Assembly (NCBI GenBank): GCA_016790515.1 | Contig: JAEUOY010000092.1 | Location: 1 to 38,741, forward strand | DNA: 38,741 nt | Origin: Burkholderiaceae bacterium | GTDB taxonomy: Bacteria; Pseudomonadota; Gammaproteobacteria; Burkholderiales; Burkholderiaceae_C | Direction: 5' to 3' | Part shown: positions 1 through 38,741 of the stretch, piece after piece | How positions within the stretch are numbered: the stretch's first letter is position 1 | How the letters are laid out: every line of letters begins with the position of its first letter | The notes under the pieces: model-generated | Told to the model about the DNA's origin: nothing | The model's input: only the letters and a program-made list of their open reading frames with translations | Database searches by the model: none | Position numbers and translations under genes: made by a program

Positions 1-1
1 C

Positions 2-94
2 TCGCACCCGCTGCCGCCGAATGCGCTGAGCGACCCGACCTCGCTGCCGGCCTGGCATGCGCTGGCCGAGCACCTGATCGCCGACCCTGCCTGA
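2..94 (+). CDS. C-terminal end of an unidentified protein (partial)
   Basis: Only the last 30 codons of a reading frame are inside the window, ending in TGA at 92-94. The residues are rich in Pro, Ala and Leu (SHPLPPNALSDP...), and the composition is typical of a real high-GC gene. Too little is present to name a family. The next gene starts 36 bases downstream on the same strand. Confidence 0.5.
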   Translation, partial: SHPLPPNALSDPTSLPAWHALAEHLIADPA

Positions 95-130
95 ACCGCA
101 GTGCTAGCCTCGCCGGACCAGGAGGCGGGC

Positions 131-1303
131 ATGAAGGTCGTGGTCATCGGCGGCGGCGCGGTCGGATCGGCGGTGGCGCTGTTCCTGAAGCGGCTGGGCG
201 GCACGGCGGTGCAGGTGCAGGTGGTCGAGCCCGACCCCGCGCTGACGCGGTCGTCGTCGGCGCTGTCGGCGGGTTCGATCCGCCAGCAGTTCAGCAACCC
301 GGTCAACGTCCGGATGTCGGCCTTCGGCCACCAGGTCGTGTCGCAGGCCGCGCAGTGGCTGGCGGTCGACGGGGCGCCGGTGGAGGTCGGCTTCGTGCCC
401 GGTGCCTACCTGTTCTGCGCCGGCGCCGCGGGTGCCGACGTGCTGCAGCGCAACCATGCCGTGCAGCGCGAGGCCGGAGCCGACGTGGCGCTGCTGTCGC
501 CGGCCGAGCTGGCATCCTCGTTCCCCTGGCTGAACAGTGCCGACCTGGCGCTCGCCAGCCTGGGCGGGACTGGCGAAGGCTGGCTCGACGGCCAGGCCTT
601 CGCGCGGGCGCTGGCGGCCAAGGCCCGTTCGCTCGGCGCCCGGTGGCGGCGCGACCGGGTGCTGGGCCTGCAGCGTCGCGGCGCCCGGCTGGCGGCGGCC
701 CGACTCGCCGGCGGCGACACGCTGGACGCCGATGTCTTCGTCAACGCCGCTGGGCCGGCGGCCGCTGCGGTGGGGGCGCTCGCCGGGCTCGAGGTGCCGG
801 TGCGCGCGAGGCGGCGCACCGTGTTCGTGATGCGTTGCCCGGCAGCGCTGCCGCCCACGCCGCTGGTGGTCGATCCCTCGGGCGTGTGGTTCCGCAGCGA
901 AGGCGCCGGCTTCATCGGCGGCTGGTCGCCCGGGGCCGGCGACGCCGACCCCGACGACCTGCCGCTGGACCAGCCCGACCTGGCGCAGTTCGACGAACGC
1001 GTCTGGCCGGCGCTGGCCCACCGCGTGCCCGCCTTCGAGGCGCTGCGGGTGCAGCGCGCCTGGGCCGGCTACTACGAGGTGCACCCGCTGGACCACAACG
1101 CGCTGATCGGCCCGCACCCGGACTGCGCCAACTTCTGGCTCTGCAACGGGTTTTCCGGCCACGGCCTGCAGCACGCGCCGGCGGCCGGCCGCGGCCTGGC
1201 CGAACGGCTGCTCACCGGCGCCTGGCAGACGCTGGACCTGTCGGCGTTCAGCCCGCAGCGGGTGCTGGACGGGCGGCCCTTCGTCGAGCAGGCGGTGATC
1301 TGA
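131..1303 (+). CDS. FAD-dependent oxidoreductase, DAO superfamily (FOXRED1-like)
   Basis: This 390-residue flavoprotein is predicted to oxidise an amine or amino-acid type substrate in the cytoplasm. The N-terminus shows the dinucleotide-binding GGGAVG motif at residues 7-12, followed by a long strand that ends in an acidic residue (VVEPD). An SAGSIRQQFS segment follows the FAD motif, and a C-terminal GFSGHGLQHAPA block closes the FAD site; both are typical of FOXRED1-like and sarcosine-oxidase-like members of the DAO family. The ATG at 131 is preceded by AGGAGG and begins directly with the FAD strand. A GTG at 101 would add ten residues without any domain role, so I prefer 131. The true substrate cannot be read from sequence. 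The gene is convergent with the histidine kinase, with only one base between the stops. Confidence 0.85.
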   Translation: MKVVVIGGGAVGSAVALFLKRLGGTAVQVQVVEPDPALTRSSSALSAGSIRQQFSNPVNVRMSAFGHQVVSQAAQWLAVDGAPVEVGFVPGAYLFCAGAAGADVLQRNHAVQREAGADVALLSPAELASSFPWLNSADLALASLGGTGEGWLDGQAFARALAAKARSLGARWRRDRVLGLQRRGARLAAARLAGGDTLDADVFVNAAGPAAAAVGALAGLEVPVRARRRTVFVMRCPAALPPTPLVVDPSGVWFRSEGAGFIGGWSPGAGDADPDDLPLDQPDLAQFDERVWPALAHRVPAFEALRVQRAWAGYYEVHPLDHNALIGPHPDCANFWLCNGFSGHGLQHAPAAGRGLAERLLTGAWQTLDLSAFSPQRVLDGRPFVEQAVI

Positions 1304-1304
1304 C

Positions 1305-3761
<2,457 letters not shown>

Positions 3762-3821
3762 CGGTCGTCTCCTGCGCGGTCTGCTGCGCCGTCGGCTGCG
3801 CTGCCTGCCGGTCCGGGCCGT

Positions 3822-4532
3822 CTAGCGCGAGCCCGGCGCCGGCATCGCCGCGCCGAACTCGTCGATCGACCGCCCCTGCTGCGCCAGCAGCGCCTGCAGC
3901 GCCGGCAGCAGCGGACCCAGCCGTTCGTCGAGCACATCGCGGACGGTGTCGACGATCACCTGGGTCGCGCGCTCGATCTCGATGTTCAGCGCGTCGCCGA
4001 CCCGCCTGTCGCCGAAGGTGGTCATGCGCAGCGTCTCGGGGATCAGCCAGACCTCGAACCAGCACTCGCGCCGGTCGGCTTCGGCCACCGTCAGGCTGGC
4101 GCCGTCGACGCCGATGTAGCCCTTGGCGAAGACATAGCGCATGTGGCCGGGCGGCACGCCGATGCGCAGCACATGGTTGTTCTCGGGCCGGCGGATCGCC
4201 AGCAGCTGGCCGCGGCAGTCGACATGGCCGCTGAGCGGGTGGCCGCCGATCTCGGCGCCGTCCTTCGCCGCGCGCTCGACGTTCAGCCGGCTGCCGACCG
4301 CCAGCGCGCCCAGCGTGGTCAGCCCCAGGCTCTGCTGCATCACGTCGAAGGCCGCGCGGCCCGGCGCCGGCCGCGTGGTGACGGTCAGGCAGACGCCATC
4401 GCAGGCGACGCTGGCACCGATGGCCAGCGCGTCGTCGAACCCCGGCGGGAAGGCGAGCTCGAAGCTGCGCAGGCCGGGGCGGTCGGTGATCGCGGCCACC
4501 TGGGCCACGCCTTGAACAATGCCGGTGAACAT
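3822..4532 (-). CDS. ribE: Riboflavin synthase alpha chain
   Basis: This enzyme dismutates two molecules of 6,7-dimethyl-8-ribityllumazine to riboflavin and a pyrimidine that is recycled. The 236-residue protein starts with the family hallmark MFTGIVQG. It has two homologous lumazine-binding barrels (about 1-100 and 101-200): the first has CDGVCLTV and a GGHPLSGHVD segment, the second GVDGASLTV and a LIPETL block, followed by a C-terminal helix used in trimerisation. Its sequence pattern resembles the E. coli protein, and the C-terminus is somewhat longer. No other rib gene is adjacent, and I see no FMN riboswitch in the 96 bases upstream. It is divergent from the crotonase gene. Confidence 0.93.
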   Translation of the reverse strand: MFTGIVQGVAQVAAITDRPGLRSFELAFPPGFDDALAIGASVACDGVCLTVTTRPAPGRAAFDVMQQSLGLTTLGALAVGSRLNVERAAKDGAEIGGHPLSGHVDCRGQLLAIRRPENNHVLRIGVPPGHMRYVFAKGYIGVDGASLTVAEADRRECWFEVWLIPETLRMTTFGDRRVGDALNIEIERATQVIVDTVRDVLDERLGPLLPALQALLAQQGRSIDEFGAAMPAPGSR

Positions 4533-4628
4533 GGGTCGCTTGCGGGAATTGCGAGGCAGTCGCGCAGGTTACCAGCCGCGACGCCCCGGGGCGGCAGACT
4601 GGCGGGCCCGCCCTCCGGAGCCGCGCGC

Positions 4629-5420
4629 ATGACCCCAGCCGAGCACGACGCCGTGCAATGGACCACCGACGGCGCGGTGGCGACGATCACGCTGCACCGC
4701 CCGCAGTGCCGCAATGCGGTGGACGGCCCCACCGCGGCAGCGCTGCGCGAGGCGTTCGAGCGCTTCGAGGCCGACCCGGCGCTGGCCGTGGCGGTGTTCA
4801 CCGGCGGCGGCGGCCAGTTCTGCGCCGGCGCCGACCTGGCCGCGGTGGCCGACCCGGCGCGGCGCAACACCGTCACCGCCGACGGCAGCGGCCCCGGGCC
4901 GATGGGGCCGACGCGCAGGGCCTTGACCAAGCCGGTCGTCGCCGCGGTCGAGGGCCATGCGGTGGCCGGCGGGCTCGAGCTGGCGCTGATGTGCGACCTG
5001 CGGGTGGCCGCCCGCAGCGCGATCTTCGGCGTGTACTGCCGCCGCTGGGGCGTGCCGCTGATCGACGGCGGCACCGTGCGGCTGCCGCGCATCGTCGGCC
5101 AGTCCCGGGCGCTGGACCTGATCCTCACCGGCCGCGCCGTCGCTGCCGACGAGGCGCTGGCCATCGGCCTGGCCGACCGGGTGGTCGACGACGGCTGCGC
5201 GCTGGCCGAGGCACAGGCGCTGGCGCGGCAGATCGCCGGCTTTCCGCAGCAGTGCCTGCGCGCCGACCGGGCCTCGGCGCTGGCGCAGTGGGACTGGCCG
5301 CTGGACGAGGCGCTGCGGCGCGAAGGCGCCGGCGGCTTCGGCGCGCTGCAGGCCGAGGGCCTGTCGGGCGCGGCCCGCTTCGCCGCCGGCGCCGGGCGCC
5401 ATGGCGGGCCCGCCGGGTGA
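4629..5420 (+). CDS. Crotonase-fold protein (enoyl-CoA hydratase/isomerase family)
   Basis: This 263-residue protein has the crotonase fold that binds acyl-CoA thioesters. The oxyanion-hole signature is visible as FCAGADL (64-70) and GHAVAGGLELALMCDL (109-124), which contains the first catalytic Glu at about 118. The segment that normally supplies the second glutamate (FGxPEI) reads FGVYCR here (about 133-138), so that residue is missing. A genuine syn-hydratase would need it, so the reaction may be isomerase-, hydrolase- or decarboxylase-like instead. The LPRIVG block (152-157) is conserved. The start at 4629 gives a compact N-terminus (VQWTTDGAVATITLHRPQ); extending further upstream in this frame gives only low-complexity sequence. 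It is divergent from riboflavin synthase. Confidence 0.88.
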   Translation: MTPAEHDAVQWTTDGAVATITLHRPQCRNAVDGPTAAALREAFERFEADPALAVAVFTGGGGQFCAGADLAAVADPARRNTVTADGSGPGPMGPTRRALTKPVVAAVEGHAVAGGLELALMCDLRVAARSAIFGVYCRRWGVPLIDGGTVRLPRIVGQSRALDLILTGRAVAADEALAIGLADRVVDDGCALAEAQALARQIAGFPQQCLRADRASALAQWDWPLDEALRREGAGGFGALQAEGLSGAARFAAGAGRHGGPAG

Positions 5421-5472
5421 GATGGCGGACCTGGCGGGCGGCGGCGATACTGCGGCGCGAAGACCCCGCCCG

Positions 5473-6333
5473 ATGCCCGACCGACCCCGCCCGCCGAGAG
5501 AGCCCCGCCCGCGGGCCCCCTTCAGACTGAAGCACCCGAAGACGCTGGCGGCGCTGTTCGCGCTGGCCGGCGAGCCGGGCGAGCATTTCTACCGCGGCCT
5601 GATCGACGCCAGCTTCGAGCTGACGCCACGTGTCGCCCGCAACCCGAACCACTTGCGCAACGAGTGGAACCTGATGTCGGCTTTCGGCGCTGCCGCGCGG
5701 GCCCATGGCTACAACCTGCGCAACAACCTCGAACTGCTGGCGCTGGCCCAGCACCACGGCCTGCCGACACGGCTGATGGACGTCACGTCGGCATTCGGCG
5801 TGGCACTGTACTTCGCGGTCCAGACCGAGGCGCCCGATCGCGACGTGATCGTCTGGCGCATCGACATCGCCCGGATGATCGACGCGATGTGCCGCTGGTA
5901 CGGCCAGCGCTCGCCGTCCGGCAGCCCGGTGACCAGCGACTACACCGAGTTCCCGGCGCCACCCAGGCTGGTCGACGGCAGGCTGGTGCCGGTGGTCGCG
6001 AACCACGAGATCGACCAGGTGCTGGACGGCTACATGACCGACGGCAGCGAGGTTCGCCAACCGCCGTTGATCATCAGCACGCCGCACATCTCGCAGCGCA
6101 TCACCGCGCAGGACGCCAGCTTCCTGGTGCTCGACCCGCTCGGTGGCCCGCTGGGCCAGCAACTGCTGGCGCTCGACGCGCGGCAGGCGCTGACCGGCAT
6201 CGTGATCGGCCCGCCGCTGCGCGAGATGGTGCGCCAGCACCTGCGCACGATCGGGCTCGGTCGGCGGCTGCTGTTTCCCGACATCGACAACCTTGCGCGC
6301 GACCTGACCGAGCGCTACGCCGAGAACACCTGA
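5473..6333 (+). CDS. FRG-domain protein
   Basis: This is a 286-residue protein dominated by an FRG domain, named after its aromatic-Arg-Gly motif, seen here as FYRGL at 39-43. The second family motif, QHHGLPTRLMD (93-103), is intact. The biochemical role of FRG domains is not established; they occur on mobile elements and in stress or defence settings. There are no membrane segments. The first ~18 residues are Pro/Arg-rich and probably disordered. I chose the ATG at 5473 because the ATG at 5401 lies inside the preceding crotonase gene and would add only low-complexity residues. The next gene on the same strand is a NUDIX hydrolase 52 bases away, so they may be cotranscribed. Confidence 0.85.
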   Translation: MPDRPRPPREPRPRAPFRLKHPKTLAALFALAGEPGEHFYRGLIDASFELTPRVARNPNHLRNEWNLMSAFGAAARAHGYNLRNNLELLALAQHHGLPTRLMDVTSAFGVALYFAVQTEAPDRDVIVWRIDIARMIDAMCRWYGQRSPSGSPVTSDYTEFPAPPRLVDGRLVPVVANHEIDQVLDGYMTDGSEVRQPPLIISTPHISQRITAQDASFLVLDPLGGPLGQQLLALDARQALTGIVIGPPLREMVRQHLRTIGLGRRLLFPDIDNLARDLTERYAENT

Positions 6334-6385
6334 AGCCGCCGAGGCGCTGGACCCGAGGCAGCGCGGGCGCATATGCTCGGCGGCC

Positions 6386-6973
6386 ATGAAAAAGGTCATC
6401 CTCCATTCGAAGCGCCGCGTCTTCGACGGCTTCTTCAAGATCGACGAGGCTGAGCTGAGCTACGAGCGCTTCGACGGCCGCATGAGCCCGCCGCTGCGGC
6501 GGCTGTGCTTCGAGCGCGGTGACGCGGTGGCGGCGATCGTCTGGCACCGCGACCGCCAGCGCGTGCTGCTGGTCGAGCAGTTCAAGTACCCGGCCTGGGA
6601 AAAGGGTCCCGGCTGGATCGTCGAGACGATGGCCGGCATGATCGACGCCGGCGAGTCGCCCGAGGCCGCGCTGCGGCGCGAGCTGCGCGAGGAGATGGGC
6701 TACGACGCCGAGGCGGTCGAGCCGATCGCGAACTTCTACGTCTCGCCGGGCGGATCGTCCGAGCGCATCTTTCTCTTCTATGCCGAGGTCACCGAGGCCG
6801 GCCGCAACGGCCGTGGCGGCGGCGTCGAGGCCGAGGGTGAGGACATCGAGACCGTGGCGATGCCAATCGCCCAACTCGCCGAACTGCTGTGCAGCGGCGG
6901 CCTGCACGACGCCAAGACGATCATCGGCGTGCAATGGCTGCTGAACCGCCTGAACACGGCAGCGAAAGAGTGA
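6386..6973 (+). CDS. NUDIX hydrolase, ADP-ribose pyrophosphatase-like
   Basis: This 195-residue enzyme is predicted to cleave a nucleoside diphosphate linked to another group, most likely ADP-ribose or another ADP/GDP-sugar. The NUDIX box is complete at about 84-106: G84, E90, then REL at 98-100, EE at 102-103 and G105. The N-terminal region with YERFDG and VEQFKYP, and the C-terminal SPGGSSERI segment, fit the ADP-sugar pyrophosphatase (NudF/GDP-mannose) branch rather than MutT. A 7-bp hairpin follows the stop. It sits downstream of the FRG gene. Confidence 0.9.
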   Translation: MKKVILHSKRRVFDGFFKIDEAELSYERFDGRMSPPLRRLCFERGDAVAAIVWHRDRQRVLLVEQFKYPAWEKGPGWIVETMAGMIDAGESPEAALRRELREEMGYDAEAVEPIANFYVSPGGSSERIFLFYAEVTEAGRNGRGGGVEAEGEDIETVAMPIAQLAELLCSGGLHDAKTIIGVQWLLNRLNTAAKE

Positions 6974-6978
6974 TCGAG

Positions 6979-6996
6979 CGGGCATTTTGATGCCCG
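6979..6996. terminator. Hairpin after the NUDIX gene, possible terminator
   Basis: A perfect 7-bp inverted repeat CGGGCAT / ATGCCCG with a TTTG loop begins six bases after the NUDIX stop codon. It lacks a T-run on either strand, so it is either a weak terminator or an RNA 3'-end stabiliser. Confidence 0.4.
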
Positions 6997-7075
6997 TCAA
7001 GACCACGTCGACCAAACGGCCCTAGCTTGATGCCTCGGCCTGCCGCCGCGGGCCCGCCAAACCGGAGATGCCCGC

Positions 7076-7636
7076 ATGAGCCCGAACCCCGACACCGCCG
7101 GACCGCCCGGCGACCCGATCAGCGACTTCTCGCAGTGCCATGTCGGCATCACCAACAAGCTCCAAGCGCTGGCCGGGCTGCCGGCGCTGCTCGGTCCGGC
7201 CGCGCAGGCGCGCCGGCTCGCCGCCGAGTCGCTGGCCTTCTTCGCCGACGTGATCGACGAGCACCACGGGGCCGAGGAACGCGAGCTGTTTCCGGCGGTG
7301 CTGGCCAGCGCCACCAAGGGCGACGAGCGCAGCCGCGTGCAGGCGCTGGTGGAACGGCTGACCGCCGAGCACCGGCTGATCGAAGCGCAGTGGGCGCGGC
7401 TGGTCCCCGGCCTGAAGGCGGTGGCCAAGGGTCACGACTGCGATCTGGAGGCCGGCGCCGTGCAGCGGCTGGTCGACCTGTACCTGGCGCACGCAGCCTT
7501 CGAGGAGCAGGAGTTCCTGCCGCTGTCGCACACCATCCTCAGCCGCGACAGCAACCACCTGGCGGCGCTGGCCATCTCGGTGCACATGCGCCACACGGTC
7601 CCCGAGACGCTGGCGCGCTGGGGCCACCGGATCTGA
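7076..7636 (+). CDS. Hemerythrin HHE-domain protein
   Basis: This 186-residue helical protein is predicted to carry a non-heme di-iron centre that binds O2, NO or a related small molecule. Candidate iron ligands in helix order are H22 (QCHVGI), H63 and E68 (EHHGAEER), H99 (AEHRLIE), and H139 with E143 (AHAAFEEQEF), which follow the HHE pattern. There are no signal peptide or membrane segments, so it is cytoplasmic. The ATG at 7076 begins just before the helical domain. It lies upstream of the CO-sensing regulator on the same strand, 123 bases away; whether it belongs to CO or O2 physiology is unknown. Confidence 0.85.
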   Translation: MSPNPDTAGPPGDPISDFSQCHVGITNKLQALAGLPALLGPAAQARRLAAESLAFFADVIDEHHGAEERELFPAVLASATKGDERSRVQALVERLTAEHRLIEAQWARLVPGLKAVAKGHDCDLEAGAVQRLVDLYLAHAAFEEQEFLPLSHTILSRDSNHLAALAISVHMRHTVPETLARWGHRI

Positions 7637-7759
7637 CGGCGCGTGACGAATTGAGCCCCTGATCGGGGTTGTCGTGCTCCCGCCGGCCTGGCCGGCCATG
7701 GTTCAATCCTCGCGTCGCCCCGGTCGATCCGCATCGGCCCCGGCCGGAGGCCGAACCCG

Positions 7760-8527
7760 ATGGATCACCGAGCAACGCCCGTGTCGCCGCTGTACCTGCT
7801 GGAGCGCTTCGAGCCCGGCATCGTTCACCTGGACAACCAGCGCCGGGTGATCGGCATGAACGACTTCGCCCGCCGCGTGCTGCCGGTCGACCGGATGCAG
7901 CCGTTCGACCAGATGGTGCTGGACTTCCACCCCGACCGCTCGCGGCCCAAGGTCGAGTTCCTGCTCGACCAGGCCGGGCAGTGCCCGGTGGCTGCGCCGC
8001 CACCGATGACGATGATCATCAACATCCCCGAGCGGGTGCTGCTGATCAAGGTCTCGCGCACCAGCGACGCCGCATCGACGCCGACCGGCTACGTGCTGAT
8101 CTTCTACGACATCACCGAGGTCGTCGCCGCCAACGAGGAGACCCAGCCCAGCCGCAGCGATGCCCGCCGGCGGCTGCTGAAGATCCCCACCGTGGCGCAG
8201 AACCGCACCCTGTTCGTCGACGCCGACGACATCCTGTGCATCCGCTCCGATGGGCACTACACCCGGGTGGTCACCGCCAAGGGCAGCCAGTTCTGCAACC
8301 TGAGCATCGGCGACATCGAGACCCGGCTCGACCCCGAACACTTCATGCGGGTGCATCGCAGCCACCTGATCAACCTTCGCGCAGTACGCCAGCTGCAGCG
8401 CGACGACGGCCGGGTGGCGGTGCAGTTGAACGGCATCGTCGAGCCGATCGCGGTATCGCGCAGCAGTGCGGCCGCGCTGCTCGAGCGGCTGGGCGTGCCC
8501 GCCGGCGCCGCACCGGCGACACGTTGA
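7760..8527 (+). CDS. rcoM: RcoM: CO-sensing heme-PAS/LytTR transcriptional activator
   Basis: This 255-residue one-component regulator has an N-terminal PAS domain (about 10-125, ending FYDITEV) and a C-terminal LytTR DNA-binding domain (about 150-245, with HYTRVV and MRVHRSHLIN). In Paraburkholderia RcoM the heme is ligated by a His and a Cys, and a Met ligand is displaced by CO. From remembered alignment, the equivalents here are H57 in DFHPDRSRPK, C75 in GQCPV, and M85 ten residues later, just before INIPERVLLIKVS; the surrounding residues match closely. It lies directly upstream of the cox structural genes in the same direction, as expected for their activator. Three LytTR-type direct repeats lie in the 245-base gap before coxM. 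The ligand assignment is inference; the PAS-LytTR architecture is seen directly. Confidence 0.92.
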   Translation: MDHRATPVSPLYLLERFEPGIVHLDNQRRVIGMNDFARRVLPVDRMQPFDQMVLDFHPDRSRPKVEFLLDQAGQCPVAAPPPMTMIINIPERVLLIKVSRTSDAASTPTGYVLIFYDITEVVAANEETQPSRSDARRRLLKIPTVAQNRTLFVDADDILCIRSDGHYTRVVTAKGSQFCNLSIGDIETRLDPEHFMRVHRSHLINLRAVRQLQRDDGRVAVQLNGIVEPIAVSRSSAAALLERLGVPAGAAPATR

Positions 8528-8612
8528 TGCGGGTTCCCGGGCGCCCGTTCGGGTAAGTCCTGATTCGGTGTTTCCCCAGGGTTGCGGCGCTCTCGCCGGG
8601 CCCGCGCCGCCA

Positions 8613-8660
8613 CTCGTGCAGCAGGGTGGCGATTCGTGCGGCAGAACGCGCGCTTCGTGC
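8613..8660 (+). promoter_or_regulatory. Triplet of YTCGTGC direct repeats, candidate RcoM operator
   Basis: CTCGTGC at 8613-8619, TTCGTGC at 8633-8639 and TTCGTGC at 8654-8660 are spaced 20 and 21 bp apart, two DNA turns. LytTR proteins bind direct repeats with about this period, and RcoM sites are described as tandem TTnnnG elements, which TTCGTG fits. The triplet ends 112 bases before the coxM start. No clear -35/-10 pair is visible downstream of it. Confidence 0.6.
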
Positions 8661-8772
8661 GGAAACGGCCCGATCGACGCGGAATGACCCGACTGGCCTG
8701 TCGGGCACCGGCATGTCCGACGATGCGCGGGCCCTGTCCGGAGGGCTGCCGAGAACGCACCAGGAGACGCCG

Positions 8773-9633
8773 ATGATCCCCCCTGCCTTCGAATACCACG
8801 CGCCCCGCTCGGTGGGCGAAGCCCTGACCCTGCTCGGCACGCTGGGCGCCGACGCCAAGCTGCTGGCCGGCGGCCACAGCCTGCTGCCGATGATGAAGCT
8901 GCGCTTCGCCGCGCCGGCGCACCTGATCGACCTGAACCGCATCGAGGCGCTGCGCGGCATCCGCGAGGACGGCGCGACGATCGTGATCGGCGCGATGACC
9001 TGCGAGAACGACCTGATCGCCTCGCCGCTGCTGCAGGCCAAGGCGCCGCTGCTGCCCGAGGCGGCGCGCCAGATCGCCGACCCGCAGGTGCGCAACCGCG
9101 GCACCATCGGCGGCGACATCGCCCACGGCGACCCGGGCAACGACCACCCGGCGATCGCGCTGGCGCTGAACGCCGGCTTCACGCTGCAGGGCCCGAACGG
9201 CAGCCGGCAGGTGGCCGCCGACGACTTCTTCCTCGGCACCTACATGACGGCGATGGCCGAGGACGAGATCCTCACCGAGATCCGCGTGCCGGCGGCCGCA
9301 CCCGGCACCGGCTGGGCCTACGAGAAGCTCAAGCGCAAGACCGGCGACTGGGCCACCGCCGGCGCGGCGGTGGTGCTGCGCCTGGACGGCGGCGTGGTCG
9401 GCCAGGTGCGCATCGCCCTGACCAACGTCGCGCCGATGGCGCTGCGCGCGACCGACGCCGAGGCTGCCCTGCTGGGCCGCAAGCTCGACGACGGCGCGCT
9501 GCACGACGCCGCGGCCAAGGCGATGGCCGCCTGCGACCCGGCCGAGGACCTGCGCGGCGACCGCGACTACAAGACCGCGATGGCCGGCCAGATGGTCCGC
9601 CGCGCGCTGCAGCGCGCCGCCGCGCGCTGCTGA
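8773..9633 (+). CDS. coxM: CO dehydrogenase medium subunit, FAD-binding
   Basis: This 286-residue flavoprotein subunit of the (LMS)2 Mo-Cu CO dehydrogenase takes electrons from the iron-sulfur subunit and passes them to the acceptor. The two FAD motifs are AGGHS at 32-36 and TIGGD at 111-115, matching the positions known for Oligotropha CoxM (288 residues). The C-terminal helical domain is complete. The ATG at 8773 is preceded by AGGAG with proper spacing; an upstream in-frame ATG at 8626 would extend the protein through the putative operator and is rejected. It is the first structural gene of the operon, 26 bases before coxS. Confidence 0.96.
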
Positions 9634-9659
9634 AACCGATTCGATCCCGGAGACAAGCG

Positions 9660-10151
9660 ATGGCCAAGAAACTGCTGAGCGTGAACATCAACGGCAAGAC
9701 GGTCGAGAAGGCGGTCGAGCCGCGCACGCTGCTGGTCCACTTCCTGCGCGAGGACTGCAGCCTGACCGGCGCGCACATCGGCTGCGAGACCAGCCACTGC
9801 GGCGCCTGCACCGTCGACATCGACGGCCGGTCGGTCAAGAGCTGCACCCATCTGGCGCTGCAGTGCGAAGGCTCCGATGTGCGCACGGTCGAGGGCCTGG
9901 CCCAGGGCGGCGTGCTGCATGCGGTGCAGGAGGGCTTCTACAAGGAGCATGGCCTGCAGTGCGGCTTCTGCACCCCGGGCATGCTGATGCGCGCCTGGCG
10001 CTTCCTGCAGGACAACCCCGACCCGACCGAGGACGAGATCCGCGCCGGCATGGCCGGCAACCTGTGCCGCTGCACCGGCTACCAGAACATCGTCAAGGCG
10101 GTGCAGTACGCGGCCGCCAAGCTGCGCGAGTCGCAGACCGCCACCGCCTGA
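9660..10151 (+). CDS. coxS: CO dehydrogenase small subunit, two [2Fe-2S] clusters
   Basis: This 163-residue electron-transfer subunit carries electrons from the Mo-Cu site in CoxL to FAD in CoxM. All eight cluster cysteines are present: C42, C47, C50 and C62 for the plant-ferredoxin-type N-terminal cluster, and C101, C104, C136 and C138 for the helical C-terminal cluster (GFCTPG and LCRCTGY). Length and spacing match xanthine-oxidase-family small subunits. A CGGAGA ribosome site precedes the ATG. It sits between coxM and coxL with gaps of 26 and 15 bases, so the three subunits are clearly cotranscribed. Confidence 0.97.
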
Positions 10152-10166
10152 CCGGAGCACGAGACC

Positions 10167-12587
<2,421 letters not shown>

Positions 12588-12610
12588 CGATCGCCTGATC
12601 CGAGGACGAA

Positions 12611-13285
12611 ATGGAAGTCAAACTGGAGAAGCGCTACCCGGTCGACACCAGTCCGGCGCAGGCCTGGGCCGTGCTGCGCGACGTGCGTGCGGTGGCCGGC
12701 TGCATGCCGGGCGCGGCGATCACCGAGCAGACCGACGACACCCACTACAAGGGCAATGTCAAGGTCAAGGTCGGTCCGGCGCTGGCGGCCTTTGCCGGCG
12801 ACATCGAGGTGCTGGCGCTCGACGAGGCCACGCAAAAGCTGCAGCTGCTCGGCAAGGGCGCCGACAAGTCGGGCTCGACCGCGTCGATGAACCTCGCCGC
12901 CCATGTCGAGCCCGGCGAGACGGCCGGCCAGTGCGTGCTGGTCGGCGATGCGGCGGTCATCGTCAACGGCAAGTTCGCGCAGTTCGGCGGCCGGATGATG
13001 GTGCAGGTGTCGGACATGATCCTGGGCCAGTTCGCCGACAACTTCCGCATCGCCGCGGCGGCGGTGCCGGCGCCGGCGGCAGCGGCCGAGGCGGTGGTGG
13101 CCGAGGCGGCGGCGCCGGCCGCCGAAGCGCGTGCCGCCGCGCCGCCCGAAGTGCCTGCGACCCCGGTCCAGCCGGCCGCGCCGCGACCGCTGCCGCAGGC
13201 GCACAAGGAGCTCAATGCGCTGGCGATCGTCTGGATGTTGATCAAGAACTGGTTCGGCGGGCTGTTCGGCCGCAGGCCGACCTGA
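12611..13285 (+). CDS. coxG: CoxG, SRPBCC-type CO dehydrogenase membrane-link protein
   Basis: This 224-residue protein has an SRPBCC (START-like) lipid/quinone-binding fold over about 1-148 (ends with FADNFRIAA). A low-complexity Ala/Pro linker follows (about 149-195), then a hydrophobic amphipathic tail containing ALAIVWMLIKNWFGGLFG (203-220). CoxG proteins are known to attach CO dehydrogenase to the cytoplasmic membrane, and recent work on mycobacteria describes quinone binding that couples the enzyme to the respiratory chain. The tail seen here fits peripheral membrane contact. Unlike the Oligotropha order it sits directly after coxL. The stop is 8 bases before the GTG start of coxD. A GAGGA site precedes the ATG. 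Confidence 0.93.
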   Translation: MEVKLEKRYPVDTSPAQAWAVLRDVRAVAGCMPGAAITEQTDDTHYKGNVKVKVGPALAAFAGDIEVLALDEATQKLQLLGKGADKSGSTASMNLAAHVEPGETAGQCVLVGDAAVIVNGKFAQFGGRMMVQVSDMILGQFADNFRIAAAAVPAPAAAAEAVVAEAAAPAAEARAAAPPEVPATPVQPAAPRPLPQAHKELNALAIVWMLIKNWFGGLFGRRPT

Positions 13286-13293
13286 GCGAGCCC

Positions 13294-14208
13294 GTGTCGG
13301 ACCTTGCCGCCCTCAGCGAGCGCCTCTACCAGGCCGGCTACATCGCCGACGAGGCGCTGGCGACCACGCTGTGGCTGGCCACCGAGCTGCAGCGCCCGCT
13401 GCTGCTCGAAGGTGACGCCGGGGTCGGCAAGACCGCGCTGGCGCTGTCGCTCGCCCAGGCCGAAGGCCGGCGCCTGGTGCGCCTGCAGTGCCACGAAGGG
13501 CTGGAACTGGCCCAGGCCGCCTACGAATGGAACTACGGCCGCCAGCTGCTGGCGATCCGGCTGCACGAGCACGACCCGCGGTCGATCCGCGAGGCCGACC
13601 TGTTCGCGCGCGACTACCTGCTCGAGCGCCCGCTGCTGCAGGCCATCGCCAGCGACGAGCCCTGCGTGCTGCTGATCGACGAGATCGACCGCGCCGACGA
13701 GGCCTTCGAAGCCTTCCTGCTCGAACTGCTGTCGGACTGGCAGATCACCGTGCCCGAACTCGGCACGATCACCGCGCGCCAGGTGCCGCAGGTGCTGCTG
13801 ACCAGCAACGGCACCCGCGAGCTGAGCGACGCGCTGCGCCGCCGCTGCCTCTACCACTGGCTCGACTACCCGACGCTGGCGCGCGAGATCGCGATCGTTC
13901 GGGCGACGCTGCCGCAGGCCGAGTCCCGGCTGGTCGAGCAGGCGATCGGCTTCGTGCAGCGGCTGCGCCGCGAGGACCTGGACAAGACCCCGGGCGTGGC
14001 CGAGACGCTGGACTGGGTGCGCGCACTGCATCGGCTGGGCCGCACGGCGCTGCCCGACGACCCGGCCACCCTCGACGCGACGCTGGGCTGCCTCTTGAAG
14101 ACTCGCGACGACCGCTTCCAGTTCACGCCCGAGCGCGTGCTGCGGTTGATCGAAGGCCGCGCCGCGGTGCAGACCGGCGATGGCGTCGCCGTGCGCACCG
14201 GCACCTGA
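13294..14208 (+). CDS. coxD: CoxD, MoxR-family AAA+ ATPase for active-site maturation
   Basis: This 304-residue AAA+ protein is the MoxR-type chaperone that, in Oligotropha, is needed to sulfurate the molybdenum site of CO dehydrogenase. Walker A is GDAGVGKT at 40-47, Walker B VLLIDE at 125-130, sensor 1 TSN at 170-172, and an arginine-rich segment LRRRC at about 181-185 supplies arginine-finger candidates. I chose the GTG at 13294, which gives the expected ~300 residues; earlier in-frame starts lie within coxG. Such MoxR ATPases act with vWA partners, and coxE follows after two bases. Confidence 0.93.
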   Translation: MSDLAALSERLYQAGYIADEALATTLWLATELQRPLLLEGDAGVGKTALALSLAQAEGRRLVRLQCHEGLELAQAAYEWNYGRQLLAIRLHEHDPRSIREADLFARDYLLERPLLQAIASDEPCVLLIDEIDRADEAFEAFLLELLSDWQITVPELGTITARQVPQVLLTSNGTRELSDALRRRCLYHWLDYPTLAREIAIVRATLPQAESRLVEQAIGFVQRLRREDLDKTPGVAETLDWVRALHRLGRTALPDDPATLDATLGCLLKTRDDRFQFTPERVLRLIEGRAAVQTGDGVAVRTGT

Positions 14209-14210
14209 TC

Positions 14211-15365
14211 ATGACGCCCGCCGCGCAGCCGCTGCAGGCGATCGCCGGCTTCGCCGCGACGCTGCGCGACCATGGCTTCGGGGTCGGCATCGCCGAGCAG
14301 CAGGCGATGGTGCAGGCCGCCCTGGCCTTGCCGCCCGAGCGCTCGCGCGCGCTCGAAGCCGCCTGGCGCGCGATTGCCTGCCATCGGCAAACCGACTGGC
14401 GGCGCTGGCCCGAGCTGTTCGAGCGCTACTGGCACCCCGGCCGGACCAAGGGCACGGCCCGGGTCAGCGGCCAGACCCGGCCGTTGCGGGACCTGCGACT
14501 CGTGGTGCAGACCCTGCATGACCAGCTGGCCAGCGCGCCGGGCCGCGGCGACAGCGCGCCCGACGCGGTGCTCGACGACACCCGGCCCGATGCCGACGAC
14601 GGCGGGCGCAGCCAGGCCCAGGGCGGCGCCACCCGCACCGATCCGCTGCACGACCGGGCTCTGGCGCAATGGCTGCCGCAGGACCTGGCGCGGCTGAAGC
14701 AACTGGCCGACCGCATCGCCGAGCGCCTGCGCCGCCGGCTCACCCGGCGCTGGCAGGCCGATGCCGGCGGCCGCCGGCTCGACCTGCGGCGCACGCTGCG
14801 CGCCAGCCTGGCCACCGGTGGCGTGCCGGTCAAGCCGGCCTGGCGCCGTGCCCGACGAGAGCGGCCGCGGCTGTTCATCCTGGTCGACGTCAGCCGGTCG
14901 ATGGAGATGCATGCCCAGCTGTTCCTGCGCAGTGCGCGCGCCTTCGTCGGCGCGGCCGGCGCGCGGGTGTTCGTGTTCCACACCCGGCTGGCCGAGGTGA
15001 CGCCACTGCTGCAGCGCGACTCGGCCACGGTGCAGGAGAAGGTCAATGCGGTGGCGGCCGGTTTCGGCGGCGGCACCCGCATCGCCACCAGCGTCGACGA
15101 CTTCGTGCAGCGCCATGCGCGGGCCCAGCTGAGCCGCGGCGCGAGGGTCTGGCTGCTGTCCGACGGTTTCGACGCCGACCCGCCCGACGCGCTGGCCGGC
15201 GCGCTGGCGCGCGTGCGCGGCCACGGGGCGCGCATCGTCTGGTTCCATCCCGCACCGCAGCCGCCCGCCTCGGACGCGGTGCAGCGGGCGCGCGCGCAGG
15301 TGCAGGCCTTCGTTCGCCTGGCCAGCCTGAGAGACCTGGAGGCGGCCACCCCGCTGTTGCATTGA
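14211..15365 (+). CDS. coxE: CoxE, vWA-domain partner of CoxD
   Basis: This 384-residue protein has an N-terminal helical region (1-110), an acidic and Ser/Asp-rich linker (about 111-145), and a C-terminal von Willebrand A domain (about 218-380). The metal-binding MIDAS motif DVSRS is at 226-230, with further ligand candidates in GGGT (286-289) and LLSDG (315-319). In Oligotropha, CoxE acts with CoxF in introducing copper into the Mo-S precursor after CoxD action. It starts two bases after the coxD stop, as usual for MoxR-vWA pairs, and ends ten bases before coxF. Confidence 0.92.
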   Translation: MTPAAQPLQAIAGFAATLRDHGFGVGIAEQQAMVQAALALPPERSRALEAAWRAIACHRQTDWRRWPELFERYWHPGRTKGTARVSGQTRPLRDLRLVVQTLHDQLASAPGRGDSAPDAVLDDTRPDADDGGRSQAQGGATRTDPLHDRALAQWLPQDLARLKQLADRIAERLRRRLTRRWQADAGGRRLDLRRTLRASLATGGVPVKPAWRRARRERPRLFILVDVSRSMEMHAQLFLRSARAFVGAAGARVFVFHTRLAEVTPLLQRDSATVQEKVNAVAAGFGGGTRIATSVDDFVQRHARAQLSRGARVWLLSDGFDADPPDALAGALARVRGHGARIVWFHPAPQPPASDAVQRARAQVQAFVRLASLRDLEAATPLLH

Positions 15366-15375
15366 AGGAGTTGCC

Positions 15376-16440
15376 ATGACCACCCCCACCCTCGACGTGC
15401 TGGCCGCGCTGCAGCGGCTGAACGAACGCGACGAGCCCTTTGCGCTGGTCAGCGTGCTGCGCGTGCAGCCGCCGGCCTCGGCACGGCCCGGCGACAAGGC
15501 GGTGGTCACGCGCGACGGTTTTGCCGCCGGCTGGATCGGCGGCGGCTGCGCCCAGCCGGCGGTGCTGCGCACGGTGAAGCTGGCGCTGGCCGACGGCCGT
15601 GCGCGCATGATCCGCATCGCGCCGAACGCCGAGGGCGCCGAGCCGCGCGAGCTCGACGACGTGCTCGAATTCGGCATGGCCTGCCACAGCGGCGGCACGC
15701 TCGAGCTCTTCATCGACCCGGTGCTGCCGAAGGCCCGCCTGGTGGTGATCGGCGACTCTCCGGTGGCGGTGGCGCTGGCTGGTCTGGCACCTCGCGTCGG
15801 GCTGGCGGTCACCGTGCTGGCCCAGGGTGCCGACACGGCCCGCTTTGCCGATGCGGCCCTGGTCCTGGCCGACGACGGTGCCGACGCCGCAGCCCGGGCC
15901 GTGGCACCGGGCGCCTTCGTCGTCGTCGCCACCCAGGGCCGGCGCGACGTGCAGGGCCTGCGCTGCGCGCTGGCGCTGGCCGCGCGCCAGGTCTGGCTGG
16001 TGGCCAGCGCGCGCAAGGCCCAGGTGCTGAAGGACTCGCTGGTGGCCGCCGGCGCCGACGCCACGGCCGTGGCGGCCATCGTCGCGCCCGCCGGCCAGCG
16101 CATCGCCGAGCAGATGGGCGCCCACACACCCGAGGAAGTGGCGTTGTCCGTGCTGGCCGCGGTGGTGGCGGCGCGCCGGCGCGGCACCGTGGCGGGCGTC
16201 TCGGTGGACGAGCCGGCCGCGGCCGCGGCTTCGGGCGCGCCGGAGCCCGCCCGCAGCCTGGCCACGGCTACGCTGGCGACCACGGCATCGCAGGCACGGC
16301 CGGCGATCGCGCCGCTGCCCGATCTGCCGCCGATCGCCGCCTCCTGCTGCGGCGGCGGCGCGGCGGCAAGCGAGCTGCCCGTGCCCGCCCTGGCCGGCGT
16401 GGCCCCGGCCGCCGGCAAGCCTTCCTGCTGCGGCAGCTGA
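15376..16440 (+). CDS. coxF: CoxF, XdhC-family maturation factor with double-Cys tail
   Basis: This 354-residue protein of the XdhC/CoxF family is predicted to bind or deliver cofactor, sulfur or copper during assembly of the CO dehydrogenase site. The N-terminal XdhC domain has WIGGGCAQPAV (about 54-64) and an FGMACHSGG segment (about 99-107); the Rossmann-like domain starts at about 142 (ARLVVIGDSPVA). The C-terminal ~70 residues are Ala/Pro-rich and contain two vicinal cysteine pairs, C324-C325 (SCCGGG) and C351-C352 (SCCGS at the very end). This extension makes it longer than the ~280-residue Oligotropha CoxF. A GAAGGAG ribosome site precedes the ATG. Confidence 0.9.
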   Translation: MTTPTLDVLAALQRLNERDEPFALVSVLRVQPPASARPGDKAVVTRDGFAAGWIGGGCAQPAVLRTVKLALADGRARMIRIAPNAEGAEPRELDDVLEFGMACHSGGTLELFIDPVLPKARLVVIGDSPVAVALAGLAPRVGLAVTVLAQGADTARFADAALVLADDGADAAARAVAPGAFVVVATQGRRDVQGLRCALALAARQVWLVASARKAQVLKDSLVAAGADATAVAAIVAPAGQRIAEQMGAHTPEEVALSVLAAVVAARRRGTVAGVSVDEPAAAAASGAPEPARSLATATLATTASQARPAIAPLPDLPPIAASCCGGGAAASELPVPALAGVAPAAGKPSCCGS

Positions 16441-16441
16441 C

Positions 16442-17122
16442 ATGGGCTGCATCCTGAAAGCGGGGGGCGGCCTGTACAGCCGGCTGGTGGTCGGTGCGGT
16501 GCTGCTGGCCGCGGGTGAAGGCCGGCGCCTGGGCGGGCGCCCGAAATCGCTGCTGCAACTGGGCGGCGTGCCGCTGGTGACGCGGCAGCTGGTGGCACTG
16601 TCGGGTGCCGGCGTCGATGAGCTGGTGGTGGTGCTGGGCCACCATGCCGACGCCATCGAACCGGCGGTGCAGGCCTTTCCGGTCACGCTGGCACGCAACC
16701 CGCGGCCCGAGGACGGCCAGGTGTCGTCGCTGCGCACCGGGCTGGCGGCGCTGGCCGGCAAGCTCGACGTCGTGCTGGTCGCGCTGGCCGACCAGCCGCT
16801 GATCAACGCGCAGGACATCAACGCGCTGATCGGCGCCTGGAAGAAGCGCCCCGCCGGCACCGAGGTGCTGGTGCCGCGCGTGGCCGGCGAGCCGGGCAAC
16901 CCGGTGCTGTTCAGCGCCGACGTGCGCGCGCAGATCCTGGCCGGCGATGCGAAGGTCGGCTGCCGCCAGTGGCGCGCGGCGCACCCCGAGGCGGTGGCCT
17001 GGTTCGACACCGACAACCGGCGCTACCGGGTCGATGTCGACACGCCGGAGGACCTGGAGCGCTTCGAGCGCGAGACCGGCCACGTGCTGCGCTGGCCGGC
17101 GGCGCTGGCCACCGAAGCCTGA
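16442..17122 (+). CDS. MocA-like molybdenum cofactor cytidylyltransferase
   Basis: This 226-residue nucleotidyltransferase is predicted to attach CMP to molybdopterin, giving the MCD form used by CO dehydrogenase. The NTP-binding signature LLAAGEGRRLGGRPKSLL is at about 21-38, followed by GHHAD, a SLRTGL segment, an acidic ADQPL metal site (about 116-120), and GEPGNPVLF (about 148-156). This pattern is shared by MocA and MobA; the cox context favours the cytidylyl form. The ATG at 16442 starts one base after the coxF stop. It has an unusual N-terminal leader (MGCILKAGGG); a GTG at 16487 would begin directly at the catalytic strand, so the exact start is uncertain. Confidence 0.85.
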   Translation: MGCILKAGGGLYSRLVVGAVLLAAGEGRRLGGRPKSLLQLGGVPLVTRQLVALSGAGVDELVVVLGHHADAIEPAVQAFPVTLARNPRPEDGQVSSLRTGLAALAGKLDVVLVALADQPLINAQDINALIGAWKKRPAGTEVLVPRVAGEPGNPVLFSADVRAQILAGDAKVGCRQWRAAHPEAVAWFDTDNRRYRVDVDTPEDLERFERETGHVLRWPAALATEA

Positions 17123-17127
17123 GCCCC

Positions 17128-17832
17128 ATGTCGCTCGCCCCGGGCCTGCATGCGCTGTGGCCGGTGCCATTGGCCGTGCACCGCTTCGACGCGGCCCAGG
17201 AGATCGACCCGCTGCTGGCGCGCGTGTTCGGCACGCTGCGCGCGACCCAGGCCCATGCCCGCGGCGAGAACGGCGATGCCGCATTCTTCGCCAGCGACGA
17301 CGACCTGCTGACGCGCATCCGGCTGCCCGAGTTCCAGTCACTGGTGCGCTTCATCGTCGACCGGCTGCGCGACACCGTGGTGCAGGTCAACCGCGGTGCC
17401 TGGCCTGCGGTGCCGCCGGACCTGGCGATCGCGATCGACGGCCTGTGGTTCCAGGCCAGCAATCGCGGCGCCTTCCACGACGTGCACACCCACGGCAACT
17501 GCTCCTGGTCGGGCGTGTACTGCGTGCAGGTCGACGCCGAGGCGCAGCGCATCACCCACCCCACCTACGGCGCCGCCAACGGCGTGACGCGCTTCTACGG
17601 CCCGCCGTTCGCCGCGCTGGGCGGCGCCCATGTCGACCTGGGCAATGCCTACCTGCAGCCGCCACAGGTGGACGTGGCGCCGGTGCCGGGCCAGCTGGTG
17701 CTGTTCCCGTCGTGGCTGGCGCACCAGGCGCTGCCCTATGCCGGCACGGCGGACCGGCTGATCGTCTCGTTCAACGCCCGCGTGCATGCCACGCGCGGCA
17801 CCGACCGGCTGCACCGACATGCCGCGGTTTGA
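17128..17832 (+). CDS. Putative 2OG-Fe(II) oxygenase in the cox operon
   Basis: This 234-residue protein matches the putative 2-oxoglutarate/Fe(II) oxygenase family that shows HxH followed by SGVYYV. Here H117, H120 and H122 precede GNCSWSGVYCVQ (123-134), and a distal H199 in PSWLAHQAL and R210 in DRLIVSFN complete a typical double-stranded beta-helix site; which first His/Asn atoms bind iron is uncertain. The reaction is unproven. It starts five bases after the MocA-like gene and overlaps the next gene by 14 bases, so it is in the cox operon. CO dehydrogenase structures show a Cgamma-hydroxylated arginine beside the active-site cysteine, so a protein-arginine hydroxylase is a reasonable but untested idea. 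Confidence 0.75.
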   Translation: MSLAPGLHALWPVPLAVHRFDAAQEIDPLLARVFGTLRATQAHARGENGDAAFFASDDDLLTRIRLPEFQSLVRFIVDRLRDTVVQVNRGAWPAVPPDLAIAIDGLWFQASNRGAFHDVHTHGNCSWSGVYCVQVDAEAQRITHPTYGAANGVTRFYGPPFAALGGAHVDLGNAYLQPPQVDVAPVPGQLVLFPSWLAHQALPYAGTADRLIVSFNARVHATRGTDRLHRHAAV

Positions 17833-19075
17833 GCGGCATGTCGGCGCAGGCTCGGCGCCCGCGCTGCGGCTGGCGCTGGCACGCAGCCTGGCCTGGGCGC
17901 TGTTGTTCGGCGGCTGGCTCGTGCTGGGCGCGCTGGGCCGGCAGCAGCTGCCGCTGGCCGCCGGGGGCCTGCTGCCGGTGGCCCTGTGGCTGGCCGCGCT
18001 CGGCGCAGCGCTGGCGCTGGCCTCGCGCCGGTCCTGGTCGCCCACGGCCCTGCGCCGCACGCTGAGCGGCGCGGCACTGGCGGCCGTGCTGGCCGCCGCG
18101 GTCGCCGGTTCGGCGCTGGCCGGCCCGGCGCCGGCGATCGGGCTGCTGGCCCTGGCGGTCGCCTGGGCGGCGCTGCTGGTGGCGGCCTCGCTGGCGGTGC
18201 GCTTGCTGCGCCATGGCGCCACGCGTCGCCCGCCGCCCCCCGCACTGCCGGCCCTGGCGGGCGCGGCGCTGGCCTGGGCCTGGGCAGGAGAGCCGGCGGG
18301 TTGGTCGGCGCAGTGGCTGGCAACGCCGTCGCGGCACGGTGTTGCGGTGGCGGGTGTCGCGCTGGCGCTGCTGCTGCTGCTGCCGCGTCGTGCGTCCCCG
18401 GTGTCGGCCTGCCGCGCCGGCCTGTTCGACTGTGCACTGGCACTGGCACCGCTGCAGGCCTGGCGCCGACCGGCGCTCTGGCCCCAGGCCACGGCCGCAC
18501 TGGCGATGCTGCCGATGATGGCCACGCTGGCGCTGATGGCCGACTGGTGCGGCGCCGCCGGCTTCAGCCCGCTGGCCAGCACCGCCGCGCACCTGGCCGC
18601 GATGCTGGCGCCCGCGCTGCTGCTGCGCGCCTGGGGCGCCACGGGCCGTGTGCCGATCAGCGACACCATGGCGGCCGCGGTCACCGCCGCCTTGCTGGTG
18701 CTGGGCGGGCTGGCACTGGCCCGGCCCGGGATCGACGGCCTGATGTCCGCCGGCCTGCTGCACGGCCTGGCCTGGGGCCTGGCCTGGTCGACCGTCGGGG
18801 CGTGGCCGCAGGCGCCGGCCGAAGGCACCTGCGCGTCGGGCCCACCGCGCGCCGGGCCGGGCCGGGCGGTCTCCGCTGCCGCCCGGCCTGCCTTCTGCGC
18901 CGCGGCGATGGTGCTGGCGCTGGGCGCGGCCATCGCCCAGTGGGGGCTGGCTGCGCTGGCCGGGGTGCATGCCGTGCTGGCGACATTGGGCGCTGCCGGC
19001 GCCCTGGCCCTCGCCTGGCAAGCCCTCGCGGCCCTCTCGCTGCCGCGGCAGGGCATCACACCGAACCCGCCCTGA
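17819..19075 (+). CDS. Polytopic membrane protein, unknown function, end of cox operon
   Basis: This 418-residue, Ala/Leu-rich integral membrane protein has roughly ten to twelve predicted hydrophobic segments (for example about 20-42, 45-69, 84-104, 107-129, 172-190, 220-246, 253-270, 285-303, 356-375 and 380-402). I do not recognise a family motif. The ATG at 17819 overlaps the end of the oxygenase gene by 14 bases, which implies translational coupling, so it is probably the last gene of the cox operon. A transport or membrane-anchoring role would fit, but nothing in the sequence proves either. Its last 20 bases overlap the convergent PEP-CTERM-like frame. Confidence 0.75.
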   Translation: MPRFERHVGAGSAPALRLALARSLAWALLFGGWLVLGALGRQQLPLAAGGLLPVALWLAALGAALALASRRSWSPTALRRTLSGAALAAVLAAAVAGSALAGPAPAIGLLALAVAWAALLVAASLAVRLLRHGATRRPPPPALPALAGAALAWAWAGEPAGWSAQWLATPSRHGVAVAGVALALLLLLPRRASPVSACRAGLFDCALALAPLQAWRRPALWPQATAALAMLPMMATLALMADWCGAAGFSPLASTAAHLAAMLAPALLLRAWGATGRVPISDTMAAAVTAALLVLGGLALARPGIDGLMSAGLLHGLAWGLAWSTVGAWPQAPAEGTCASGPPRAGPGRAVSAAARPAFCAAAMVLALGAAIAQWGLAALAGVHAVLATLGAAGALALAWQALAALSLPRQGITPNPP

Positions 19076-19940
19076 CCTCGCCGCAGGCCCACAGCGTCGA
19101 GCGCCCCATCGGCGGCTCGATCCAGGCGCAGCCTGCAGCGCGGGTGGCGGGCGTCGCCGATGCCGACGGCAGGCTCGCCGCCACCCAGGCCCAGGCACCG
19201 CGGGGTGGTTCGGCGCTGCCTGGACTGCGCGGGTGAGACGCCTGTGGATTCGAGCTGCGCTGCTGGCGCTGTCCGGCGCCCTGCCGGCGCTGGGGCAGGT
19301 GGCCGGCGCCGGCCGATTTACGGGCCCGCTTCGCCCCCAGCGGGCCCAGCCCGGCCAGCATCATCGGCGCCGCGGGCGCGTCCGGCACGGTGGCGGCCTG
19401 GCCGAACACCAGGTTGTCGACACCGAGGTCGCCGAAGTCGCTGACCAGGATCTCCAGCCCCAGTGACGAGCGGATCGGCGCAGCCGGCAGGCGCTGCACG
19501 GCGTTCGGCCCGAAGGTGAACACGCCGCTGTCGACCAGGGGGGTGCCGGCGGCATCGACCACGCGGATGCGGCTGTTCGGGTAGCTGCCGGACGACCAGG
19601 CCGCGATGTCGAAGCCCTGCAGCACGACATCGAAGCCGGCGTCGGGGGTCAGCCGGATCAGGCCGGGCACGTCGTACGAGCTGTGCCCCAGCGCCGACTG
19701 CAGGCCGGCATAGCCCGTCGCATAGACCGAGAACGCGCCGCGCGACGCGACGAAGTCCAGCACCACGTTCGGCGTTGCGCCACCGGCGTTGCCGTAGCCG
19801 AGCGAGAAGTCGGTGACGCGGTCGCCATAGGCGGCCGGCGAGATCGCGTGGTAGTGGTCGAAGTTCAGTTCGGTGGCGTGCGCGGCGATGCCGAGCAGAA
19901 GGGTTGCGGCGGCGGCCAGGGTCGGGCGAGGACGGGGCAT
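19056..19940 (-). CDS. Secreted protein with degenerate PEP-CTERM sorting signal
   Basis: The frame encodes 294 residues. A signal peptide (about 1-22, ending AAHA) is followed by a beta-rich extracellular domain (about 23-190) that resembles PEP-CTERM exported proteins. A sorting-like tail follows: VPDAPAAPMMLAGLGP, then LGAKRARK. The family normally reads VPEP followed by a hydrophobic helix and a terminal Arg-rich cluster. Here the motif is VPDAP, and about 80 low-complexity residues continue after the basic cluster, overlapping the convergent gene by 20 bases. A TAA lies in another frame at the basic cluster, so a frameshift or sequencing indel may have fused a non-genuine extension. The start at 19940 precedes a good signal peptide. 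The product probably depends on an exosortase system encoded elsewhere. Confidence 0.65.
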   Translation of the reverse strand: MPRPRPTLAAAATLLLGIAAHATELNFDHYHAISPAAYGDRVTDFSLGYGNAGGATPNVVLDFVASRGAFSVYATGYAGLQSALGHSSYDVPGLIRLTPDAGFDVVLQGFDIAAWSSGSYPNSRIRVVDAAGTPLVDSGVFTFGPNAVQRLPAAPIRSSLGLEILVSDFGDLGVDNLVFGQAATVPDAPAAPMMLAGLGPLGAKRARKSAGAGHLPQRRQGAGQRQQRSSNPQASHPRSPGSAEPPRGAWAWVAASLPSASATPATRAAGCAWIEPPMGRSTLWACGEVRAGSV

Positions 19941-19975
19941 GGCGGGCTCCAGGGTGGGCGGGTCCGGGGGAAAGA

Positions 19976-20908
19976 TCAGCGCGTCCGACGGCGAAGGGCC
20001 AGGGCCAGCAGGCCGGCGGCCAGCAGCGCCGCCGTGGCTGGCTCGGGCACCGGGCTCACCCAGTCGAATCCGCTGGCGCTGGCGATCGTGAAGTCGTCGA
20101 GCACCGTGCCCGAGGCATCGCGTGCCGCGCTGATGCCGCCCCAGCGCAGCGTGTTGCCGAACTCCGCCCAGGCTTCGCTCGTCGGCGGGTCGGTGTTGGG
20201 GAACACCGCCGGGATCATGGCGGCCGTGACGGTGAGCGACAGGCTCCACGCGTAGGTCACGCCGTTGAGCAGGGGCAGGTCCGAGAACAGGTCCTGGTGG
20301 CCGCGGAAGTCCTGCTGCAGTTGATTCGGCAGCAGCGCGTCGTCGAACTTGCGCGACACGGCCTCCCCGTGCCCCGAGACAGGCGTCACCGTGAGCAGGG
20401 CCAGCACCGAGGCGCCACCGGCCGACGTGGCCCACCCGCTGTTGCCGAGCTGGCCGTGGAACGAGACCGGCGCGAAGTCCACGATGGTCTCGGCACCGGC
20501 CGCCACCAGGCCGGAATTCGGCGTGATGCGGTCGGTGAGGCGGATGGTGGCGCTGGCGCTGGTCTGCAGCACGACGTCCGGGCCGGGCGGCCGGTTCGCG
20601 GGGAAGGGGCTGAGCTCGGTGATCACGCGGGCCGAGGCGCCGAATTCGCGCGTCCGGGTGTCGGCGCGGCCCGAGAAACGGACCTCGCTGCGCAGCTGCC
20701 CGCTGCCGGCGAAGTGCGTGATGAAGGGCGTGGTGTCCTCCGCATAGAACGGCGTATTGGTGCGCACGCTACCGTTCTTGCCGCCAAAGGCGGTTCCGCT
20801 GCCCGGGGCACGGAAATCGTAGCTGTACAGGTACTCGATGTTCGCGTGGGCGGCCGGCGCGGCCAGGGCCAACAGTGCGCTGCCGGCGATCAGGGTCTGC
20901 AGGTGCAT
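19976..20908 (-). CDS. PEP-CTERM sorting domain secreted protein
   Basis: This 310-residue exported protein has a signal peptide (about 1-23, ending AAHA) and a beta-rich region without recognised catalytic motifs. It ends with a textbook PEP-CTERM signal: VPEPATAALL, a hydrophobic stretch AAGLLALAL, and a terminal RRRTR cluster. Such proteins are cleaved by exosortase and are usually linked to exopolysaccharide production; no exosortase gene is in the window. I chose the ATG at 20908, which has GGAGG eight bases upstream; an in-frame ATG at 20932 has no such site. It lies 35 bases upstream of the second PEP-CTERM-like gene on the same strand, so the two may be cotranscribed. Confidence 0.88.
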   Translation of the reverse strand: MHLQTLIAGSALLALAAPAAHANIEYLYSYDFRAPGSGTAFGGKNGSVRTNTPFYAEDTTPFITHFAGSGQLRSEVRFSGRADTRTREFGASARVITELSPFPANRPPGPDVVLQTSASATIRLTDRITPNSGLVAAGAETIVDFAPVSFHGQLGNSGWATSAGGASVLALLTVTPVSGHGEAVSRKFDDALLPNQLQQDFRGHQDLFSDLPLLNGVTYAWSLSLTVTAAMIPAVFPNTDPPTSEAWAEFGNTLRWGGISAARDASGTVLDDFTIASASGFDWVSPVPEPATAALLAAGLLALALRRRTR

Positions 20909-21007
20909 GGGGTGTCCTCCTGCCGGCAGCATGCGGGCGGGGGCGTCACGCCAGCGTCACGCCAGCCGCCGCCGCACCCCACGAACAGGGGGTGCGGCGC
21001 CCGGGTC

Positions 21008-24000
21008 TCAAGTCGCGGTCAGCAACTCGCGGTGGGCCGGCACGGCGTCCCGCAGCGCGCGGTGGAACTCGGGCGCCAGGTCGTCCTGCAGCAGGCGGTG
21101 GATCCAGGCCAGGCCCTGCGCGCGGGCGGCCCGGGCGGCATCGGGCTGGCCGAGCGCACGCCACACCTGCCACAGGCCGTGCCACCAGGCGCCGGGCCAC
21201 AGGTCGGCGGGCACGTGCCCGACCGGGCAGGCCGTGGCCTCGGCGGCCAGGCGACGGGCGCGGTCGGCGTCGCCCTGCAGCAACGCGCAGCGCGCGCCGG
21301 CCCAGGTGGCGGCCCAGAACTGCCCGTGGAAGCCGTCGTCGCGGGCGCTGCGCCGCACCGCGTCCAGCGCGGCGGCGGGGTCCGGCGCCGGGCGATCGGG
21401 GCGTGCAGCGTCGGCCAGCGCCACCTCGATGCGCAAGGCCTCGCGCACCGGGCGCAGTTCGCAGGTGTCGGCGTGCCCGCGCGCCGTCTGCAGCAGGCCC
21501 TCGCCGACGGCACCGCGCTGCACCGCCAGCCGCAGCCGCAGGTGCCAGGCCCGGGCCGTCACCCAGCCCGGCAGGTCGGCAAAGGCGGTGTCGTCCGACA
21601 GGTCCTGCAGGGCCCGCGCCGCCTGCCCGAGGTGGCTCCACAGCCAGCCGCGGTTCAGCCGGTCGATCGGCGTGCGGGCGGGCAGTTGCTCGGCGTCGAG
21701 GGCCAGTTGCCGCTCGAACCAGTCGAGCGCCGCGGTCGGGTGCGCCAGGTCGCGTTCGGCCAGCGCCAGCAGGTTCCAGCCGATGACGCCGACGCCGTTC
21801 AGGTCGTCGTGCGCCAGGCGCAGCCGCTCGGCGACCTGCAGTTCGACGCGCGCCGCCTCGGGCTCGCCGGTGTCGAGCAGGCTGACGGCCAGGTTGAGCC
21901 GGCCGATGACCTGCTCGCTGTGCAGGCCCTGATCGAATGCCAGGTCGATGCAGCGCCGGTGGAACGGCCGCGCTTCCTGCGGCCGGCCCAGGTTGTCGAG
22001 CAGCAGCGCGCGCTCGGTGAAGTTGGCCGGCACCGGCACGGGCAGCCGCTCCACCACCGGCCAGTGCTGGGCCAGCAGCGCCGCCGCCTCCTCGCTGCGG
22101 CCGGTCATGGCCAGGGCCGAGCCCAGCTTGGTCAGCACGGTGGCGGCACGCGAATCGTCGCCCAGGCGCAGCGCGAGCTGCAGGGCGGGCTGGCCGACCG
22201 CCAGGCCTTGCTCGAAGTCGCAGCCGTCGATCAGCGCGGCAGTGCGCATCACCTGCACCTGCAGGCGCTCGCGGTCGTCGGCGGCGGCCTGCAAGGCCTG
22301 GTCGAGGGCCGGCAAGGCCGCCGGCAGGCCGCCCACGCACTCGCGCGCCAGGTAGGCGCGCAGCCACAGCGACAGCGCCGATGGCGCCGGCTTCGGCTGC
22401 AGCGCCGGTGCCAGGCGGGCGGCCTGCTCGATGAACTCGGCCTCCTCGCGCCGGCGCAGCGCGTCGCGTGCCTCGTCGGCCGCCTGCAGCAGCCACGGCC
22501 AGGCGGCAGCGCCGTCGCCCGCCGCCTGCCAGTGCGTGGCCAGCCGGGCGGCCCGGCCGGGGCCGGGCGGCAAACCCGCCAGGTGTTGTGCCACGGCCGC
22601 GTGCAGCCGCGCCGCGATGGCCTTGGGCACGCCGCGCAGCGCGGCCTCCCGCACCAGGTCGTGCGCGAAGGCGTTGTCGCGCAGCACCTGCGCGGTTTCG
22701 AGCTCGGCCCAGGCGTCGGCCAGTTCGATGGCGGCGCGGCCGGTGACCGACTCGGCCAGGGCCGGCCCGAAGTCGGCGCCGGCGATGGCTGCCACCCGCG
22801 CCAGCGCCAGGGCCGGTGCGCTCAGCCGCCGCAGGCGGCGGTCGATCAGCGCGGCCACGCTGGTGGGCTGCGGCAGCGCCGGGCTGCCGTCAGGTGCCAT
22901 CGGCCGGGCGGGTTGCAGGGACGGCTGCATGGACTTCAGCGTCTCCAGCACGAACAGCGGGTTGCCGCCGGTGTGCCGGTGCAGCCGAGGGGCCGCCTCG
23001 GCGGCGTCGAGCCAGGGCAGTTGCAGGTCCTGCAGCAAGGCGACCATCTGGTCCTCGTCCAGCGGCGACATGGCGTGGGCGCCCAGGCCGCAGCCCTCTT
23101 CGACCGTGGCGACCCAGGCGTCGACGGTGGCCGGTCCTTCGCCGGGGCGGCGGGCGAACAGCCAGGCCACGGCGCGTGAATCCTCGCCCATCAGCAGCGG
23201 CAGCAGTTCCAGCGTGGCGCTGTCGGTGAAGTGCAGGTCGTCCCAGGCCACCAGCTGCACGCGCGCGCCGGCCAGGACCTGCTGCACCGCCTCCTGCAAC
23301 AGCCGCCGGCCGGTGGCGGCGGGCGCGGCCTCGGTAACGGCCACGGTAACGGCCACGGTAACGGCCTCGGTAACGGCCTCGGTAACGGCCTGGGTGGCGT
23401 CGTGGCCGGCGGCCGTTTCGGGCAACAGCCGCGCCAGCACCGCGGGCCGCGGCAGGGCCGGGTGGCGGTCGAACACCCGGCGCAGCAGCCGCGCCAGCGT
23501 GGCGTACGGCACCCCGCCATCGCCGACCTGCGCCTTGACGATCACCGCGTCGACGGCGTGCTGCAGCGCCTCGGCCAGCAGCCGGCTCTTGCCCATGCCG
23601 GCCTCGCCGAGCAGCAGCAGCGGTCGGCGCCGTGCCACCGCCTCCTGCACGGCGGCCAGCTCGCGCTGCCGGCCCACCAGCCGCGGCGGGCGCATCAGCG
23701 CCGGGCCCGGGCCGGGCGACACCGACACCGTGCGCGGCGGCTCGGCCGCCGCGGTGAGCACCAGCCGCATCAGGGCCAGCGTTTCGGCGCTGGGGGCGGC
23801 GCCGAACTCCGCCTCCAGCAAGGCCTTCAGCACGCCGAAGGCGGCGCTGGCGCGGGGCAGGTCCTGCGCCAGGTAGTGCAGGCGGATCAGGCTGCGGTGG
23901 CCGGCCTCGGACAGCGGGTCGATGGCCAGCTGGCGCTGCACCGCGTCGATGGCCTCGGGCCAGCGCTGCCCGGCCTCGGCCGCCTGGGCGGCGGCCTGCA

Positions 24001-24403
24001 GCGTGGCGAGCTGGTTCCGGCGCTGCCGCTGGCGGGCCTGGTCGAGCCAGCAGGCCAGCTCGTCCTGGTCCTTCGACACGACGCCCTGCAGCAAGGGCGC
24101 GGCGTCCGGCTCGTCGGGCGGCTCCACCACCACCTCGGAGGCCAGGGCCAGCGTGGCATCACCGGTGATCCACGGCTGCCCGGCCTGCTGCTTCAGCCGC
24201 AGCAGGCTCTGGCGCAGGTTGGCCCGCGCACGGGCCGGGTCGGCGCCGGGCCACAGCAGGCCGGCCAGCACGGATCGCGGCTGCGGCCCATCGAGCGCCA
24301 GGCGGGCCGCGACCACGGCGGCCTGGCCGTCCAGCACATGGTCGCGGCCGCCCACGCGCAGCAGCGGTGGGCCGGCCAGCCGCAAGGTCCAGGTCTCAGC
24401 CAT
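21008..24403 (-). CDS. Large BTAD/AAA-type transcriptional regulator
   Basis: This 1131-residue protein begins with an OmpR-type winged-helix region (about 5-95) and a bacterial transcriptional activation (BTAD) helical domain (about 105-220). A P-loop ATPase module follows from about 240: VGRQREL, Walker A GEAGMGKS at 266-273, and Walker B VQLVAWDD near 382-389. The C-terminal half (about 600-1131) is a long alpha-helical TPR-like array. There is no C-terminal LuxR helix-turn-helix, unlike MalT-type LAL regulators. The architecture is that of SARP/AfsR-like regulators. An imperfect repeat of AVTEAVTVAVT-type residues at about 339-358 comes from a 12-bp DNA repeat. It is divergent from the P450, which is a candidate target. 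Residues 320-370 may be a variable linker. Confidence 0.85.
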   Translation of the reverse strand: MAETWTLRLAGPPLLRVGGRDHVLDGQAAVVAARLALDGPQPRSVLAGLLWPGADPARARANLRQSLLRLKQQAGQPWITGDATLALASEVVVEPPDEPDAAPLLQGVVSKDQDELACWLDQARQRQRRNQLATLQAAAQAAEAGQRWPEAIDAVQRQLAIDPLSEAGHRSLIRLHYLAQDLPRASAAFGVLKALLEAEFGAAPSAETLALMRLVLTAAAEPPRTVSVSPGPGPALMRPPRLVGRQRELAAVQEAVARRRPLLLLGEAGMGKSRLLAEALQHAVDAVIVKAQVGDGGVPYATLARLLRRVFDRHPALPRPAVLARLLPETAAGHDATQAVTEAVTEAVTVAVTVAVTEAAPAATGRRLLQEAVQQVLAGARVQLVAWDDLHFTDSATLELLPLLMGEDSRAVAWLFARRPGEGPATVDAWVATVEEGCGLGAHAMSPLDEDQMVALLQDLQLPWLDAAEAAPRLHRHTGGNPLFVLETLKSMQPSLQPARPMAPDGSPALPQPTSVAALIDRRLRRLSAPALALARVAAIAGADFGPALAESVTGRAAIELADAWAELETAQVLRDNAFAHDLVREAALRGVPKAIAARLHAAVAQHLAGLPPGPGRAARLATHWQAAGDGAAAWPWLLQAADEARDALRRREEAEFIEQAARLAPALQPKPAPSALSLWLRAYLARECVGGLPAALPALDQALQAAADDRERLQVQVMRTAALIDGCDFEQGLAVGQPALQLALRLGDDSRAATVLTKLGSALAMTGRSEEAAALLAQHWPVVERLPVPVPANFTERALLLDNLGRPQEARPFHRRCIDLAFDQGLHSEQVIGRLNLAVSLLDTGEPEAARVELQVAERLRLAHDDLNGVGVIGWNLLALAERDLAHPTAALDWFERQLALDAEQLPARTPIDRLNRGWLWSHLGQAARALQDLSDDTAFADLPGWVTARAWHLRLRLAVQRGAVGEGLLQTARGHADTCELRPVREALRIEVALADAARPDRPAPDPAAALDAVRRSARDDGFHGQFWAATWAGARCALLQGDADRARRLAAEATACPVGHVPADLWPGAWWHGLWQVWRALGQPDAARAARAQGLAWIHRLLQDDLAPEFHRALRDAVPAHRELLTAT
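23332..23391. repeat. Five 12-bp tandem repeats within the BTAD regulator gene
   Basis: Five copies of CGGTAACGGCCT or the one-base variant CGGTAACGGCCA are placed head to tail over 60 bases. The unit is a multiple of three, so copy-number changes keep the reading frame and add or remove four residues (such as AVTE or AVTV) in the linker before the Walker B strand of the regulator. Confidence 0.9.
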
Positions 24404-24602
24404 GCCCGATCATCACACCGGCCGCGACCTGCCCCGCCGGCCGGCCGAGCGCCGCCTCGCGCGAGCCTTTGCCGGAGCTTCGGGTAGGCCCGCACCTGCG
24501 GCGCAAAGCAGGTCGGGTGGTCGACGAAGTCCTGCGCGAGCCGCCCGCACCACCCGGCGATCGTGCGACAGTGGACCCACCCCGCTGCCACCGACCCGCA
24601 CC

Positions 24603-25835
24603 ATGCCCCACGACGACGACCTCGCGCCAGCCGCCCTGGCCGGGTTCAGCCTGGCCCGCCCGCCGGCCGGCTTCATCGACGACCCCTACCCCTGGTATGC
24701 CGTGCTGCGTGAACACCAGCCGGTGCAGCCGATCGGGCCCGGCCAGTGGCTGCTGACCCGCTACGACGACGTCGCCGCGGTCTACCGTGCGCCGCAGGCC
24801 CGCTCGGACAAGCGCCGCGAATTCGGCCCGAAGTTCGGCCTCGGCACGCCGCTGTTCGAGCACCACACGACCAGCCTGGTGTTCAACGACCCGCCTCTGC
24901 ACGGCCGCGTGCGCAGGCTGCTGCTCGGGGCGCTGAACCAGCGCGCGATCACCCGCATGGAGGCCGGCGTGACAGCACGGGTCGACCGCCTGCTCGACCG
25001 GCTGGCCGACCTGGCCGCACCCGACCTGATCGCCCACTTCGCCGCCGAGATCCCGGTCGAGGTGATCGGCAACCTGCTCGACGTGCCCAGCGCCGACCGC
25101 GCGCCGCTGCGCGGCTGGTCACTGGCGATCCTGTCGGCGCTGGAGCCGGCACCGTCGGCCGAGGTGCTGGCGCGCGGCCATGCCGCGGTGACCGAGTTCT
25201 GCGACGCGCTGCGCGGCCTGGTGGCGCAACGCCGCGCCCGGCCGGGCGACCCCGAGGCCGACGTGCTGACGCGGCTGATCCAGGGCGAAGTCGATGGCGA
25301 ACGGCTGACCGAGACCGAGTTGCTGCACAACTGCATCTTCCTGCTCAATGCCGGCCACGAGACGACGACCAACCTGATCGGCAACGGCGTTCACGCGCTG
25401 CTGAGCCAGCGCCAGGCCTGGGACGCGCTGGTCGCCGAGCCGGCGCTGATCGCCACCGCGGTCGAGGAGCTGCTGCGCTTCGAGAGCCCGCTGCAGTTGA
25501 ACAACCGCCAGCTCGACGCACCGCTCACGCTGGGCGAGCGCACGCTGCCGGCCGGCGACTTCCTGACGCTGGGCGTCGGCGCGGCCAACCACGACCCGTC
25601 GGTGTTCGCAGCGCCCGAACGGCTGGACCTGGCGCGCAAGCCCAACCCGCACCTGGCCTTCGGCCACGGTGCGCATGCCTGCGCCGGGCTCAACGTGGCC
25701 CGGCTCGAAGCCCGCATCGCGCTGGGCGGGCTGGCCCGGCGCTACCCGCGGCTGGTCCTGGACGGCACGCCGGTGCGCGACCGGCGTGTCAGGTTTCGCG
25801 GTTTTTCGGCACTCCCGGTGGCGCTGAACCGCTGA
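24603..25835 (+). CDS. Cytochrome P450, soluble bacterial type
   Basis: This 410-residue heme-thiolate monooxygenase is of the soluble bacterial (CYP1xx-like) type. The I-helix proton-relay motif is AGHETT at 250-255, the K-helix ExxR is E289 to R292, and the heme-binding loop reads FGHGAHACAG at 353-362 with C360 as proximal ligand. There is no membrane anchor. No ferredoxin or ferredoxin reductase gene is adjacent, so electron partners must be encoded elsewhere, and the substrate is unknown. The start at 24603 gives the normal P450 length. The 199-base gap upstream separates it from the divergent large regulator. Confidence 0.95.
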   Translation: MPHDDDLAPAALAGFSLARPPAGFIDDPYPWYAVLREHQPVQPIGPGQWLLTRYDDVAAVYRAPQARSDKRREFGPKFGLGTPLFEHHTTSLVFNDPPLHGRVRRLLLGALNQRAITRMEAGVTARVDRLLDRLADLAAPDLIAHFAAEIPVEVIGNLLDVPSADRAPLRGWSLAILSALEPAPSAEVLARGHAAVTEFCDALRGLVAQRRARPGDPEADVLTRLIQGEVDGERLTETELLHNCIFLLNAGHETTTNLIGNGVHALLSQRQAWDALVAEPALIATAVEELLRFESPLQLNNRQLDAPLTLGERTLPAGDFLTLGVGAANHDPSVFAAPERLDLARKPNPHLAFGHGAHACAGLNVARLEARIALGGLARRYPRLVLDGTPVRDRRVRFRGFSALPVALNR

Positions 25836-25895
25836 GCGCCCCGCCGCGGCGACCACGCTCGCCGAGAATGCGGCCTTCGCCATCCGGGTCGACCC

Positions 25896-26462
25896 ATGTC
25901 CCTCTTCAGCCGCCTCAGGTTCGTCATCCTCCTGTCGGGGTTCAGCCTCGCCGCGCTGGCGCCGGCGCATGCCGATTTCGAACTGCGCAGCCCCGACGGC
26001 AAGCGCATCCTGCTGAAGGACGACGGAACCTGGCGCTATCTCGACGCCGAGGCTGCGCAGGCCGGCGCACCGGCGGCCAGCGCGCCGGCGGGCCCGAAGC
26101 CGATGGCCGACCTGCACATGCTGCGGCGGGTCGAGATTCCCGGCGGCTGCGGCTTCGTGCTGGCGCTGATCAACAACCTGCCCTACGAGGTCCGCAGCCT
26201 GGTGCCCGAGTTCACCGTGCAGCGCTCCAGCGGCGTCGTCTACAGCTCGCAGGTGCTGGGCTTCGGCCCGGTCAAGCCCGGCGACATCTTCCAGCGCGAC
26301 CTGCGCGTGCTGGGCATCGGCTGCCAGGACATCGCCCGGCTGCAGGTCGGCGGCGGCGACCGCTGCGACATGGGCGAGCTGAACAAGTTCAGCGACGCCA
26401 AGGGCGAATGCCTGGCTCGCGTCCGGGTGGTGCCCAACGAGGTGCTCACCTTCGACAAGTGA
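25896..26462 (+). CDS. Small secreted protein, unknown function
   Basis: This 188-residue protein has a clear signal peptide (about 1-26: basic start, hydrophobic core, AHA cleavage site), so it is exported to the periplasm or envelope. The mature N-terminus has ELRSPDGKRILLKDDGTWRY (29-48), a short motif seen in several uncharacterised beta-rich proteins, then a Pro/Ala linker and a beta-rich C-terminal domain with four cysteines (two near residues 85-90 and 149-157, plus one at about 171) that could form disulfides. I do not recognise a named family. It follows the P450 by 60 bases on the same strand and is convergent with amtB. Confidence 0.75.
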   Translation: MSLFSRLRFVILLSGFSLAALAPAHADFELRSPDGKRILLKDDGTWRYLDAEAAQAGAPAASAPAGPKPMADLHMLRRVEIPGGCGFVLALINNLPYEVRSLVPEFTVQRSSGVVYSSQVLGFGPVKPGDIFQRDLRVLGIGCQDIARLQVGGGDRCDMGELNKFSDAKGECLARVRVVPNEVLTFDK

Positions 26463-26492
26463 GCGGGTGACCGGCGGGCGGGTGGATGCAGC

Positions 26493-27695
26493 TCACCAGC
26501 TGACCTCGCGGTCCGGCGTCGCGCCGATCTTGTGGATCGACAGGTCGGCGCCTTCGTACTCCTCCTCGGCCGACAGGCGCAGGCCGATCACCGTCTTCAG
26601 CACGCCGTAGACGACGAAGCCGCCGGCCAGCGCCCAGGCCACGCCCAGCGCGGTGCCGATCAGCTGGGCGCCGAGTGCCACGCCGCCCAGGCCGCCCAGT
26701 GCCTGCGTGCCGAAGATCCCGCAGGCGACGCCGCCCCAGGCGCCGCACAGCCCGTGCAGCGGCCAGACGCCCAGCACGTCGTCGATCTTCCAGCGGTTCT
26801 GCGTCAGCGTGAACATCGAGACGAAGATCGCGCCGGCGACGCCGCCGGTCAGCAGCGCCCCAGCCGGGTGCATCACGTCGGAGCCGGCGCACACCGCGAC
26901 CAGCCCGGCCAGCGGGCCGTTGTAGGCGAAGCCGGGGTCGTTGCGGCCCATCAGCACCGCCACCAGCGTGCCGCCGACCATCGCCATCAGCGAGTTGACC
27001 GCCACCAGGCCCGAGATCTTGTCGATGGTCTGCGCGCTCATCACGTTGAAGCCGAACCAGCCCACCGCCAGGATCCAGGCGCCCAGCGCCAGGAACGGGA
27101 TCGACGACGGCGGGTGCGCACTGACGATGCCGTCGCGGCGGTAGCGCCCGGCGCGCGCGCCCAGCAGCAGCACCGCGGCCAGGCCGATCCAGCCGCCCAC
27201 CGCATGGACCACGACGCTGCCGGCGAAGTCGTGGAACTCGGCGCCGGTGGCGGCCTTGATCCAGCCCTGGACGCCGAAGCGCTGGTTCCAGGTGATGCCC
27301 TCGAACACCGGGTAGATCGCGCCGACCAGCACCGCGGTGGCGATCAGCTGCGGCCCGAAGCGCGCCCGCTCGGCGATGCCGCCCGAGACGATCGCCGGAA
27401 TCGCCGCCGCGAAGGTCAGCAGGAAGAAGAACTTGACCAGTTCGAAGCCGTTTTTCGCCGCCAGCGACTCGGCACCGACGAAGAAGCTGGTGCCGTAGGC
27501 CACCGCGTAGCCGACGAAGAAGTAGGCGATCGTCGACACCGCGAAGTCGACCAGGATCTTCACCAGCGCGTTGACCTGGTTCTTCTTGCGCACCGTGCCC
27601 AGTTCCAGGAAGGCGAAGCCGGCGTGCATCGCGAGCACCATGATGGCGCCCAGCAGGATGAACAGGGCATCGGCGCCCTGCTTGGTCGTGTCCAT
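26493..27695 (-). CDS. amtB: Ammonium transporter AmtB
   Basis: This 400-residue inner-membrane channel of the Amt/Rh family conducts NH3/NH4+. About eleven hydrophobic segments are visible. The twin pore histidines are in FHDFAGSVVVHAVGG and WPLHGLCGAWGG. The N-terminus (about 1-10) has no cleaved signal. The cytoplasmic C-terminal tail (EEEYEGADLSIHKIG) matches the PII-interacting region of the family. The start at 27695 is preceded by AGGAGA at proper distance. No glnK (PII) gene is adjacent, in contrast to the common glnK-amtB operon. A sigma-54 type promoter lies just upstream, as expected for nitrogen control. Confidence 0.95.
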   Translation of the reverse strand: MDTTKQGADALFILLGAIMVLAMHAGFAFLELGTVRKKNQVNALVKILVDFAVSTIAYFFVGYAVAYGTSFFVGAESLAAKNGFELVKFFFLLTFAAAIPAIVSGGIAERARFGPQLIATAVLVGAIYPVFEGITWNQRFGVQGWIKAATGAEFHDFAGSVVVHAVGGWIGLAAVLLLGARAGRYRRDGIVSAHPPSSIPFLALGAWILAVGWFGFNVMSAQTIDKISGLVAVNSLMAMVGGTLVAVLMGRNDPGFAYNGPLAGLVAVCAGSDVMHPAGALLTGGVAGAIFVSMFTLTQNRWKIDDVLGVWPLHGLCGAWGGVACGIFGTQALGGLGGVALGAQLIGTALGVAWALAGGFVVYGVLKTVIGLRLSAEEEYEGADLSIHKIGATPDREVSW

Positions 27696-27750
27696 GGGGG
27701 TCTGTCTCCTCGGGAAGGGCGGCATCGCTGGCCGCCCACGCACCAAGGCA

Positions 27751-27766
27751 AGCAAGTCACATGCCC
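27751..27766 (-). promoter_or_regulatory. Sigma-54 (-24/-12) promoter of amtB
   Basis: Read on the minus strand this segment is GGGCATGTGACTTGCT. It aligns with GGCACG-N4-TTGCW using the second and third G as the -24 element and GC (27753-27752) as -12. Only the seventh consensus position and a semi-conserved one differ. It lies about 57-70 bases upstream of the amtB start codon, consistent with nitrogen-regulated expression. Confidence 0.6.
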
Positions 27767-27968
27767 AGTTTGGTGCGGGTTTGCTCGGCAGATCGAATCA
27801 AACCGGTGCGTGATTCGCCGGCAAACCCTCGCGTCTTGTGCATGGCGCACCAAAACGGCGATTTCCGGTGTCCCTGCAGGCCCGCGCAGCCGCCGCGCAC
27901 ACGGCGAGGAACGACCAGCGCTGATTCACCCGGCGGCACCCCAGCCGCTGCAGTTTGCAGCGCTTCGA

Positions 27969-28010
27969 TTGACCTGGGTCAGCACCGTCGCCACCGCGGC
28001 GACGCAATAT
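27969..28010 (+). promoter_or_regulatory. FNR/CRP-type site with -10 element for the cytochrome operon
   Basis: TTGACCTGGGTCAG (27969-27982) is close to the FNR-family TTGAN-N4-NTCAA pattern, with one end mismatch. Its centre lies at 27975.5; a class II spacing of -41.5 predicts a start at 28017, and the hexamer CAATAT sits at 28005-28010, the expected -12 to -7 position. The octaheme gene starts 158 bases after the predicted start site. Confidence 0.4.
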
Positions 28011-28174
28011 GAGTCCATGCGTATAGACCGCACAGTTCGTCAGGCGCCGGCGCTGCGATGGCCGGCGACTCGGCAGGCAGCCATGACCAGGATGCAGCGC
28101 GCTGGCCCGGCGAGGCTGCGGGCCGGCGACGATCTGCCCGGCAGGCGCGGGGCCCGGAAGCGCAGAGGCTGCGG

Positions 28175-29626
28175 ATGTTGAGGCGATTTCCACGCTGGGT
28201 CCTCGGGCTGATCGCGATCGCCGCGCTGATCCTGGTGCCCTTCGTCGTCCTGCAGCCGAAGAAGGCGCCCGCGCCCGACGCCGCCGCCCGCCTGCCCGTC
28301 AGGGGCACGCACGTCGACCACCATGACATCGTCAAGGGTGTCTTCAAGACCGGCCAGGACGTCACCCGCGCCTGCCTGGCCTGCCACAAGGACGCCGCCG
28401 CCGAAGTGATGAAGACGACACACTGGACCTGGGAGTCCAAGCCGGTCAGCGTGCCCTGGCGCAAGGAGCCGGTGACCATCGGCAAGATCAACCAGATCAA
28501 CAACTTCTGCATCGGCGCGCAGGGCAACGAGAACAAGTGCATGGCCTGCCACGCCGGCTACGGCTGGGAGGCCGGCCGCGCGGCGCAGCAGGCGAATCCC
28601 GAGAACGTCGACTGCCTGGCCTGCCACGCCGATCCCGGCAGCTACGGCAAGGGGCTGTGGGGCAACCCGTCGGACAAGGTGGACCTGCTGGCGGCGGCGC
28701 GCAGCGTGCGCGCGACCACCCGCGAGAACTGCGGCAAGTGCCACTTCGACGGCGGCGGCGGCAACGGCGTCAAGCACGGCGACCTCGACGAGAGCCTGTA
28801 CTTCCCCGGCCGCTCGCTGGACGTGCACATGGGCGGCAAGCACAAGCTGCAGTGCAGCGACTGCCATGTCGCGCGCAAGCACCAGATCCTCGGCCGCATC
28901 ATCGCCGACAACTACACGATCGACCCGGCCGAGCAGGTGTCCTGCGAGCAATGCCACAAGGGGGGGATCCACAAGGACGAACGCATCGCGACGCACCTGA
29001 AGGCGGTGGCCTGCCAGACCTGCCACATCCCGGCGATCGCGGTCGAAGAGCCGACCAAGGTCGCCTGGGACTGGTCGCAGGCCGGCCAGCAGGGGCGCAA
29101 GGACGACCACTACACCTACCTGAAGATCAAGGGCGAGTTCAGCTACGAAGCGAACTTCGCGCCGACCTACCTCTGGTTCAACGGCAACAACGAGTACCGC
29201 TACCTGCTGGGCGACAAGATCAGCCCGAGCGGGCCCACCTACATCAACAAGCCGGCCGGCGCGATCACCGACCCGTCGGCGCGCATCTTCCCGTTCAAGC
29301 TGCACGTCGCCAGGCAGCCCTTCGACAAGGTGCACCGCCACCTGCTGCAGCCGGTGACCGCCGGCAAGGACGGCTACTGGACCACCTTCGACTGGGACAA
29401 GGCCTTCGCGCTGGCGGTGCCGATCACCGGGCTGGCCTACAGCGGCCAGTACGGCTTCACCGAGACCCGCATGTACTGGGCCAGCTCGCACATGGTGCAG
29501 TCGGCCGACAAGGCGCTGCCCTGCGACGCCTGCCACTCGGCCACCGGCAAGCCGGGCCGATTGGACTGGGCGGCGCTGGGCTACTCCGGCGACCCGATCC
29601 AGTGGGGCGGGAGGAAGCTGCCATGA
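28175..29626 (+). CDS. Octaheme c-type cytochrome, tetrathionate reductase family
   Basis: This 483-residue periplasmic multiheme cytochrome is held by an N-terminal hydrophobic segment (about 6-26). It has eight CXXCH heme sites, at C67, C122, C147, C186, C227, C257, C280 and C450. The number, spacing and tail match the octaheme tetrathionate reductase (OTR) family of Shewanella, which reduces tetrathionate, and in vitro also nitrite and hydroxylamine, at a lysine-ligated heme. K121, right before the second site (NKCMACH), is visible, though I cannot assign the ligand. I chose the ATG at 28175 because it opens with a basic-hydrophobic leader; an upstream ATG at 28058 gives an implausible Arg-rich N-terminus. 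Its stop overlaps the next gene in an ATGA. Confidence 0.9.
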   Translation: MLRRFPRWVLGLIAIAALILVPFVVLQPKKAPAPDAAARLPVRGTHVDHHDIVKGVFKTGQDVTRACLACHKDAAAEVMKTTHWTWESKPVSVPWRKEPVTIGKINQINNFCIGAQGNENKCMACHAGYGWEAGRAAQQANPENVDCLACHADPGSYGKGLWGNPSDKVDLLAAARSVRATTRENCGKCHFDGGGGNGVKHGDLDESLYFPGRSLDVHMGGKHKLQCSDCHVARKHQILGRIIADNYTIDPAEQVSCEQCHKGGIHKDERIATHLKAVACQTCHIPAIAVEEPTKVAWDWSQAGQQGRKDDHYTYLKIKGEFSYEANFAPTYLWFNGNNEYRYLLGDKISPSGPTYINKPAGAITDPSARIFPFKLHVARQPFDKVHRHLLQPVTAGKDGYWTTFDWDKAFALAVPITGLAYSGQYGFTETRMYWASSHMVQSADKALPCDACHSATGKPGRLDWAALGYSGDPIQWGGRKLP

Positions 29627-32349
29627 GGTCCTGGACTCGCGCCCTGGGCATGGGCCTGCTGGCGGGTCTTGCCGCACTGGCCAGCGTGAACGCGGCCGCC
29701 CCGGCGGCTGCCGCGGCACAGCCGCCGCTGAAGGCCCTGCACCCCGACTTCGCGCTGGTCGATGCCAGGGGCGTCAACGTGCTCGACAGCGGCCAGCCGG
29801 TGTCGACGATGAAGAGCTGCGGCCAGTGCCACGACACCGGCTTCATCGCCCGCCATGCCTTCCATGTCGACCTGGGCCTGGCGTCGTACAAGCCCTCGGC
29901 GACGACCTGGGATGCCAGCCCCGGCCCGTTCGGCCGCTGGGACCCGCTGCGCTACCGCTTCCTGACCCAGGCCGGCGACGAACGCATCGACCTGTCCACG
30001 CCCGACTGGCTGATGCGCCATGGCGACCGCGTGGTCGGCGGCGGCCCGGCCACCACCTCGCGCGCCGGCCGGCCGCTGGCCACGCTGACGCCGAGCGCCG
30101 GCGATCCCGAGACCTCTTGGCTGGCTGCCAGCGGCCAGCGCGAGGCCTGGAACTGGGCCGAGTCCGGCACGATGGAAGTGAACTGCTTCCTCTGCCATCT
30201 GGAGCGGCCCAACCTGGCCGCGCGCAGCGCGGCGATCCGCGCCGGCCGCTTTGCCGATGCCAACACCGCCACGCTGACCGGGCTGGGCCTGGTCGAGGCC
30301 GGCGCGAAGGGCTGGGCCTGGAACCGCGCCGCCTTCACCACGCAGGGCCTCGTCGACAGCCGGCGCCTGGGACTGCAGGACCCGACCAACGCCAACTGCG
30401 CCGCCTGCCATGGCGAGGTGCATCCGGCCAGCGCCGCGCCGCTGCGCATCGGCGCCTGCGACCTGGACCAGCCGCAGACCGCCACCACCGGCCAGGTGAT
30501 GGCCTCGCAGCGCCTCAACGCGTCGGGCGTCAACCTGGCGGGCAAGGCCCAGCTGCACCGGTCCTGGGACATCCACGCCGAGCGCCAGCTGCAGTGCACC
30601 GACTGCCACCATGCGCTGAACAACCCGGCCCATGTCAACGACGCCAAGGGCCGCAACCCGGCGCACCTGCGCTACGACCCGCGCACGCTCGACATCGGGA
30701 AGTACCTGCAGCGGCCCGACCACAACTTCGCGCGCGGCCCGAGCGCGCAGGTCGACCTGGCGCCCGAGACCCAGGGCACGATGCGCCGTTGCGAGAACTG
30801 CCACGACGCAGCGACCAGCCACGGCCCCTGGCTGCCCTATGTCGAGACGCACATGGCCACGCTGGCCTGCGAGAGCTGCCACATCCCGAAGATGCACGCG
30901 CCGGCGATCCAGTCCTACGACTGGACCGTGCTGCGCGCCGATGGCCAGCCGGCGCAGGGCTGCCGCGGCGTCGACGGCGTGCCCGGCGACGTGCGCTCGC
31001 TGGTGACCGGCTTCGAGCCGGTGCTGCTGAAGCGCAGCGACCCGCAGGGTGCTGCGCTGCTGGCCCCCTACAACCTGATCACCAGCTTCTACTGGGTCTA
31101 CGACGACGCCAGGGGCCACAGGCGCCCGGTGCGGCTGGCCGACCTGAAGGCCGCGTTCCTGGACGGCGGCCGCCACGCCGCCGCCATCGTCGCTGCCTTC
31201 GACCGCGACGGCGACGGCCAGCTCGGCGCCGCCGAGCTGCGCATCGACACGCCGCAGAAGGAGGCCGCGGTGAAGGCGCGGCTGGCCGCGCTGGGTCTGA
31301 ACAACTTGCGCATCGAAGGCCAGGTGCAAGCCTTCGGCATCCACCACAACGTCACCCGCGGCGAGCATGCGCTGAACGATTGCCGCGCCTGCCACGACGC
31401 CGGATCGCGGGTGACCCAGGGCCTGCAGCTGGCTGGCTTCGCCCCGGTGCTGCCGACGCTGGAGGCGCTCAGCAAGGTCGCGGCCAGCGGCGACTTGGTC
31501 CGGCAGGCCGACGGCGCGCTGTTCTACCAGCCGGCACCGGCGCGCGACGGGCTCTATGTCTTCGGCGCCAGCCGGCTGGGCTGGGTCGATGCGATCGGCG
31601 CGCTGGCCTTCGCGGCCACGCTGCTCGGCGTGATCGGCCACGGCGCGCTGCGCTGGCTGGCGTTCAGGAAGCGCCCGCACGACGCGTCGCCGACGCGGCG
31701 GGTGCACATGTACGACGCCTACCGGCGCTTCTGGCACTGGCTGCAGGCCACCAGCATCGTCGCGCTGCTGCTGACCGGTCTGGTCATCCACCGCCCGGAC
31801 ATCTTCGCCGCGATCTCGTTCCCGGCGATGGTCACGCTGCACAACGTGCTGGCGGCGATCCTGGTGGCCAACGCCGCGCTGTCGCTGTTCTACCACCTGG
31901 CCACCGAGCGCATGCAGGAGTACATCCCGCGGCCCTACGGCTTCTTCGACGACGCGATCCGGCAGACGCGGTACTACGTGTCGGGCATCTTCAAGGGCGA
32001 GCCGCACCCGTTCGAGAAGCGCCCCGACGACCGCATGAACCCGATCCAGAAGCTGACCTACTTCGGCATCCTGAACGTGCTGCTGCCGGCGCAGATCGTC
32101 ACTGGCGCGCTGATGTGGGGCGTGCAGCGCTGGCCCGAGCTGGCGGCCTCGCTCGGCGGGCTGCCGCTGCTGGCGCCGCTGCATTCGCTGCTGGCCTGGC
32201 TGTTCGCCTGCTTCATCGTCGGCCATGTCTACCTGACGACGACCGGCACGACGCCGCTGGAGGCGATCCGCGGCATGGTCACCGGCTACGAAGAGGTCGA
32301 GACCCATGGCGCGGCCGGCGCGCAGCGGGACGGCACGGCGGCGCATTGA
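29623..32349 (+). CDS. Heptaheme cytochrome c fused to EF-hand and b561-type membrane domain
   Basis: This 908-residue protein begins with a signal peptide (about 1-33). A periplasmic region with seven CXXCH sites follows: C66, C188, C259, C325, C390, C417 and C587. Between the sixth and seventh sites lies one calcium-binding EF-hand loop, FDRDGDGQLGAAEL (526-539), with Asp at 527, 529 and 531 and Glu at 538. From about 650 the chain enters the membrane: a single segment (652-672), then a four-helix cytochrome b561/b6-like domain (about 700-890) with His candidates H705, H740, H758 and two near the C-terminus (LHSLLAW, VGHVYL) for b hemes. The fusion could move electrons between quinol and periplasmic hemes. 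It is translationally coupled to the octaheme gene by an ATGA overlap. Confidence 0.88.
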   Translation: MRSWTRALGMGLLAGLAALASVNAAAPAAAAAQPPLKALHPDFALVDARGVNVLDSGQPVSTMKSCGQCHDTGFIARHAFHVDLGLASYKPSATTWDASPGPFGRWDPLRYRFLTQAGDERIDLSTPDWLMRHGDRVVGGGPATTSRAGRPLATLTPSAGDPETSWLAASGQREAWNWAESGTMEVNCFLCHLERPNLAARSAAIRAGRFADANTATLTGLGLVEAGAKGWAWNRAAFTTQGLVDSRRLGLQDPTNANCAACHGEVHPASAAPLRIGACDLDQPQTATTGQVMASQRLNASGVNLAGKAQLHRSWDIHAERQLQCTDCHHALNNPAHVNDAKGRNPAHLRYDPRTLDIGKYLQRPDHNFARGPSAQVDLAPETQGTMRRCENCHDAATSHGPWLPYVETHMATLACESCHIPKMHAPAIQSYDWTVLRADGQPAQGCRGVDGVPGDVRSLVTGFEPVLLKRSDPQGAALLAPYNLITSFYWVYDDARGHRRPVRLADLKAAFLDGGRHAAAIVAAFDRDGDGQLGAAELRIDTPQKEAAVKARLAALGLNNLRIEGQVQAFGIHHNVTRGEHALNDCRACHDAGSRVTQGLQLAGFAPVLPTLEALSKVAASGDLVRQADGALFYQPAPARDGLYVFGASRLGWVDAIGALAFAATLLGVIGHGALRWLAFRKRPHDASPTRRVHMYDAYRRFWHWLQATSIVALLLTGLVIHRPDIFAAISFPAMVTLHNVLAAILVANAALSLFYHLATERMQEYIPRPYGFFDDAIRQTRYYVSGIFKGEPHPFEKRPDDRMNPIQKLTYFGILNVLLPAQIVTGALMWGVQRWPELAASLGGLPLLAPLHSLLAWLFACFIVGHVYLTTTGTTPLEAIRGMVTGYEEVETHGAAGAQRDGTAAH

Positions 32350-32363
32350 CGAAGGAAACCGAC

Positions 32364-32909
32364 ATGGCTACCCAGTGGTTCAGATCGATCTTCAGCCGGC
32401 CGCCGAAGGCCTACGTTCATCCCTACCTGGCCGGGGCGGTGCTGGGGGTGGTGCTGTTCCTCGCCTTCCTGCTGACCGGCAACGGGCTCGGCTCCTCGGG
32501 GGCGACCAGCCGCATCGACGCCGCGCTGGTCGACCTCGTCGCGCCGGCACATGTCGACAGGAACCCCTACCTGCTGAAGATGGCCGGCGGCGACAAGAAC
32601 CCGCTGGACGACTGGATCGTGCCGGTGTTCTTCGGCGCGCTGCTCGGCGGCTTCAGCTCGGGCGCGCGCAACGGCCGCCTGGGGCTGACGACGACCAAGG
32701 GGCCGAGCATCTCGAACCGCACGCGCTGGCTGATGTCGTTCATCGGCGGCGTGATCTTCCTCTATGGCGCGCGCATGGCGCGCGGCTGCACCTCGGGCCA
32801 GGCGCTGTCCGGCGGCGCCACGCTGGCCGCCGGGTCGTGGGTGATCATGCTGGCGATCTTCGGCAGCGCCTACCTGCTGGCCTATTTCGTGCGCCGGCTG
32901 TGGAACTGA
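32364..32909 (+). CDS. YeeE/YedE-family membrane protein (thiosulfate-transport type)
   Basis: This 181-residue integral membrane protein belongs to the YeeE/YedE (DUF395, TsuA-like) family; TsuA-type members import thiosulfate, and others handle sulfur compounds. Hydrophobic segments lie at about 21-40, 85-98, 124-137 and 155-177. The family motif with the pore cysteine is present as ARGCTSGQALSGG (139-151) with C142. The protein is half the size of full-length TsuA, so it likely pairs with the second YeeE-type protein encoded next, making two half-units. It begins 14 bases after the heptaheme gene; a GAAGGAAA site precedes the ATG. Confidence 0.88.
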   Translation: MATQWFRSIFSRPPKAYVHPYLAGAVLGVVLFLAFLLTGNGLGSSGATSRIDAALVDLVAPAHVDRNPYLLKMAGGDKNPLDDWIVPVFFGALLGGFSSGARNGRLGLTTTKGPSISNRTRWLMSFIGGVIFLYGARMARGCTSGQALSGGATLAAGSWVIMLAIFGSAYLLAYFVRRLWN

Positions 32910-32957
32910 CGTGAAACAGCCGACGGCGAACCCGCCGGACCACCCGAGGAGCGGCGC

Positions 32958-34259
32958 ATGACCTTCCCGCTGGACGCCTTCACGGCCGTGAGCGCCGCGA
33001 ACCCCTGGACCTACCTGCTGTTCGGCTGCATCGGCTTCGCCTTCGGCTACACGCTGGAGATGGCCGGCTTCGGCGACTCGCGCAAGCTCGCGGCGCAGTT
33101 CTACTTCAAGGAACTGACCGTGCTGAAGGTCATGTTCACCGCGATCGCGGTGGCACTGACGCTGCTGTTCGGCACGGTCGGCCTCGGGCTGATCGACTTC
33201 AGCCATGTCTGGGTCAACCCGACCTACCTGGGCTCGGGCCTCGTCGGCGGCCTGATCATGGGCGTCGGCTTCATCGTCGGCGGCTTCTGCCCGACCACCT
33301 CGCTGGCCTCGGCATCCACCGGCAAGATCGACGGCATGCTGTTCATGCTGGGCGGCTTCGTCGGCGCCTTCCTGTTCGGCGAGACCGAAAGCCATTTCGA
33401 CCACTGGTACAACAGCGCCGGCTACTACGGCCGGCTGACGCTGGACGAGGTCTTCGGCGTCTCGGCGCCGGTGCTGGTGCTGGTGATCGTGCTGGTCGCG
33501 CTGTTCATGTTCTGGGGCGCCGAGCAGCTCGAGCGCATCATCGGCGGCAAGGACTTCAGCCGCGAGCCGGCCGCGCGCAAGGCCGGCGCCGTCGTCCTGG
33601 TCGCCGCGGCGCTGGCGGTGCTGGCGATCGGCAGCCCGACGCTGGAGGACCGCTACCAGCGGCTGAGCTTCAAGCGCAGCGAAGTCGTCACGCAGGCCGA
33701 TGGCCGGCCGCAGACGGTGAACCGTGTCTACACCGCCGACGAGATGCTGGCCAGGCGGCTGGTCTTCATCTCGCCGGCCGAGGCCTACAAGGCGCGCTAC
33801 CAGCAGGCGATCAAGCCGGTCTACCTGGACGTCCGCAGCGAGTCCGACCACAACCTCTACCACCTGGCCGGCTCGGTCAACGTGCCGCTGGCGCGGCTCG
33901 ACCGGATCGTCCCCGAGCTGCTGAGCGAGCCGCCGGCCAACACCGTGTTCATCACCATCGGCAACGACGAGGCGGCCGCGGTTCGGGCCTGGAAGCTGCT
34001 GGCGGCCTCCCGGGTGCAGAACGTCTACATCCTGGAAGGCGGCGTCAACCGCTGGATCGCCACCTTCGGCGCCGACGATGCCGCGCTGCAGCCGCTGGCC
34101 AACGCCGGCGACGACCAGCTGCGCTATGCCTTCAGCGCGGCGCTGGGCGATCGCTACAAGTCCTGCTCGCCCGATCCGCGGCACCACGAGAACCTCGAGT
34201 TCCAGCCCCGCATCGTGCTGCAGCTCAAGCGCGACAAGTCGGGCGGCGGCTGCGGCTGA
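32958..34259 (+). CDS. YeeE/YedE-rhodanese fusion with Cys-less rhodanese loop and GGGCG tail
   Basis: This 433-residue protein has an N-terminal YeeE/YedE half (about 1-225) with hydrophobic segments near 15-35, 55-79, 91-111, 124-141, 168-186 and 208-225. Its pore motif is GGFCPTTSLASAS (108-120), with C111. A rhodanese-like domain follows (about 270-385: YLDVRSESDHNLYHLAGSVNVP and the ILEGGVNRWIATF end). The catalytic loop, normally C-x-x-G-x-R/S, reads TIGNDE (333-338), so the sulfur-accepting cysteine is absent. Cysteines reappear at C403 and at C432 in the extreme C-terminus KSGGGCG, which resembles the SoxY carrier arm GGCGG. It follows the other YeeE gene by 48 bases and closes the operon. 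Confidence 0.88.
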   Translation: MTFPLDAFTAVSAANPWTYLLFGCIGFAFGYTLEMAGFGDSRKLAAQFYFKELTVLKVMFTAIAVALTLLFGTVGLGLIDFSHVWVNPTYLGSGLVGGLIMGVGFIVGGFCPTTSLASASTGKIDGMLFMLGGFVGAFLFGETESHFDHWYNSAGYYGRLTLDEVFGVSAPVLVLVIVLVALFMFWGAEQLERIIGGKDFSREPAARKAGAVVLVAAALAVLAIGSPTLEDRYQRLSFKRSEVVTQADGRPQTVNRVYTADEMLARRLVFISPAEAYKARYQQAIKPVYLDVRSESDHNLYHLAGSVNVPLARLDRIVPELLSEPPANTVFITIGNDEAAAVRAWKLLAASRVQNVYILEGGVNRWIATFGADDAALQPLANAGDDQLRYAFSAALGDRYKSCSPDPRHHENLEFQPRIVLQLKRDKSGGGCG

Positions 34260-34329
34260 TCGCGCCGGGCCCGGCGCCGGCCGCCCGGCAGCCTGAGCGG
34301 GCATCGCGGCCGGTCGCTATGCTGCGGCC

Positions 34330-35463
34330 ATGGCCGAGCCTTTCAAGCACCTGCTGAATGCCGAGGGCGTCGCCCAGGCCGCTGCCCACCTGGCGCGCGC
34401 CTCGCCCGGCTTCGATGCCGACGGCTTCGTCGCGCAGGCCTGCAAGGGGCTGGACGCGCTCGAGCTGAAGGCGCGGGTGCTGCAGGTCGCCGATGCGCTG
34501 GAGGCGACGCTGCCGGCCGATTTCGACGCCGCAGCCGGCCTGATCGAAGCGGCGCTGGCGCCGGCCCGCGGCGCCGGTGCCACGACCGGAACGGGCAGCC
34601 GCGACGACGGCCTGGCCGGCTGGTTCCTGTGGCCGGTGGGCGAGTACGTCGCGCGGCGCGGCCAGCAGCGACCGGCGCGGGCGCTGGCCGTGCTGCACGC
34701 GCTGACGCAGCGCTTCTCGGCCGAGTTCGCGATCCGGCCGTTCATCGTGCACCACCCGGCGCTCAGCTTCGCGACGCTGCAGCGCTGGACCGCCGACCCC
34801 AGCGCGCAGGTGCGCCGGCTGGTCAGCGAAGGCAGCCGCCCCCGCCTGCCCTGGGGCCTGCGCCTGCAATCGCTGGTGGCCGACCCGTCGCCGACGCTGC
34901 CGCTGCTGCGCGCGCTGCAGGACGATCCCAGCGAGGACGTGCGGCGCAGCGTCGCCAACCACCTCAACGACATCGCCAAGGACCACCCGGCGCTGGTCGC
35001 GCAGTGGCTGGCGACCTACCTGCCCGGTGCACCTGCGCCGCGCATCGCGCTGCTGCGCCACGCCAGCCGCTCGCTGATCAAGGCCGGCGACCCGGCCGTG
35101 CTGGCGGCCTGGGGGCTGGGCGCAGCGTTCCGCGGCCGGGCCGGCCTGACGGTCTCACCCGAGCAGGTGCGCATCGGCGACGAACTGCAGCTCGGCGTGC
35201 AGCTGCAAAGTCGCGCCCGCAGCGCGCAGCGGCTGGCCATCGACTACGCGGTGCACCATGTCAAGGCCGCCGGCCACACCACGCCGAAGGTGTTCAAGGG
35301 CTGGGTGATCGAACTGGCGCCCGGCGAGACGCGGCAACTCTCGAGGCGCCATTCGATGAAGGCCGTGACCACCCGCCGCTACCACCCCGGGCGCCACGCG
35401 CTGGACCTGCGCATCAACGGCCAGGTGGTCGCCGAGGCCGGCTTCACGCTGGCCGTCGACTGA
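34330..35463 (+). CDS. AlkC-type DNA alkylation repair protein
   Basis: This 377-residue protein is predicted to remove alkylated bases such as 3-methyladenine from DNA. Its helical HEAT-like repeat core (about 1-250) shows family segments: MAEPFKHLL at the start, LELKARVLQVADAL, a RFSAEFAIRPFI block, SEGSRPRLPWGLRL and DPSEDVRRSVANHLNDIAKDHP (about 200-221). The C-terminal ~110 residues (about 262-377) are beta-rich and look like the immunoglobulin-like domain of one AlkC subgroup. The assignment rests on remembered family patterns. It is convergent with the ABC binding-protein gene, with only three bases between the stops, so no terminator fits between them. Confidence 0.85.
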   Translation: MAEPFKHLLNAEGVAQAAAHLARASPGFDADGFVAQACKGLDALELKARVLQVADALEATLPADFDAAAGLIEAALAPARGAGATTGTGSRDDGLAGWFLWPVGEYVARRGQQRPARALAVLHALTQRFSAEFAIRPFIVHHPALSFATLQRWTADPSAQVRRLVSEGSRPRLPWGLRLQSLVADPSPTLPLLRALQDDPSEDVRRSVANHLNDIAKDHPALVAQWLATYLPGAPAPRIALLRHASRSLIKAGDPAVLAAWGLGAAFRGRAGLTVSPEQVRIGDELQLGVQLQSRARSAQRLAIDYAVHHVKAAGHTTPKVFKGWVIELAPGETRQLSRRHSMKAVTTRRYHPGRHALDLRINGQVVAEAGFTLAVD

Positions 35464-35466
35464 GCT

Positions 35467-36672
35467 TCAGCGGTCGATGATCGGCCCGAAGGGCTCGAAG
35501 CGGCTGCCGGCGAACTTCGTCAGCTGCAGCTGCGAGACCGGGTAGAAGTCGTCCGGCGAGGTCTTCAGCGTGATGCCGGGCGCCAGCATCGGCAGCGCGA
35601 CGTTGAGGTTGGCCGCGACCTTCATGATGTTCTCGCGCGTGAGGTTGTCGCCGGCCTTCCTCAGCACCTCGACCATCGCCTGCGCGATCGTGTAGCCGTT
35701 GGCGTTCAGGCTGTCGGCGACGTCACCGCCGGGGTAGTGCTTCTTCATCGTCGCGGCGTAGTCCTGGTACTCCTTGCTCGGATGGGTCGCCGGATCGGAC
35801 GGGTCGCGCAGGTACATCGACGAGACGATGCCCTGGCCGTTCTCGAAGCCGGCCGGCTTCAGCACCGAGGTCACCGAGGTCGACACGCTGACCAGGTACT
35901 GGACCGGCTTCCAGCCCGACTCGGCCGCCCGGCGGATCGCCTGGGCAGCGAACTTCGGCGTCGTGATGTTGATGAAGGTGTCGGCGCCGCTGCCCTTGAG
36001 CGACAGCACCTGGCTGTCGACCGTCGTGTCGGTGACCTCGAAGCTCTGCTGCGAGACGATCATCGCCTTGGCCTTGTCGCCGAAGCCCTCGAGCACGCCC
36101 TTCAGGTAATCCTTGCCGAAGTCGTCGTTCTGGTAGAGCACGCCGACCCTGGCGTTCGGCCGGGTCGCGAGGATGTGCTTCGCGAAGGCCCGGCCCTCGA
36201 CGTAGTACGAGGGGATGAAGCCCATCGTCCACGGGAAGTTCTTCGGGTCGCCCCACTTGTTGGCGCCGGTGTTCAGGAACAGGTGCGGCACCTTCTTGGC
36301 GTTCATGTACTTGTGGATCGCGGTGTTCTGCGCGGTGCCCAGCGGCGCCAGCATCAGCAGCACCTCGTCCTCCTCGACCAGCTTGCGCACCTGCTCGACC
36401 GTCTTGGCCGGGTTGTAGCCGTCGTCGAGCGAGATGAACCGGATCTTGCGGCCGTTGACGCCGCCCTCGGCGTTGACCTTGTCGAAGTACGCCGCCATCG
36501 CCTTGCCGACGGTGCCGTAGGCCGAGGCTGGGCCCGAGTAGGGCACGGTGTTGCCGATGACGATCTCCTTGTCGCTGGCGCCCGGGTCGTATTTCTTCTG
36601 GGCCAGCGCGGCCAGCGGCAGGGACAGGGCCAGCGCGCCAATCAGGGCGACGCGGCGATTCAGACTGATCAT
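35467..36672 (-). CDS. Branched-chain amino acid-type ABC transporter substrate-binding protein
   Basis: This 401-residue periplasmic protein has a signal peptide (about 1-24: MISLNRRVALIGALAL... ending LAALAQ). The mature region follows the LivJ/LivK (periplasmic binding protein type I) pattern: EIVIGNTVPYSGPASAYG, a FISLDDGYNPAKTVEQVRKL segment, and GVLYQNDDFGKDYLKG. These proteins bind amino acids, short amides, urea or aromatic acids; the ligand is not readable here. No permease or ATPase gene is adjacent, so it is an orphan binding protein. An AGGAG site precedes the ATG at 36672. It is divergent from an acyl-CoA synthetase, which may hint at an organic-acid ligand (weak inference). Confidence 0.92.
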   Translation of the reverse strand: MISLNRRVALIGALALSLPLAALAQKKYDPGASDKEIVIGNTVPYSGPASAYGTVGKAMAAYFDKVNAEGGVNGRKIRFISLDDGYNPAKTVEQVRKLVEEDEVLLMLAPLGTAQNTAIHKYMNAKKVPHLFLNTGANKWGDPKNFPWTMGFIPSYYVEGRAFAKHILATRPNARVGVLYQNDDFGKDYLKGVLEGFGDKAKAMIVSQQSFEVTDTTVDSQVLSLKGSGADTFINITTPKFAAQAIRRAAESGWKPVQYLVSVSTSVTSVLKPAGFENGQGIVSSMYLRDPSDPATHPSKEYQDYAATMKKHYPGGDVADSLNANGYTIAQAMVEVLRKAGDNLTRENIMKVAANLNVALPMLAPGITLKTSPDDFYPVSQLQLTKFAGSRFEPFGPIIDR

Positions 36673-36952
36673 GGAACGGAGACTCCTGGCCGATGGTGGC
36701 CTTGCAGGTTGGATCGAAGGGCCCGCCGGCGCGGGCAGCGCCGTCAGACGCGGGCGGGATGCTAGGGAAAGTCCGGGGGTGGCAACATCGTCCGAAGCGA
36801 CGATTGAGGCCGGCCGCAGCGGCTGCCTACGATGCCGATCGAGTCCACCGCAGAACGAACCGCGATGTCCGCCGCACCCAACCGCCCACCGCCGCGCAGC
36901 CGGAACCGGCGCGCCGCGCTGCCCGGCGGCGGTCACGTCCGATGAACGTCCC

Positions 36953-38506
36953 ATGAACCTGACCCAGCCGCTGCACAAGGCGCTGGTCGAACGGCCGCGG
37001 GCCGAGGCGCTGCTGTGCGCCGGCCGCCGCAGCGACTGGGCCGGCTTCGTCGACCGCGTCGCCCGGCTGGCCGCGGTGTTGCGCGACCTCGGTGTGCAGC
37101 CGGGCGACCGGGTCGGCATGCTGGGGCTGAACAGCGACCATTACGTGGCCTTCCTCTACGCCACCTGGTGGGCCGGTGCGGTGATCAACCCGGTCAACAT
37201 CCGCTGGAGCGCGAAGGAGATCGCCTACTCGCTGGACGACTGCGACACCAGGCTGCTGCTGGTCGACGAGCATTTCCATGGCGCCACCGCCGGGCTGCAG
37301 TCGCTGAGCAAGAGCCTGGCCACGCTGGTGCACTGGGGCCAGGGCCCGGCGCCCGAAGGTGCCCTCGACGGTCCGGCGCTGGTCGCCGCCGCAGCGCCGA
37401 CCGACGACCTGGGCCGCGGCGGCAGTGACCTGGCCGCGGTGATGTACACCGGCGGCACGACCGGCCGGCCCAAGGGCGTGATGCTGAGCCATGCCAACCT
37501 CTACTGCAACGTGCTGAGCGCGAACCTGGCGGCACAGCGGCCGGCCGAGTCGGTGGGCATCAACTGCGCGCCGATGTTCCATGTCGGCGGCATGGCGCTG
37601 GCGCTGCAGCTGATCCAGCGGCTGTGCCGCCAGGTCATCCTGCCGGGCTTCGACGAGCTGCCGGTGCTCGAGGCGATCGCCGCCGAACGCGGCACCGAGA
37701 CGTTCCTGGTGCCGACGATGCTGAAGCGGCTGATCGAGCATCCGCGCTTCGCCGAGTTCGACTGCAGCTCGATGCAGCTGGTGCTGTACGGTGCCGCGCC
37801 GATCGCCGAGGCACTGCTCGCCGCGGCGCAGGCGGCCCTGCCGGCGGCCGGCTTCTGCCAGCTCTACGGCATGACCGAGCTGTCGCCGGTGGTCACCGCG
37901 CTGCCGGCCTGGTGCCATGCGCCGGGCCAGCCTGCGGCGCGGCTGCGCTCGGTGGGCCGGCCGGTGCCGATCGCCGAGGTGCGCATCGTCGATGCCGACG
38001 ACCGGCCGCTGCCGCCCGGCCAGGTCGGCGAGATCGTCGTGCGCGGCCCGCTGGTGATGCAGGGCTACTGGGGCCAGCGCGAGCAGACGGCGCAGGCGCT
38101 GCGCGGCGGCTGGATGCACACCGGCGACGGCGGCAGGATGGACGCCGACGGCTTCTTCTACGTCGTCGACCGGCTCAAGGACATGATCGTCTCGGGCGGC
38201 GAGAACGTCTATTCGGCCGAGGTCGAGAACGCGATCGCGCAGCTGCCGCAGGTCAGCCTGGCCGCGGTGATCGGCGTGCCCGACGAGCGATGGGGCGAGC
38301 GGGTGCATGCGGTCGTCGTGCTGCGGCCTGGCCAGGCGCTGGGCGCCGACGCGCTGATCGCCCATTGCCGCACCCAGATCGCCGGCTACAAGTGCCCGCG
38401 CAGCGTCGAGTTCCGCGATGCGCTGCCGATCACCGCGGCCGGCAAGATCCAGAAGGTCGAGCTGCGCGCGCCGTTCTGGGCCGGCCTCAGCCGACGGGTG
38501 AACTGA
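36953..38506 (+). CDS. AMP-forming acyl-CoA synthetase
   Basis: This 517-residue enzyme of the ANL superfamily activates a carboxylic acid with ATP to an acyl-AMP and then to its CoA thioester. The phosphate-binding loop is YTGGTTGRPKG at 165-175. Further core motifs are YGMTELSP (about 304-311), the GWMHTGDGG segment with the ribose-binding Asp, and DRLKDMIVSGGENVY at the hinge. The catalytic Lys is probably K498 in AAGKIQK. The substrate class (medium, long, aromatic or dicarboxylic) cannot be fixed. The ATG at 36953 is the only one giving a normal N-terminus; upstream frame sequence is low complexity. The next gene starts directly after its stop codon. Confidence 0.93.
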   Translation: MNLTQPLHKALVERPRAEALLCAGRRSDWAGFVDRVARLAAVLRDLGVQPGDRVGMLGLNSDHYVAFLYATWWAGAVINPVNIRWSAKEIAYSLDDCDTRLLLVDEHFHGATAGLQSLSKSLATLVHWGQGPAPEGALDGPALVAAAAPTDDLGRGGSDLAAVMYTGGTTGRPKGVMLSHANLYCNVLSANLAAQRPAESVGINCAPMFHVGGMALALQLIQRLCRQVILPGFDELPVLEAIAAERGTETFLVPTMLKRLIEHPRFAEFDCSSMQLVLYGAAPIAEALLAAAQAALPAAGFCQLYGMTELSPVVTALPAWCHAPGQPAARLRSVGRPVPIAEVRIVDADDRPLPPGQVGEIVVRGPLVMQGYWGQREQTAQALRGGWMHTGDGGRMDADGFFYVVDRLKDMIVSGGENVYSAEVENAIAQLPQVSLAAVIGVPDERWGERVHAVVVLRPGQALGADALIAHCRTQIAGYKCPRSVEFRDALPITAAGKIQKVELRAPFWAGLSRRVN

Positions 38507-38741
38507 ATGCCTACGACGCCTCTCCGCCTGCCCGACCGCCTGACCCGCCGGCTGCGGCTGCCGCTGATCGCCGCGCCGATGCTCAACGTGTCGGGCGTCG
38601 ACCTGGTCGTCGCGGCCTGCCGCAACGGCGTGATCGGCGCCTTCCCGACGATCAATGCGCGCAGCACGGGCCAGCTCGACCAGTGGCTGGGCGAGATCCA
38701 GTCGCGGCTGTTCGCGGCGCCCGAGGAGGCCGCGCCGTTCT
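38507..38741 (+). CDS. Nitronate monooxygenase-like protein, N-terminal part
   Basis: This frame starts with ATG at 38507, immediately after the TGA of the acyl-CoA synthetase gene, and runs off the window edge. The 78 visible residues contain LPLIAAPMLNVSGVDLVVAA and GVIGAFPTINAR, the opening FMN-binding strands of the nitronate monooxygenase/2-nitropropane dioxygenase family, a TIM barrel. The active site is beyond the window. The direct stop-start junction implies cotranscription with the synthetase. Confidence 0.8.
   Translation, partial: MPTTPLRLPDRLTRRLRLPLIAAPMLNVSGVDLVVAACRNGVIGAFPTINARSTGQLDQWLGEIQSRLFAAPEEAAPF

Follow-up and report, generated by a model that had tools for sequence, protein, structure and literature searches.

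For the octaheme cytochrome OTR from Shewanella, reduction of free tetrathionate, of nitrite and of hydroxylamine is reported, together with a CymA/STC route (PMC4484225); a lysine is described as the ligand of its heme 2 (PMC11024163), and a thiosulfate-oxidising role of OTR is mentioned in one paper (PMC6548844). Channels of the YeeE/TsuA type are reported to carry free thiosulfate (PMC11073785), the split channel PmpAB is described with one cysteine in each half (PMC11582611), the reported substrate of SoxCD is SoxY-SS (PMC9959259), and in lucinid symbionts otr is reported to adjoin soxYZ (PMC11237559). The literature searches found no description of the combination of four genes analysed here, which lies in a Burkholderiaceae contig of 38,741 nucleotides (the window, i.e., the whole stretch of DNA that was analysed) and comprises:

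28175..29626, plus strand: gene 1, OTR-family octaheme cytochrome c of 483 aa (eight CXXCH, TIGR04315, 1SP3)
29623..32349, plus strand: gene 2, 908-aa fusion of a heptaheme c domain with a b561-type membrane cytochrome
32364..32909, plus strand: gene 3, half-size YeeE/YedE protein of the C-terminal-half type (PmpA-like), 181 aa, PF04143 profile positions 172-309
32958..34259, plus strand: gene 4, half-size YeeE protein of the N-terminal-half type (PmpB-like), 433 aa, PF04143 profile positions 11-196

The four genes are a real, conserved unit, and their adjacency is not a product of chance. Genes 1 and 2 are joined by an ATGA overlap, noted in a first-pass annotation of this DNA and confirmed at position 29623. 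All four genes occur in the same order in 44 of the 52 loci recovered by a peptide-pattern search with gene 2, which covers close relatives; seven of the other eight (L068, L071, L073, L077, L079, L082 and L084) are cut by a contig end, the OTR of L079 being also split over two frames, and L086 carries a different OTR-b561 pair that is not the four-gene unit. The annotation had suggested checking the conservation of the order and named rare adjacency as evidence against its functional reading; the genes proved to be nearly always adjacent. Among the 44 loci with the complete order, the OTR is cut at a contig edge in L036, L052, L067 and L069 and contains an N gap in L035, and the frame is broken in gene 2 of L080 and gene 3 of L055. 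Eight CXXCH sites were present in 43 of the 44 OTR ORFs longer than 440 aa (L086 included, L035 being the exception) and seven in all 47 gene 2 ORFs longer than 650 aa, tallies from which the window's own genome (L031) and ORFs that were short or cut, below the set length limits, were left out. An independent query with gene 4 exceeded 150 bits in 17 of 400 sampled Chloroflexota genomes; of the 16 regions retrieved, 15 had all parts in order (gene 4 being cut by the contig end in one of them, L166), as did the 17th genome, which is that of L040, and the one that did not, G400, contains shortened pieces, OTR being absent. Chloroflexota account for 42 of the 52 records of the gene 2 scan, and since the window's copy nests among Chloroflexota copies in the OTR tree, transfer of the module is likely. 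Parasulfuritortus cantonensis, which is grown in the laboratory, is also among the carriers. Among the ten flanking ORFs searched against Pfam, six had no family and are perhaps spurious, and the other four included no sulfur gene.

The cytochrome encoded by gene 1 bears out the OTR-family identity and the eight CXXCH sites assigned to it before, scoring 540.6 bits on TIGR04315 (cut-off 375) and matching 1SP3 at 1.2e-119 in phmmer; its N-terminus is a hydrophobic helix, a putative signal or anchor. Two residues aligned with 1SP3 are of particular concern:

28508..28510, plus strand: OTR Cys112, equivalent of 1SP3 Cys64 (alignment)
28772..28774, plus strand: OTR Lys200, equivalent of 1SP3 Lys153, the heme 2 ligand (alignment)

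The residue number of the heme-ligand lysine of 1SP3 is taken here to be Lys153, and the alignment of Lys200 with it indicates that the lysine-ligated heme, about which the annotation had asked, is kept. In the PDB search at E 1, 1SP3 was the sole match, and no HAO or NrfA model was among the NCBIfam matches at E 0.001. The family scores led to the rejection of a hydroxylamine or nitrite octaheme identity for gene 1, and clustering with HAO or nitrite reductase octahemes, which had been named as counter-evidence, was not seen as judged by these scores. The module OTRs share TIGR04315, the eight CXXCH and the Lys153 and Cys64 equivalents with Shewanella oneidensis OTR (1SP3); unlike it, they group in a separate clade (44 rows, SH-aLRT 100), carry Asn in place of Asp150 in 41 of 43 cases, and go with a heptaheme-b561 and an armed YeeE, whereas that of Shewanella is reportedly tied to CymA/STC. 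The equivalents of Cys64 and Lys153 are invariant in 104 of 104 OTRs, L035 having been dropped from this comparison and from alignment A3 for its N gap. In the phylum of a Desulfobacteraceae genome, about 115 OTR rows were listed, 78 of them over the family cut-off, and 30 loci were read; of these, 17 have Cys and 13 an in-frame TGA at position 64, and the Lys153 equivalent is Lys in 30/30. A single TGA was counted by eye in 30 of the 78 rows, its position having been read in 13. Judged from sequence, the in-frame TGA probably encodes selenocysteine, and because the relatives have Cys or TGA (probable Sec) at this position, the Cys64 equivalent is probably catalytic.

Gene 2 contains seven CXXCH followed by a C-terminal cytochrome b561 domain (PF01292, 2.3e-27):

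31711..32286, plus strand: b561 / PhsC-like membrane domain of gene 2, PF01292 at residues 697-888

An EF-hand-like stretch, FDRDGDGQLGAAEL, is seen in its translation, with D527, G532 and E538 nearly invariant among 45 aligned sequences, and the make-up read in the first pass (seven CXXCH, EF-hand and b561) stands. The best NCBIfam match is the PhsC model NF011582, at 140.2 bits and below its cut-off of 204. Foldseek with the gene 2 model gave 6g94 (E 1.3e-3) and 1kqf chain C (E 2.7e-3) for the b561 part, the only sensible match, and no 1SP3 match for the heptaheme part; hhalign aligned gene 2 with the OTR profile at a probability of 98.9 over 128 columns. The heptaheme part scores higher on TIGR04314 (48.8 bits), the model of MmcA, the heptaheme electron conduit of Methanosarcina acetivorans, than on TIGR04315 (27.4 bits), and like MmcA it has one heme fewer than OTR; it differs from MmcA in being bacterial, in its fusion to b561 and in a score far short of the TIGR04314 cut-off (250). 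Of the quinone-linked chain suggested earlier, the quinone linkage is made likely by the membrane b561 of gene 2.

The two half-size YeeE/YedE proteins already recognised in the first pass are complementary halves of PF04143, as in a split channel of the PmpAB type, and keep the equivalents of both TsuA cysteines:

32787..32789, plus strand: gene 3 Cys142, aligned with StTsuA Cys293, kept in 49/50
33288..33290, plus strand: gene 4 Cys111, aligned with StTsuA Cys91, kept in 47/47

In TsuA, both kept cysteines (Cys91 and Cys293) are said to be indispensable. The StTsuA alignments were made with alignment profiles, which succeeded where the halves as single sequences gave nothing useful against the PDB. 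Compared with PmpA/PmpB and TsuA/SoxT, each half has one conserved cysteine, corresponding to TsuA Cys293 and Cys91, whereas Cys22 of TsuA has no counterpart; both halves are longer than PmpA/B, and gene 4 adds to PmpB an extra helix, a degenerate rhodanese domain and a cysteine arm, so that its domain order is YeeE half, extra helix, rhodanese-like domain and C-terminal arm:

33804..34061, plus strand: rhodanese-fold domain without the catalytic cysteine (I334), PF00581, 4.8e-11
34227..34256, plus strand: C-terminal arm KRDKSGGGCG of gene 4, Cys432 invariant in 47/47

With the active-site loop placed by alignment to 6mxv, the catalytic position of the rhodanese domain is M in 35, I in 8, V in 3 and L in 1 of the 47 sequences, and Cys in none, which rules out gene 4 as a working rhodanese (sulfurtransferase); the rhodanese-like domain reported earlier therefore holds for the fold and not for the catalytic cysteine. 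The C-terminal cysteine arm was absent from the first-pass annotation. All 47 gene 4 proteins end in GGC, in the manner of the SoxY arm, and this end has low model confidence (pLDDT 54 and 40 in its two final blocks). C403, the sole other position of the soluble part with Cys in at least 5 of 47 sequences, has none in 16 of 47, so an internal disulfide is not general. A SoxY homologue was ruled out, neither PF13501 nor TIGR04488 matching gene 4 at E 0.001. The likeness to SoxY of the SoxYZ carrier lies in a Gly-rich C-terminal arm with one cysteine, which would be extracytoplasmic in both if the topology assigned to gene 4 from a charge argument holds; in gene 4 the GGGCG arm sits on a rhodanese fold and is membrane-bound. 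Tetrathionate, thiosulfate or a related sulfur (possibly nitrogen) compound had been named as substrate; in view of the SoxY-like arm, sulfur bound to that arm is now a likelier substrate than a small free anion.

Armed neighbours were also observed beside other OTRs. In 19 of 61 OTR regions (two of the 61 being the four-gene module), a same-strand DUF302 gene immediately precedes OTR; its product, unrelated to gene 4, has a terminal Cys in 19/19, against a loose background of 2 armed ORFs among 4824 other ORFs of module loci. As these DUF302 proteins were sampled beside OTR, the Cys tail may be a trait of that DUF302 group rather than of the OTR partnership. In 20 OTR regions of the Desulfobacteraceae phylum (10 TGA-type), no same-strand armed neighbour was found, L280 and L287 having loose arm flags on the other strand and the scanned flanks holding housekeeping or unrelated genes, and none was seen in most of 31 'plain' OTR rows; the arm is therefore not needed by all OTRs. 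A true SoxY lies about 2 kb beyond the OTR-b561 of L117.

Taken together, the four genes would represent one extracytoplasmic, quinone-linked sulfur-handling machine, whichever its direction, a reading to which a probability of roughly 0.55 is given. The b561 domain would exchange electrons with quinone, the heptaheme domain would relay them to or from OTR, and OTR would make or break sulfur bonds via its Lys-ligated heme and catalytic Cys/Sec. By analogy with known carriers, the sulfur would be held on Cys432 of a swinging arm and not free, with the degenerate rhodanese domain as a docking base, and the arm would trade sulfur with the YeeE channel at the outer Cys142 and then Cys111, an exchange modelled on that proposed between SoxY and SoxT. 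Of the two directions, the reductive one is somewhat more likely: quinol would drive the release of polythionate or thiosulfate sulfur from the arm, and sulfane sulfur would then be imported. This agrees with the tetrathionate reductase activity reported for OTR, the likeness of the b561 to PhsC and the inward transport by YeeE proteins. The Chloroflexota carriers have no SoxY (0/18) and no over-cut-off SoxB (0/18), which means that their arm does not serve a Sox system; both are likewise absent from the 15 Chloroflexota genomes without the module.

The same machine might run in reverse, with OTR as a heme-based sulfane dehydrogenase oxidising arm sulfur as SoxCD does on SoxY and electrons passing through the heptaheme-b561 to the quinone pool, a reading that overlaps with the one above and is rather unlikely by itself. 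It fits with the SoxY-bound substrate of SoxCD, with SoxY in four of the five proteobacterial hosts examined (G000, G264, G301 and G303, not G302) and with a heme-copper oxidase gene in 16 of 18 Chloroflexota carriers, which leaves nothing to favour an anaerobic reductase, the proportion among genomes without the module (13/15) showing no separation; however, the best match of the b561 is PhsC, a subunit of thiosulfate reductase, though under the cut-off, and most reported OTR activities are reductions, against the single thiosulfate-oxidising mention. Ordinary respiration of free tetrathionate (or nitrite), with the YeeE pair taking up the thiosulfate product and the tail cysteine being structural, e.g., in a disulfide, agrees with the reported chemistry of Shewanella OTR and the free thiosulfate moved by YeeE/TsuA, but is unlikely given the invariance of the tail cysteine, whose Gly-rich surroundings are modelled with low confidence, the inconstant C403 and the recurrence of armed partners beside OTR. 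Of the 44 module loci that extend more than 600 nt upstream, 32 (31 from Chloroflexota, plus L082) have an ArsR-type gene ahead of OTR and on its strand, with one invariant Cys in 32/32; an example scores 78.4 bits on the general ArsR model NF033788 (cut-off 55) and resembles TsoR (56.3 bits) and BigR (48.5 bits) under their cut-offs. Detoxification or sensing of sulfane sulfur or sulfite under this regulator, as stress clearance with no energy conservation, is improbable, since the ArsR-type gene is missing from all seven proteobacterial loci among these 44 (L035, L037, L038, L039, L060, L083 and L085), the b561-heptaheme chain suggests respiration, and the sulfane sensor SoxR is reported to use two conserved Cys (PMC11582611) and not one.

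Returning to the quinone-linked, arm-based machine, it is tentatively proposed, at a little short of even odds, that the armed-clade OTRs (of the module and DUF302-linked) are thiol/selenol-dependent heme oxidoreductases for arm-held sulfur, and that in Chloroflexota the module is a 'swinging-arm' sulfur cycle complete in itself and independent of Sox, its carrier arm covalently built onto its own YeeE channel. The Cys/TGA exchange in OTR marks a residue that may do chemistry, and a protein-bound substrate is suggested by the armed neighbours that recur beside OTR; if true, the proposal would explain why OTR is labelled an enzyme of cryptic function. The work on SoxT is described as leaving open how sulfur on the SoxY arm reaches a YeeE-type channel (PMC11582611), a question for which the natural arm-channel fusion of gene 4 offers a ready-made system. 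The results suggest a way of handling sulfur, in some bacteria, in which it is bound to a protein arm on the outer side of the cell membrane and the usual Sox proteins are not involved.

The four-gene set proposed by the first-pass annotation was present in the window as claimed, including the eight and seven CXXCH heme sites of its first two proteins, with the coordinates slightly refined as follows:

28175-29626: gene 1, octaheme tetrathionate reductase family protein (OTR; TIGR04315), eight CXXCH
29623-32349: gene 2, heptaheme-b561 protein, seven CXXCH, cytochrome b561 at the C-terminal end
32364-32909: gene 3, half-size YeeE, one half of PF04143
32958-34259: gene 4, half-size YeeE with a rhodanese-like domain, the complementary PF04143 half and a Rhodanese match

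The family scan placed gene 1 at 540.6 bits against TIGR04315 (cut-off 375) and matched genes 3 and 4 to complementary halves of PF04143. The GC content of the module is 0.70 vs 0.73 for the remainder of the window, and a divergent ammonium transporter lies upstream (26493-27695; TIGR00836, 312.9 bits, below the cut-off of 343.3).

Conservation of the four-gene order was assessed with gene 2 as query against genome contigs, using a peptide-pattern scan that reaches close relatives only. The complete set was retained in identical order in 44 of the 52 loci found (in some of which one gene is truncated, interrupted by a gap or broken in frame), seven were truncated by a contig end (L068, L071, L073, L077, L079, L082 and L084), and one, L086, represents another kind of OTR-b561 pair. 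Going by the record titles, Chloroflexota contributed 42 of these loci, the others coming from Burkholderiales, Gammaproteobacteria, Rubrivivax, Parasulfuritortus, Lysobacterales, Vibrio, NOR5-3, one Neomarinimicrobiota and one Desulfobacteraceae MAG. With gene 4 as query, 17 of 400 sampled Chloroflexota-phylum genomes exceeded 150 bits; 16 regions were retrieved, 15 with every part in order, the 17th genome being that of L040. The sixteenth region, from G400 (L168), contains genes 2-4 as shortened pieces, lacks an OTR over the length retrieved, and probably represents a decayed module. A full gene 4 is rare in the host's order (2/399 genomes, the host and G264), where G271 has a piece at a contig edge, G742 and G800 match through YeeE pairs of a different type, and OTRs over the family cut-off are commoner (27/300 genomes). 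Upstream sequence was sufficient in 44 module loci, and 32 of these, none of them proteobacterial, have an ArsR-type gene there whose product has one invariant cysteine (32/32).

A quick, midpoint-rooted maximum-likelihood tree was built from 106 OTRs. The 44 that belong to the module form one side of a single branch (SH-aLRT 100), adjoining Shewanella 1SP3 with support of 90. Six proteobacterial module OTRs, including that of the window, form one group (support 100) nested within the Chloroflexota copies, which under this rooting suggests that the module moved from Chloroflexota into the window's lineage by transfer; those of Vibrio and NOR5-3 branch apart near the base.

The cysteine arm of gene 4, a glycine-rich C-terminal tail, is the feature overlooked by the first-pass annotation. 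Its Cys432 is invariant among 47 aligned proteins, within a GGC end (mostly GGGCG, with one GGCGG and one GGCS) that follows a variable stretch. The structure model gives the tail low confidence (pLDDT 54 and 40) and the rhodanese fold high confidence, and in Foldseek the model matched rhodaneses (best E 2.1e-3). The rhodanese-like assignment holds for the fold but not for the catalytic cysteine, which is absent in 47/47: the active-site loop, located via alignment to 6mxv, carries M, I, V or L at that position. The last helix of gene 4 is preceded by a basic stretch, from which an extracytoplasmic position would be predicted for the rhodanese domain and the arm.

The other conserved cysteines, Cys111 of gene 4 (47/47) and Cys142 of gene 3 (49/50), correspond in alignments to Cys91 and Cys293 of Spirochaeta TsuA, respectively. 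These two TsuA residues are reported as indispensable, and PmpB and PmpA retain the same pair (PMC11582611). In another genome of the host's order (L174, about 1004-2472), the gene product after a split YeeE pair is rich in Lys and Ala, starts like a signal peptide and ends in KKKKGGC, and is possibly a separate cysteine-tail carrier for a split YeeE. In-frame TGA codons, which may encode selenocysteine, were observed in Chloroflexota half-size YeeE genes (L142-L145 and L151; one each, two in L142), and PMC13188914 already lists a selenocysteine form of YeeE.

Positions Lys153 and Cys64 of 1SP3 are Lys and Cys in all 104 sequences compared; the heme-ligand lysine, whose retention had been put forward as a check, is kept. 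The second heme of OTR is described as catalytic and Lys-ligated (PMC11024163). The Asp150 position is Asn in 41/43 module OTRs and Asp in most other OTRs. Of 395 genomes from the phylum to which a Desulfobacteraceae genome belongs, 91 gave an OTR-like match, and among 30 loci read, 13 contain one in-frame TGA, each exactly at position 64, which is Cys in the other 17, with Lys153 kept in 30/30. By-eye counting gave one TGA in 30 of 78 over-cut-off rows, its position being read in 13 of these 30. Among the selenoproteins annotated in GenBank, a 2026 review includes an OTR, with no motif given (PMC13188914). Exchange of Cys and Sec usually marks a catalytic thiol.

Other OTR neighbourhoods were examined in 61 regions, each spanning 3-19 kb. 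The host's order and class supplied 58 of them and named carriers of the module the other 3; two regions (L107 and L230) are the module itself. A b561 gene occurs in 54 (L230 included), YeeE in 10 and rhodanese in 7. In 19 regions the gene immediately upstream of OTR, on the same strand and at most 67 nt away, encodes a DUF302 protein that has a hydrophobic helix at its N-terminus, and all 19, counting only DUF302 beside OTR, have a Cys end after a Gly-rich tail; 8/61 contain a monoheme cytochrome whose conserved PA[SKG]CS end has its cysteine near the tail. As a loose background, [GS]GC-type ends were found in 2 of 4824 module-locus ORFs other than gene 4, most of which are not genes. Counting against an association of OTR with arms, no same-strand armed protein was found beside OTR in 20 Desulfobacteraceae-phylum regions or in most plain OTR-b561 pairs. 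The monoheme cytochromes c of the OTR-YeeE clusters L103-L106, L109, L112, L117 and L209 have the PA[SKG]CS end in 8/8. L105 reads DUF302-OTR-b561-cytochrome-YeeE-rhodanese-OTR-b561, in which two OTR-b561 pairs enclose the monoheme cytochrome, a YeeE of full length and a rhodanese protein matched in three stretches. L117 carries a true SoxY (TIGR04488, 144 bits) about 2 kb beyond b561, and otr is reported to adjoin soxYZ in lucinid symbionts (PMC11237559).

The window's genome (82% complete) gave three SoxY matches and no SoxB match. Among Chloroflexota, neither SoxY nor over-cut-off SoxB was found in 18 genomes carrying gene 4 (G400 included) or in 15 without it, and a heme-copper oxidase gene occurs in 16/18 vs 13/15.

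Judged from sequence, the heptaheme domain of gene 2 is probably a non-catalytic OTR relative: hhalign against the OTR profile gave a probability of 98.9 over 128 columns, and the MmcA model scored above the OTR model. Against this, its structure model gave no match to 1SP3. No published description of the module was found in the literature searched, which covers subscription papers slightly, so that one may be in print elsewhere. The parts of the module are established, and from them we infer each reaction step: a quinone-linked machine would handle sulfur bound to the arm of gene 4, and this sulfur would be exchanged with the split YeeE channel, reduction and import being the slightly favoured direction.
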